64,000 nt of DNA from Panorpa germanica. Its lineage: Eukaryota; Arthropoda; Insecta; Mecoptera; Panorpidae. The notes beneath the pieces are model-generated. The model searched no databases. It was not told the origin of the DNA and saw only the letters and a list, made by a program, of their open reading frames with translations. Location: assembly GCA_963678705.1 (NCBI GenBank), contig OY783208.1, positions 19,618,207 to 19,682,206 on the forward strand, in the 5' to 3' direction. Below, piece after piece: positions 1 through 64,000 of this stretch; the first letter of the stretch is position 1, and every line of letters starts with the position of its first letter. A program made the translations under genes and the position numbers.

Positions 1-1
1 A

Positions 2-1023
2 CTAGAGAAGATACGGCAAAGGTGGTACTGGCCCCGTTGCGGAGCCTCAGTAAATCGTTGGTCTCGAAATTGTGACACTTGTACGGCCAGTAAAGGACCC
101 CGACAGAGAAATCAAGGACCTATGCATACCTACACGGTGGGAACACCGTTCGAAAGAGTTGGAATGGACATTTTAGGACCACTACCACGGAGCCGAAACG
201 GCAATAAATACGTGTTGATCGTGGTGGATTACTTCACCAAATGGCCTGAAATACTTCCTTTTCCGAATCAAGAAGCGATTACAGTTGCAAAAGTCTTTGT
301 GCAAGAAGTAGTATCGCGTTATGGAGTTCCTTAAGAGCTACATTCGGATCAAGGAAGAAATTTTGAAGCCGCCGTATTCCAGCAGATTTCGAAACTTCTA
401 GGAATGCATAAAACCCGAACTACACCATTACATCCACAGTCGAACGGCATGGTTGAGAGACTAAATCGGACGATAGAAGAATATCTGTCAAAATTTGTCA
501 ATGCTAATCAAGACAATTGGGACGAGATGATACCTCTGTTTTTACTAGCATATCGGTCAGCGGTGCACAAAGCAACACAGCAGACTGATGGGACGAATGG
601 GACGTGAACTCAGGTTACCCTGTGACATGATGTACGGATCTCCTCCCGAAAAAAAGTTTATTGGCAACGAAGAATACTGCGAAACCCTAGCGCAAGAATT
701 AGAAGAGATCCACAAATTTGCAAGAGAACGCCTTCAGTTAGCGACGGATCGCTCGAAAACGCGTTATGATTGTAAGAAACAAATTCAGCTTTTGCAGAAG
801 TGATGCGGTATGGCTCTTCTATTTTAAGAAGAAGATAGGACAAAGCCCTAAGCTACAAGCCAAATGGGAAGAACCGTATTTAATATAGGCTGTCATTTCG
901 GACGTGATATACAAAGTGCAGAGATCAGCCCGAGGAAAATGCATGATTGTTCACCGAGACCGACTCGCAAAGTACGAGGGTGAAAATGCTCCGGACTGGG
1001 AGTTAACTGAATCAGCCGCCTGA
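2..1023 (+). pseudogene. Ty3/gypsy pol, integrase part, decayed
   Basis: This is the 3' end of a gypsy-type pol gene; the rest lies left of the window. Read from base 2 it gives the end of the integrase zinc-binding domain (CDTC at 71-82), then the DDE core: D in GMDILGPLP (about 161), D in HSDQGRNFE (about 350) and E in MVERLN (about 450). After that come the AYRSAVH segment and the C-terminal domain, ending at the TGA at 1021-1023. The frame is broken by a TAA at 332-334, a frameshift near 588-600 and another near 800. Pol stops 46 bp before the LTR, so there is no room for an env gene. It is non-functional. The integrase call is secure; the clade within Ty3/gypsy is not. Confidence 0.9.
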
Positions 1024-1069
1024 TGAAAATTATAAGCATTAGGGACGAGCGCTTTTAAGAGAGGGAAAG

Positions 1070-1912
1070 TGTTACGAATTTGCGGGCGTCTGAGCATACA
1101 CAAATTATAGTTATAAAATAATAACTGGAATTAGCAGAAAAGGTTGCGCATCCCTGTACAAATATCAGGACATTTTGATAACGAAGCTGTTTACAAGTTG
1201 GCGCATAACTGATACGCGTGTTCCTGGAAATGAACATAAACAACTGCATACCATGCACTTGTGTTATTGTTTACGAGTGAACTTTCTAGAATCAAATATT
1301 ACGCGTGTTGAGTGGAACGTCATAGAAATAGTCGGAAGGTCAAAACAGCGTATTTGGTTAATTATAGGAATATTCTGGAAAGTCAAAGGTGTTGTGACCA
1401 GGGGTAGAGTACTGCGCAAACCGCTGATATAAAAGGAGCAGAGCATCGCGTCGCGAGTCAGTTTTTCCATCAGCAGTCAGTCCGCAAGAAAACATCAGTC
1501 AGAGAAAAATAAGTGCACAGTGAAATATTAAAAAGTAATAATTATAAAGTAGTTGTAATTGTTTTGTGTTAATAAATAACGTTTGTAAAAGTGTTAATTC
1601 TTCTTATTATTTTAATTGTGGCTATTTCTTAATTTAATAAGTTACAACGCGACTAAATAGTGTAAACAATTGCACCCGCTCGGCAATTGAAAGAACTCCA
1701 GTCGCAGGCGTACTACGGCGTATATTTAGAAGGTTCGAGAAGCCTAATCTCCAAATTTGTACCTTTAGCGTCCTAGAAGGTTCCAGAGCCAGACTCCCTT
1801 CATTCCCCTTTTACGCCCTTACAAGTTTGTATCATTTAGTGTTAGAAGCTGAAGAGGATAGTTGCAACGTGCACACAGGCCGTCTCCGTCGTCGCCAAGA
1901 AAAATTGTAACA
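1070..1912 (+). repeat. 3' LTR of the gypsy element
   Basis: The 843-bp LTR starts TGTTAC and ends GTAACA, a six-base inverted terminal repeat with canonical TG/CA ends. A purine-rich tract (AAGAGAGGGAAAG) sits directly upstream, as expected of a plus-strand priming site. It holds a promoter (listed separately) and AATAAATAA near 1570 as a polyadenylation signal. The partner 5' LTR is outside the window, so target-site duplication and age cannot be assessed. Confidence 0.82.
1428..1462 (+). promoter_or_regulatory. LTR core promoter: TATA box plus initiator
   Basis: TATAAAA at 1428-1434 is followed by TCAGT at 1458-1462, the arthropod initiator. The initiator A (1460) lies 32 bases downstream of the TATA box start, textbook spacing for an insect RNA polymerase II promoter. 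This would be the start of the retroelement transcript and the U3/R boundary. Confidence 0.7.
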
Positions 1913-3526
1913 ATATAATATTAAATACAATCATTATACAATCCGTATTTCCAAACACATATTAAATGAATTATTAATTATTTCTAGTGGTTGTTCTTTA
2001 CAAAAAAAATTTGTTGTCAAGCTCTTGAGATATATCCATTTTTAAATGTCAAAAATTTAAATTTATTCAAATGTCACATGGAAAAAAATAAACAAAAAAT
2101 AGCTGTGCTGCCAAATGTAAGACTCACGTCACGTAATAATCTTCTTCCCTTTACTCCGCAAATGCTCAAATCTATCCCCACCCTTCAAAATTCACCATTA
2201 CACACGCCCTTGCTTATACATCCTTAAGGGATGAATATGAAATATTTAGATAGAAAGAGAAAGATAGATAGTGTTATATTTGTTGATATAATATGTACTT
2301 TTAGTTGATATTTAGATCTCGTTGTGAAAAGATATAACTTTTAGTGCTAAATAATAAATAAAAGACAAGTTTTATTTTATCTAACCTAACTAATATATGT
2401 AATAGCAAGAATTGTAGAAATCGAAGGTAAGTACATATATCGTATTTTATTAAATGTTTCTTTCTTTTTATATCATAAAATATAAAAATATAATTATTAG
2501 GAATTAATTTATTATAAAAAATTACTTTAATCAATTTATTATTATAATTCATTTATAACAGTAATTGTGATATGGTAAAACATACTGTGCAGTATATGTA
2601 ATTTTATTAATTAGTTAAATTATTTTTCAGTCACTAAAGTAAAAGTCAGAAATAATAATAATAATAATAAACTAGGAATACATAGACAAGAGCTAAAAAA
2701 GTTTAACTGCGAACAAAGTCGTATCTCCGCGATCATATATATTTAATAGGATCGGGTTGTTTATCAAAAAGTTATTGAAATTATTGTTTTATATAAGAAC
2801 TTTTATTAATTATTATGAAATTATAAAATAGTCTATATTGAAGTAAATTACCAATTGTACAACGTTTTACTTTGCTTTTTATTACATAAAATGCAAAAGG
2901 TTTATCCTATTCTTTAACTTTTATTATTATGATTATTATAATATTCATATTATTAACTTTTTATTAAACTTTGTAAATAAAATTGAATTATTAATGTAAA
3001 CTGTATGTAATGTAGCAATATATGATAGCGAGGATTAATATTGATCAATATTAAAAATATTGGTCAGTTAATCTACCGTCGTAGTTGTCTCTGGTTCTAT
3101 GGGTCACTTGTCATAAGTCTCTGGTAAAAACCTAAAGTTAGATTTGTACAGAAAAAGTTCACAGAGATATAAAAAATTCACCATTTAAGGGACTACAATA
3201 TTGAAAAATTATTAGCCTTGTGTTACCCACGTACCTGTTTAGTGTCACACAGTTTAAATAAAGCCCAAAATAAATATTTATTGGAAATTTTGTTTTAAAA
3301 ATTCAACTGTAATCTGCCGGTAAGTGGAAACTCATAACATTATTAGTTTATAAATTATTAAAGAGCTTACTCAATTATTATTTTATTATTTTCTGTACAA
3401 AATGAAAAATGAAAACTTACTTAACATAATTTTCTGAAATCGGTAATAATAAAACTCTAATAAAAAGTTAAGAAATAGAAAATTTTCACAATGTATAAAA
3501 ATTAAGTACGTTCTTAAGAAAATTAA
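1913..3526. other. Gene-free AT-rich stretch
   Basis: No coding region, RNA gene or recognisable element is seen. There is a short ATA trinucleotide run near 2652-2670 and generally low-complexity AT-rich sequence. The few open frames have no domain-like composition. Confidence 0.6.
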
Positions 3527-3963
3527 TCTAGTCTAGTATATAAAATTCTCGTGTTGCGGTGTTTGTTCCCAAACTCCTCCGAAACGGCTAAACCGATTTT
3601 GATAAAATTTTGTGTGCTTATCGGGTAGGTCTGAGAATCGGCCAACATCTATTTTTCATACCCCTAAATGTTAAGGGTGGTCCACATCAAAAATTTTCTT
3701 AAATTTTTTGGACAAAATTATTTGTTTTTATTCTTTCGTGATTTAGCATTGAAAAATACATTTATTTCTAAAATTTCACCCTTATACGATAAACCCATGA
3801 TTTTTAATCGAAACTTTTATATTATTGTGTTCCATCCACAGATTCACAAGATGGCAATCGAATATAATAATTGTATTAAACTATAGTTTTAATGTATTTC
3901 TTAGAAAAAAATATTTCCTAGAAATGACGTATATGGCAAAACAACGTTTGCCGGGTCAGCTAG
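3527..3963 (+). mobile_element. Short non-autonomous Helitron
   Basis: The element begins TCTAGT, ends CTAG, and is flanked by A (3526) and T (3964), the Helitron A|T insertion site. A hairpin (GGCAAA...TTTGCC) lies about 10 bases before the CTAG end. There is no Rep or helicase coding. The 5' 160 bases and the last 60 match, in reverse orientation, the ends of the element at 29320-31037, so the two belong to one family. Confidence 0.85.
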
Positions 3964-4183
3964 TTATCTTATAATTTTAAATAAATATATCTATTATTAA
4001 TACATATATCTATATATATTTAAACTTTACATATTTACATTCAAATACATATAGCAATAGTAATTCTATTACGATTGTTTTGAATAACTTAGAATCAGTA
4101 ATCGAAATTAAAACAGAGGAAATATAAAACCAACCTAGTAAAGACGACATTTTATTTTATATTGATAAATTTATTTGTTACAG

Positions 4184-5180
4184 ATTTTATTGGAAACCCA
4201 TTTACAACCAACCTTTAAAGAAAACAATATTGAATTTAGAACATAATATGACAGATCCACTACATTCAAGGATAATCCGCAATGGATTGTTAGTAAGTCA
4301 AGAAGATATGCAAGAAAACGGGTTCCCTATTTACGAAGCTGACACATCTGAAGCTTATTTCTATGTAAAGCCGTTTCACGCAGAATTTACTAAGATGGAG
4401 GGCGTACGGACCTGTTGCCGATGCCGAAAAGAATTTGAATCTGATAAGAGTAAAGAAAGATGTAAATATCACGATGGGAGAAAGTGCCAATATCAAGATG
4501 AAAATATGAAAAGAATTAAGAAATACGATTGCTGTTATCAAGATATTAAAACTCCTGGTTGCACAACGGCTCGAGAACATGTTTGGACTGGATACGAGCC
4601 ATAATGGAATGGTCCGTTTTCTGATTATTTCACTACGAATAAGCTACCTGCGAATTGGGAGCAAAAATCAAATGTTTTTGCGATAGACACAGAAATATGT
4701 TACACTACAAATGGTCTAGAAGTTACAAAAGTGTGCATCGTAGATTCCAGGGGCTTATTGGTGTATGACAGATATATTAAGGCATCATCTCCAGTAGTAG
4801 ACTACAATACCAAGTTCTCTGGAGTAACTGAAATGCATCTTGAGAATGCACCAACTCTACAAGTTGTGCAAAAATTTTTAATTTCATTGTTCAACTCCAA
4901 CACCATCTTAATAGGACATGATCTAGAGAACGACCTTCGTGCTCTTAAAATTGTTCATGACAAAGTCGTTGACACATCTTTGTTATTTCCAAAACAATGT
5001 AATAAAGTAGGTTCAAAAAGGTCCCTGAAGGAACTGACTGCTACGTACCTTGACCAAAACATACAAAACAGTTTAACTGGACACTCTTGCTTTGAGGACG
5101 CGTTATCTGCATTAAATTTAGTAATGTATTTTCTAAATAGTAATAATACAATGCAGTCACCAGGATTTATCATGTATTAA
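4184..5180 (+). pseudogene. REXO1: REXO1-like RNA exonuclease, terminal exon with one stop
   Basis: A DEDDh 3'-5' RNA exonuclease of the REXO1 (RNA exonuclease 1) family. TTTGTTACAG at 4174-4183 is a good splice acceptor, and the reading frame opens there with FYWKPIYNQPLKKT. A zinc-binding module follows (CCRCRKEF, CKYHDGR, CCYQD, then C and H near TAREHV), then the exonuclease: motif I AIDTE, motif II GHDLENDL and motif III GHSCFEDA. All five catalytic residues (D, E, D, H, D) are present. One TAA at 4602-4604 lies between the zinc module and the exonuclease; the frame otherwise stays open to 5180. The first downstream ATG (about 4731) falls after motif I, so reinitiation could not rebuild the active site. 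A possible polyadenylation signal AATAAA is near 5300. It is probably a duplicated, recently broken copy, though upstream exons were not found. The family call is firm. Confidence 0.85.
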
Positions 5181-6896
5181 TTAAATGTTTTAAAATTACT
5201 GTAACGCTAATAAGTATTATGCATAGTTTGTTAAATCCTGTGAGAGAGGGAGAGAGTTTGTAAATTTTTTTGTTTGATATTGTTATTTGTAAGATTATAA
5301 ATAAATCAAAAAATGATTAAAAATTAAACAGAATAATTTATATGAGCTTATTCGGTTGCCCAAAGCAATTCGGTGTTCTCTTTCTTGTGTTTCTAATTTT
5401 CGTTTATTTGTCACTTGCAAAGCGCTAGTAAACAATGCTGAATGAACGCATCGAACAACGCTAGATCGGTTCACTAATGAATTCATTCGGTACTTTTGAT
5501 ACCAGCTAATATCAGTTGATATCAAAAAATTAAAATGTTAAAAAAAATTATATTTTATCACGTGACCTGAAACGATTTTTAATTGGTAAACAAACCACGT
5601 TGCTCTGGTCATCTTTCTTTTTTCGATTGTAAGTTTCTGATATAGTGACAGCTAGTAACTGTTTCAAATTGTATGCTCAATTTATATACCATATATATAT
5701 ATATTTTTCGTTATAATAATATGGAGAAAGGGTGCGTAAAAGCACAAGCAAACAATTTATCAAAAAATAATTCTTTTTGAAGTGCTTAGATATTTAGAAA
5801 ACAGCAAAGCAAATTATGTACTTTACTAGCGTTTACTGCCGTCGCAAGTGACATCTGTCTTTCATGTATGAATTGATTTTTATTTCAAATTTCAATCCCA
5901 CTTTAAAATTACCATACTTAACACGTTCTACATAAATTTTACATATAAAAACAAATAATTTTTATAATAAACTGACTAAAAAAATATATTTTTTAATTTC
6001 TTCTTTCACAATGGTGTGTAGTGAGTTTCAAATTTGGTTCAAAAGTTAAATTCTTTGTGTGTCAAGTGTCTAACTAGAACTTGCTCCTAGTAGACTGATT
6101 CTCGCAGCACTGTAGGGGTAAATAGAGTTTTCTATGTGCTTAGCTTTGTCCTATTTGGTCTAGTAAACGTCGAAGTTAAACACTGATTGCTTTCACTTTA
6201 ATACATTCATTAATTAACAAAACTTGTTTATTTACATGTTGCGGGCTAAGCGTGGTTGCAGGCCATTATATATATTTATATATATAGAGTTTTGTGCCAA
6301 AACACAACGGCTTATTTTATAGTTAAAGACGGGTGCAAAAATTTCTTAAAATAGTAATACTTACTATATACAGGGTGTCCCAATATTAAACGATAAGGCG
6401 GCACCAGAAGGTGGTCCTGCTACACAAGAAAAAAAAAATTATCTCATTTTGTTTAGGAATTAGAAAGAAAAATAATTTTTTTTCGAAAATTGAAACACCT
6501 TAAGATGTTTTTAACTACCAAGACCTCAATTTTTCAAATACTTTTAATTTCTTTTTGTAACAACAACCTAAATAGGACTGCTATCCACCACAAGCATTAA
6601 AAATTCCAGAATGCTAGTAGTTTTTACACAAAAATCAATCGAAATTATTTTTTTCCTTAAAATTTTTAAAGATTTTTACTTTCTGTCCACTTTAACTCAT
6701 CGTTGTGTAAAAAGAAGTATGAACACTACTACAGCAATTTTTTTTTTTAAATTGGCGCTTGTTCTATTGAGCAAGTAAAATGCATTTTATTTACTACATT
6801 TAAATTTAGCGGGTTAAGAAATACTGTATTCCACAAACTAGTAATACTAAATACTAATATATGTAATACTAAAAACTCATTAATAATATAAATTAA
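5181..6896. other. Gene-free stretch
   Basis: No gene is supported. It contains poly-A/T runs, a short TA run near 5690-5702, and the phrase ACAGGGTGTCCC at about 6372, which resembles ends of several insect transposon families but has no partner here. The last bases are the flank of a Helitron insertion. Confidence 0.5.
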
Positions 6897-8457
6897 CTAG
6901 CAAACCCGGCGAACTCCGTTTCGCCATCAGATGGCTTCGTTTTATGTAACATTTCGTTTGGTGATTAAAAGATGAAGAAAAAATTTTTTTTTGTTTTATA
7001 TTTGAAAAGGAAAAATTTTATGTCATTTCACAACAGTAATGAATTCATTTCGATTAGTGTTATTTAGTTGAACTTCTCTAAGTAAATGAAAGTGAATCCA
7101 AAGTAAATACTGAATCGAAGCGTTATACGTGTCCGCAAATTATCCGTTTCATTGAAGTGCTCTTTGGTAAACCACATTTTTTGTTTTTTGGTCTGACGTT
7201 AACACAAACAAAGCGGATGGTTTCCCAACTCGTGAACACGCAACGTATAACTGCCCATGTGAAAAACAATGATTTTCTAAATTTATCCCGCAAACACTAA
7301 GCGATTGGCCTTGCGACTTGTTAATTGTCATTGCGAACGCAAGGCGAACTGGAAATTGCAATCGTTTGAAGTCAAACGGAAGATCAGTCGGAATCATTGG
7401 TATTCGAGGAATACATACATTTTCACCTGCGTACTTTCCGTTAATAATGGTTGCCTCAATCAAATTCGGCATAAGTCTTTTTATCGAAAGTCGAGTATCG
7501 TTGCAAAGTCGCGGTGAATTCAAATTACGCAATATCATAATAACTGTACCAACTTTGAGTTGCAAGTTATGTGGTGGAAATCCTGGTAACTCCAGAGAGT
7601 TCAAAAACTCCGTTGGATAATTTACTACATCATCGGGATTTGTTATGGAATCAACGGATTTGTATGTCACCAAATCGCCAGCAATTTTTGATTGAATGGT
7701 GAAATTCAGTGCTTGTCATCATTATTCTTTGCGGCAAGAATTGCTCGTTGACTTAACCAAGCATACTTCTGATAATTCTCACTAATGTTTGGGAAAACAT
7801 TTTCAATAAGAGCTAATTGAGAGTCTACAAATCGGCAAAAGTCGTTGGTAAGAGTAATTAATCCAGATGTCGCATCAACTCGGACTTTTCCATTTCCAAC
7901 AGCTAACAATTGTTTGGAAAATTGTGCAGCACTTTGATCATTTTGAAGTTAAACTCTGATATTAGTGGTTAGCAATAAACACGCCGGTGCGTGATACATT
8001 GTTTGACAGCTACTCCTCGATATGTTTGGCATTGGTGGCCATTCACAGTTTTCAAATGCGCAAATGATTTTGGTCCACGTACGTTTACCAACAGCAGTCG
8101 CAAATAAAAACATTCATCATTTCTAGGATGATGTATACATGCGACCTAGTTATTATTAATTTTAATTTCATATTATATATAACAGCACTTGTGTTGGTAT
8201 TCAATGTATCACGCACCGGCGCCATCTACTTAAAATATTGGTTTGTATCTATGCTATGTATCAGAGATGGCGCTGTATGTGAAAAAAGATTTTCCCGCTT
8301 TTCTGTTGAAATTTTTTCTCAATTCCTGAATTTTCCTTGCTATAAACCTCACGGAGCCCGAGACCTTTCCAACGAATGCAAAACCGTGAAAATCGGTTCG
8401 TGCGTTCTGGAGTTATAACGTCAGGAAGAAAAACCCGACTTATTTTTATAGAGTAGA
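6897..8457 (-). mobile_element. Helitron derivative 1 (keeps helicase)
   Basis: On the minus strand the element starts TCTACTC (8457) and ends CTAG (6897-6900), with A and T flanks. The 3' end has a hairpin, GGCGAA...TTCGCC. It contains a short tail of Rep coding (about 8146-7990) followed by the C-terminal part of the helicase; the rest of Rep and the helicase N-terminus are gone. Both ends match Helitron derivative 2 at 10856-14165. The phrase GTATCACGCACCGGCG recurs at the internal joints of both elements, suggesting deletion through short homology. Confidence 0.85.
7149..7970 (-). pseudogene. Helitron helicase (Pif1-like), C-terminal fragment
   Basis: The C-terminal third of a Pif1-like superfamily 1B DNA helicase, the motor that unwinds DNA during Helitron rolling-circle transposition. 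Read on the minus strand it has QLLAVGNGKVRVD near the start, LELPGFPPHNLQLKVG, then FAMTINKSQGQSL (motif V region) and LYVACSRVG (motif VI). The Walker A motif and N-terminal half are missing. A small frameshift near 7675-7705 splits the fragment. It is a relic and cannot encode an active helicase. Confidence 0.88.
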
Positions 8458-8458
8458 T

Positions 8459-8834
8459 AAAGAATAATAAGTTTTTATTTTATTTAACAATGCCAATAAT
8501 TAATTATTTAGCAATGGGCTTATATGTATTGGGTTAAATAAAATAAAAACTTATTATTCTTTGATTGGACTTGATTATTTGACTACCAACAGCTAGAAAA
8601 CATTACTACAGCATTGACCTACTCAACAAATAACTGACGTTAAAATGCATTTCTCGTCATACAAATTTGATCGACCATTTCTATCGCTGAAACTACAATT
8701 CAAACTTTTAATTGCTATATCTCCGTCAACATTTAGATATTTAATAAAATAGAAACGCCAATACACATTTATTAACATCAATTTCAATCAACAATTGAAA
8801 AATCGACCACTAAAAAATGAGGACGCAAGCCCAT
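8459..8834 (+). repeat. Rearranged MITE copy left of zinc-finger gene A
   Basis: It ends with the family terminus (GACGCAAGCCCAT at 8822-8834) and contains the inner segment starting GTTAAATAAAATAAAAACTT. An inverted copy of that segment (8459-8490) lies just before it, so the left arm has been rearranged or deleted. The same arrangement is found at 48695-49076, within the duplicated block. Confidence 0.65.
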
Positions 8835-9691
8835 TTCTTAATTAATATCTTCACAGTCGATTAATTTAAATCATAATTTGCACAAACGTTACGAATTGTA
8901 ACTGCCCAGCTTTCATCATGTTTAAAAAATTATTTATAATAAAAACACAAACATTTTTAGTAAAAATACATTAAACGCAAATGACGGCAAATATTGAATA
9001 TAATTCTAAGAAATGATTCTTGGCTTAATGATTAAAAAAGTACAGTGTTAATAGGCTTGTGAAGTTCAATTTTATTGAGAGGTTTACACATTAATTAAAA
9101 AATACTTTGAAAATAGATTGTATTACAACAAAATAAAGTTGACATCAATCATCGAATAAATATTCAGGTTCATAAATCCCGCCCGTCCTCGAACCATAAA
9201 CGCATTTATAATAAAGAAAACTGTAATATCTTAATTTTGACAGCACATTGTAAGGTTTTACTCAGTTCATCTTATTCTATTCATATTTTATAAAAAGATT
9301 AATAGAAGGCTGTAGATTTTTGAGAAAAGTGGTAAATTAATATATAAATACCGTACTATATTAAAATGAATTTTTATTTTACCTAATTAATTACTTTAGA
9401 TTTTAGGGAGTAAGAAACAAAATATTAAAATGGTTATTGCCTTAAGGGTTTTAATCTTGCCTTTTATATAAACTTTATTTATTTAGTTAATGTTTTACAA
9501 AGCATACATTTATTACATAAAAGCTTTTACGTTAATTTAGCTTACCTTCACTTATTTATTTTTATTATGTCACATAGTTTTGTTTCATTTCTTAAACACC
9601 TCAGATTTAATTTATTAACACAGATTTCTTATTTTTTTGTTGCTAAAATTTGTTTTTGTTTTTAGCAAACTTCAAAATTGTTTTACATATA
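8835..9691 (+). other. 5' flank of zinc-finger gene A
   Basis: Non-coding. It is nearly identical to 49077-49933 upstream of copy D, and more distantly similar to 17000-18188 and 55110-55990 upstream of copies B and E. It ends with TTTTTGTTTTTAG at 9652-9664, a plausible splice acceptor just before the coding start, so an upstream non-coding exon may exist. Confidence 0.6.
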
Positions 9692-10803
9692 ATGGAGAAT
9701 TGCAAATTAGAACAAATAAAGGTAGAAGTTGATGTGGGGTTAACTGAACCAAACGAGACAGAAAATTTAAGCAAATGTGTGGAAATAGAAATTAAAGAAG
9801 GACGAATCGTCAAAGAAGCAGCGCTATGTGATGAAATAAAAACAGAATTTAAAGAAGAACCAGAATATAACTCAGATGAAGCTACACATTTACTGCGAGA
9901 TGTTTACCTCATTAAGGTTGAAGTTCCAGAGCAACAACGTCAAAGTAAAATGAATACGAACGTGAAGCCTTATATCTGTGATGTATGTAACAAATTGTTG
10001 GACTCTAAAGCAGAAATCATAAAACATTTGCGAGTACATTTAGTAAAGAAACTACATTCATGTAATACATGTAGTAAAATATTTGCTTATTCGTCAATTT
10101 TGAAACGACATGAAAACACACATTTAGTTGTAAAACCATTTTCTTGCGACCTATGTAGAAAACGTTCAGTCTATCGCATGATTTAAAACGACATAAAAAC
10201 ACACATTTGGATGTAAAACCATTTTCTTGCGATGAATGTAGTAAAACGTTCAGTTATTCATCGCATTTAAAAGTCCATAAAAACACACATTTAGTTGTAA
10301 AACCATTTTCTTGCGACGAATGTAGTAAAACGTTCAGTCAATCACAAAGTTTAAAAGACCATAAAAACACACATTTAGGTCTAAAACCATTCTCTTGCGG
10401 CGAATGTATTAAAACGTTCAATCGATCACATGAATTAAATCGACATAAAAATACACATTTAGTTGTAAACCCATTTTCTTGTGACCATTGTAGTAAAACG
10501 TTCAGTGAATCACATGATTTAAAACGACATAAAAACACACATTTGGATGTAAAACCATTTTCTTGCGATGAATGTAGTAAAACGTTCAGTTATTCATCGC
10601 ATTTAAAACAACATAAAAACACACATTTAGACGTAAAACCATTTTCTTGCAACGAATGTAGTAAAACGTTCAGTCGTTCGTCGGATTTAAAACGACATAA
10701 AAACACACATTTAGGTGTAAAACTATTTTCTTGTGGTGTATGTAATAAATGTTTCTCAGCTGCAGGTTCTTTAAAGAGACATCAAAAACGTAATTTGCAT
10801 TAG
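9692..10803 (+). pseudogene. C2H2 zinc-finger protein, paralog A, one frameshift
   Basis: A probable nuclear DNA-binding protein. The ATG at 9692 starts MENCKLEQIKVEVDVGL, an acidic N-terminus of about 85 residues with psi-K-x-E motifs (IKVE, IKTE). Ten C2H2 fingers follow, with THLxVKPFSC linkers. Fingers 1 and 2 (YICDVCNK, HSCNTCSK) differ from the repeated FSCDECSKTF type; the last finger ends HQKRNLH. A single missing base near 10158, in the third finger (TGTAGAAAACG where sister fingers read TGTAGTAAAACG), shifts the frame; fingers 4-10 continue in the other frame to the TAG at 10801-10803. No KRAB, SCAN or ZAD domain is seen. The lesion could be decay or a sequencing error. Confidence 0.85.
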
Positions 10804-10984
10804 GCTAAGTAAATCGTTCTTACATTTCCTAACTTAACTTGTGTGTATACTTGTACTAGCAAACCCGGCGAACTCCGTTTCGCCATCAGATGGCTTCGTT
10901 TTATGTAACATTTCGTTTGGTGATTAAAAGATGAAGAAAATTTTTTTTTTTGTTTTATATTTGAAAATTTTGGAAAAATTTTAT

Positions 10985-13617
10985 TCGCATCATTTCTAGG
11001 ATGAACAGTATACATGCGACCTAGTGCATCAGTGGAAAACACCTGTGGCCAATCTGGAACTGGGGTTCCTTGTTTGCGACGTTGGAATTTCTTTGTTGAT
11101 TGATTCCAAGTGTAATACTTGGGCATTTCAACGTACATCAGCGTCGCTGCGAATGGATCTGCTTCACACATTGCAAAGAAGCTAGTCAATGTTGTCGATG
11201 GTGGTCTCTCAGCTCGTTGTGCCGCATTAGCCTCAGTGAAGTAAACTCTTTGGCCATTTTCCAAATGCACTGCTAAATGTACAACTGTGGGATATCTTTC
11301 ATGAATTTGAAATGACAATAATCCCCACAGTGCTTCATTAGTACTGACGTATCTGCCCATTTGGAAGTTGCTGATTTCGTCATTCGCATTTTCCGACGCA
11401 ATACCAAACACAGCCATGTCGCTGCCTTTTGTGACGTACTTGCACAAATATTTGATTGATTTGGCCGAATGACAACTCTCAACGTTTGCATGTGTTTTGA
11501 AAATTCGTGATAGCAGCGGGCAATATGGTACAATGAATTCATTTCCGATCTCAATCTCTTGATTTTTAACTTTAACTTTGATAGTTCGACCATTATCTTC
11601 TTTTGAACGCCGACGATAAACTGGATATCCATCGTTCCCTGTGACTGTTTCAGCAACTAACGGTCGCGGATATCGTTTTGTGCACTTTCCATCAGCCATG
11701 CAAGGCGATAATGGATTTAATGCACCGCACGGTCCATGCACCATCTGTGTCGTCACAATGTCGTGTAGATGGGGATGAGTGACTGGATTAGGAATTTCAG
11801 CTGATATGATGTCATCCACTTCATTTGAATGTAATTTGTTCAGCAACCAAATTAGGATATGATCATGCGGTAGTCCACGCTTCTGCCATTCCACCGAGTA
11901 CATATAACAACGTGTGTCACCAAAAACTCGATACTTAGTAAGCACATCCATCATAACCTTGAGTTTTTGCTGAAATACTCTGGCGATTATGTCATGGCGA
12001 TCTTGCGGTTTTTGGCCCGGTTCCAACTCACGTTCAATTTCCGTCCACTTCGGATTGCATGTGAACGTAATAAATAAATCCGGAGTTCCATAATTTCGCA
12101 CGTACGTCATAGCGTCTTGAGCGTATTCGTGCATGTGTCGTGGGCTTCCGATGTAAGATGATGGGAGAATCGTCAGACGTCCAATATTCTGAACATCACC
12201 ATCTGAATGAATAGCATCACGCAAGTGTATATAGTCCTCAGATCGTAGCTTTGCCTGATTGAATCGGATGAACGCTAAACGTTCGGTCTCGACTTTGACA
12301 TACATGTCGACAGCGAATTGCTGGAATAGCCGACGGCACTTCAGAATGACATTCTCCTCATGTGTACCAATCATTATACGATACGCATAGTAATTCATTG
12401 CGCTTAGATTTTTATTCGTTGATACACCTGAAAATGCAAAATTAAATGAATTGTTAATGGAAACCAATAATAGCAATAATTAGTGTGTGAATATTGTACC
12501 AGTAATTGGATCGACCATCTTCAACGTGATGTCGTATCCGTCTTGCCCTTTCCAATAAATGATTGGATATTGTAACGCATCGTACAAACGATGTGTCTCG
12601 TTTACACGATGCATGATATTGCTTCTTCGCTGAACGACAATGTCTCGCGATTTAGTTGGATCGCCAACAATAATTGCAGCAACATCATTAACGGTGGGTG
12701 CATTGAATCTTCGCACATGTTCACCTGTTGGGGTACAATCCGCTCTTATGACAAATTTGTGCGTATCCGATGGCATTCGTTCCAATGCTGTTTTGAACAT
12801 ATTAACCACAGCATTATTAGCGTGAAAAAATGCTTGCAACTGTTCAATAATTCGTCTCTTTAACTGTTGTGTTCCCTGTATATTGCACCGCACATTCAGC
12901 TGATCCACCATCGACGAAATGAAATATATTTGCAGAAATTGATGCGGTTCATCTAGTTTGAACCATGCAAATGATATATTTGTCCTTGTATCTGTAATTG
13001 CAAACAATCATTTGTTGAAGAATACGGTGTAACTTCTGATCGTGTGATGGTGTAGTATGTGGTGTATATGTAGTTGTTATGTGTTGCAAGTCATTGTGTT
13101 GGTGTGAGTGATTGGTTATTTGTGTTGTATCTTTTACCTTGCAAGTCGGCATGAAGCCGCCTTCTCGAATGATATTAGCTCCAAAGAAAGTCATGCGAAA
13201 GCAGTTATTGTATTCAAGGATGTGTTGAAGAAAATGGCTGGAATCGGGATCACTTCCATCGAACAATGGTTTCAGTGGCTGTGGTGGTGTAAGTAATGGA
13301 TCCAGTTTGACTTTTCCACTTGCGCAGCACAATCCAGCCGTTTCTCTTTTGAACTTTAACGCATTGCAATATCGGCATATAGTCGTCGTTCGTCCAATAT
13401 CTAAATTTTCATCATCACTGTAGTTCGCAGTGGGATCATATTGGAATGCCAAGCGATTGTATGATGCCAATGATCTTCGTGTGCTCACGCGTTGTCTCAA
13501 TCGGGCATTTTCTGTTATTATATTTTGTCTTTCTTCGCTTAAGTTCTGTGAATACAGTTGTTGCTGGCTTGCATGTCTTGCGCGGCGGCCGATGTTCGCA
13601 CGTCGTCCTCTAGGCAT
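10985..13617 (-). pseudogene. Helitron Rep (HUH endonuclease), helicase deleted
   Basis: The rolling-circle initiator of a Helitron. The minus-strand start MPRGRRANIGRR (13617) leads to a Cys-rich module (CRYCNALKFK, GLCCASGKVKL). The catalytic part has DLFITFTCNPKW, the metal-binding RGLPHDHILIW (H-D-H) and the tyrosine motif KYLCKYVTKGSD with two tyrosines. A likely intron of 146 bp (donor GTAAAA at 13137, acceptor TTACAG at 12992) splits the N-terminal region; a frameshift follows near 12950, and the frame changes again near 12480. Coding ends abruptly near 10990, where Rep joins the element's 3' terminus after YTVHPRND, so the helicase is deleted. The catalytic core is open (10990-12476), but the element is not autonomous. 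Confidence 0.88.
12992..13137 (-). other. Probable intron in Helitron Rep
   Basis: On the minus strand CAAG|GTAAAAG (exon end 13138) is a donor and TTGCAATTACAG|ATACAAGG (exon start 12991) an acceptor. The coding on either side (TCK before, IQGQIYH after) is contiguous in related Helitron Reps, while the 146 bases between look non-coding and His/Thr-rich when translated. It is inferred from family alignment, not from transcripts. Confidence 0.55.
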
Positions 13618-14165
13618 TTTGGACTATGGACAGAGTGGTGAATGTAACCTTAAATGCACGATCCACATAATTTACACAGTTCAACTTACCACCTTAAAGA
13701 CAAATGCCTGCTGTTGAAATTGAATAAAAATTTGCACAATACACGTGATTGATTTGATGGTTTTCAATTTAAATGTTAGGAAATGAATAACTTATTTTTT
13801 TAACTTTTTTTTCACAATTTCACAATGAACACAATACCGGTTTGTCACATGAAATTAATTAACTGAGCAGAGAATAATGAGTAGCTGTCAAACAATGTAT
13901 CACGCACCGGCGCCTACTACTTAAAACACCGGTCTACTTAAAATATTGGTTTGTATATATGCTATGTATCAGAGTAGGCGCTGTATGTGAAAAAAGATTT
14001 TCCCGCTTTTCTGTTGAAATTTTTCCTGAATTCCTGAATTTTCTTTGCTATAAACCTCACGGAGCCCGAGACCTTTCCAACGAATGCAAAACCGTGGAAA
14101 TCGGTTCGTGCGTTCTGGAGTTATAACGTCAGGAAGGAAAACCCGACTTATTTTTATATAGTAGA

Positions 14166-16351
14166 TTAGTTTTACCGCACGAAGCTTATTGAATAAATAT
14201 TGGTAGGAAGACAATGGATCATGTAGTTTTCTTTGATCAAGAGGCATCATTTCTTCTTAATTAATTTATTTATTGTTCATTATTGTTTTCATATTGATAT
14301 TTACTACATATTTTAGACATAAAATAATAATTAATCTATCATCTCCATATTATAATGTACGTAGTTTTCAAAGTGTTTCACCGTTTATATGAAAAACCCA
14401 TAAGAACGCTTGTTTATATATACAGGGCGGTAGATATATATACCCTCAAACAATTTCTCGTATCTTAGCAATCTCGTATCAGCGGTAAGACAGTAGCCAG
14501 ATAGTAGTCAAACAGTGTCCGGGAGAACTACCACTACATAGACTATGTATATGTATTATAATCCACAAAAACAAATAATAAAAGAGGTGTTGTCTATTTA
14601 TACGATTTCAAGAATATTAGTTTCGTGTTAGCCGAACATTTACGAAGATTAAGTATATTCAAGATCAAGATCAAAGGCATATGCATATAAGTCGTTAGTG
14701 CTCGTGTTCTACTCGTGTTCGGTCGTTTGGAGATGTGGTTATGTTGAAATCTGAGTAGAGGTGGTACTACCAGGACTTGCTCCTCGGCAAATCTCGTTTG
14801 GAATGTATTAGGAAGGCCGTCAGAGGGGGTACGGAGCGTTTCGGCCGATTCAGACATGTTGTCCAAAGCTTCAAGTAATGTCACACTAATGTCTAATAGG
14901 ATTCCAATCACCATTCAGAGTGATACGATTCGCATCTAATTGGATTCCGATCAAAATTGTTTGTAGGATATTGGGTATCAAAATCGTATATGGTATCTTC
15001 TAAACGGCGCCTACAAAGTTTTTCTAATATTGATATTCTGTAGAAAAAAAATTTCTAAGACTTTCTGCGTTTCTAAAATTTTCCCTGAATTTCCTTGGAA
15101 GATGTAATTCTGGAAAAACTGAAATATTCCAAAAAATACTTTTGCAAATATCTGAAAAAAGAAATGATAGGAAACTGCAAATTTGAGGTTTGTATTGAGA
15201 TAATAATTTTGCACCTTTTCCAATAATTAAAAATCCGAAATTTGAGTTAAGTAGCGGCGCGAATTTCGGAGGCAATGTTAGAGTGGTGTGCTAAATTTGG
15301 TGTATAGTAGGCTCGCTGTAGACAGTAATTAAGGGAAAAAAAAATTAAACCCCAAATTTTTAGGGGCATCGGCAGGTAATACTGTAAAATCTAGAAATAT
15401 TGAGTAAAAATATTTTTAACATGAGAAATGTATCCATTGTGCAGATTTTTCAATAATGGAACACCAAAACTATAATTCAGTAGCAGTGAGAGTAAAGTAG
15501 GTGGGAGCAATGTCGCAACACAGCTACAACGTTGAAATTTGTGACGTGAGCGCTTAATAGACGGTTATTAAAGAAAAAATACTGTAGAAAACCGTAAATT
15601 TCCAGTGGCGGCGGGTGCTGAGAGTCAAAAACCAGAATTATCAATAAATAGATATAAAGGACTATAATTTAACATACATGTTTTTTGACACAAACAAAAT
15701 AGATTCTTCGCGACTAAAATTTGACAAATTTGGTATGTGGTGGATCTAATACTAAAGTGTAAAATTAAAGCTGAAATTTAAAATGCAGATTTACTTTGAA
15801 GTATTAATTGAATATTAAGTGTAACATTAGGGCAGGGGGTGATAAAACGACGAGCGATAAAATTTAGCATGTAGAACATAAAATAGAAGCAAAATAGTTC
15901 TTAGTTTTAAGATATCAAATTACATCCCTTATAGAATTGAATTGAAAGCGCAGGCGTCGGGAGGCAGAGCACTACGGATCCGGATTGCGAACGATGGGGA
16001 GAAGGGGTGATTATTAGCCCCAAATATCGAACAAACTAAAATTAAACTACATAATAATTTACTGTGAGAAATTAATTGTGCATATCTATTTTCCATTAGT
16101 GAGAAAACAAATATTTGAATTCTGTAGCTGTGCAAATTTGCTAAAGATGTGCGGAGCGGGAGGTAGGATGCTTTGCAAAAGAGCAACAATTTTGTAATTC
16201 ATGGGTTCTCTGTAAACGGTGATTTAAAACAGCTAGAGAAAATATTGTGTACTAGAAAAATAGATTGCTTTGATTAAAATTTAAAAATTTAGCTTCATTT
16301 GTCAGGATCTGTGTTTAATCAAGAAAACATTTTTATATTTATCGAACCACA
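14166..16351. other. 3' flank of gene A, then gene-free sequence
   Basis: Bases 14166-14300 continue the 3' flank of zinc-finger gene A (TAGTTTTACCGCACGAAGC, AATAAATATTGG) interrupted by the Helitron; AATAAA near 14190 may be the gene's polyadenylation signal. Beyond that no gene is visible. The sequence around 15040-15110 resembles 60490-60560 (an AAATTTTCCCTGAATTT-like phrase), so it is probably an old dispersed repeat. Confidence 0.5.
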
Positions 16352-16983
16352 AATGGGCTTGTGTCCTAGGTCCTAATTTTTATAAAAGTGTACTATATAT
16401 TGATAAAGTGGGTTACTAGAACCTCTAATGTTCAATTATTTCTTAATAACTCAGCTTATATGTTAGGAGATATTAACAATTAAAAAAGTCATTTTGTCTC
16501 TTTAATTATTAAAGCGATTCAACGTTGTAGACATTCCAAGTGCATGTGACATCACAATCTTTGTGTAAGGTTACCAACCTTACAGCTCATAAATCTCTGC
16601 TATATGTATTTATATATCAAAATATTATTTACAGCTATTTCAAGGAACAATAAAATTTCAATTTTATGGCTGCCTTTACAGGGTTAAATAAAATAAAAAC
16701 TTATTATTCTTTGACTTGACTTGATTATTTGACTACCAACAGCTACAAAACATTACCACAGCACTGACCTACTCAACAAATAACTGACGTTAAGATGCAT
16801 TTCACGTCATACAAATATGGCCGACCATTTCTAGCGCCAAAATTACAATTCAAACATTTAATTGCTATATCTCCGTCAATATTTAGATATTTAATAAAAT
16901 ACTCGCCAATGCACATTTATTAACATCTATTTTAATCAACAATTGAAAAATCAACCACTAGAAAGTGAGGACACAAGCCCATT
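16352..16983 (+). mobile_element. Full-length MITE, reference copy
   Basis: A 632-bp non-coding element with perfect 16-base terminal inverted repeats, AATGGGCTTGTGTCCT and its complement. At least six further full or partial copies are in the window. No clear target duplication is seen at this copy; the copy at 28415-28996 shows a possible 8-bp duplication (TCCATAAA/TTCATAAA), which would suit the hAT superfamily. Confidence 0.75.
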
Positions 16984-18188
16984 GAAGAACCTCCAATATA
17001 TCGATGTCGATGAATTTAACTCACAGTTTTGACCATAATTTGTACAAAGTTGCAAATTGTACCTACAAAGCCTGCATTATTTTAAAAATATTGCTTAATA
17101 ATGAAAACAACATATTTTAATAATAATTCATTAAACGGACATGACAACAAATGATTCTTGGCTTAATGATTAATAAGACTAATATTACTCTGTTAATGGG
17201 TTTGTGAAAGTTTAATCATAAATTAAAAATTTGAAAAAATATATTATATTACAACAAAATAAAGTTTAAATTAGTGTGTTAATATTCAAGTTCATAAATC
17301 CCGCTAAATCTATTTAAACATCCACAAATGAATACTCCTCCAGGATTCATAATAGCACGGCCGACCAAGTAAAACCAAAACAGTTTTTGAGAAACGGGGG
17401 CAGACGAATAATGGTGCTTACAATTTTGACTTAGCTTTATTCATTTACAGTTTAGCATTTATTATATTATCTTTGGCATTTATAGTTTATGGTATGTATG
17501 ACAGATAGAGATGTCAGATATTATCTTTGACATAAGTTTATGTTTTTTAATGGTTTTTAACGTTGTTGTATTCAATAGCGTCTTTTCGAATCAAACAACA
17601 ATTAATAAGGTTTCTATTTACTTTTACAGTCATTTTACATCAGCAAATTTCAGACTTAACCTGCATGGTGTTTATTTCATTCGAGATTTCTTTGTGCTTA
17701 AAATATTTATTTGTTTTTGTAACTACATAATACCGTAAACCGTAATATCTTTATTTTTGACAGCTCATTGAAAGGTAAGGATAAATAATTGTATCTGCAA
17801 CTAATTCAATTAATATTTTACGAAAATAAACGGCTACAGGATTTTGATAAAAGTGTAATTTAATATCTAAATGTATAATACCCTATTATATATAAAAGAA
17901 TTTTTATTTTTTTAAATAATTACTTTATATTATAGTGAGTAAGAAACTAAAAGTTGATAAGGTCTATATAACTTGAATCTTACTTTTAATACGAACTTTA
18001 CTTATTAACTTAATGTTTTACAAAGCAATAATTTGTTAGAGAAAAGTTTTTACAATAAATTTACCTATCCTTATATATTTTTATTATGTCACTAAGTTTT
18101 ATATAATTTCTTTAACATTTCAGATTTCTTATTTTTTGTGTAAATTAATTTTTTGTTTTTAGTGAACTCCAAAATTGTTCTACATATA
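16984..18188 (+). other. 5' flank of zinc-finger gene B
   Basis: Non-coding. It is a diverged match to the upstream regions of copies A, D and E (shared phrases such as TTCATAAATCCCGC near 17290 and ATGTCAC near 18085). A T-rich tract ending TTGTTTTTAG at about 18163 is the same candidate splice acceptor seen before copies A, D and E. Confidence 0.5.
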
Positions 18189-19054
18189 ATGGAGGATAGC
18201 AAATTAGAACAAATAAAGCTGGAAGTTGATGTGGGATTAACTAAACCAAAAGAAACAGAAAATTTAAACAAAGATAAATAGAATTAAAAGAAGGGCAAGT
18301 CGTCAAAGAAACAGCGCTATGTGATGAAATAAGAATAGAAATTGAAGAAGAACCAGAATATAGTTCAGATGAACCTACACATTTACCTCGAGATGACTAT
18401 TCCTTTAAGATTGCAGTTCCAGAGCAACAACTTCAAAGTGAAATGAATATGAACCTGAAACTTTATATGTGTGAACTATGTAACAAAGTGTTTGACACTA
18501 AGGCAGAAATCATAAATGATTTGCGTCTACATTCAGGAAAAAAACTACATTCCTGTAATACATGTAGTAAATTATTTGCTAATTTGTCAAGTTTAACACA
18601 ACTTAAAAGCACACACTTAGCTGTAAAACTATTTTCTTGCGATGAATGTAGCAAAACGTTTAGTCAACCAATTCAATTAAAACACCATAAAAATACACAT
18701 CTAGGTGTAAAACCATTTTCTTGCGATGAATGTAGTAAAACGTTCAATCAATCACATCATTTAAAACAACATAAAAACACACATTTAATTTTAAAAGCAT
18801 TTTCTTGCGATGAATGTAGTAAAACGTTCGGTCAATCAGTTCAATTAAAAATACATAAAAACACACATTTAGTTGTAAAACCATTTTCTTGCGATAAATG
18901 TGATAAAACGTTCAATCAGTCACATCATTTAAAACAACATAAAAACACACATTTAACTTTATTCCCATTTTCTTGTGGTTTATGTACTAAATGTTTCTCA
19001 ACCGCAGGTTCTTTAAAGAGACATCACAAACTCCATTTACATAAGGTGGGGTAA
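18189..19054 (+). pseudogene. C2H2 zinc-finger protein, paralog B, one frameshift
   Basis: The ATG at 18189 begins MEDSKLEQIKLEVDVGL. About 28 codons later, near 18270-18282, bases are lost relative to paralogs and the frame runs into TAG. The acidic region then resumes in another frame (EGQVVKETALCDEI) and leads into seven C2H2 fingers ending HHKLHLHKVG. The first two fingers are degenerate: the expected first zinc histidine is D in finger 1 (IINDLRLH) and L in finger 2 (LTQLKSTH). Fingers 3-7 are canonical FSCDECSKTF fingers. A downstream in-frame ATG at 18443 could give a finger-only protein of 203 residues. Confidence 0.83.
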
Positions 19055-19947
19055 GTCGTTCTTACATTTTCTTTCTTAACTTATGTTTATATTTGAATTA
19101 GTTTTACTGCACGAAGCTTATTAAATAAATATTGGTACGAAGACAAAGGACCCTGAACCGATGTTTGCGACATCCTTTTCTTCTTAGTTATTTCATACTT
19201 AGCTGTAAAATAATAATTTACCTATAATATTATATACACATATGTTTATCGCAGTGTTCCTTCATAAAACATCTAAACCGTGGACAAAACAGAAATACGT
19301 TAGCAGTGTGTCTTACACTTTTTGTAGTTGTTGCAATGTCTTGTCGTTGTCTTATCCTATGGTTTTCTTTGACTTTCTTTACACAATTCATAGGCGGCTC
19401 AGTCAACATACTCGCTCTCAATTTAACTACCGCTTGAATAACATACCCCAACTAGGTCATCTATTAAAACTAAACCTAACTTTATATTAATTCAAAATTT
19501 AAGTAAATTCAATTATATTGTATGTAACTAATTGTTTTTCATTTGTAGACAAATAAACGTGTATTCTAAATAAAATAAAATATCATGGTTTTATTTCTTC
19601 GAGGACATCCAAGTTCACTGTCTTCTGAGATCATGTGCTACTATTTTTTATTATCGTACAACAAAATAAAGTTTAACTCAGTCGGCGTATTAATATTCAA
19701 GTTCATAAATCCCGCTAAAACTATTTCAACATCCATAAATGATTACTTACTCCCTCCACATTTCATAACCGCATAAAACCATAAACCGAAATATCTTTAC
19801 TTTGACAGCTTACTGAAAAGATAAGGACAAATTCAATCCAATTAATATTTTACGAAAATAAACGACTGTAAAAGTGTCTCAGTTAGTAAGTTAATATATA
19901 AATATATAATACCCTATTATATATAAATTAATTTAAATTTTTTTAAT
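19055..19947 (+). other. 3' flank of zinc-finger gene B
   Basis: Non-coding and homologous to the downstream flanks of copies C and D: a TTTTACTGCACGAAGC block, a CATCATGGTTTTATTTCTTC block near 19580, and AATAAA signals. It shows that the ancestral duplication unit extended well past the gene. Short open frames here fall in this conserved non-coding flank. Confidence 0.5.
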
Positions 19948-20135
19948 AATGGGCTTGTGTTCTCATTTTTTAGTGGTCGATTTTTCAATTGTTGATTGAA
20001 ATGGGCTTGTGTCCTATGTCTTAATTTCTATAAAAGTGTACTATATATTGATAAAGTGGGTTACTAGAACCTCAAATGTTCAATTATTTTTTAATAACTC
20101 CTTATATGTTAGGATATATTAACAATTAAAAAAGT
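19948..20135 (+). repeat. Two abutting MITE end fragments
   Basis: Bases 19948-20000 are the right end of the MITE family in reverse orientation (ATGGGCTTGTGTTCTCATTTTTTAG...). They abut a second left end starting ATGGGCTTGTGTCCTATG at about 20001 that runs to about 20135. Both are truncated. Confidence 0.65.
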
Positions 20136-20726
20136 CAAAGTAAAATTAAATAATTAATAAATAATTTACACAAATTAATGTTTAAAACAAACAAATATAA
20201 CAGTACCTGAACTTTCGAGACATTTTACAAAAAATAAATTTCTGAACGCACACATGAATAGTTGTTACAACATGTTGTCATGACAACAAATGTTTGACAT
20301 GAAATAAACAAATCAGCATTTATTGAAATGATTAAGTATCGAGTTTTCATTGTCGAGTTTTTTAAATATCGAGTATTATGTTATTCGGGGCGGAGACAAA
20401 GCAGATCTCGAGTTATAAGTGTTGTAACAAACCTGTCTTTGTTTTATATATTTTCATTGTTTTTAAGATGTATTATGCTATTCGGATACAAATCCAACGA
20501 ATCAATAACCATGAATATTGGTTCAGCAGATCTCGAGTTATAAGTGTTGCAACAAACCCGTCTTTCTTTTATATATTATTAAGATAAGATAAGATTAATA
20601 TTGTAAGATAAGATAAGATTAATATTGGATATGGAATCTTATCAAGTCGGAAGGTTCAGTTTCAAATACCAGCTGCGATAATGAAGATATTCTGTTGGCA
20701 GCGGCTCCTTGTGTGATAATAGGTAC
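20136..20726. other. Gene-free stretch with a local duplication
   Basis: No gene. The phrase GATCTCGAGTTATAAGTGTT occurs at about 20405 and again at about 20530, and GATAAGATAAGATTAATATTG repeats near 20583-20625, so small local duplications are present. Confidence 0.45.
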
Positions 20727-21075
20727 AATGGGCTTGTGTCCTATGTCTTAATTTCTATACAAGTGTACTACATATTGATAGAGTGGGTTACTAGAACCTC
20801 AAATGTTCAATTATTTGTTAATAACTTCTTATATGTTAAGAATATATGTTCTTTTTGTCTCTTTAATTATTAAAGGGATTCAACGTTGTACACATTCCAA
20901 GTGCATGTGACATCACAATCCTTGTGTAAGGTTACCAACCTTACAGATCATAAATCTCTGCTATATGTATTTATATATCAAAATATCAAATATTATTTAC
21001 TGCTATTTCAAGGAACAATAAAATTTCAATATTATGCCTACCTTAGCAGGGTTAAATAAAATAAAAACTTATTAT
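20727..21075 (+). repeat. MITE copy, left part, split by LTR element
   Basis: It starts AATGGGCTTGTGTCCTATG and matches the reference MITE up to the middle segment, where the LTR element at 21076 interrupts it after ...AAACTTATTAT. The right part resumes at 26506. The two halves together restore the MITE order. Confidence 0.75.
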
Positions 21076-21446
21076 TGATATCACCAGTCTCGATACGACA
21101 TAGTATTTGTTGCTGACTTAAGACAATAAACACTTCTAGGAATACTTAACACTGAAGCACTGTGCCGGACCTCCCAGGAGATGGGCTACGCATAATACTT
21201 ATGACTAATAAGATTGTGGACCTGATGAGAGGTGTCGGGAAGGGGTCATGGGGACACGTGCGGGTGGGAACTGTGCTTGGACCTCTGGACTGTGGCTCGG
21301 GTTTTGGACATACTGACTTACGGCCTCTGACTGGAATGGTTGATCTGACTACATTTTATAATACTATATATTTATTTTCGGATTGATTACTAATAAATAT
21401 ATTCTTGTTAAATTGATTGTAATGTTTTAATTAAACAACCCTAACA
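21076..21446 (+). repeat. 5' LTR of the 21-kb element
   Basis: 371 bp, starting TGATATCACCAGTC and ending CCCTAACA. It contains AATAAATAT near 21395 as a likely polyadenylation signal. It is followed by TATCAGAAGTGGGAT, the usual position of a tRNA primer-binding site, although the matching tRNA was not identified. Confidence 0.9.
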
Positions 21447-24400
21447 TATCAGAAGTGGGATAATACATGAAAATTCTTATTTTCTAAACCACGTGGAAAG
21501 TGCAAAAATAGTGAAATAGAAAAAAAAAAGTATTTTTTCTTTGTTTGTCCGGTGACAAGAGCGTGTCAAATACATATATAATTTGTGTGTGAGCAGCGGC
21601 ATGGCTAATTCACTGACATGGTTATAAATACATGTGGAAAATATTGTGGATATGTGTTTTGAAGAAAATACATAAAGGAATTTTTAAGAAAAATTTAATT
21701 TGTGTGTTAATTGAGCATGCAGAGTAATATTTATTGTGCACGTGATAATGAATAATGTGAGCGGTGAAAGCGTTATACAGCTTTAATTGGAGTGACATTG
21801 GTGGAGTGAAATAATACGGACATTGTTTTGTTGAAGTTAATAAGTAACAGGAGTAAAGATTGGAATTCTTGGAACAGGAGTAAATATTGGAACCTGTAAA
21901 AGTTGACATTGGAGAGATAATTATTGTTGTAAAGAAGTTCACGGATGATTACTTAGTGATATTAAAGTGTGATGAAAATTTGAGGACATGTGATAATAGA
22001 ATTTAAAAGGACATTGCTTTAAACATTAAAGCGTGATGAAAAGTTGAGGACGTGTGATAATATAATGTAAAAACACATTCCTGTAAGCATTAAGGTGTGC
22101 TGGAAAAGTTAGAGAGCAAGTGATAGTACAATTCAAGAGGATATTGTTTTACGCATTTGAGTATGGTGAAAAGTTTAAGAGCAAGTCGGTGGTTTGATTG
22201 CCATAGAAAATTATTTTGAGACGCTTGTTTGTATGAGACACCTTGCAGAGTACCATATGGAGAAGTTAGAAATGCGGATAAAATTCGATATGAGTGAGGA
22301 ACGTATGGTTGACGTAGTTATAAGTTGAATACCAATTTTGAGTATTTAGAGGAATGGCAAATCGGCGAGATGTTCAATATTGAATTAAACGGCTACAAGA
22401 GTTCACATACGACACAGTAGGGGAGAGCATTGATGCTTGATTCTGACTACTATGTCCAGATATTATCTGGGTTTGGTTAAAATCAAATTCAATTGGTTAT
22501 GTGCAAGCACAATCATGAATATGAAAAGGAAAACTTGATGACAAAAAAAGAAAATTCGATAAAGAAAATAGACAGAGGAAAAAATGGGAAAAAAGAAGAA
22601 AAACAGTTTTATAAGAAGGAAAATATAGTTAACAGAATAGATGTTATGGACTGGGAGGACTTTATAAGCAGTATACCATTGGCAGACAGGTGGAAAAAGT
22701 GATACTGAGTAATGATGAAAATGGTAATAGAATAAAAGAATCAGGGAAGGCAAGGCAATGAGTGACATCATAGTGGAGGCGATGTATCAGCTGGAAAAAG
22801 GAAGTTATTAGAGAAGCAACGGACAGAAAATAATTTGGAATAGAATAGTGAAATGTAATAGATTATCTATTGTAAAATGTAGATAAAATGTGATATATTT
22901 GTTTAAAGTGCTAATAACTTCAATAGTTGATGCACTAGAAAAATAAAAATATGAAAAAGGAGTTCAGAAGGCCGTCTACCGTCAGGACGAGTAATGTTAA
23001 ATGTAACCACAGCAGTAAAGAGGCACAAAATAATGTTCAAGGCGATCGCAAGCGGAGCAAGTCTGGTGAAAATAGTACTGGACATAATTCGAGGGATAAT
23101 CGACACAACGGAAAAGATCGGAAAGTTTGTAACAACTATGGAGATGCGTTGCATTTTATAGTGGAGCGCTCCAAGAGGAATAAAGTACAGTGTTTTAAAT
23201 ATAAGCAGTATGAGCATGTGCAGAGACAGTACCCAAGTGCATCGTCAACAAAAGTGTGTGCGAGTACCGTGGATAATGCAGTACCTAATCCATATATTTC
23301 TAAAATCAGATATTAATAAATAAAAAGGTTAATTGGTTAATTGACATGGGAAGTTCATGAACTTTAATAAAAAGAAACAATTGTTAATATTTTGAAATTA
23401 AAGATATGTGAACATAATGTAATACGTGTTTTACATAGTTTAATGGCGCCACAGTTTCTAGTAATAACATAACAAAAATACTGATCTACGTAAGTGAAAC
23501 TAAGGCTGAAGTTAATATAGTTGTGTTTAAGCGATAAGTGGATGATTTATGACTTAATAGTTGGATGTGACTTTTTAAACAAACCCTACATAACATTGAG
23601 CAGTAGTAACGGGCATGGGTGTGGTAATACGATCCATGATACTAGTTAAAGAGCAGTGCATCAATATCAGTGACGTTGAGGCAGGTCATGGAATAAACAT
23701 TTACAATATGACATTTGGAAACATTCACATAAAATATAAAGTTAAATGCGTTAATTTATTAAAGGAATGTATAAAAATGTGTTGCGCTTAGGCTGAGTGA
23801 CATAAGAAAACGCAGGCTGCAAAATAATAAATTAAATGTGTAACAGATGAACCGGTAACATGTTGACCGTATAGGCTACCTGTAGTAGAGAGAGAAGCAG
23901 TAAAGAAAGATAAAAGCAACAGATAATAATATTATAAGACATTATATTCATCTTATGCAAGTACCGTGTGTATGTGTATATAGACTTTGGCAGATTAAAT
24001 GCAGTAATAATAACAATGGTTTTAAAATAATAATAATAAATTGGGAAATAAAATATATTTTACGGAGCTCGGGCTAGTTTTGGACTTTTAACAAATACCA
24101 GTGAATGAAAATTTAATTGCAAAATAGTTTTGTCGTGCCTGATGGGCAATATGAACTTTTGGGTATGTCAATGGGAATTTATATTGCGCTGGTGTGTATC
24201 AAGGACTTGTAAATAGACTTGAATAAGATTTTGTGTTAGTGCCGTGAAAAGATACAATAGCTTTTCTATACATTGAAGTCATAATATTTCCGTCTAAATC
24301 AGTACCTGAAGGTTTTGAGCGGTTAAAACAAGTGTTACGAGAAATGAATTAACACTATAATTGTTAAAGTGTTCATTTTTAAAACGAAATTGACTATTTG

Positions 24401-26134
24401 GGACGTGAAATTAGCGCTGAGAGAGTGCGACCGAGGAAAGGAAAGATTGAAGCAGTGCAAAAATGTTAAAGCCGGAAACTGTAAACGGTGTAAAATAATT
24501 CTTAGGACTTGCTGGTTGTTTTCGTGAATTTGTGTATAAATGAGAGGTCTGGCAACTGACAGGGAAGTCATGTAAAGTGGAGTTGAGGGCGGACGCAACA
24601 AGAGGTGTTTAATACGTTAAGAACAGTATTGAGTGCAAGAGTATATATTGGGGGTGTTTGGTTCTGCACACGAGACAGAACTGCATACGGACGCTGGTTC
24701 ATTGGGGGTGGGAGCTGTGTTGCTACAGTTGGTAGAAAGGGAGTGGAAGCTGGTTGCATGTTTGGCAGGCAAACAACGGCGGATGTGTTGGAATTGGAAT
24801 GTTTACCATACAAGCCGCACTCCGATGTGATGAGTTTTGGCATGTTTTGTTGAGGTGGATGTTTGTGATGTTCCAATGGCGGTTTTCTTGCGATTGTTTT
24901 AAGAAGCTTGGAGTCATTGGTTGGGAATTGGGAAGGTGAACTACTTTTGATCGTTTGAGCAACGTTGTTGTGATTTCTACGAATTAGAGACTATGGCTGT
25001 AGAGTTATCCTTAAAGCACTGGAGAGTGTATTTACTATGGTTGAAATTTAATGTTGTAGCGGTTGTAAGAAACAGGCTGTAACGCCTTGACATTTGCAGA
25101 GAAGGATTTGATGCCGAGAACAGGGCCGTGGTGGCTGAAGATTTGGGATTTTGGTTTTGAGATTGATTTGAGTTGAGTTTGACAGAGGTTGACTGAATGT
25201 AGCGGCGGAACCAAGAGTTGAACAATTATTACAAACTTATACGTAGAATGTAAGGAGGGAGAAGTACGGTTGAAGTAAAATAGTATTTTACGGATTATGA
25301 GCTGAAAAATGGAGGAATTTTAAGGAAACTGGAAAATAGAGTTCAGCTATGGATTGTACCTAAAATTGTGCAATGGCAGATTGCAGATTATACCATGATG
25401 AAACAGATTATTTCAGTACTGAAAAAGCATTGCATAAAATACGTGAGAATTATTGGATTGCTGGTATAAACAGTTTATTACAAAGTACGTAACAACATGG
25501 TTACAGTCCTACAGAACGATATTGTGCTATTCTTAAAATACGTAGACACGTAAGAATAAGCATCGTATCGGCAGTGATCAGAAGATCATGTGTTTGAAAT
25601 CAATTCAGGTTGTGTTATATGGAGATGTTTGTATGTCTAGCTACAATCATATATAACACAACGTATCACGGGAATTGATTGTGAATTAGGCGTGGGCCGA
25701 AATTCATGAAGCTAATCCTTCGTGTTATATTGTAGACCTATGATGACGGTAAATGTCGGTCTCTGGACAGTATAGCATGAGGTAGTGATTATGTCTAAAG
25801 GCGGAAACGCCGATATTCATAATTAAGAGGGATACAGGTCGGGACAGGGGTGGAGGACCTGTATTCATGTGATGTTGACATGTTGTATTTTGGGTGGGCC
25901 AATTCTGGTGCCTATGTAAAATGGAACGTGAGTGTTGGTTATTTTTGAGTGAAGGCTTCTGCAGGGCCAGAAATTCATAAAGTCCAATACGAAATTTTTA
26001 AACGACATGTGGATAATGAATAGTTGGACACAACTGCTTCATTGTTTTACATGCGTTTGCATTTCTGTTTTCTATCGTTATTTTGTTATTACAGTAACCC
26101 AGGGCGAGGACGCCCTAACGTCAGGTTGGCCGAG
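21447..26134 (+). pseudogene. Degenerate gypsy gag-pol interior
   Basis: Recognisable pieces in order: a gag-like basic region with two broken zinc knuckles (VCNNYGDALH near 23130; CFKYKQYEHVQ near 23190, where cysteines have become tyrosine); reverse transcriptase near 24140 (VPDGQYE) and 24500 (FLGLAGCFREFV); RNase H near 24665 (ELHTDAGSLGVGAVLLQ) and 24975 (FYELETMAVELSLKHW); and an integrase zinc-finger remnant near 25420 (KIRENYWIAG). Each lies in a different frame or between stops. No frame could make an active enzyme. Confidence 0.75.
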
Positions 26135-26505
26135 TGATATCACCAGTCTCGATACGACATAGTATTTGTTGCTGACTTAAGACAATAAACACTTCTAGGA
26201 ATACTTAACACTGAAGCACTGTGCCGGACCTCCCAGGAGATGGGCTACGCATAATACTTATGACTAATAAGATTGTGGACCTGATGAGAGGTATCGGGAA
26301 GGGGTCATGGGGACACGTGCGGGTGGGAACTGTGCTTGGACCTCTGGACTGTGGCTCGGGTTTTGGACATACTGACTTACGGCCTCTGACTGGAATGGTT
26401 GATCTGACTACATTTTATAATACTATATATTTATTTTCGGATTGATTACTAATAAATATATTCTTGTTAAATTGATTGTAATGTTTTAATTAAACAACCC
26501 TAACA
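26135..26505 (+). repeat. 3' LTR of the 21-kb element
   Basis: 371 bp, almost identical to the 5' LTR at 21076-21446. It is followed directly by the TTAT target duplication and the remaining half of the interrupted MITE. Confidence 0.9.
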
Positions 26506-26745
26506 TTATTCTTTGACTTGACTTGGTTATTTCACTACCAGCACCTACAAAACATTACCACAGCACTGACCTATTCAAAAAATAACTGACGTTAAAATGC
26601 ATTTCACGTCATACAAATATGGCTGACCATTCAACTATAATTCAAACTTTTAATTGCTATATCTCCTTCAACATTTAGATATTTAATATAATAGACACGC
26701 CAATACGCATTTATTAACATCAATTTCAATCAACAATTGAAAAAC
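26506..26745 (+). repeat. MITE copy, right part, 3' truncated
   Basis: It continues the MITE interrupted at 21075 (TTATTCTTTGACTTGACTTGG...) to CAATTGAAAAA, then is cut off before the terminal inverted repeat. The flank of zinc-finger gene C follows. Confidence 0.7.
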
Positions 26746-27040
26746 TTTATATTTTATTGAGTAAGATACTATCAATTAAAATGGTTCATTGCTTTTTTAT
26801 GTTGATCCTTGTTTTTAATATAAACTTTATTTATTTACCTTATGCTGTACAAAGCTTTAACTTATTACAGAAAAGTTTTTACAATAATTTTTCTAACCTC
26901 ATTTATTTTTTATAATGTTACAAAGTTTTGCTTCATTTGTTGAAACATTTCAAATTTATATCTTTTAACATAGATTTCTTATATATTTTTAAATTCAATT
27001 TTTTGTTTTTAGTAAACTTCAAATTGTTCTATATATAATC
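26746..27040 (+). other. 5' flank of zinc-finger gene C
   Basis: A short remnant of the paralog upstream region. It keeps the T-rich tract ending TTTTTTGTTTTTAG near 27012, the shared candidate splice acceptor, but has lost the distal flank seen in A, D and E. Confidence 0.5.
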
Positions 27041-27627
27041 ATGGATGATAAATTAGAACAAATAAAGCTAGAAGTTGATGTGGGATTACGTGAACCAATG
27101 GAAACAGAAAATGTAAACGAAGATATCAAAATAGAAATAGAAGAAGTACGAGTCGTTAAAGAAATAAAAACGGATATTAAGGAAGAACCAGAATATAACT
27201 CAGATAAAGCTACACATTTTCTTGACTTGACTACTTTATTAAGCTTGAAGTTCCAGACCAACAACTTCAAAGTGAAATGAATACGAACCTGAAGCCTTAT
27301 TTTTGTGATGTATGTAACAAATTGTTTGACACTAAGGCAGAAATCAAAAAACATTTGCGTGTGCATTCAGCAAAGAAACTACATTCTTGTAATACATGTA
27401 GTAAAATATTTGCTAATTCGTCAAATTTAAAACGACATAAAAGTACACATTCAACGTTAAAACCATTTTCTTGCGACGAATGTAGTAAAACATTCAGTCA
27501 ATCAATTCATTTAAAACACCATAAAAACATACATTTAGTTGTAAAACCTTTTACTTGTGGTTTATGTAATAAATGTTTCTCAACTGTAGATTCTTTAAAG
27601 AATCATCAAAAACGTAAGTTGCATTAG
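27041..27627 (+). pseudogene. C2H2 zinc-finger protein, paralog C, shortest copy, frameshifted
   Basis: The ATG at 27041 gives MDDKLEQIKLEVDVGL and the acidic region (IKIEIEEVRVVKEIKTDIKEEPEYNSD). It lacks the EAALCDE segment of its sisters and shifts frame near 27220. The finger region resumes from an ATG at 27277 (MNTNLKPYFCDVCNK) with four fingers: FCDVCNK, HSCNTCSK, FSCDECSKTF and FTCGLCNKCF, ending KRKLH at 27627. All four have intact zinc ligands. The second frame alone could make a 116-residue four-finger protein. Confidence 0.83.
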
Positions 27628-28414
27628 GTTAAGAAGGTCGTTCTTACATTTCTTAACTTAACTTGTTGTCTTATCCTTAAGTTTTCTCTGACTTCTTTTA
27701 CACAATTAACAGGCGGCTTAGGCAAGATGCTCGCTCTTAATTTAACTACCCCTTGAAGAACATCATACCCCAACTGGTTTATTTATTAAAACTAAATTAA
27801 TTGAAAAACACATTCAAATCAAACCTTATATTAATTCAACATTTAACTATATTCAATTAATTTGTATGTAATTAATTGTTTTTCATTTTCGAACTAATAA
27901 ACGTGTATTCTAAATAAAAAAAGACATCATGGTTTTATTTCTTCGAGGACATCTAAGTCCACCGTCTTCTGAGATCATCTGCTGCTATTTTTTATTATCG
28001 TGTATTAATTACTACATTTTTAGGGCCCCCTGAGGGTAAACAGGTTGGTCTGATGACGAAATCTTCACGCAATAAAAATCTTTATTAGTTTTAATAGTTT
28101 TTGATGTTGGTACGGCAATTTTAAAAATAAACAATTGTACACAAAAACAGTTGTTGTAAAATTGTTTGTTTGTTAGAATTATTTCTTAAAGAAATAAATA
28201 TTTATATTAATGCGTTGATAACATTCTTAGAATCTCAGATGAAGGTTTCTAATAACTTTATGAAGAAGAAGTCTGGAAAAGACTCCGCTGAAGTTTATTG
28301 GGCATTCTCATACACACTTGACTTAAGCTAATAACAAAACAAAAATTGCATTCAATATTAAAATATTGATTAATACACGTATATTAACGCTATTATGTTA
28401 TTAGATATCCATAA
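27628..28414 (+). other. 3' flank of zinc-finger gene C
   Basis: Non-coding and homologous to flanks of B and D. It shares with D the blocks TAGGGCCCCCTGAGGG near 28021 and GAATCTCAGATGAAGG near 28230, the latter part of a short open frame at 52524-52706 in the D flank. No gene is supported. Confidence 0.5.
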
Positions 28415-28996
28415 ATGGGCTTGTGTCCTTATTTTTTAGTGGTCGATTTTTCAATTGTTGATTGAAATTGATGTTAATAAATGTATATTGGTGTGTGTAG
28501 TTTATTAAATATCTAAATATTGACGGAGATATAGCAATTAAAAATTTGAATTGTAGTTGACGTGAAATGCATTTTAACGTCAGTTATTTGTTGAGTAGGT
28601 CAGTGCTGTGGTAATGTTTTGTAGCTGTTGGTAGTCAAATAATCAAGTCAAATCAAAGAATAATAAGTTTTTATTTTATTTAACCATGCTAAGGCAGACG
28701 TAATATTGGAATTTGAGTATTCCTTGAAATAGCTGTAAATAATATTTGATATTTTGATATATAAATATATATAGCAGAGATTTATGAACTGTAAGGTTGG
28801 TAACCTTATACGAGGATTGTGATGTCACATGCACTTGGAATGTGTATAACGTAGAATCCCTCTAATAATTAAAGAGACAACATGACTTTTTTAATTGTTA
28901 ATATCTCTTAACATATAAGGAGTTATTCAAAAATGATTGGACATTTTAGGTTCTAGTAGCCCACTTTATCAATATATAGTACACTTTTAAGCCCAT
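28415..28996 (-). mobile_element. MITE copy, reverse orientation, near complete
   Basis: It runs from ATGGGCTTGTGTCCTTATTTTTTAG to ...CTTTTAAGCCCAT; the far terminus is shortened by about 25 bases. The flanks TCCATAAA and TTCATAAA could be an 8-bp target duplication with one mismatch. Confidence 0.72.
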
Positions 28997-29319
28997 TTCA
29001 TAAATAATCTGGAATAAGAAATTCAATTAGAATAAGGTAAATGAAAATGAAGTCTGGAAGTTATAAATAATTTATTTAGAAAAACAATTGAGATTTACAA
29101 TAAAAACTTATCCATCACAAAATAAAATAATAGTATAAAAATACATAATACAAATATATCAAGTCAGTTCTACAATAATCGATAAATAAGCTCAGATTAA
29201 GATTCATGTCATTTAAACAATTAATTTACCAAGCGGGTAATTACAGATTAACTAAATTGTAAATTATAAAACATTATTATTCCAACAAAAGAATAAAATC
29301 ATTTAATAATATATAATTA
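28997..29319. other. Gene-free stretch
   Basis: AT-rich and non-coding, with no recognisable element. It ends at the A|T target of the following Helitron. Confidence 0.5.
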
Positions 29320-29546
29320 CTAGCTGACCCGGCAAACGTTGTTTTGCCATATACGTTATTTCTAGGAAATATTTTTTTTTTAAGAAATATTTTTAAAAAT
29401 AGCTAACACTATAAGTGTGTGGGGATGTTATTATAATTCAAAGAGGAATGAAGCGTTGTACGATTAAAGTAAGACAATTTAAGTATACTTTAATTAAGTT
29501 AATAAATTATTCTTCATTAAAGTAACAAATATATATTAAATTACAA

Positions 29547-30394
29547 AGAGCTAAAGAGAGACAGCTAAAGAGAGATAAGATACGAATTAAAACAGGGGAA
29601 AGAGCGGTAAAATACGAGGAGAAATTGAACAGAGCGGAAAGCAAAATCTTAAAGAAAATAAGAGAGGATTACATAAAGAATGGGGGGGGAGGAGGTCCAA
29701 AAAAGAGAAAAGAATACTTTGAAAGGAATGGAATGGCGATCGAGGAGGCAGAGAGGAGAAGAGAAGGTGGCGCAAGTGTGGCAGAGGAGCTAAGGAGAAG
29801 GGATAAGGAGACACAGCAGCAGGAGAGAATGGGAAAAATAGAAAAAAGTAACTACAATAAAAGATATAAGAGGTTATGGGAAAATAATGTGCCTCAGTAC
29901 CTTATAGAAAAAGATATAAAACACATAAGAAGAACAGCAAGGTTTAGATTAGGAAATGAGGAAAAAGGAAACAGATACTGGGAAAAGAGTGAGGAAAGAA
30001 AGTGTAGAATGTGTGGAGCGGAGGACGAAACACTGGAGCACATTAAGTTTGAGTGTAAGGAAAAAGTAGCAAGCGAAAGGAATATTGGCCAGCTATTAAA
30101 GGGAGGCAGTGAAGGAAAGAGGTGGATGGCGGAAATAGTAAGAAGGAAAGGAAAAACAGGAGAATAAACTGGTGGTAATAAGCTGGTGGAGAATAATAGA
30201 GAGGGTCAAAAGAAGAAGAAGCAGAAAGCACTTTTGGAAGTAGTAAAAGTCGAGAAGATTTTATGTTTAATTTAAGTTTAGTTTTAAGTTTGGAATGTAT
30301 ATAGGAATGAAATGTATTAGAAATATAATACTGTAGATTGTAAAGCCGAAAGGCATACACAATTAATATATAAAAAAAAAAAAAAAAAAAAAAA
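29547..30394 (+). mobile_element. 5'-truncated LINE with poly-A and target duplication
   Basis: A non-LTR retrotransposon 3' end inserted into the Helitron. It is bracketed by a perfect 14-bp target duplication (ATATTAAATTACAA at 29533-29546 and 30395-30408) and ends in an A tract of over 20 bases. The 3' UTR carries TTGTAAAGCCGAAAGGC. Truncation, poly-A and long duplication are diagnostic of target-primed reverse transcription. Confidence 0.93.
29625..30167 (+). CDS. LINE ORF2 C-terminal fragment
   Basis: The last 180 residues of a non-LTR retrotransposon polyprotein, downstream of the missing reverse transcriptase. It is rich in Lys, Glu and Arg and ends with a Cys-His motif, CRMCGAEDETLEHIKFEC, typical of the C-terminus in R1/I/Jockey-like clades. 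ARFRLGNEEKGNRYW precedes it, also typical. The frame is open but the fragment lacks endonuclease and polymerase, so it is inactive. The first Met is incidental to the truncation. Confidence 0.8.
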   Translation: MNRAESKILKKIREDYIKNGGGGGPKKRKEYFERNGMAIEEAERRREGGASVAEELRRRDKETQQQERMGKIEKSNYNKRYKRLWENNVPQYLIEKDIKHIRRTARFRLGNEEKGNRYWEKSEERKCRMCGAEDETLEHIKFECKEKVASERNIGQLLKGGSEGKRWMAEIVRRKGKTGE

Positions 30395-31037
30395 ATATTA
30401 AATTACAATTATTGATAGCTATCTATACATCGAAAATAATTCATACTTCTACTACTAATTATTGCAATTAAAAAATAAACAAAGATTAATCTCTCAATGT
30501 AAAAGTATGATATATACGAAATATAGACGAAAACTGTATAGTGAGCGAGAGAAAGGAAGCCGGCTTCGTTCTCACCCCTACTCCATGATGTTTGCTGGTT
30601 GAAAAGTGACAACGGGAGACACCTGGAGCGGATAACTGATTGGTTGATAGAACTATACTTATATATTGGTTGGAACTATATATATTGGTTGATAAAATTA
30701 TTATATTCGATTGCCATCTTGTTGATCTGTGGATGGAATAGAATAATATAAAAATCGCGATTAAAAATCAGGGGTTGATCGTATAATGGCGAAAATTTAG
30801 AATTAAATGTATTTTTCAATGCTAAATCATGAAAGAATAAGAACAAATAATTTTGTCCAAAAAATAAAAAAAAAAATTTTGGGGTGGACCACCCTTAACA
30901 TTTAGGGGTATGAAAAATAGATGTTGGCCGATTCTCAGAGCTACCCGATAAACACACAAAATTTTATCAAAATCGGTTTAGCCGTTTCGGAGGAGTTTGG
31001 GAACAAACACCGTGACACGAGAATTTTATATATTAGA

Positions 31038-32520
31038 TTAAAGTATAGTAATAATTGTAACTTCGAACAAGGTAAATCTATTCTAATAATAAATTTTGCA
31101 ACCGCAGTAGATGTGCCAGATATTGGTGATACTAGCTTATTCATTAATATGAATTCTTAAGAATGCGTTGGACTCAAAAATGAATTCCACAGACTAATAA
31201 ACTTTGTATTAGGATGTCTTACAAATCAAATATGTCTCACCTGCATAAACGACATCGAAATATTCTGAACTTCACATATAAAATGAAAATAATTATAAAA
31301 TGATAATATTTTGTATTTCTAAACAAGGAGACGGAGATCTTAAAACACATAATAACACCTCAACAAACTCAAGAATATAAAGCACTTTCTTTCTTTAAGG
31401 AGGTAAGGAGTATTTTGAAAGGAATGGAATAGCGATCGAGGAGGCAGAGAGAAGAAGAGATGAGTGTGGAAGAGAAGCTAAGGAGAAGGGACAAGAGATA
31501 CAGCAACAGGAAAAAATCGAGGAGAGGAATTACAACACAAGATATAAAAGGATTTGGGAGAGAGAGATACCACTGTACTTAATAGAAAAAGACATAAAAA
31601 ACATGAGAAGGACAGCAAGGTTTACATTGGGAAATGAGGAGAAAGGGAACAGATACTGTGAAAATAGAGAGAAAAGCACGGAGATTGAAACACTGGAGCA
31701 CATTAAGTTTGATTGTCAGGAAAAAGTAGTGAGCGAAAAGAATATTGGGCAGCTATTAAAGAGAGGCAGTGAAGGAAAAAGGTGGATGGCGGAAATAGAA
31801 AAAAGGAACGAAAAACAGGACAATAAATAATCTCGTTATCTGGTTTCCATGGTGAACATGAAGAAAGAGAAAGTACTAAAAGTCTAGAATATTTTAGTTT
31901 TAATAAATTAACAAAGTTTAGTTTTAAGGTTGAATTGTTAAGATATAAATGAAATTTATTTAGAAATAGAATACGGTAGATTGTAAAGCCGAAAGGCTCA
32001 CACAATTAATGAATAAATAAGTAAAGGACTTTCTTTCTTTACCAAAAACTATAAAAGGAATGAAATCATTCGTAGGACTCACAGTATATTCTTAAAAGAC
32101 AATGCGAAACTTGCGGATGATAAACTTTCTAAAGAAACGAAAGAAAATTGAAGATGTACCCGAATATATAGAACCGATTAAAAACTAAAAGAAATTTTAA
32201 CGGATACACCTGTACTAAAAGGATCCAACTTCCTTTGACAACAGATGATTCAAACTATGCTTTAGGCGCTGTATTATCTTACAGGCTACGAGATTACTAA
32301 AGCAGAATCGAATTATTCTAAGATAGAAAAAGAATTACTTTCCATCATTTGGTAAACGAAATATTTCCGCCAATTTCTGTCAGGGAAACATTTTAAAATA
32401 ATAACAGACTATCGAACTTTAGTCTGATTTGATAATATAAAAGAACCGTGATTTCTTTTCAAAGTTTAAATGAATATACAGTATCTTTAGCATCATAAAA
32501 CGAAAAGGTTTTGAGCCGAG
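31038..32520 (+). pseudogene. Second gypsy pol relic, interrupted by a LINE
   Basis: A very decayed Ty3/gypsy pol. A reverse-transcriptase block lies near 31165-31270 (FGLKN, then a CINDIEIF relic of the catalytic LDD region). The segment before RNase H lies around 31370-31383 and 32042-32100 (MKSFVGLTVYS), and RNase H near 32230-32420 (TTDDSNYALGAVLS, ITKAESNYSKIEKELLSIIW). Frames change repeatedly. The LINE at 31398-32027 lies inside it. Confidence 0.72.
31398..32027 (+). mobile_element. Second copy of the same LINE, 5'-truncated
   Basis: Same family as 29547-30394: shared coding (EYFERNGIAIEEAERR, ARFTLGNEEKGNRYC) and the same 3' end (TTGTAAAGCCGAAAGGC). A perfect 14-bp target duplication, ACTTTCTTTCTTTA, lies at 31384-31397 and 32028-32041. 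Instead of pure poly-A it ends with a short AATGAATAAATAAGTAA tail. Its ORF has several stops and the Cys-His motif is partly lost, so it is older than the first copy. Confidence 0.9.
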
Positions 32521-32550
32521 TTAATGAAATAATTTATTCTCTCATTTCAG

Positions 32551-32709
32551 ATAATACAACAGAGGTTTAACAAAGATGTCAACTTCTACAGAAATTACAG
32601 AGAATACAGTGACGGATTCGGCAGCAAGACGGGCAACCACTGGTTAGGATTCGATCATATACACATCCACACGAGACATAAAGTTGCTAATAAAAAGTTA
32701 ATTAAATAA
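32551..32709 (+). pseudogene. Fibrinogen-related domain (FReD) exon fragment
   Basis: TTATTCTCTCATTTCAG (32534-32550) is a strong splice acceptor; the frame that opens directly after it encodes IIQQRFNKDVNFYRNY, then EYSDGFGSKTGNHWLG and IHIHT. This is the centre of a fibrinogen-related domain, as in ficolins and angiopoietin-like proteins (family pattern W/IQRR-x-DGSVNFYR-x-W-x-xY-x-x-GFG-x-x-x-GEFWLG). A stop follows at 32707-32709 after a lysine-rich tail, and AATAAAG at about 32759 could end a transcript. The calcium-binding and C-terminal parts are absent. It is probably a broken or duplicated exon, because the gypsy relic lies immediately upstream. Confidence 0.72.
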
Positions 32710-32906
32710 AAAATGTCAATTATCGAGATGAAATGTTTAATGTAAATTGTTGAATATTAAATAAAGAATTAAAGTGCTAATTGGACAGACTTTCAGGTCC
32801 AGCATTCTCTCTTCATATATATGCTCTAAGAAAACTGTATTTGAAAACAATCCATAGTTTCTTTTTTATAGTTATTGCAAAAGTGAAAAAATGAATAACT
32901 TACCCG

Positions 32907-32969
<63 letters not shown>

Positions 32970-32996
32970 TATATATATCGTATATATATACCCGTC

Positions 32997-33042
<46 letters not shown>
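32907..33042. repeat. TA microsatellite
   Basis: Two long TA tracts separated by CCGTCTATATATATCG and CCCG spacers. An open frame of alternating Tyr and Ile across it is an artefact of the repeat. Confidence 0.95.
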
Positions 33043-33045
<3 letters not shown>

Positions 33046-33945
33046 GGTTATTTTTTTAAAAAGATTAGTTTTAAGTTAAATTATATTTAGTTTTAAGAAA
33101 TAGAAATAAGTTATCTGTAATATAGGTTAAGATCTTTGATAATATTAGTTATATTATAAAAGTACTCTCGACACCAGATGTGACTTGTGGACCCCGAACT
33201 CTCAAAGCAGACACTCGCTAAAGTATATGCTTACGAGTCATCAAGGCGTTGTCTCATGAATACACGTACAACGTGTCGTGTGCAAAAGTGTTCTATAGAA
33301 AATGGCGAAAGAATAATACTAGTTGTATTTGGTTGCTATTTTGTGAATATAAAATCATAGTTAAATTAATTACTAGGTGTAATATAATTGATATTGTGAT
33401 TAGCGTAAACAATAGAGTTAGACAGCAAATTTAATGTTTAGTACTAAGGTGTATTTTCATTAAGAATATTGTGTTGTTAACTATGGACAATTGTACTGCG
33501 TATTACGGGTGTAACGCACAAACATTGAAAGAACTATATTGTATTTAATCTAGTGTATTTTGTTGTGAATGTAATTAAGATTAATTAACTTTATGTAGAT
33601 GTAATATTGTGACTTTGATAAGTGATTAAACTATTAATATCCAAATTATGTGTTTACTCGTTTTAAAAGAAACTATATTGTTGTATTGTACATTAACTTT
33701 AGGCTGATGTTAATTGTAACTTAATAATTGTTGAAATTACCTACAAATAAGGATCTCAACAGATGGTTAGAGATATAACCTACAAATTGTGAGCTATCAA
33801 CAGTGATTGAATAGTTCTAGGCTGCATAATAGAATCTCAACGGGTGGTTGTAAATTCTAACCTGCAAAGCGGAGTCTGTACCGGGATGGTAATAGATTCA
33901 AAAACTACTAATGTAGATAATTAAAAAAGTCTACATATATATATA
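33043..33945. other. Gene-free left flank of the Polinton
   Basis: No gene recognised. Related phrases with CTCAACAGATGG, TCAACAGTG and TCAACGGGTGG occur near 33756, 33800 and 33838, each beside a T/C-AACCTRCAAA phrase, suggesting a short degenerate tandem repeat. The last bases are TA-rich and contain the Polinton target. Confidence 0.45.
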
Positions 33946-34304
33946 AGTAGTATATAATACCAGAGTCCTGACTCAAACTCAGTTTTGATAGATTTGACAT
34001 CTAAAAATTTATCAAATTAGTATATTATAGAGAGGTTTTGAATTCAAACTCAGTTTTGATAGATTTGACATCTGAAAATTTATCAAATTATTATGTGTAA
34101 CAAAATATCAAATATTTTTTAAAAAATTGCAATATTTCTAACACAAATCTAAATTTGATATAAATTGCAATAATTGATAATATATATCAAAATATTGATA
34201 CATATTTAGACCTCTAAGGATTTATTAATAAGGGGGGTCTTCAAGACACCTCAATATTTTTTGTGTTCATAAAATACTGACTAATTTTTTTTCTATTAAA
34301 TGGA
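33946..34304 (+). repeat. Polinton left terminal inverted repeat
   Basis: 359 bp, starting AGTAGTATATAATACC. It matches the complement of 48292-48650 with few mismatches and ends inside the start codon region (ATGGA) of the first gene. It contains a 71-bp tandem pair (33973 and 34044 onward), each unit able to form a TTTGATA/TATCAAA hairpin, and a conserved GGGGGGTCTTCAAGACACC block near 34232. Polinton ends serve as protein-primed replication origins and integrase substrates; here they probably also hold the promoters of the outer genes. Confidence 0.93.
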
Positions 34305-37300
34305 TTATCAAAGAAACCAATTTCAAACTCAAACTATGATCCAATTAAAACAATATTGTAGAGATAATAAAATTCGAGGAGTATCTCAGTTAAGAAAAGC
34401 ACAATTAATTAATACAATAATGAGATATATTAATAATACTAGAACAGAAGAGTATATACCACCATTCCAAAATGTTGATATCCCATTTACAATAGAAAAA
34501 CCATATTTATCCCCATTTAGAAGTATCAAAGATGATGATGAAGATATATTCCCCAAACCAATAGATTTTGAAAGAAATTTAGAAAGGAAGAGATTGATTA
34601 AAGAATTAGAATTAAAACCACATAAAGCATTTAAAGGATTAATAAGTGATAAATATTTTGTTTCGAAAAATAATGAAGATCAATACACATTTTGAAGAAA
34701 TTGGAAAACCATTAACAAATTATATAAAATTTCAAATTGAAAAATATAAATATATAAAGTTTAAACTTTCTACTTTTATTGAGTATGTAGAATTAAATCA
34801 AGATGGAGAAGAAGTAAATACACACACAAATAAATTTAGTACTGATAATATAGAAGTTTCTAGTTATGTAAAAGATATTCATAAATTGGTTAAAATTATT
34901 GAAGATATAATTGATAATAAATTTGATCAATGGACTGAAAAGAACTTTAAATATAGATTTAAACAAGTAAAATATTCTGTTTTATTTCGAGATAAATTTC
35001 AACCAATAAAAGGTGGATCATATATTGATTTACCAAAATGGATAATAAATAAAAAATGTTGTGTAAATGTGGAAAATATTAGAACTAGACAATTTAAGTG
35101 TGAGAAAGAAGAAGATGAAAGATGTTTTGAATATGCTTTAGAAAGTATACTAAATCCAGTAGGTAAGAATAATTGTAGACCATCAAAATATAATATAACA
35201 AGATATGAGGAATTAGAAATGGATTATCCGATTGCTATATCTCAAGACATTATTGAAAAATATGAACAGTTTTTAAATATTTCAATTAATTTATATGAAT
35301 CAATAAAAATAGAAAATGCAGAAAGGGAGGAACAAATAATATTAGGCTATAGAAGTAAAAATATTTCTAATGATAAAACACATGTTAACTTATTAGTCCT
35401 TAGTGGTATTGAACAATTAAATGAAGAAGAATGGATAAGAATTTACCATTTTGTTGGTATAAAAAATTTAAGTAGTTTATTAAAAGGTAAAATTCATCAT
35501 AACAATAATCATCTTTATATTTGTAATAAATGTAGTAAGAGCTTTGAAACTGTTATACAATATAATACCCATGCAAAAATTTGTGGAATCTCAACTAGAA
35601 ATATAACTATGCCAGCTGAAAAAACATACAAATTATTTTATAAATCTAATGGAGCAGAAATATATCACCCTTATTTTACAACATTAGATTTTGAATGTAC
35701 ATTATCTAAAGATTTTCCCTCAGATAAAATAAATAATAAAAAAATTATTTCTAAACACATTCCAAATAGTTATTGTTTTACTACAAATGAAAAAACAATT
35801 TTGAGAAGAGAAAAAGACTCTAATATATTAATGAAAACATTTAATAACGATTTAACAGATTTGGCAAAAAATTATTACAAAATAAAGAAAATAAATGAAC
35901 CTATGAAATGGAATGAAGAAGATATAAAATTATTTGAATCACAAACAAATTGTCATATTTGTGGTAAAGATTTTGAAGGTCTTCCTTCTAATAAAGTTTG
36001 GGATCATGATCACATAACTGGTAAATTTAGAGGTGCCGCACATAAATCTTGTAATTTAAATTTAAAATTACCCAATTTTGTACCCATTGGAATACATAAT
36101 ATAAAATATGATTCAAAAATATTTATTGAATGGATTTTAAAATTGAGCAAAGAAGCTGAAAATATTAAAATACTTGCTGATACAACTGAAAATTATAAAT
36201 ATTTATCAAAACGAGTTTTGGTAAATGAATATGAAACAAAACAAGATTCAATATATTGCTCAAATTGTAAAATATCAAGAAAAGGTAAAAACCTTTTTGA
36301 AAAATGTAATAAATGTGAAGGTATAACAAAACTTGAAGTGTGTGGAGAAAATAAAATCAAATGTTTAAAATGTCAAAATATCTATAAAACTGCTAATCAA
36401 CTCTGCGAATCAGAAACAGAATCTCTTATAGATCTCTCCGAAGGAGAATCTCTTATAAAACTCTTTGAAGGAAAATCTCTTACAGAGCTCTTTGAAGGAG
36501 AATCTTAGAATGTAAAAATGATAATTGCACATATAAATGGGAAAAACTTAGAATAACACCAAAAGGAACAATAATACAAAGTTTTATGGAAATAAGATTT
36601 ATTGATACATTAGCATTTATGGGTGTTTCATTAGATAAAGCAATTAAAAATTTATTAAACATTAACTCTGGATATTGTTATAAATGTAAGAAACAACGAG
36701 AATTAAAAAATCCTATACTGCTTTGCAAGACTCCAGAGGGTATAATAGCATATGATGATTGTGAATATTGTAATACTAAAATTGAAAAAATATGCGATTA
36801 TAGTTCTTTTAAATATTTTAATGAAAGATATAAAAATTATTCATTAGAAGGAAAAGCTTTCTTATTACAAAAAGGAGTTTATCCATATGAATGGGTTGAT
36901 GATTATAAAAAGTTCGATGCATTAAATTTACCAGATATTAAAGAATTTTATTCCAATTTAAATTGTAAAACAATAACTGAAAAACAATATAAATTTGCCA
37001 AAGACTTTTGGAAACATTTTAATATTGATACTTTTGGTGAATATCATGATAGATATTTAAGATTAGATATTATATTATTATATGATGTATTTAATAATTT
37101 GAGAGATATGTGTTATAAGGAATTTCAATTAGATCCAGTTTATTTTATGAGTGCTCTACATTTAGCTAATTCAGCTTTATTAAAATATACCAAACAAACA
37201 TTAGAATTATATCAAGATCAAGAAATGTATGAATTTACTGAAAAAGGTATTCGCGGTGGAATTAGTATGATATCAAATAATTATGCTTTATCAAATAATT

Positions 37301-38694
37301 GTTATTTCTATGATGAAAAGCATGAGAAAGTTATAAAATTATCAAAAGAAAAAGCTGAAGAAAAGGGTATATATAATTCAAAAAAACATTTGAGTTATAT
37401 AATGTATTTAGATGCTAATAATTTATATGGTTGGGCAATGTCTCAAAAACTACCAATATCTAATCATGAATGGCTGTCAAAGGAAGCTATTCAAGATTTA
37501 AAAAAAAATATAATGAGTATCGATGATGAGGGGGACATAGGATATATATTAGATGTTAATTTAGGAATTCCAAAAGAATTACATGATAAATTTAATGATT
37601 ATGCATTAGCTCCCGAACACTATTCACCAAAATATGATGAATTATCAAAATATCAAAAACATATGATTGATATTGGATTAGGATCAAAACCATCAAAAGA
37701 GAATAAAAAATTAATGTGTACGTTATACAATAAAAAAAATTATATTATAGATTATAGAATATTAAAAGAATATATAAGACAAGGTGCTAAATTATTTAAT
37801 ATTAATAAAGGTATTAAAAATATACAAAAAGCATGGTTAAAATCATATATTGATAAAAATACTAAATTACGACAAAATGCTAAAAATGATTTTGAAAAAG
37901 ATTTCTTTAAATTAATGAATAATAGTGTATATGGAAAACAAATGGAAAACGTTAGAAATAGAATAAATGTAAAATTAATTAAATCTGAAGAAGCAATGCA
38001 AAAAATGATAAATTCAAGTCATTATCAAAATAGAAGTATATTAAATGAAGATACCGTCCTCATATATGGAAAAAAAGCTAGAGTTAAATTAAATAAGCCT
38101 ATATTTGGTGGATTTTCTATACTCGAATTATCAAAATTATTAATGTATAAATTTTATTATAACTATTTAAAACCTAAATATGGTGATAAAGTTAAACTAT
38201 TAAGCACTGATACAGATTCCTTTATTATACATGTTGAAACAGATGATTTTTATGAAGATATAAAAAATAATATCGAATATTTTGATACAAGTGATTATCC
38301 AGATGATCATCCTAATAATATACCTCAAAAAAATAAAAAAATTCCTGGATTATTTAAAGATGAATATAACGGTATTCCAATTAGAGAATATTGTGAATTA
38401 CGATCAAAAATGTATGCGTTTAGAACTGATAATCATGAGAAGAAAATATGTAAAGGAATTAAAAAAGTTAATATTATGAAAATGACATTTGATAAATATA
38501 AAGATTGTTTATTTAAACAAGAAAGAACAATTGAAACTAGTTATAGTATAAGATCATTTAAGCTACAATTATATACTATTCAAGAAGAAAAAATTGGATT
38601 AAGTCCTTATGATGATAAAAAATATTTAATTGATAATTTTAATAGACTATCATATGGTCATAAAAATATTGATGAATTTTTCTATAATAAATAA
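34300..38694 (+). pseudogene. pPolB: Protein-primed DNA polymerase B, two frameshifts
   Basis: The replicative polymerase of the Polinton. It starts at the TIR edge (ATG 34300) with a SAP-like helix pair (LKQYCRDNKIRGVSQLRKAQL). A frameshift near 34680-34695 leads to the second frame. That holds a C2H2-like finger (CNKCSKSFETVIQYNTH), exonuclease motif I (TLDFECTL), a Cys-His cluster (CHICGKDF, WDHDHITGKFRGAAH, CN) and exonuclease motif II (HNIKYDS). Three 27-bp repeats at 36419-36499 end this frame. The third frame has exonuclease motif III (FIDTLAFMGVSLDK) and the polymerase: motif A (YLDANNLYGWAM), motif B (KLMNNSVYG) and motif C (STDTDSF). All catalytic residues are visible. Total length is about 1,450 codons. 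No terminal protein was recognised as a separate gene. Confidence 0.94.
36419..36507 (+). repeat. 27-bp repeat array inside polB
   Basis: Three 27-bp units (36419-36445, 36446-36472, 36473-36499) and the start of a fourth. In frame they read ESLIDLSEG, ESLIKLFEG and KSLTELFEG. The array sits between the exonuclease zinc region and exonuclease motif III and ends at a TAG, after which polB coding continues one frame over. It is the same repeat family as elsewhere in the element. Confidence 0.88.
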
Positions 38695-38696
38695 AC

Positions 38697-38831
38697 GTCT
38701 CTCTTTCAAAGCTCTCTAATACAGATACTGCTTTGGAACGCTGCAGTGCAGATACTCTTTCAGAGCTTTGTAAAACAGAATCCCTTTCAAAGCTCTCCAA
38801 AATAGAATCTCTTTCAAAGCTCTCCAGAGAA
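38697..38831 (+). repeat. 27-bp repeat array after polB
   Basis: Five tandem 27-bp units starting at 38697, 38724, 38751, 38778 and 38805, beginning two bases after the polB stop. The last four read DTALERCSA, DTLSELCKT, ESLSKLSKI and ESLSKLSRE, running in frame into the following small ORF. Confidence 0.9.
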
Positions 38832-39101
38832 GAATTAATAAACAAATTGAATAACATTAATAATCTTTATAATAATTTCATAAATTTATTAGAGTTAGAA
38901 TTAAATATACCCTATCTCATTATGAATGCAAAAATGATAACATCAAAATATGGAGATAGAATAATTTTAACTCTTGAAAATAAGAAGAAATTGAGTTTAC
39001 CAGAAAAATATAATAAAATAATTGATAATCCAGATGATTTGAAATTATTGAAATTAATATACAAAGGTAAAACTGCTTTGCAGCGCTCCGAAGGAGAATA
39101 A
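38724..39101 (+). CDS. Small ORF of unknown function with repeat-derived ends
   Basis: The frame is open from the repeat array to the TAA at 39099-39101. The N-terminal part (about 36 residues) is encoded by 27-bp repeats and the last residues (TALQRSEGE) by another copy at 39071-39097. There is no ATG in frame before 38922, so the true start is uncertain. The non-repeat middle (IPYLIMNAKMITSKYGDRI, then KLSLPEKY and LKLIYKG) looks like a compact beta-rich domain. Similar small proteins occur beside polB in other Polintons, and a single-strand DNA-binding OB-like role is a guess only. Confidence 0.5.
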   Translation, partial: DTALERCSADTLSELCKTESLSKLSKIESLSKLSREELINKLNNINNLYNNFINLLELELNIPYLIMNAKMITSKYGDRIILTLENKKKLSLPEKYNKIIDNPDDLKLLKLIYKGKTALQRSEGE

Positions 39102-39169
39102 TATAAATGATAAATACGAAAAACATAACATTACTTTTAGTCAATAAAAAAAAATATTTTTTATAATAA

Positions 39170-39661
39170 ATGAATCTCTTTCAGAGCTCTCCAAAGGAGA
39201 TTATCTCCTCCAAAACATATATTGAAAAACGAATGTATGTATATAGAAAAAGTTATAATTATTATCAAAAAATTGATATTGGTTTAACAATAAGTAAAGT
39301 ATTATTTAGTGCATCAGGATTCTCCTTCGGAGCGCTGCCAAGTGGATTACCAGATTTAATTTTAATACCATTAGGAGCATTAAGTTTAGGTGGGGTAATA
39401 ATTGAAATTTTAGATAAAAAAATTCAAATAAAAGAAAAAATGTCTGAGTATAAAGTGGCCTATAAATTTTATAATCAAATGTTGCCACAAATAAAAGCAG
39501 ACATAATAAATGAAAATGATGTTTATATTAAAGAAGCAGAATTTATTGAAAACCTTAAATTTTTTCCATTGGATAAATATTTAAAGAAAGCAAATATAAA
39601 TGGAATACATGGATATCTCAGAACGAGTATATTGTGTAAAATGCAAAAAGAAAACAGATAA
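39170..39661 (+). CDS. Two-helix membrane protein of Polinton type
   Basis: 163 residues. Two hydrophobic segments at about residues 38-56 (GLTISKVLFSASGFSFGAL) and 60-82 (LPDLILIPLGALSLGGVIIEI) form a hairpin, followed by a charged, probably coiled-coil region (KIQIKEKMSEYKVAYKFYNQ). Comparable small membrane proteins are common in Polintons, role unknown. A 27-bp-type repeat supplies the first codons (39172-39200, MNLFQSSPKE), and a reverse copy (39320-39342) lies between the two hydrophobic segments. It starts at TAATAAATG and overlaps the next gene by 53 bases. Confidence 0.65.
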   Translation: MNLFQSSPKEIISSKTYIEKRMYVYRKSYNYYQKIDIGLTISKVLFSASGFSFGALPSGLPDLILIPLGALSLGGVIIEILDKKIQIKEKMSEYKVAYKFYNQMLPQIKADIINENDVYIKEAEFIENLKFFPLDKYLKKANINGIHGYLRTSILCKMQKENR

Positions 39662-39746
39662 TATTGATATTAAAACAATGAGAACAGAAAATACTAAATA
39701 CAGATTATCAGCAAAATGTAAAATTTGTAATAGTAATAAAAGTTAA
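39609..39746 (+). CDS. 45-residue zinc-ribbon protein
   Basis: ATG at 39609, TAA at 39744-39746. Two CxxC pairs (YCVKCKKKTD near the start, CKICN near the end) about 30 residues apart form a zinc ribbon. It resembles the very short zinc-ribbon proteins (DUF5679-like) common in large DNA viruses and Polinton relatives; function unknown. It overlaps the membrane protein gene in another frame, typical of compact viral genomes. Confidence 0.7.
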   Translation: MDISERVYCVKCKKKTDNIDIKTMRTENTKYRLSAKCKICNSNKS

Positions 39747-39756
39747 TTTATTAAGC

Positions 39757-40609
39757 ATCTCTTTCAGAGCCCTACAAAAAAAAAACTCTGAAGTTCTTTT
39801 AAAAGAAGCAATTGAATTACATAAACCAGTTATTAAAAAATTTAGACGAAGAAAAGTTATAGCACTTATAATAGATGATTTATGGGCTGCAGATTTAGTT
39901 ATAATGAGAAAATATGCTGATGATAATAATGGTTATAAATATATATTAAATGTTATTGATACTTTTTCAAAATTTGTTTGGTCTAAACCATTAAAATATA
40001 AAACAGGAAAATCAGTTGCTAAAGCTTTTGAATCATTATTACATAATAGAAAACAAAAATTATTACATGTTGATAAAGGTTTAGAATTTGTTAATTTGTT
40101 AAGATTTTATAAAAATTTTAGATAAATATAATATAAAAATGTATCACACTGAAAATGAAGAAAAATCTACAATTATTGAAAGATTTAATGGTACTTTGAA
40201 TCGTAAGATGAAACCCTATTTTACAGCAAATAATAATTTTAAATGGATAAATATATTAGATACTTTAATAAAAGAGTATAATTATAAAGATTATCATCGA
40301 ACTATCAAAATGAAACCCTTTGAAGTTAATAAAGATAACGAAAAATATATTTTGAATACTATATACTCTCCCAATAGGGATAGATTTAATGAAAATATCT
40401 CAAAATTCAAAATTGGTGATAAAGTTAGAATAACAAAATTCAAATCAACATTTTCAAATAAATATGAAACTAATTGGACAAATAAAATATTTAAAATTCA
40501 TAAAATTTTATATACCAATCCAATAACATATAAAATAAAAGATTTAAATGGTGAAGAAGTCATTGGTGGATTTTATAATAAAGAACTTCAAAAATGTAAG
40601 ATTTGCTAA
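39757..40609 (+). pseudogene. INT: Polinton integrase (RVE family), N-terminus lost, one frameshift
   Basis: Retroviral-type integrase that inserts the element. The core has the first catalytic D in IDDLWAADL (about 39875-39895), the second in LLHVDKGLEF (about 40072) and the catalytic E in IIERFNGTL (about 40180). A frameshift near 40095-40125, in an A/T-rich stretch, separates the second D from the E. The C-terminal part (FKIGDKVRI, GFYNKELQK) is the SH3/chromo-like domain usual in Polinton integrases. The HHCC zinc domain is missing: the readable part starts just before IELHKP, and a repeat-family fragment (39758-39780) lies exactly there with no in-frame ATG. The lesion may therefore have been caused by the repeat. 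Confidence 0.92.
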
Positions 40610-40644
40610 AGACTGCGAAGGCTTTCTTTTTTTATAAATAAATA

Positions 40645-41595
40645 ATGGGGAAATTTATTAAAATTATTGGAAACAAATTGAGATTTGAAAATCCAATTAA
40701 TCTTGATCCCCATAAAAAATATAAAATTGGAGTATCTGGTTTTAAATATGATTTAATTGATATAAATAATTTTACAAAGTTCAAATTTCCAAAATTTAGT
40801 ATAGATATTATTTGGGAAACTATATATGGATATTATTCATTAACATGTAATATAAATGCAAATATATATTCTATTAATGATTTAGAAACAAAAATTATAC
40901 AATATTTAACTCGTATGAGTTTTATAATAAAAACTAAAGAATTTAAAATTAATAATAATCAACATGTATTTGATTTTTCTAATAAAAATGCTGATGATTT
41001 TTTAAATTATATAACTTTTATACCAGAAGGAGAAATACCAAAAGGAAAAAGTTTTCATAGTACTCAAACATTTTTTGATCATGGTTCATTTGTAATGGAT
41101 GTTATTAATCAAAATAAAGTGAAAATTAATAGTCTAGTTAAATTAATATTTTCAAAGGAAATTAATAATATAATAGGATTTGGAAATAATAATATAATTG
41201 GAGTTGGAATTATTCCACAAAATAAAATTATAGAAGGTCCTCTTATATTACCTAAAGAAAGAAGAATTATTAATAATAAATTATATGAAATACATTGTAA
41301 TATTGTAGAATCAAGTCATTCAAATCATGATAATCATCCACATTCACATAAAGATGATAATTTACTTTATGTATTTAAATTGGATATTGCTAAAAGCAAC
41401 GCTCCGAATGGAGATACCTCTTCAACATTTATAAATCCTAATGAAATTATTTATATTGATATATCAGATCGAATTGATAAATTTCAAGAAATTATTTTAA
41501 ACATTTATGACTTAGAAGGAAATGAGTGTCAAATATTTAGTAGAATTATAACATACTTACATTTATGTTGTTTAATAAATGACTCTACAACGTAG
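40645..41595 (+). CDS. mCP: Minor capsid (penton-like) protein
   Basis: 316 residues, open throughout. The N-terminal pattern (NLDPHKKYKIGVSGFKYDL, then a beta-rich segment and NIYSINDLETKIIQYL) and the C-terminal end (IIYIDISDRIDKFQEI, NIYDLEGNE, ITYLHLCCL) match the predicted single jelly-roll minor capsid protein of Polintons, which would form the vertices. A repeat remnant at 41396-41418 adds an SNAPNGDTSS loop, the kind of surface loop that tolerates insertion. The gene overlaps the ATPase by 17 bases. Confidence 0.75.
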   Translation: MGKFIKIIGNKLRFENPINLDPHKKYKIGVSGFKYDLIDINNFTKFKFPKFSIDIIWETIYGYYSLTCNINANIYSINDLETKIIQYLTRMSFIIKTKEFKINNNQHVFDFSNKNADDFLNYITFIPEGEIPKGKSFHSTQTFFDHGSFVMDVINQNKVKINSLVKLIFSKEINNIIGFGNNNIIGVGIIPQNKIIEGPLILPKERRIINNKLYEIHCNIVESSHSNHDNHPHSHKDDNLLYVFKLDIAKSNAPNGDTSSTFINPNEIIYIDISDRIDKFQEIILNIYDLEGNECQIFSRIITYLHLCCLINDSTT

Positions 41596-42253
41596 ACCCG
41601 AAATAAAAAATTATATATTAGAAGAACATAAAAACTCAGAAAGAATATTTCCAAAACCATTAAGATGTTTATTATGTGGTCCATCAAATTGTGGTAAAAC
41701 ATGGTTATTATTTAATTTTCTTACACAACCTTTTATAGAATTTAAAGGTCTATATATTTATACAACAACATTAAATCAAAAAATATATAAAGCATTAGAA
41801 AGAATTTTTAGTGAGATAGATACAGTGGATTCGCATTTTAATAATTGTGAAAATATTATTCCTGTTGAAGATTGTATAACTGATAGTGTTGTTGTGTTTG
41901 ATGATTGTTTAGTAGAAGATCAAGATATGTTTAAAAAATATTTTTATAGTGGAAGACATAAAAAATTATCTTGTTTTTATCTTAGTCAAAGTTTTCTTGA
42001 AACAAATAAAAATTTGATTAGAAATAATTGTAATTTAATTATATTGTTTAAACAAGATTTATATAGTATTCAAGAGATTCATAAAACAATTGTCGGTGCT
42101 GATATGAATTTAAATAAATTTAAAGAGTTATGCAATAAATGTTGGAAAATAAAATATGGTTTCTTATGTATCAATCGTGAAAAAGATAACATTAATGAAC
42201 GTTATATGTTTAAAGACGTTGATGGATATATTAAAAGTGTCGATGCTCTTTGA
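41579..42253 (+). CDS. ATP: Genome-packaging ATPase (FtsK-HerA type)
   Basis: 224 residues, intact. Walker A GPSNCGKT at residues 34-41 and Walker B VVVFDD at 104-109, followed by the sensor-like FYLSQS. This is the A32-like packaging ATPase shared by Polintons, adintoviruses and many nucleocytoplasmic large DNA viruses; it pumps DNA into capsids. The start ATG at 41579 lies in a TTTAATAAATG context and overlaps the minor capsid gene. No lesions, and one of the best-preserved genes here. Confidence 0.94.
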   Translation: MTLQRRPEIKNYILEEHKNSERIFPKPLRCLLCGPSNCGKTWLLFNFLTQPFIEFKGLYIYTTTLNQKIYKALERIFSEIDTVDSHFNNCENIIPVEDCITDSVVVFDDCLVEDQDMFKKYFYSGRHKKLSCFYLSQSFLETNKNLIRNNCNLIILFKQDLYSIQEIHKTIVGADMNLNKFKELCNKCWKIKYGFLCINREKDNINERYMFKDVDGYIKSVDAL

Positions 42254-42282
42254 AAAGGAACGATGCATTATTTTATTAATAA

Positions 42283-43798
42283 ATGGAAGGAGACATCTTA
42301 ACCGTTTCCGAAGCTAAAAAAATAGATAAAATGCGAGATAAATTAATTAAAACATATAAAAAAGGATCTATACAAATCTCTGAGAAAAAAAAGAAAACGC
42401 TGGAGAATTTTAAATATCCTTCGGAGCTCAGATCAGGAAAATCAGATAAATTATTAGAAGCTGAAAAAGCAGATGAGATTAGAAATAAATTATATGAGAA
42501 ATATAAAAAAATTGAATTACAAAATTTAAAATATAAGACCACTAAAGAAAAAGAATATGCTCCATTATTATCAGCGTTAGGAAAAATAGATGAAGATATT
42601 ATTAAAAGTTCTGAAGGAGAAACTAAACAATTACAACCATATTTTACTATATCAGAACCTGTTACACCGAGTAAAAAAGAATTAACAGAACCTGTTACTC
42701 CAAGAAAGTTTGATTTTTCAAAAATAAAAATATATGGAACAAACGCATCAACATATTTGCAACTTAGTATGGATAAAGATTACAAGTTTTATAAAATATA
42801 TGGACCAAAATAAGTTAATAACGAATTAAAAATAGGTAATAGTAAAATGGAACTTGATAAAGATGATGGAATTACTATTGATGGTTAAAAAAACCTATAA
42901 TGGAACTGTTGGATTATGGTATTTATTAACTTATGGTGGTAAACCTGATCCACAATTATTTACAAAAGATGACTATATAGACTACAGAGATATTATAATA
43001 AATTCTAAGGCTTTAAACAACAAAATTAATAAACCTCTTTCATCACCAACAATTAAATGGACTACAATGATAAAATATATACATGATTATATTAAAACAG
43101 GTATGAAACAAGATTTAAATTATGATACTCTTTCAGAGCGCTCCGAAGGAGATAGTAATTTTAAAGAAGAGAAAGAAGGCTCAGGGTTAGTGGGACCTTG
43201 GAGAGAATCTCCTTCGGAGCGCTTTCAATGGAAAGAATACAATGATAATAAAATAGAAGTTCAATATATTTCAAATTTGAATCAATTAATAAAACGTTTA
43301 CAATTTATTAACGCAGAAGAAAACGCAGGTAATAATAATTTTCATAATGAAAAATTAGGAGTGTTAAAATTTTTTAATAATGAAATTGAAAAAATATTAG
43401 ATACTCCAAAAGGATGTGAATATTTAATAAAAATTGCAACATCATTACCAAAGAAAATTATAAGAGGATCAGGTATACTAAATACAATTATAAATACCCT
43501 ACCATTAAAAATGCATCTTCCTGGTTATAATTATTGTGGTCCCGGTACTAAATTACACGATAGATTAGCAAGAGGTGATAAAGGAATTAATGGTTTAGAC
43601 GAAGCTTGTAAAGAACATGATATTGCTTATAGTGAAAACAAAGAATTAGAAAAGAGACATGAAGCTGATAAAGTTTTAGAACAGAAAGCTTGGAATAGGT
43701 TTAAGAGTTCTGATAGTAACGTTGGTGAGAAATCAAACGCGTGGCTTGTTACAACAGGAATGAAATTAAAACATAAAATCGGTTTTGGATTAGCATAA
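42283..43798 (+). pseudogene. PLA2-domain virion protein, broken in the middle
   Basis: The N-terminal half (42283-42813) is Lys/Glu-rich, probably coiled-coil, with two PVTP motifs; it ends in TAA after YKIYGPK. A frameshift near 42885, at an A run, leads to the second half (GTVGLWYLLT; then NAEENAGNNNFHNEKLGV). Its C-terminus carries a parvovirus VP1-type phospholipase A2 domain: the calcium loop YNYCGPGT and the catalytic His-Asp in ACKEHDIAY. In parvoviruses that activity helps leave the endosome; a similar entry role is inferred. A perfect 27-bp repeat (43124-43150) adds DTLSERSEG in frame and an inverted copy (43204-43229) adds ESPSERFQ. Fragments also lie at about 42417 and 42609. Confidence 0.88.
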
Positions 43799-43828
43799 AA
43801 AGGAGAGATACTTTATTTTAGTAATAAA

Positions 43829-44653
43829 TGGAAACATTCCAAACAAATTTAACAAAACATCAAACTAGTAATATTTAAAGCTTATAAGGATAAAAAAGAT
43901 ATTTTAATTCACTTAAAATATAATCAATTAATTAATGGTGGTGAAAATAAAATATTATTAACAAAAAGATTATCAAATAGAATTAAGAAGGCAATAAAAG
44001 AGAAAACAGGTTGTAGAATAAAAATCTCCTTTGGAGCTCTGAAAAAAAATCATAAGGGTGGATTTCTTCCATTATTATTTGCTGGATTAGCAGCTTTAGG
44101 ATCATTAATTGGTGGAGCATCTGCAATTACTAATTCAGTTATAAATAAATCAGCTAAAGATAAAGAACTTGAAGAACAAAAAAGACATGATTTAGCAATG
44201 GAGAAGACAGGACGAAGCCTTTCCATGGATAAAAAAGGAAGTGGTTTAAAAAAAAAAAGATACAGCCATTGTCAAACATAGATATTGAAAATTTAGTTAA
44301 AAAATTAAAAATTAAAAATTTTAGAGGTGTGTTTATGAAAGATGAATTACCAGATAAACCAAATAATATTGAATGTGATTGGAAGTCATTGGACTGCTTA
44401 TTATAAAAATAATAATAAAATATATTATTTTGATTCTTATGGAAATACTAAACCACCTAAAGAATTAATAAAATATTTCTCACAACCTTCGGAGATATTT
44501 TATAATGATACACGAATTCAACAATATAATGATCCACCAATTTGTGGACATCTCTGTTTATTTTACTTAAAGAACCTTCGGAGCTCTCCAAAGCATGATC
44601 TTTTTTATTCTAATAAATGGTCGAAGTTTTTGATAAATATAACAAATATTTAA
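43829..44653 (+). pseudogene. PRO: Adenain-like maturation protease with membrane-active N-terminal region, frameshifted
   Basis: The ATG at 43829 (TAATAAATG) opens 16 codons, then the frame shifts near 43875. The N-terminal region has a hydrophobic Gly/Ala segment (GGFLPLLFAGLAALGS), reminiscent of adenovirus protein VI, and a basic SGLKKKR end. A second shift occurs in an A run (44249-44259), and a third near 44380. The protease core has FRGVFMKDELP, catalytic His in GSHWTAYY, Asp in YYFDSYG and Cys in CGHLCLFYL, the His-Asp-Cys set of adenovirus protease (family C5). Repeat fragments lie at 44024-44042 and 44574-44593. Whether this was one gene or two is unclear; it cannot make active protease as it stands. 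Confidence 0.88.
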
Positions 44654-45830
44654 TTCGTAATGAATACAAGAAATTTTATCCAAAATTTGATAGACGAGAT
44701 ATAAATAAAGAAAATGCAGCAATATCTTTTAAACTTGATTATAATAATAACTGCATTCTAAATTTAAAAAATATTCATATTTATATTGAGGGAGAATATA
44801 AACAAACAGATGAAAAAAATTATGGTAATGAAACTGTAGTTAAATTAATAAATAATTTTGTAGCACATAAATTTAAAACCATTGAATATAAAAAACATAA
44901 TTACAAAATTGATCTAATTGAAAACGTTGGAGTTGCAAGTACAATGAAGGGAGTAATTACAAAAACAAAAACTGATACAAATAATTTAAATACTGGATTT
45001 ATTTCAAATTTTTTGAACATGGTGATATTTTTACAGCATTAGTACCTTTATCTGATTTAGGATTAGGAATATGTGATACTGATAATATAATTTGGGGTAG
45101 TGCTGATGAATTTATATTTACAATGAATCATGATAATGATGCAATTTATAGAGCGAATGATATTGCTGAGGGTAAAATTATAATTACTGATATTTATTTA
45201 TATACTCCATTGCTTGAATATGATACTATTGGTTGTGCAATGTTACTTGATGAATTAAAAACTCTAAGTGAAGAAGGAAATTATACTTTGAATTATTATA
45301 GATGGCAATGTATTAAAATATTGAATGAGAGTATGTCTGGAAAATCATTGAAACTTGATATTACTACAGATTATAGAAGCCACAAACAACCATTATTTGG
45401 AATATTCGCTTTCCAAGTAAATAAATCTAATAATCAATTAAAAGATATGAGTGAGTTTAATCATAAATATGTTAAAAATTATTATTTCACTATTAATGGA
45501 AATAGATATCCAGAAGAAAGTCAAAATTTAGATTTTGATAAAGATAAATATAATATTGCATATATGACATATCAGTCTTATAGAAAAATATTTTCTATAA
45601 CAGATAAAAATATGTTCTATGATATAAAAAGTTATAAAGAACTTGGACCTGTTTATTTAGTTGATTTAACTTGTCAACCAACAGATACAGAAATTTCAAA
45701 TAAAACAATATTTTTACATGTTGATCTTGATAAGAAAGTTGAAAATGATACATGTTGTTATATTATGTTGTTATCTCATATTAAAAATAAATTTGATATG
45801 GTTTTAAATAAATTTGAGGAGACTATTTAA
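44617..45830 (+). pseudogene. MCP: Major capsid protein (double jelly-roll), one frameshift
   Basis: About 400 codons. The first part (44617-45042) has a beta-rich start (NAAISFKLDYNNNCILNL, HIYIEGEYKQ); the second frame continues with PLSDLGLGICD and ends FEETI at 45830. Position, size and pattern match the predicted double jelly-roll major capsid protein of Polintons. The only lesion seen is one missing base at a six-T run (45009-45014); the flanking frames fit each other directly. The start overlaps the protease end by 37 bases and sits in TTCTAATAAATGG. Either the gene is newly broken or the T run is miscalled. Confidence 0.85.
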
Positions 45831-45890
45831 CAACAGCGCTCCTTAAAAAGGAGAAACTATTTAACAACAGCGCTCCTTATAAAGGAGAAA
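45823..45890 (+). repeat. Tandem 34-bp hairpin repeat between MCP and MMP
   Basis: Two 34-bp units differing by one base, each with AGCGCTCCTT and AAGGAG flanking a short A/T loop, so each can fold into a CTCCTT/AAGGAG hairpin. The AGCGCTCC core links them to the 27-bp family. They lie between the major capsid stop and the metalloproteinase start and could act in 3' end formation or as a spacer. Confidence 0.75.
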
Positions 45891-45905
45891 CTATTAAATA
45901 TATAA

Positions 45906-47441
45906 ATGATATATATTTTTTACTTTTTATTTCTTTTACCAATATTTTCAACAAACGAGGACTCTGATAAGAACATTGAAAAATATTTAAATCATTTTGG
46001 TTTCTCAACTACTAATAGTAGCGCTCCGGAGAGTACTAAAGACTCTGAAGGCTCTTTAATACTTTTTCAAGAATATTATAATTTACCTATTGATAAAGCA
46101 TTAAAGTTAATTAAAACACCAAGATGTGGAAATGAAGATAATCCTTTACAATATAGAATTCATACAACGAAATGGGATAGAAAAACTTTGTATTGGCATT
46201 TTGCTTTAGCTCAATCAATACACAAAGAAATTACTCAAAAAGCTTTTAATGTTTGGTCGATAGTAAGTGGTCTTACTTTTTATAATAATATTTATAAACC
46301 TGATATATTAATTTCGTCTGCAAGCGATATACATAAACATAAAAATAATGCTCGATGTACAAAAGGTCTTTGTAATTGGGATTTTGATGGCGAAGGAACA
46401 GTATTAGCACATGCAACGTATCCTAATACAAATAATAGTTGTTTAGAAATTCATTTAGATAGGTCTGAAGATTGGGATTTGTATCATAATGATACTCTTT
46501 CAGAACGCTCCGAAGGAGATACTGAGAAAACTAGTTTGTATTCTGTATTAATACATGAAATTGGACATACGTTAGGTATTGAACATTCTGCACATGAAGA
46601 AGCAATAATGTTTCCTTATTATAGAAGAAAGAATAATCTCAGTCAAGATGATATTTATGCAGTTCAGAGGTTATATGGTCCTCCAACAACTCCAATAATT
46701 CCAACTACTATTCCAACTAGTATTCCAACAACCATTCCAAATGTTCCGAAGGAGAATAATCCAATTAATAAACCTATTCTTTGTAATGTATTTAAAAATA
46801 TAGATACGTTTTTAATTGTGAATCATAATCTCTATATTTTCTATAACAAGTATGTGTGGAGAATAAAAATTGGTGATAAGATATATCAGGAACCGGAACT
46901 GATAACAGATTATTTAACATTTTTACCTAAAGATATAGAAAAAATTTCTTATATTTATCAGAGACCTTCAGGTGAAATATTATTAATAGTTAATGAATTA
47001 TTATACATAATGAGTTATCCTAGATTTGTAGTAAATAATAATTACAATGGAGTTCCTTTACAAAGGCTAGGTATTCCACAAAATAAAATGATTACAAGTA
47101 TTTTTAACTCATATACTGGTCAAACATATGTTTTTTATGATAACCTTTATATAGAACTAAATGAGTGTTCGTTATCTCCAAAACGTCATGGTCTCTTATC
47201 AGACTTATTTCCGGGGATACCATTGAACGTTTCTAATGTATTTAGATATATAAACGGACTATTATATTTTTTTCATAATAATAATTTTTATGAGTATAGT
47301 GAGTTTTCAAATTCATTAATTAGATCAGGTAAAAAAGACTTATCAATGTTTGATATACCCTGTCCAAATATGACAATTTTAGAACAGCTAAAAATTTTAT
47401 TAAAGAAACTCGTACTACAAAATAGTTTTGAACTTAATTAA
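45906..47441 (+). CDS. MMP: Secreted matrix metalloproteinase with hemopexin-like domain
   Basis: 511 residues, intact. A signal peptide (IYIFYFLFLLPIF) at residues 2-15; a short prodomain with cysteine switch PRCGNED at 72-78; the catalytic domain (about 85-258) with calcium and structural zinc residues (WDFDGEGTVLAHAT, EIHLD), zinc site HEIGHTLGIEH at 217-227 and Met-turn AIMFP around 235; a Pro/Thr hinge (259-285); and a four-bladed hemopexin-like domain (about 290-500) closed by the LCN and IPC cysteines. It would cut extracellular matrix. MMPs are known in some baculoviruses; I know of none described as a Polinton gene. It has no introns, shares the element's AT-rich codon use, and lies inside the TIRs between capsid and zinc genes. 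Repeat copies are in frame in the prodomain (46019-46058) and catalytic domain (46491-46517, DTLSERSEG at 196-204). Confidence 0.95.
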   Translation: MIYIFYFLFLLPIFSTNEDSDKNIEKYLNHFGFSTTNSSAPESTKDSEGSLILFQEYYNLPIDKALKLIKTPRCGNEDNPLQYRIHTTKWDRKTLYWHFALAQSIHKEITQKAFNVWSIVSGLTFYNNIYKPDILISSASDIHKHKNNARCTKGLCNWDFDGEGTVLAHATYPNTNNSCLEIHLDRSEDWDLYHNDTLSERSEGDTEKTSLYSVLIHEIGHTLGIEHSAHEEAIMFPYYRRKNNLSQDDIYAVQRLYGPPTTPIIPTTIPTSIPTTIPNVPKENNPINKPILCNVFKNIDTFLIVNHNLYIFYNKYVWRIKIGDKIYQEPELITDYLTFLPKDIEKISYIYQRPSGEILLIVNELLYIMSYPRFVVNNNYNGVPLQRLGIPQNKMITSIFNSYTGQTYVFYDNLYIELNECSLSPKRHGLLSDLFPGIPLNVSNVFRYINGLLYFFHNNNFYEYSEFSNSLIRSGKKDLSMFDIPCPNMTILEQLKILLKKLVLQNSFELN

Positions 47442-47945
47442 TATGTTGAGCATGCGTTCGAATCCCACATGTGACAAATCTTTTTTTTTATTTTTTTTTC
47501 AGAGTTCTACATATAATAATTAATAATAGATGGTGACACTAATTAACGAAATCTCATTTGTATGGGATGATTCACGTCTTAGCTCTCAATAATGTTGTAC
47601 ATTGTAATTATGGACTATATATACAAGTTTTAATTTTTCATATGTTGGGATAACTATGATATTATGGTTTTGAGTATGCGTTTTATAAGAGGTGCACATC
47701 TTATATTAGTGCAGATCAAAGTCAGTATCATAGGTAAAGACTGGTCGTATTAAATCTCAAAAGTATCTTGTTGTATTAAATTCAAAAAAATTCTATTCAA
47801 AATTAAAAACCGAATTAAAGACTCGACGTCTGTAAAAAGATGTAAATGTCGTGCTGGCTTAAACTCAATAAACAAATTCTAATAAATATGTGTGTTTGTA
47901 AGTTGTAATACTTGAAAATAATTGATAAAGCAACAAGTTAGTAAA
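47442..47945. other. Non-coding gap with RNA polymerase signals
   Basis: No protein gene. GTTCGAATCC (47456-47465) matches the polymerase III B box (the T-psi-C arm of tRNA), with a nine-T run 15 bases on (47481-47489), but no 5' tRNA half is seen. TATAAGA at 47684 and TCAGT at 47722 resemble a TATA/initiator pair at rather long spacing (40). AATAAA near 47868 and 47881 may serve the genes on either side. Confidence 0.4.
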
Positions 47946-48296
47946 TTAGAAACTTTTGCTCTTTTTTAATAAATTTTTAACACATTCATTACAGGTATAA
48001 GAATATCCCAATGCATCACTTTGATTTTTATGAAATTCTTCATATGGTTTTTTAATTTGACAAGAAGAACATTTTCTAGCTTTATTAAGTGTTAATCGAT
48101 GATAATTCGTTTTTAAATGTTTTTTATAAAAAAATTTTGAAATTATTTTGCCACATTCACAAGTAATAGTTTGTTTTTTATAATTTAAATCACAATTTTT
48201 ACAAATATTACTTAAATTATCTTTTTTACATTTATTTGAATAAAAATTATCCAAAGATAAGGTTTGTTTACATGTTGAGCATTTTTTATTTTCCAT
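47946..48296 (-). CDS. Cys-rich zinc-cluster protein transcribed from the right TIR
   Basis: 116 residues on the minus strand, starting MENKKCSTCKQTLSLDNFY at the inner edge of the right TIR. Three metal-binding modules: CSTCK...CKNC, CECGK...HLKTNYH (C2H2-like) and CSSCQIKK...CNEC. The repeated 'CxxCk...F...CxxC' pattern is like zinc modules of phage and viral endonuclease VII-type or HNH proteins, but catalytic residues are not clear. It is the only minus-strand gene and converges on the MMP gene. Function unknown. Confidence 0.75.
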   Translation of the reverse strand: MENKKCSTCKQTLSLDNFYSNKCKKDNLSNICKNCDLNYKKQTITCECGKIISKFFYKKHLKTNYHRLTLNKARKCSSCQIKKPYEEFHKNQSDALGYSYTCNECVKNLLKKSKSF

Positions 48297-48648
48297 TTAA
48301 TAGAAAAAAAATTAGTCAGTATTTTATGAACATAAAAAATGTTGAGGTGTCTTGAAGACCCCCCTTATTAATAAATCCTTAGAGGTCTAAATATGTATCA
48401 ATATTTTGATATATATTATCAATTATTGCAATTTATATCAAATTTGGATTTGTGTTAGAAATAGTGCAATTTTTTAAAAAATATTTGATATTTTGTTACA
48501 AATAATAATTTGATAAATTTTCAGATGTCAAATCTATCAAAACTGAGTTTGAGTTCAAAACCTCTCTATGATATACTAATTTGATAAATTTTCAGATGTC
48601 AAATCTATCAAAACTGAGTTTGAGTCAGGACTCTGGTATTATATACTA

Positions 48649-48650
<2 letters not shown>
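48292..48650 (-). repeat. Polinton right terminal inverted repeat
   Basis: Complement of the left TIR, the same 359-bp length, ending ATATACTACT at 48650. Its inner edge is the start codon of the minus-strand zinc protein, mirroring the polB start on the left. Confidence 0.93.

Positions 48651-48699
<49 letters not shown>
48651..48699. repeat. TA microsatellite at the Polinton right flank
   Basis: About 24 TA units directly after the right TIR. It includes the TATATA target copy and may have expanded after insertion. Confidence 0.9.
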
Positions 48700-48701
<2 letters not shown>

Positions 48702-49933
48702 AAAAATAATAAGTTTTTATTTTATTTAACAATGCCAATAATTAATTATTTAGCAGTAGGCTTATATATATTGGGTTAAATAAAATAAAAACTTATTATT
48801 CTTTGATTTCACTTGATTATTTGACTACCAACAGCTACAAAACATTATCACATCACTGACCTGCTCAACAAATAACTGACGTTAAAATGCATTTCTCGTC
48901 ATACAAATTTGATCGACCATTTCTATCGCTAAAACTACAATTTAAACATTTAATTGCTATATCTCCGTCAACATTTAGATATTTAATAAAATAAACACGC
49001 CAATACACATTTATTAACGTCAATTTCAATCAACAATTAAAAACTCGACCACTAAAAAATGAGGACGCAAGCCCATTTCTTAATTAATATCTTCACAGTC
49101 GATTAATTTAAATCATAATTTGCACAAATGTTACGAATTGTAACTGCCCAGCTTTCATCAAGTTTAAAAAATTATTTATAATAAAAACACAAAAAATTTT
49201 AGTAAAAATACATTAAACGCAAATGACGGCAAATATTGAATATAATTCTAAGAAATGATTCTTGGCTTAATGATTTAAAAAGTACAGTGTTAATAGGCTT
49301 ATGAAGTTCAATTTTATTGAGAGGTTTACACATTAATTAAAAAATACTTTGAAAATAGATTGTATTACAACAAAATAAAGTTGACATCAATCATCGTATA
49401 AATATTCAGGTTCATAAATCCCGCCCGTCCTCGAAACATAAACGCATTTATAATAAAGAAAACTGTAATATCTTAATTTTGACAGCCCATTGTAAGGTTT
49501 TACTCAGTTCATCTTATTCTATTCATATTTTATAAAAAGATTAATAGAAGGCTGTAGATTTTTGAGAAAAGTGGTAAATTAATATATAAATACCCTACTA
49601 TATTAAAATGAATTTTTATTTTACCTAATTAATTACATTATATTTTAGGGAGTGAGAAACAAAATATTAAAATGGTTATTGCCTTAAGGGTTTTAATCTT
49701 GCCTTTTATATAACCTTTATTTATTTAATTAATGTTTTACAAAGCATACATTTATTACATAAAAGCCTTTACGTTAATTTAGCTGACCTTCACTTATTTA
49801 TTTTTATTATGTCACATAGTTTTGTTTCATTTCTTAAACACCTCAGATTTATTTTATTAACACAGATTTCTTATTTTTTTGCTGCTAAAATTTGTTTTTG
49901 TTTTTAGCAAACTTCAAAATTGTTCTACATTTA
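48700..49933 (+). other. MITE remnant and 5' flank of zinc-finger gene D
   Basis: It repeats the arrangement left of gene A: an inverted arm (48700-48730), MITE segment to CAAGCCCAT at 49076, then the conserved upstream flank ending TTGTTTTTAG at 49907. It is nearly identical to 8459-9691, marking a segmental duplication that includes the MITE remnant. Confidence 0.7.
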
Positions 49934-51130
49934 ATGGAGAATTGCAAATTAGAACAAATAAAGCTAGAAGTTGATGTGGGATTAACTGAACAAATGAAAA
50001 CGGAAAATTTAAACGGAGATATCAAAATAGAAATAGAAGAAGGACGGGTCGTCAATGAAGCAGCGCTATGTGATGAAATAAAAACAGAATTTAAAAAAGA
50101 ACCAGAATATAACTCAGATGAAGCTGCACATCTACCCCGAGATGATTACTTCATTAAGCTTGAAGTTCCAGAGCAACAACTTCAATGTGAAATGAATACG
50201 AACCTGAAGCCTTATATCTGTGATGTATGTAACAAATTGTTGGACTCTAAGGCAGAAATCAAAAAACATTTGCGTGTACATTCAGAAAAGAAACTACATT
50301 CTTGTAATACATGTAGTAAAATATTTGCTAATTCGTCAAGTTTAAAACGACATAAAAACACACATTTAGGTGTAAAACCATTTTCTTGCGACGAATGTAG
50401 TAAAACGTTTAGTCGATCAACTCATTTAAAACAACATAAAAACACACATTTACTGGTAAATCCATTTTCTTGCGACAAATGTAGTAAATCGTTTAATAGT
50501 TCATCGCATTTAAAACAACATAAAAACACACATTTAGGTCTAAAACCAATTTCTTGTGACTAATGTAGTAAAACATTCAGTCGATCAACTCATTTAAAAC
50601 GACATAAAAACACACATTTAGGTCTAAAACCATTTTCTTGCGATGAATGTAGTAAAACGTTTAGTCAATCTATTCAATTAAAACAACATAAAAACACACA
50701 TTTACTGGTAAAACCATTTTCTTGTGACGAATGTAGTAAAACATTCAGTAGATCAACTCATTTAAAACGACATAAAAACACACATTTAGTTGTAAAACCA
50801 TTTTCTTGCGATGAATGTAGTAAAACGTTTAGTCAATCAATTCATTTAAAACAACATAAAAACACACATTTACTGGTAAAACCATTTTCTTGTGACGAAT
50901 GTAGTAAAACATTCAGTCGATCAACTCATTTAAAACAACATAAAAACACACATTTACTGGTAAATCCATTTTCTTGCGACAAATGTAGTAAATCGTTTAA
51001 TAGTTCATCGCATTTAAAACAACATAAAAACACACATATAGGTCTAAAACCATTTTCTTGTGGTTTATGTAATATATGTTTTTCAACTGCAAGTACTTTA
51101 AAGAGACATCAAAAACGTAATTTACATTAG
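49934..51130 (+). pseudogene. C2H2 zinc-finger protein, paralog D, one nonsense codon
   Basis: The ATG at 49934 gives MENCKLEQIKLEVDVGL, the acidic region with IKLE, IKIE and IKTE motifs, and then eleven C2H2 fingers to the TAG at 51128-51130. The frame is continuous except for TAA at 50561-50563, where GAATGT in sister fingers reads TAATGT (finger 5, ISCD-stop-CSKTF). Four intact fingers precede the stop. It has one more finger than A; fingers 6-10 arose by internal duplication (alternating SRSTHLK and SQSIxLK helices). If the stop is real, a 209-residue four-finger protein results. Confidence 0.86.
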
Positions 51131-52735
51131 GTAGAGTAAGTCGTTTTTACATTTCCTAACTTAACTTGTGTTTATACTTGTATTAGTTTTACTACGAAAC
51201 TTATTTAATAAATATTAATAGAACGACAAAGGACCCTGAACCGTTTTTATGTGGTAAGGGACATCCTTTTCTTCTTAGTTAATTCTGTTAATGGTTTGTA
51301 TTACATATTTAGATGTAAAATGATAATTTATCTATATATAAGGAATGATGTAGATCTGTAGAGGGTTAGGGGGTATATATACAGATTGGAGATTAACAAA
51401 AGAAGACAGTCTTATTTCGAAACTCAATAATCACACTTTAAAATTAAAATTCAAAAGTAGTTTAAGTACCTTAATAATTGTAAAAGAAAGTTAAAACATA
51501 AATTTTTGATACTTCGGCGTTCTCTCGGAGAGCCAGAATAAATTCACGATAAATTAATTGGTAACTCTGTTATATGTAATTTTAAGATTCTTTTTTTGTT
51601 TAACTTTATTTTATTAATATATTGTTTTTAAATGTGTGTTTGTTTTTTTATCATGTCAGTAATATACCTTAATTTCCCCATGTCCAATGTGCATTGCGTA
51701 ACTCTAGATTCCGGTAAATAATTATTATTCTTATTAATGTTTTTGAGACACTTGTACGCTTTGTATTGAACGCAAAACTGTCTCAGATCGGACCGAATCA
51801 ATAGTTATATTTAACTGTTTTGCCTTTTTTTGTTATTAATGTTCATTATTTTTTTAGCTGCTTTCCTAATTTACAGCTCATATTTAAATTAGGTGGCGCT
51901 GGGAAATAACGTTTAAAAAATTAGATAAAATATAAAGTAAAGAAGTTTAAATAGTAAAAATAAATAAGAACTCATCCCGCAACAACACAATATCCTGTTG
52001 CTGTCTTATCCTTTAGCTTTTTCTGATTTTTTTACCCAATTAATAGACGCCTCAGGCAATATGCTCGTTGTCAATTTAACTACCCCTTGAATAACATCAT
52101 ACCCCATACTCCAACTGGCTTATACCCCATCTCTTAAAACTAAATCAAACCTTATATTAATTGAACATTTAACTATATTCAATTAATTTGTATGTAACTA
52201 ATTGTTTTTCATTTGTGAACTAATAAACATGTATTCTAAATAAAAGTAGACATCATGGTTTTATTTCTTCGAGGTCATCCTTGTCCACCGTCTTCTCAGA
52301 TCATCTGCTACTATTTTTTATTATCGTGTTTTTATTACTACATTTTTAGGGTCCCCTAAGGGTAAACAGGTTGGTCTGAGGACGAAATCTTCACGCAATA
52401 AAAATCTTTATTACTTTTAATAGTTTTTGATGTTTGTACGGCAATTTTAAAAATAAACAATTGTACACAAAAACAGTTGTTGTAAAATTGTTTATTGGTA
52501 AGAATTAGTTCTTAAAGAAATAAATGTTTATTCTTAAAAAAAACATCGATGAGGTGACGTCCGATGCTTTGACAACATTCCTGGAATCTCAGATGAAGGT
52601 TTCTAATAACTTTATGAAGAAGAGATCTGGAAATCAACGCAATTTTAAATGTGATGTTTGTCCTCGACTCCACTTATTATTGTGGGGCGTTGCCGTACAC
52701 ATTTGACTTAAGGTAATCCAAAAAAAAAAAATTGC
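51131..52735 (+). other. 3' flank of zinc-finger gene D
   Basis: Non-coding and shared with other paralogs: TAGTTTTACTACGAAAC (the empty site for the Helitron in copy A), and a block at 51340-51600 also found at 57170-57430 with TATATATACAGATTGG and a conserved GGCGTTCTCTCGGAGAGCC hairpin. A 60-codon open frame at 52524-52706 is partly shared with the C flank (ESQMKVSNNFMKK) and might be a decayed exon; support is weak. Confidence 0.5.
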
Positions 52736-52997
52736 ATGTAGTAAGGTAAGCTTCTGGGAGTTGTGGAGTTCATGCAATGCCGCCCTTTCTCGAAGTATCC
52801 CTTCTAGGGAACAACTCGTGTTGTGCTTCCATCGTTGTTAGTTTTATGTGACGTGGCTCCATCTCGCTGAAACCAAGTTTCTCAGTTGTTCGCCATGATA
52901 GCAACTAAATATTCTTGAACCACGCTACGCTCCCTACTCTCGCGATATCACGCCGTCTCATTTGCACATGAAATAGTTGGATCTTCATGATACACCC
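52736..52997 (-). pseudogene. Tc1/mariner-like transposase fragment
   Basis: On the minus strand YLVAIMANN precedes a stop, then TWFQRDGATSH, the catalytic-Asp motif (usually FQQDGAxxH) of IS630/Tc1/mariner-type transposases, with further frame breaks. ATACAGGGTGTATCATG at the start resembles the terminus of such elements. It is a short, dead relic. Confidence 0.6.
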
Positions 52998-53655
52998 TGT
53001 ATCTATCCTATAAAGTTGATTAAAAAGGTAATAAACAAAAAAGGAAACCATTTTTAAATAAATTTTAAATTATTGCTCTCCCACAGTTGCATCTATTATA
53101 GTCTTGCTATACATATATAAATAATTTGTGCCACTCGCTTTTATTATTAAACTAAATGATAAATAATATTTCATATTTTATAAAAACGTTTATTTATTTT
53201 TACGTTGTATTCCTTGGTCATAATTATTATTTTAATCTTCTAAGATACAATTCAAGAAAAAAAATTGATATTTATGGAACAACAAATGATCTATTACATT
53301 TATTGGCAAAATGGTAGCGTCAAATAAGTTGTCTCGCGGTGGTTTGTTGCGCCTCCTAAGGTGGTGGATCGAGGAAGCTCGCTAGCTTGGTGGACAGTTT
53401 TAAACCACATATCACACACATACACTCGTATGCGTCTCTGATGTATAAACGAGATGGCAAATCTGCGGACAGGGCGTACCATACGTTGGAATTTTCTGTA
53501 ATGTTGTATTGCCTTAATTAAAGAGAGAAAATGCCACTTTTAATTCAAACGACATCCACTTGTTGTCCATCTATTCAAGGCGACTTAGTGCCACATTGTA
53601 CGAATGTTTAATTGGAACAAACATTACTTTTTAAATCTATACTTTCATCCATTCT
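52998..53655. other. Gene-free stretch
   Basis: No gene recognised. Open frames here (for example minus strand 53300-53482) have no family-like motifs. Confidence 0.45.
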
Positions 53656-54686
53656 GGGGCCCTATTTCTGAATTTTGCGAGCAATGTTCGCAATCGAACA
53701 GATTCGATCGAAACGAGTGAAGTAAGATTCGATTACAATTGTAAACACTATTCCTGAATACAATCGAAACTAACATTCTCCATTCGATTGAATATATTGT
53801 GTAGAACGTTTTGTAGACCAGCAAAATGCGGGAAATTTAAATTAATTATAATATTTTTTGTAAGTTGGATATGATTATCTGGTTAAACTATTATTTCTAC
53901 CGTTTTTCTGGATTTTAAAAGAAGCATTTATCTTAGTATAGAACAAATTTAATATTGAATACAGAGTTTGCATAATAATTTATATATTCTCCTATTTATT
54001 AATTTTATAGAACTTTTAATCATTTCACAATTAAAAATTATATGCATTAATAGAATATTAGAATACATTATATTTGTTAAATTATGATAGATTTATTTAG
54101 ATAGCACTTATTTTAATAAGAATATTTAGGAATAAACACAATATACTATTTCTAATTTTATTAATATATAAACAGTATATTCTATTATAAATAAGATCTA
54201 TTAATTAAGTGTTTTGGCTACGTCTAGTTTCTGATTCTAATGGTTGTATTTTCTTAACTGTATTTCATTTTCCATATAATTTAACCAAGTTTTAAGCATA
54301 GGTAAATTATTTAAAGCCATACCTCTTAGAGATATTATTTTTATTAAATTAATATAAAGCGCTATAAAAAGTAATAGAAAAATGTTAGGTTAACTTCAAC
54401 AAATATATATTTTTTTGACATTTCTTGAAAAATAAAACAAACCACACAAATTTTACTAAATAGTCTTGTCTGAAACAGTGATAAGTAATAAAAATTACTA
54501 AAATTCACTCTTCGATCGTACATTCGCAAGCTAAATAGTCGATGAACAAATGTTCACCTTCTTGGTCGATTTCTCTGCTCATAAATTTTCGTAAAATTTT
54601 CAGGAATAGCACTTTTGAGTAAATCGAGTGACTTTTACGGAAAGAAGAAGAGTTTACGATTCGATAGAATTCAGGAATAGCGCTCC
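53656..54686 (+). mobile_element. Candidate MITE with imperfect TIRs
   Basis: The ends read GGGGCCCTATTTCTGAATT (53656) and the complement of AATTCAGGAATAGCGCTCC (ending 54686), an imperfect 19-base inverted repeat with the sense GGRGCSCTATTYCTGAATT. Subterminal TTCGATCG/CGATCGAA phrases occur near both ends. There is no coding inside. A target duplication is not obvious, so the superfamily (Harbinger-like is possible) is open. Confidence 0.55.
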
Positions 54687-55990
54687 TGGTTTAGTTTTAT
54701 TCTCAATATTTATTTATATTTTCATCTCAATTTTAATAATTTAATTTTACTTTTAATTTTATTCAAAAAATTATTATTATTAAAGATTTTAAATCATTCC
54801 ATACAATGTTCTTGGAATTAGTAATTAATAATATATCAACAAGTTCTACATTTTATGCTAATTAGTTAGTATTAATTAGGCACATTATGCGAACAGAACT
54901 TTATAAAGTGTTCAAATTTGCGAGGCACTGTTGTACCTTGAACATTTAATTCCGCATTATACTCTCTACTGCCATAAATGAAGAACACCCAATATATCTA
55001 ATTCTTGACCACGGTGCGCATTGATTTCCTGAACTTTTCCCAACACTTTTACAAACTGTTTCGATGTTTTGTGTCAAACGACGGCCAAAGTGTCTCAGAT
55101 CACTGGTCCAGCCTCCTTTAATTACTTAATAATTTCTTCACAGTCGCTTAATTTGACTCATAGTTATGACCATAATTTGCACAAACAACTAATTGCAACA
55201 AATGTTACAAATTGTAACAGCCAAGCCTTCATTATTTTAAAAACATTACTTAATAATGAAAACACAATTAATTTTATTTATAATTCAAAATATGTTTCTT
55301 GGCTTAATGATTAAAAAGACCAAAATTACTCTGTTAACGGGCTTGTGAATTTCTATTTTATTGAAACGTTTACAAAAAAATTAAAAAATACTTTAATAAA
55401 AGATATTGTATTACAACAAAAGTGGAAGTTCATAAATCCCGCTAAAGCTATTAAAACAGCAGCAAAGGAATACTCCGTCTTCGAACCACAAAACCCATTT
55501 AAAATAAAGAAAACTGAAATATCTTTATTTTGACAGCTCATTGTAAAGGTTTTACTCAGTTCATCTTATTCTATTAATATTTAACGTATATAAAAGGATT
55601 TTTGAGAAAAATATCTCATCTGGTAAATTAATATATAAATGAATAATACCTTACTATATTAAAATACATTTTTATTTTCCCTAATTAATTACTTCATATT
55701 TTAGGGAGTAAGATACTAAAAATTAAAATAAGCATTGTTTTAAGGGTTTTAATATTGCCTTTTATTTCAACTTTATTTATTTAGTTAATGTTTTACAAAG
55801 CATACATTTATTACATAAAAGCTTATACATTAATTTAACTTAACCTGCGTTATTTATTTTTATTATGTCACATAGTTTTGTTTCATTTCTTAAAACACTT
55901 CAGACTTTATTTTGACATAGAGATCTTATCTTTTTGTTGCTAATATTTATTTTTTTGTTTTTAGTAAACTTCTCAATTGTTCTACATATA
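54687..55990 (+). other. AT-rich spacer and 5' flank of zinc-finger gene E
   Basis: Bases 54687-55109 show nothing recognisable. From about 55110 the sequence aligns with the upstream regions of A, B and D (TTCATAAATCCCGC near 55428, ATGTCACATAGTTTTG near 55865) and ends with the shared acceptor-like TTTTTTGTTTTTAG near 55964. Confidence 0.5.
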
Positions 55991-56976
55991 ATGGAGGATT
56001 CTAAATCCGAACAAATAAAGTTAAAAGTTGATGTGGGTTTAACTGAACCAATAGACATGGAAAATTTAAACGGAGATATTAAAATAGAAATAGAAGAAGG
56101 ACGAGTCGTCATAGAAGCAGCACTATATGATGAAATAAAAACAGAATTTAAAGAAGAACCAGAATATAACTCAGATGAAGCTACACATTTACCCCGAGAT
56201 GATTACTTCATAAAGCTTGAAGTTCCAGAGCAACAACTTCAAAGTGAAATGAATACGAACCTGAAGCCTTATATTTGTGATGTATGTAATAAATTGTTTG
56301 ACTCTGAGGCAAAAATCATAAAACATTTGCGGGTACATCAGCAAAGAAGTCAAATTTAAAACGACATAGAAACACTCATTTAACTATAAAACCATTTTCT
56401 TGTGAGTTATGTAGTAAAACGTTTAGTCTATCGCATGAGTTAAAACGACATAAAAACACACATTTAGAAGTAAAACCATTTTCTTGCAATGAATGTAGTA
56501 AAACGTTTAGTTATTCATCGCATTTAAAACAACATAAAAATACACATTTAGTTGTAAAACCATTTTCTTGCGACGAGTGTACTAGAACGTTCAGTCAATC
56601 AATTCACCTAAAAGTCCATAAAAACACACATTTAGTTGTAAAACCGTTTTCTTGCGATGAATGTAGTAAAACTTTCAGTTCTTCATCACATTTAAAAGAA
56701 CACAAAAACACACATTTACTTGTAAAACCATTTTCTTGCGACGAATGTAGTAAAACGTTCAGTTATTCATCGCATTTAAAACAACATAAAAATACACATT
56801 TAGTTGTAAACCCGTTTTCTTGTGATGAATGTAGTAAAACTTTCAGTTCTTCATCGCATTTAAAAGTCCATAAAAACACACATTTAGGTGTAACACCATT
56901 TTCTTGTGGTTTATGTAATATATGTTTCTCAACTGCAGGTACTTTAAAGAGACATCAAAAACGTAATTTACATTAG
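55991..56976 (+). pseudogene. C2H2 zinc-finger protein, paralog E, finger deleted and frameshifted
   Basis: The ATG at 55991 starts MEDSKSEQIKLKVDVGL with the usual acidic region and finger 1 (YICDVCNKLFDSEAK). Directly after it, near 56338, most of finger 2 (about 55 bases in its sisters) is missing, which shifts the frame and gives a stop at 56357-56359. Seven further fingers continue in the other frame (FSCELCSKTF onward) to the TAG at 56974-56976, ending KRNLH. The deletion lies between AGCAAAGAA and GTCAAATTTAAA, both present in the sister copies. Confidence 0.85.
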
Positions 56977-58507
56977 GTTGAGTAAGTCGTTTTTTCATAT
57001 CCTAACTTATTCCTATTAGTTTTACTGTATGAAGTTTATTGAATAAATATTGGTAGAACGACAAAGGACCCTGAACCGTTTTTATGTTGTAAGGGACATC
57101 CTTTTCTTCTTAGTTAATTCTGTTAATGGTTAGTACTGCATCTTTAGATGTAAAATAATAATTTATCTATATATAAGGAATGATGTAGATCTGCAGAGGG
57201 TTAGGGGTATATATACAGATTGGAGCTTAACAAGAGAAGACAGACAGTCTTATTTCAAAACTCAATAACCACACTTTAAAATTAAAATTCAAAAGTAGTT
57301 TAAGTACCTTAATAATTGTAAAAGAAAGTTAAAACATAAATGTTTGATACTTCGGCGTTCTCTCGGAGAGCCCGAATAAATTCACGATAAACTAATTGGT
57401 AACTCTTTTAAATGTAATTTTAAGATTCTTTTTTTGTTTAACTTTATTTTATTAATATATTGTTTTTAAATTTGTGTTTGTTTGTTTGTGCTGTTTTGTG
57501 TTGTTAGTAATATACCTTAATTTCCCCATGTCCAATGTGCATTGGGTAACTCTAGATTTTGGTAAATAGTAATTATTCTTATTAATGTTTTTGAGACATT
57601 TGTACGCTTTCTGTCTCGTGGTTCCGTTCATTTTATTTCCTTCCCTCTTTGTGTGTTTTTGTTTTGTGCGGTTTCGCTTTTCGCTGATCATTTCCTTCTG
57701 ATCAGCATCCGCGCTGTTTTAAGGGCGATGCACCAGCCAATGTTGTAAAACTATTCCGTTGACTTACAATTTTCCACAGCCGTGTCATGGTACACACCGT
57801 TCAAATTGATGCAAGTAAAACACAACGTTAGAATAGTACCAACACAAAAACAGAGGGTGAACATAAATGGATCAGGGTTACCAACTGACAACAACTGAAT
57901 GTTGCCATGAACTCTGCACTGAAATATATATTAGTCAATTCACTGAAAATCATAAATTACAAAAATCTAAATCCGCAACAAAGCGATGGGAGTTTCATTG
58001 GGTTGCTGCATATTTTTATTTCATCTAATAAAACTGCTTTTAATCACTCGGTGAACAAAAAAACGTAAATTTATGTCAAACGAATAATTATCTTAATGTA
58101 ATCTGACATTAGATTAACGTAAAAAAGTTAACCTAAATATAGGCCGTGTATTAGAAAGAGTTAGTGTCGCCGCACAACTACCTTATTTAAAGCAAAAGTT
58201 CTAAAATATTTTACTAGTTTAAGTATAATGTCTTATTTTCAGTACAATAAATTTGTTAAAATTTGATAAAAGTTTGAATATTTAACGGATTCATATTCCT
58301 GATCTGCCGCGGAGAAAATGTTGTAACATGGAAACGAATAATTGTGTTTTTTGTGACAGAACTCGCAGAGCCGGAGTAGGAATAAGTAAACCCGTGGGCT
58401 GAAGATAATGTGTCTAGGCTCGGGCGTCCGATGAGGTGGCAACCCTACACTGTAGAGGACCGTCAAATCACGCGTCACGTAACGCAGATGCAGGTGGGGA
58501 TAGTTAC
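56977..58507. other. 3' flank of zinc-finger gene E and gene-free sequence
   Basis: Up to about 57600 this matches the 3' flank of D. AATAAATATTGG near 57040 carries a likely polyadenylation signal. From 57600 to 58507 no gene is supported; a minus-strand open frame here is mostly intron downstream of the FReD exon. Confidence 0.5.
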
Positions 58508-58652
58508 CTGGCCCCACACTTATTGTACCACCAGGCTCCTTGCCGGGACTCAGCACAGTTATTCGACGACGTGTCCTGGTCCTTGTCGTACGCAGAGAAT
58601 TTCATTTCGCTCAGGTTGTAGCTGCTGGTGCCGGTATCGTACATTGAGTCGC
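58508..58652 (-). CDS. Fibrinogen-related domain exon
   Basis: A 145-bp internal exon on the minus strand, with acceptor TTATTGTTTCAG before 58652 and donor CAG|GTAACT at 58507. It encodes GDSMYDTGTSSYN, MKFSAYDKDQD, and NNCAESRQGAWWYNKCG, the calcium-binding loop and Cys-Ala-x(5-6)-GAWWY-x-x-C core of a fibrinogen-related domain. These proteins are secreted lectins or ligands in insects. GC content is clearly higher than the surroundings, and both splice sites and frame are intact, so it may belong to a living gene whose other exons lie outside the window or were not recognised. The next exon (LNG...) was not found downstream on this strand within the first kilobase. Confidence 0.82.
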
Positions 58653-59328
58653 CTGAAACAATAACAAGAACACTGCGGTACAAACAAACCAACAACTGGG
58701 CACACACAACAACCATCCGTTGTTAACACGTTCACGACGGGACGGGGCTACGGAGGGGGATTATTTTACAACTAATGGACAACGGGGAAACAAAACATAA
58801 AACTTCCTGTTGTTTCCTACGTCAAATAATTTAAATTTTCTACAAAAGTAAAACACAACGTGTTCAGTGCTCCGTCCTCAACGTGTTAACTACATTACTT
58901 AATCAATGATTTAACATTTAATAACACGTTCACGTCACAAAGTGTGTTATGTGTTAAGTTTATTTGTTATCAACTCCTAATACCCGGTGTGCCCGGTTTG
59001 TCTAGTGATGGAAGGGGGACATAATTTTAAAACAATTGGTCTCTGAATTATTTTCTATTTTTTTTTTAATTTTTTAAATATTCTTATAGAAGTCTGTAGA
59101 ATAGAAGGGAAGAGGGCATGAAACTGACGTGACGTCATTGGATTTGTGGTTTTTTATAAATGATGATTCCTTAAACGATTAAAGGAACAAAAAGGACTAT
59201 TTGAATTGTTAATTTCTTCTGGAATACTGCGATTTATTAAGGCATGGCTCACAACGTGGCACTTTAAATTTGTTTTCCATATAAGTGCTCTCCAAGAAAG
59301 CCCGGCCTGATTTAACTCTGGTTTTATT
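58653..59328. other. Gene-free stretch
   Basis: Intron or flank of the FReD exon followed by sequence without recognisable features. AACACGTTCACG recurs near 58725 and 58923, a small local repeat. Confidence 0.45.
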
Positions 59329-60305
59329 TAAAGGAACATAAAAAGACGCATTTAGACGTTAATCCTTTTTCATGTGACATTTGTAACAAAATGTTTTCAA
59401 GTTCAAGCTATTTAAAGGAACATAAAAAGACGCATTTAGACGTTAATCCTTTTTCATGTGACATTTGTAACAAAACATTTTCAAAATCAAGTTATTTAAA
59501 GGAACATAAAAAGACGCATTTAGACGTTAATTCTTTTTCATGTGACGTTTGTAATAAAACGTTTTCAAGGTTAAGCTATTTAAAGGAACATAAAAAGACG
59601 CATTTGGACGTTAATCCTTTTTCATGTGACATTTGTATCAAAATGTTTTCAAGGTCAAGTTATTTAAAGGAACATAAAAAGACGCATTTAGACGTTAATC
59701 CTTTTTCATGTGACGTTTGTAACAAAATGTTTTCAAGTTCAACATATTTAAAGGAACATAAAAAGACGCATTTAGACGTTAATCCTTTTTCATGTGACAT
59801 TTGTAACAAAACGTTTTCAAGGTTAAGCTATTTAAAGGAACATAAAAAGACGCATTTGGACGTTAATCCTTTTTCATGTGACATTTGTAACAAAATGTTT
59901 TCAAGGTCAAGTTATTTAAAGGAACATAAAAAGACGCATTTAGACGTTAATCCTTTTTCATGTGACATTTGTAACAAAATGTTTTCAAGGTCAAGTTATT
60001 TAAAGGAACATAAAAAGACGCATTTAGACGTTAATCCTTTTTCATGTGACATTTGTAACAAAACGTTTTCAAGGTTAAGCTATTTAAAGGAACATAAAAA
60101 GACGCATTTAGACGTTAATCCTTTTTCATGTGACATTTGTAACAAAACGTTTTCAAGGTCAAGTTATTTAAAAGAACATAAAAAGACGCATTTAGACGTT
60201 AAACCTTTTTCATGTGACGTTTGTAACAAAACGTTTTCAAGGTTAAGCTATTTAAAGGAACATAAAAAGACGCATTTAGCCTTTCTTAATTCTTTTTCAT
60301 GTTAA
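59329..60305 (+). CDS. Homogeneous C2H2 zinc-finger array (gene F), ends missing
   Basis: It opens within a finger (YLKEHKKTH near 59330) and runs through eleven complete 28-residue C2H2 fingers of the form FSCDxCNKxFSxxSYLKEHKKTH with LDVNP linkers; it ends FSC-stop at 60303-60305, where a twelfth finger has decayed. The 84-bp units are almost identical at DNA level, so the array expanded recently or is homogenised by conversion. Helix positions -1, 2, 3 and 6 are nearly constant (S/K/R, S, Y, E), so varied DNA recognition is not expected. Only the linker and C2H2 scaffold resemble cluster A-E. No N-terminal domain or start codon is convincing; the first Met (59391) is inside finger 1. It may be a pseudogene or a 3' exon. 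Confidence 0.75.
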
Positions 60306-62597
60306 TAATGGGATAAAACATTTGCAAGTTTTATGCTTATCAATCTAATTTTATGCTAAATGATTGTGTTTTATAATGTTCCAAATTTATATGTTTATTT
60401 TTTTACATGTTTTTTTTAGTGATTTTTGTATGATGGCTCAAAAACGGTTTTATGAATCCCTTTCAAAATTTCCTGTTCCGTTGAGCAAAAAATTGTAAGA
60501 CTTTTAACGTCCCCGGATTTTTTCCTCAATTTCTTGGAAACCTGTAATTTTGAAAAAACTGCGATAAGAAATGGTTACCTTTTGCAATATAACTGTTAAT
60601 CCGTAAAAGGTAGAAAGTTGTAATTTTGCCTGTGTATTACGCTATTCAATGGAAACATATTTCAAAATATAAAAAACTCAAAAATTAATAAAAGGGGCGT
60701 CCAGAAAATTGAGGGACACGGTAGGGTACTATGGAGAAAGCTCAAATTTTGGACTGTGTTATAATTGAATATCATATTCAAAATTAAAAAAATATATTTT
60801 GAAAAAAAGTTGGTCAAATGACGAATAAATTGAAATATTTTATATTTAGTCAAAAAAATGTAATTTTCTTTGTCAGTTTGTGTGAAAAATTATTTGTTGT
60901 TATATGTAAAATGATTATAAAACGAGTTAAATATTTCAATTTAGAAATGGAATTAAAATGTGAAATGAAATTACGAATTATTTTATTGAACTTAAATCCT
61001 GCACACTAGAAAGACGTCGCTTTGTGACGGGGGTAAAACTCTAGTCATAATATAAAGTCCAATGTCAGTTTTCAAAAATGAAGAAGTGAAAACAATTTCT
61101 ATTACTAATTGTTATTAAAAACAGCAATTTTAATTATTCCACATTCAATCGAACTGTCAAAACTTATATTATTAAAGACGCATGCGCACCAACTAAATTA
61201 AATTAACCTCAAATTAAAACACGAATTTGACAAGGAATGCCTAACCTAAAATTTAGATTAAATTATTAAATAAAAACAGTGAGTGGCAATGAGGCTTAAC
61301 ACTAAAAATAAAATTAAAACATTATCTGGGAATGATGCATTACTAAGCACTAGAATAGCGTGTAAAACAAACTGGTGAACCCATATAAAACTCTTCATCT
61401 TGTTTTTAATTATAAATAATTTGTTTTATATTATAAGATTAATAAATATATAATTTAATAAATAAATAATTACAATTGTTATAAATTGTATATTTCTTAT
61501 TTCAGTGTATTTTCGATGAGCCATGTCTTCATTTCTATAAAACTGCACAATATTTTGATAAAGTTGGCTAACATAACCTCAAATATCTAATTATTTTCAT
61601 TAAGTCTGTTTTATACAACAGAGACGCATACGAATGTGTGTGTACTTACAGCTGGGTCGTACATTCCATCAAGTTTTATGTTATATTGCGATTTTTGTGA
61701 AAAAAATTTATTAATTTCGATAATTTCGACATCATACAGAAAACTGAAACTGATTTGAAAACAATACTGTTGAAGTTTTAAAGGGGCTACTTTTATTTAT
61801 ATAATCCTTGAGAAAGTGTAGAAATTTGGCACCCCGTCGTCAACAGACTTGAAACATTAAGAAGGCTGCTTCACTTTAATTCGTAAAATCAGGATTATCA
61901 TGATTGTAATATTATTCAACGGTTATAGTGAAACCCCTTCAAATAATTCAATGCAACTACTAGAACACTTAGTAGAGCTGCAATGTCTTTTTTAATTCTT
62001 ATTTCAACAGCTGATAAAGTAGGTATTTCTAGGGCCCTAAAATTTTGTACAAAACTCACAAGATTACGGTCGTCATAGTACTACATTCCTTTATTCTACA
62101 GGATTTAATTTACCTGCAGTTATATTATCCTGTTCTTTCATTGTCTTTACATAATTATATAATTTTACGCTTGTAGTTCGATATATTGTAATAAATGCTA
62201 TATGCTATAAATTATAATATGAAATATAATTATTTTTATTATAATTTTAAACAAGTTGCCACAAAAATGTTATTACACTGAATATTGTTTTAATTAGTTT
62301 TTAGGTAGTTTAGTTTTTTAATTTAGAAAGCTTTGACTTTTCAATTTTCTACTACAATAGCAAGTGGAAAACGGTATTGCTCAGCTGCGCCTGAAATATA
62401 AAACAAAATATAAAATTAATTACCTCTTAATATGCAACAATTTAGACAGTAGTGTGGTCAACATATATGAGGCCACAGCACTATAAAAACTGCTAACAAT
62501 AGTAGAAAATCGTCATTAACAATTTAACATTTTAAATATTTAAAAATCTCAATAGCAACTGTGTTTATGTGTCGTTAAAATAGAACTGAATAAAGTC
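60306..62597. other. Gene-free stretch with old repeat fragments
   Basis: No gene supported. Bases 61518-61605 are a diverged fragment of the MITE left arm (CTTCATTTCTATAAAACTG..., CTAACATAACCTCAAATATC). Sequence near 60490-60560 resembles 15040-15110. The remainder is AT-rich and featureless. Confidence 0.5.
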
Positions 62598-63154
62598 GTG
62601 TACTATATATTGATAAAGTGGGTTACTAGAACCTCAAATGTTCAATTATTTTTTAATAACTCCTTATATGTTAAGAGATATTAACAATTAAAAAAGTCAT
62701 TTTGTCTCTTTAATTATTAAAGGGATTCAACGTTGTACACATTTCAAATGCATGTGACATCACAACCGCTGCCAACCTTACAGCTCATAAATCTCTGCTA
62801 TATGTATTTATATATCAAAATATCAAATATTATTTACAGCTATTTCAAGAAACAATCAAATTTCAATATTATGTCTGCCTTAGCAGGGTTAAATAAAATA
62901 AAAACTTATTATTCTTTGATTTGACTTGATTATTTCGACTATCAACAGCTACAAAATATTCTCAACAAATAACTGTCATACAAATATGGCCGACCATTTA
63001 TAGCACTAAAACTACAATTCAAAATTTTAATTGCTATATCTCCGTCAACATTTAGATATTTAATAAAATAGACACGCCAATACACATTTATTAACATCAA
63101 TTTCAATCAACAATTGAAAAATCGACCACTAAAAAATGAGGACACAAGCCCATT
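62598..63154 (+). mobile_element. MITE copy, 5'-truncated
   Basis: It starts inside the left arm (GTGTACTATATATTGATAAAG) and runs through the whole element to the right terminus AGGACACAAGCCCATT. The first 40 or so bases, including the left inverted repeat, are lost. Confidence 0.75.
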
Positions 63155-64000
63155 GGAAATATAGGGAGTTGTTAAAAAATATATGGACATTGAGGTCCTG
63201 GTAACCAACTTTGACTTGTTCATATGTTTGATACTGAATTTTGTATGGTGGCTCGAAAACGGTGTAACCCTACCCCCTTATATCTACTATCTATATATGG
63301 TGGTAGTTACTTATTTTATGAGAACGATTACACGATCTTCTCAAACGGGGATTCTTTCATGGAGATCTGGTTCTCCTTGAGTCGGATGACCTAAGCTAAT
63401 GCTAATTGTGGAGGCTTCTTTATCATTCAGGACTTATTACCTCATCTAATTATATTACATAAATATATTAGGTTTTACTTACTTTTTGTACTTTCTCTGC
63501 AGGCAGCTTCCTCTGCTTTGGACAATCACTTTAATTTAACGCGACACGACCGTTAACCCTAAGTACTTTTACAATTAAAACAAGGGAATCATTAACACTA
63601 TTTTCTTTATTATTCAAAAACTTAATTAATACAAATCTTAGTAACTTTAATAATCTTTGGGGCAACTATGACGACTGACTTAAACCCGACCTAGTGATCT
63701 GATGGAAATGACCCCCTCTCCTTTCTTAAACTAGGTTTATATAGCTTAAAGGTCTTTGTTTCAAAAGATGACCTCATTTAAACTTATTCCGTCATCATGG
63801 CTTTGGTTTTGAGTTTGGTTTTAATATAAACATTATTTGAATCTCCACGTGCCTTACGCACAAAAGAAGTTAATTAATATTTCTCTTAAAAGTTATTGTA
63901 AATACTGCGTCAGCAATTTTGAAAATAATATTAATATGCGGACATGGTCTTATTGATAAAACTTATACTTAATTTAAACAAAGTTCCCGCCAGTGAGGCG
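63155..64000. other. Gene-free right end
   Basis: No gene or known element. TATATAG with flanking GC-richer sequence near 63738 and a TTTAATTTAACGCGACACGACCG phrase are the only non-AT-rich parts. Open frames here show no family motif. Confidence 0.45.

Follow-up and report, generated by a model that had tools for sequence, protein, structure and literature searches.

Repeated units embedded in a Polinton of Panorpa germanica, within a stretch of 64,000 nucleotides (hereafter, the window), probably (with a probability of about 0.6) belong to a family of hairpin insertion elements that are ultra-short and non-autonomous and spread inside one Polinton family. What is conserved among them is a double hairpin, neither a palindrome nor a peptide. 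The original prediction for this DNA, i.e., a mobile element inside a virus-like transposon, is borne out by exact and mostly frame-preserving insertions within one Polinton family; the nature of the unit, however, had to be redefined, and some of the units are no insertions.

The Polinton and its repeated units

The Polinton occupies positions 33911-48685 of the window, which lies within a contig of 24.8 Mb (genome size, 464 Mb), so that an organellar location does not apply. The element harbors the hallmarks of Polintons/Mavericks, i.e., long terminal inverted repeats (TIRs), a double jelly-roll (DJR) capsid, PolB, an integrase and a protease (both identified by eye), and an A32-like ATPase whose match is weak (E 0.0044, under the Pfam cut-off). 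The sequence flanking the whole element is TA-rich. The PolB-like part displays the motifs LYGWAM, NSVYGK, and DTDS (by eye) and has no PolB match in Pfam; its nearest named relatives, among the best 120 of 7728 homologs, are from the whitefly Bemisia tabaci. The endonuclease VII-like part probably belongs to an EndoVII-PolB gene; in several related proteins, PF02945 is located in the same chain as PolB.

Table 1. Genes, terminal repeats, and unit sites of the Polinton copy in the window.
Feature	Position	Strand	Remarks
Left TIR	33911..34312	+	402 nt, 95% complementary to 48284-48685
Endonuclease VII-like part, broken in window copy	34646..36508	+	PF02945, E 3.9e-7
Array of three units	36419..36499	+	ESLIDLSEG ESLIKLFEG KSLTELFEG; GAAT/AAAT junctions
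PolB-like DNA polymerase part	36586..38694	+	Homologs up to 64% identity
Site S1	37518..37521	+	TATC empty target in window copy; 27-bp in-frame insertion in 4/9 copies covering
Array, about five units	38697..38831	+	Copy number varies between copies
Unit CTGC-TTT-GCAG CG CTCC-GAA-GGAG	39073..39096	+	At ORF end
Unit at start of ORF163	39172..39198	+	MNLFQSSPKE
Unit with GATT/GATT flanks	39318..39348	+	GFSFGALPSG
Half-degenerate unit, integrase N-terminus	39756..39785	+	SISFRALQ
30-bp insertion TTGCT-AAA-AGCAA CG CTCC-GAAT-GGAG	41382..41411	+	GATA repeated; missing in sister copy C7
Half-unit, site S4	42413..42442	+	Other copies empty or with a different 27-bp unit
PLA2-domain protein, two inserts inside	42854..43798	+	PF08398, E 5.2e-13
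27-bp insertion S5 in PLA2-domain protein	43124..43150	+	DTLSERSEG; GATA repeated
30-bp insertion S6 in PLA2-domain protein	43204..43233	+	CTCC-TTC-GGAG CG CTTTC-AATG-GAAAG; GAAT repeated; missing in C7
27-bp insertion, different sequence type	44207..44233	+	0, 27, 36, or 63 bp in other copies
Cysteine-protease-like ORF	44342..44653	+	GSHWTAYY...CGHLCLFYL by eye; no match in Pfam
Hypervariable unit region, protease C-terminus, directly 5' of MCP start	44570..44599	+	S9 in other copies
DJR major capsid gene (MCP), split in window copy	44617..45830	+	
Intergenic inserts of 34 bp	45819..45895	+	CTCCTT-AAA-AAGGAG type; 0/18/34/60/61/68 bp among copies
Matrixin-type metalloproteinase with hemopexin repeats	45906..47441	+	
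27-bp insertion S11 in metalloproteinase, directly before HEIGHTLGIEH	46491..46517	+	DTLSERSEG; filled 21/27, empty 6/27 distinct copies
Right TIR	48284..48685	-	

A scan with a 30-bp consensus (threshold of at least 19/30 matches) retrieved 19 unit sites in the Polinton (30 dinucleotide shuffles gave about 0.5 each) and a single match in the remaining 49 kb of the window, in keeping with the roughly 20 places counted originally; the match at 46950 is probably due to chance. The two units at S5 and S11 are located where they were originally placed, differ by one base, and share the same in-frame peptide. The scan threshold was not reached at 41396, 46019, and 46741, although a true insertion of 26 nt, divergent in sequence, is present at 41396. 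The unit at 44024 is no insertion, the length being about equal in unit-free sister copies, and this site rules out the idea that every listed unit is an insertion.

Across the whole genome, 228 unit and 146 half-unit matches were found. Among the matches listed (100/228 units and 100/146 half-units, in two overlapping lists), 191 entries are located 12-20 kb or closer to the capsid gene of one family (family A), and the other nine, once read out, all fall in Polinton pieces; none of these listed matches was seen outside Polinton DNA, in line with the confinement proposed originally. Family A has many more units than the sister copies. The sister copies C7 and C41 contain 0-1 units per 6-kb piece, with a hairpin density at background, and C7-type copies have a few units or half-units; the copies L044 and L045 are intermediate (three unit matches in 5-6 kb), which speaks against insertion elements. 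No relatives were retrieved in viral contigs using a capsid query and a 24-mer pattern, and, among the papers listed from the Polinton/Maverick/adintovirus literature, the titles and abstract openings describe no such hairpin units.

Structure, target repeat, and reading frame

The unit, formerly described as near-palindromic, consists in fact of two adjacent hairpins with compensatory variation in their stems. In 83 distinct units, pairing within the two hairpins was 0.708, versus 0.594 +/- 0.012 in shuffles, while whole-palindrome pairing was 0.556 versus 0.558; the absence of covariation across the palindrome rules out a whole-palindrome model. A typical unit comprises a first hairpin (loop TTY) and a second hairpin (loop RAA), separated by a CG or CT spacer. 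As an example, the sole difference between the cores at S1, S9, and 39.08 kb lies in one outer pair, in which both bases are exchanged (T-A, A-T, C-G).

Filled and empty alleles were found in the polymerase, PLA2, metalloproteinase, protease, and other genes; in the MCP, no alignment gap block of at least six columns was observed among 30 family-A copies. Eight insertions are clean (seven tested together and an eighth); each comprises an element of 23 or 26 nt and a repeated GAWW, with a total of 27 or 30 bp, and the 27 bp noted originally are composed of a 23-nt element and a repeated 4-bp target. GATA, GATT, or GAAT is repeated on one strand in 8/8 of these cases; this motif, defined from the same sites, occurs at 5.6% of element positions. 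The empty allele is unit-free in 6/8 cases, while S3 and S9 adjoin an existing unit; S3 and the eighth case use the same GATA. The clean empty allele of S5 is found in L045, and the insertion is also missing in C7, there without a clean junction. Held-out units, picked by structure alone after dropping cores with at most two mismatches from five clean cores, have identical flanking triplets in 17/42 cases versus a 5.0% background (8/23 without array members).

Site S1 is empty in the remaining 5/9 copies; in that stretch, the copies share about 91-98% identity with the window, which was taken as a sign of recency, and the polymerase site is also empty (by eye) in a 64% identical protein. MMP-12 shows a nine-residue gap opposite the unit of the M10 metalloproteinase. 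These two observations and the scarcity of units in C7 and C41 were taken as signs of the direction of change, in favor of insertion elements. Other observations argue against insertion elements: the empty alleles of S1 are non-uniform (TATC, CATC, or TATT), the empty target in M10 is GATA in 3/6 cases and GACA or GCTA in the rest, the cores vary among sites with no single active master found, and no transposase-like gene could be linked to the units. Several right flanks are present in both filled and empty states; this, together with the non-uniform empty alleles, implies that the sites have undergone recombination or loss, were gained repeatedly, or mutated later. Some inserts do not fit the scheme, i.e., those of 25 bp at 39.07 kb and 34 bp at 45.83 kb, a 36-bp type at 44.2 kb with GGAGAA repeated, and an AT-rich 27-bp insert in L019 without a GC hairpin.

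Since the element and the repeat together span a multiple of three nucleotides, the genes stay open, and the units usually add nine or ten amino acids to an unbroken gene; the expectation that insertion keeps the frame was mostly confirmed. Coding-site inserts are mostly multiples of three, and the in-frame units of the window are stop-free except at an ORF end; length exceptions in or near genes are 25 bp at 39.07 kb (in the window copy only), 97 bp at 44.26 kb (L035), and about 46 bp at 36.73 kb. The peptide DTLSERSEG, described originally as added to unrelated proteins, is shared by units in one phase, but the window units occur in all three phases, which rules out a same-peptide model; a unit in other copies gives the polymerase SFGALQSNI. 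In agreement with the prediction, none of 240 homologs (the best 120 of 666 for PLA2, many of which span the PLA2 domain alone and not the unit region, and the best 120 of 7728 for the polymerase) matches any of five unit-peptide patterns.

Possible origin of the units

If the units are insertion elements, then, on the strand where the target reads 5'-GAWW-3', a 23-nt (sometimes 26-nt) element would enter directly 3' of GAWW, with the four target bases recurring after it. The first G of the right-hand GAWW closes the second hairpin. The form that moves or is recognised might be the folded single strand, which would be exposed when the Polinton replicates, and a nuclease acting in trans might cut GAWW with a stagger, the EndoVII-PolB protein of the Polinton being a candidate. 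The link with this protein comes from two sister-type left pieces (L046 and L053), which lack both the module and the units; the module is not strictly required, as indicated by a 64% EndoVII-PolB relative without the unit peptide and by C7-type copies with few units or half-units. A bolder reading, which appears unlikely, is that these rank among the smallest known DNA units that transpose. Each would be a double hairpin of 23 nt with a defined GAWW target of 4 bp, living as a parasite of a virus-like transposon; a protein of the latter (EndoVII-PolB being the candidate) would move it by acting on single-stranded hairpins during replication, and the multiple-of-three length of element and repeat would let it spread through coding sequence.

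The main rival is microhomology template switching, a less probable explanation. A polymerase engaged in strand-displacement replication would jump where 4-6 nt are shared (GATA, GAAT, AATC), copy one existing unit, and return; snap-back copying would keep the stems matched, making a dedicated enzyme or a mobile element unnecessary. This would account for the length of the repeats, at least 4 nt in 7/7 of those tested (a joint chance of 1.2e-4 for repeats of 3 nt next to random bases), for the same GATA/GAAT words at array junctions, and for the hairpins mixed and matched at 44.26 kb, where CTCTTTCAGAG or CTCGTTCCGAG occurs with CTCCGAAGGAG or CTGTGAAGCAG. However, unit-free sites gain exactly one unit, and not partial or multiple pieces, and in the loci examined (part of the genome) S3 and S4 have no donor with at most three mismatches outside their own site, nor S1 and S9 one with at most one mismatch.

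It is very improbable that the units are ordinary coding tandem repeats, expanding and contracting and carried from one Polinton copy to another by gene conversion. A 27-bp period and a variable copy number do characterize the arrays at 36.4 and 38.7 kb, and chimeric Polinton copies exist, but single units are found at six unit-free sites in unrelated genes, and the window units occur in all three phases; gene conversion requires a homology that is absent between these genes, and the unit-free empty sites already disfavour this explanation as a whole. The compensated stems and the TTC/GAA loop order, symmetric on both strands, might also suggest hairpins under selection as replication, packaging, or RNA elements; such functional signals are very unlikely, given a presence/absence polymorphism in closely similar copies, scattered positions, and no match in Rfam. 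Mitochondrial byps, which ribosomes skip, are hairpin-forming and 27-55 nt long. The 27-nt hairpin inserts within the Polinton genes recall them, but their mostly multiple-of-three lengths and open frames are as expected if they are translated, and translational bypassing is extremely unlikely.

Comparison with known hairpin repeats

In the portions of the literature considered (PMC2800124, PMC2229807, PMC4478555, PMC10085805), the hairpin mini-repeats of mitochondria and Rickettsia are termed mobile without an established mechanism. Here, one genome contains many closely similar Polinton copies, in which filled and empty alleles can be compared base by base and both a target motif and compensated stems are apparent. 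The question of what moves such hairpin elements becomes directly testable in nuclear DNA. The units also represent a route for new nine- or ten-residue segments into conserved enzymes, which remain unbroken.

By analogy, the units may work like mitochondrial double-hairpin elements, yeast GC clusters, and Rickettsia palindromic elements (RPE). The byps are likewise short inserts in genes with a proposed mobile-element origin, according to a passage of PMC4592705, but they are skipped in translation, whereas the Polinton units, judged from length and open frame alone, look translated. The likeness to RPE, already noted originally, lies in palindromic repeats placed in frame within protein genes, as in-frame insertion was seen here; on the other hand, RPE are 105-146 bp long, belong to bacterial chromosomes, and have a target duplication marked "?" in the relevant part of PMC2229807, while the units consist of 23-26 nt plus a 4-bp repeat, and their 27-30 bp in a 464-Mb genome differ from the 100-150-bp palindrome of a bacterial chromosome that defines RPE. 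The yeast mitochondrial GC clusters (GC42), as described in passages of PMC4478555, are likewise palindromic and GC-rich, with short target-duplication-like flanking repeats and merging and shuffling of units; the presence/absence polymorphism with a short flanking repeat that characterizes them is found in the Polinton units as well. The likeness is one of description, and GC42 are 42 bp long, flanked by AG or ACT, mostly intergenic, and mitochondrial. Two adjacent hairpins with compensated stems are shared with the double-hairpin and repetitive hairpin-forming elements of fungal and sponge mitochondria, which also display complementary substitutions, tandem runs, and a patchy occurrence among relatives in the excerpts of PMC2800124 and PMC10085805; these elements, again likened by description, are mostly located in intergenic regions or rRNA genes, whereas the Polinton units lie in frame within nuclear genes, with GAWW repeated.

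Polinton families and distribution of the units

The genome holding the window (464 Mb, 249 contigs) contains at least 63 nearly full-length copies of the family A Polintons, with at least 94% identity to the capsid query (a lower bound, with 150 of 398 candidates scored). About 68 further matches among those listed, sharing 23-28% identity with the same query, constitute family B and belong to other Polintons. In the window copy several genes are broken; copies with open frames are present elsewhere in the genome.

Features of the window Polinton and insertions relative to the sister copy C7
Feature	Position	Remarks
Polinton	33911-48685	402-bp terminal inverted repeats
EndoVII-like ORF		
PolB-like polymerase		
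PLA2 protein		
Double jelly-roll capsid		
Matrixin-hemopexin protease		
Integrase		by-eye reading
Protease-like ORF		by-eye reading
A32-like ATPase		weak match
Further insertion	39072	25 bp
Clean insertion	41382	30 bp
Clean insertion	43204	30 bp
Clean insertion	44207	27 bp
Clean insertion	46491	27 bp
Intergenic inserts	45819-45895	34 bp; CTCCTT-AAA-AAGGAG hairpin; 9-bp flanking repeat ACTATTTAA
Matrix-metalloproteinase-like gene	45906-47441	hemopexin repeats; possibly a host capture

A 21-mer of the unit, searched with up to three mismatches, gave 228 matches genome-wide (one for the reversed control), and the half-unit gave 146 exact matches (none for the control). Of the 21-mer matches, 100 were listed: 97 are no more than 20 kb away from a family A capsid gene and the other three are in family A pieces; among the 100 half-unit matches listed, which overlap with the former, 94 lie within 12 kb of such a gene. 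The remaining six were read out: four are in family A pieces (two in L039, one each in L071 and L073), and the other two, in L070 and L072, have on either side sequence that matches Polinton loci, the sister copy L046 being one of these loci. Every listed match examined is near a family A capsid or in a Polinton piece. In the window, the consensus scan found 19 sites in the element, versus about 0.5 per shuffle, and one site elsewhere.

No unit was detected in two family B pieces of 6 kb each (out of the about 68 matches). The sister copies C7 (L042, L046) and C41 (L043, L047) contain zero or one unit per 6-kb piece, with a hairpin density close to that of shuffled sequence, and the diverged copies L044 and L045 are intermediate, with three units each. 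The copy C237 is probably a chimeric Polinton: its left piece (L053), which carries PolB_2 but no units, belongs to the sister type, and its right piece (L012), which has units, belongs to family A. This suggests that replication modules have been exchanged. In L071 (1267-2429), frames read by eye as resembling a copia-type retrotransposon polyprotein adjoin a truncated family A Polinton.

Structure of the units and of their insertion sites

The unit is a tandem pair of mini-hairpins (CTCT-TTC-AGAG, CG, CTCC-GAA-GGAG). In 83 distinct units from the window element and 45 loci (at least 16/24 matches to the core), the 4-bp stems of both hairpins pair in 0.708 of cells, versus 0.594 +/- 0.012 with the 3' letters shuffled (maximum of 500: 0.6235), a comparison that is not a strict probability, related units being counted separately, and for which the whole-palindrome count on identical rows is the control. 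The latter (0.556 versus 0.558 shuffled) speaks against the near-palindrome previously proposed. The stems include CTCC/GGAG, CTGC/GCAG, CTCG/CGAG, CTGT/ACAG, ATGC/GCAT, TTGC/GCAA and CACC/GGTG, among others, and in three cores the sole difference is one outer pair, altered on both sides.

Other inserts were also observed. A second type, 36 bp long, occurs near 44204 in L009-L038 (44207 in the window), alone or with a 27-bp piece; its hairpins (AGGC-CGAA-GCCT and CTCCTT-TCT-AAGGAG) are unlike those of the unit, and GGAGAA is repeated. An ATA-flanked double hairpin, CTCCTTTGGAG-CA-CTGCTAAGCAG, is located in the right arm of 10 loci, in several of them (e.g., L035, L036, L038) 3' of the metalloproteinase (M10) gene. 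One copy (L019) has an AT-rich 27-bp insertion at the equivalent of 43828, with no GC hairpin by eye.

All seven insertions tested, and an eighth, are flanked by a repeated GATA, GATT or GAAT (GAWW), read on one strand; on this reading, total lengths are 27 or 30 bp, of which the element itself accounts for 23 or 26 nt. An older unit adjoins two of the eight insertions, S3 and S9 (the latter at the protease C-terminus), and S3 shares its GATA with the eighth. Not all empty alleles are exact: they carry TATC, CATC or TATT at the polymerase site, and GATA in three of six cases at the M10 site. GAWW occupies 5.6% of element positions, giving a joint chance of 1.7e-9 for the seven, a post hoc value because the motif was derived from those very sites. 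Among held-out units (cores within two mismatches of any of five clean cores dropped; some overlapping or chance hairpins included), flanking triplets are identical in 17/42, and in 8/23 without array neighbours, the background being 5.0%.

Inserted segments between 15 and 110 bp long were gathered by pairwise alignment over three stretches, 159 of them distinct when each shifted version of an event is scored separately; 130 contain a GC hairpin, versus 24.3 in mononucleotide shuffles, 105 have multiple-of-three lengths, and the most frequent length overall is 27 bp. Exceptions within or near genes measure 25, 97 and about 46 bp, and inserts at the 45.83 kb intergenic site 18, 34, 60, 61 and 68 bp.

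Filled and empty alleles and their protein products

Within 38.9-47.4 kb the window matches C7 at 82-91% in some parts, others having diverged too far to be read; C7 carries its own unit at 44262, where most family A copies have a related one. The M10 site is filled in 21 and empty in 6 of 27 distinct copies (24/6 over 30 loci, three of which repeat a copy), a tally that includes some loci fetched for holding the unit; three of the empty copies (L019, L020, L023) are close family A members. The polymerase site is filled in four of nine copies, gaining SFGALQSNI with the frame open through the site. An empty PLA2 allele is present in L045, and the ORF176 site has a 27-bp insertion with AATCA repeated. 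In 30 capsid loci, the capsid gene shows no gap block of six or more columns; its flanks are full of them.

As originally noted, the units at 43124 (PLA2) and 46491 (M10) differ by one base and both encode DTLSERSEG. In the alignment of the M10 protein with MMP-12, the unit coincides with a nine-residue gap; one matched residue and then a gap of three residues come next, immediately before the zinc-binding HExxH motif. Five patterns of the unit peptide had no match in the best 120 of 666 PLA2 homologs or the best 120 of 7728 polymerase homologs (240 in all). The idea of one shared peptide does not extend to the units as a whole, which occupy all three phases; the peptide is therefore a by-product that proteins tolerate where they can accommodate it.

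Possible mechanism and comparison with known elements

Protein-primed PolB elements replicate by strand displacement. The favoured reading is an insertion element whose hairpins would be the basis of its recognition and whose insertion at GAWW would duplicate 4 bp, probably while the Polinton DNA is single-stranded during such replication. The junctions fit nearly as well with a switch of template into existing units at GATA-like microhomology; this alternative is weakened in that S1 (polymerase), S3, S4 (42413) and S9 have no close donors among the examined loci, which are only part of the genome. For the favoured insertion element, the EndoVII portion of the polymerase gene is a candidate enzyme, since enzymes so named cleave branched DNA. 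The association of module and units in support of this candidate is thin: the sister-type left pieces L046 and L053 are without units and, in the stretch read, without the EndoVII module, but C7-type copies have a few units.

Titles and abstract openings of the listed papers on Polinton insertions, hairpins and repeats contain no description of such units in Polintons. As far as the available excerpts describe them, the closest kinds by function are mitochondrial double-hairpin elements and repetitive hairpin-forming elements (PMC2800124, PMC10085805), GC clusters (PMC4478555) and the Rickettsia palindromic elements (PMC2229807) to which the units had been likened; the Polinton units are not classed as members of these kinds because they differ from them in the defining setting (organelle or bacterium) or in size.
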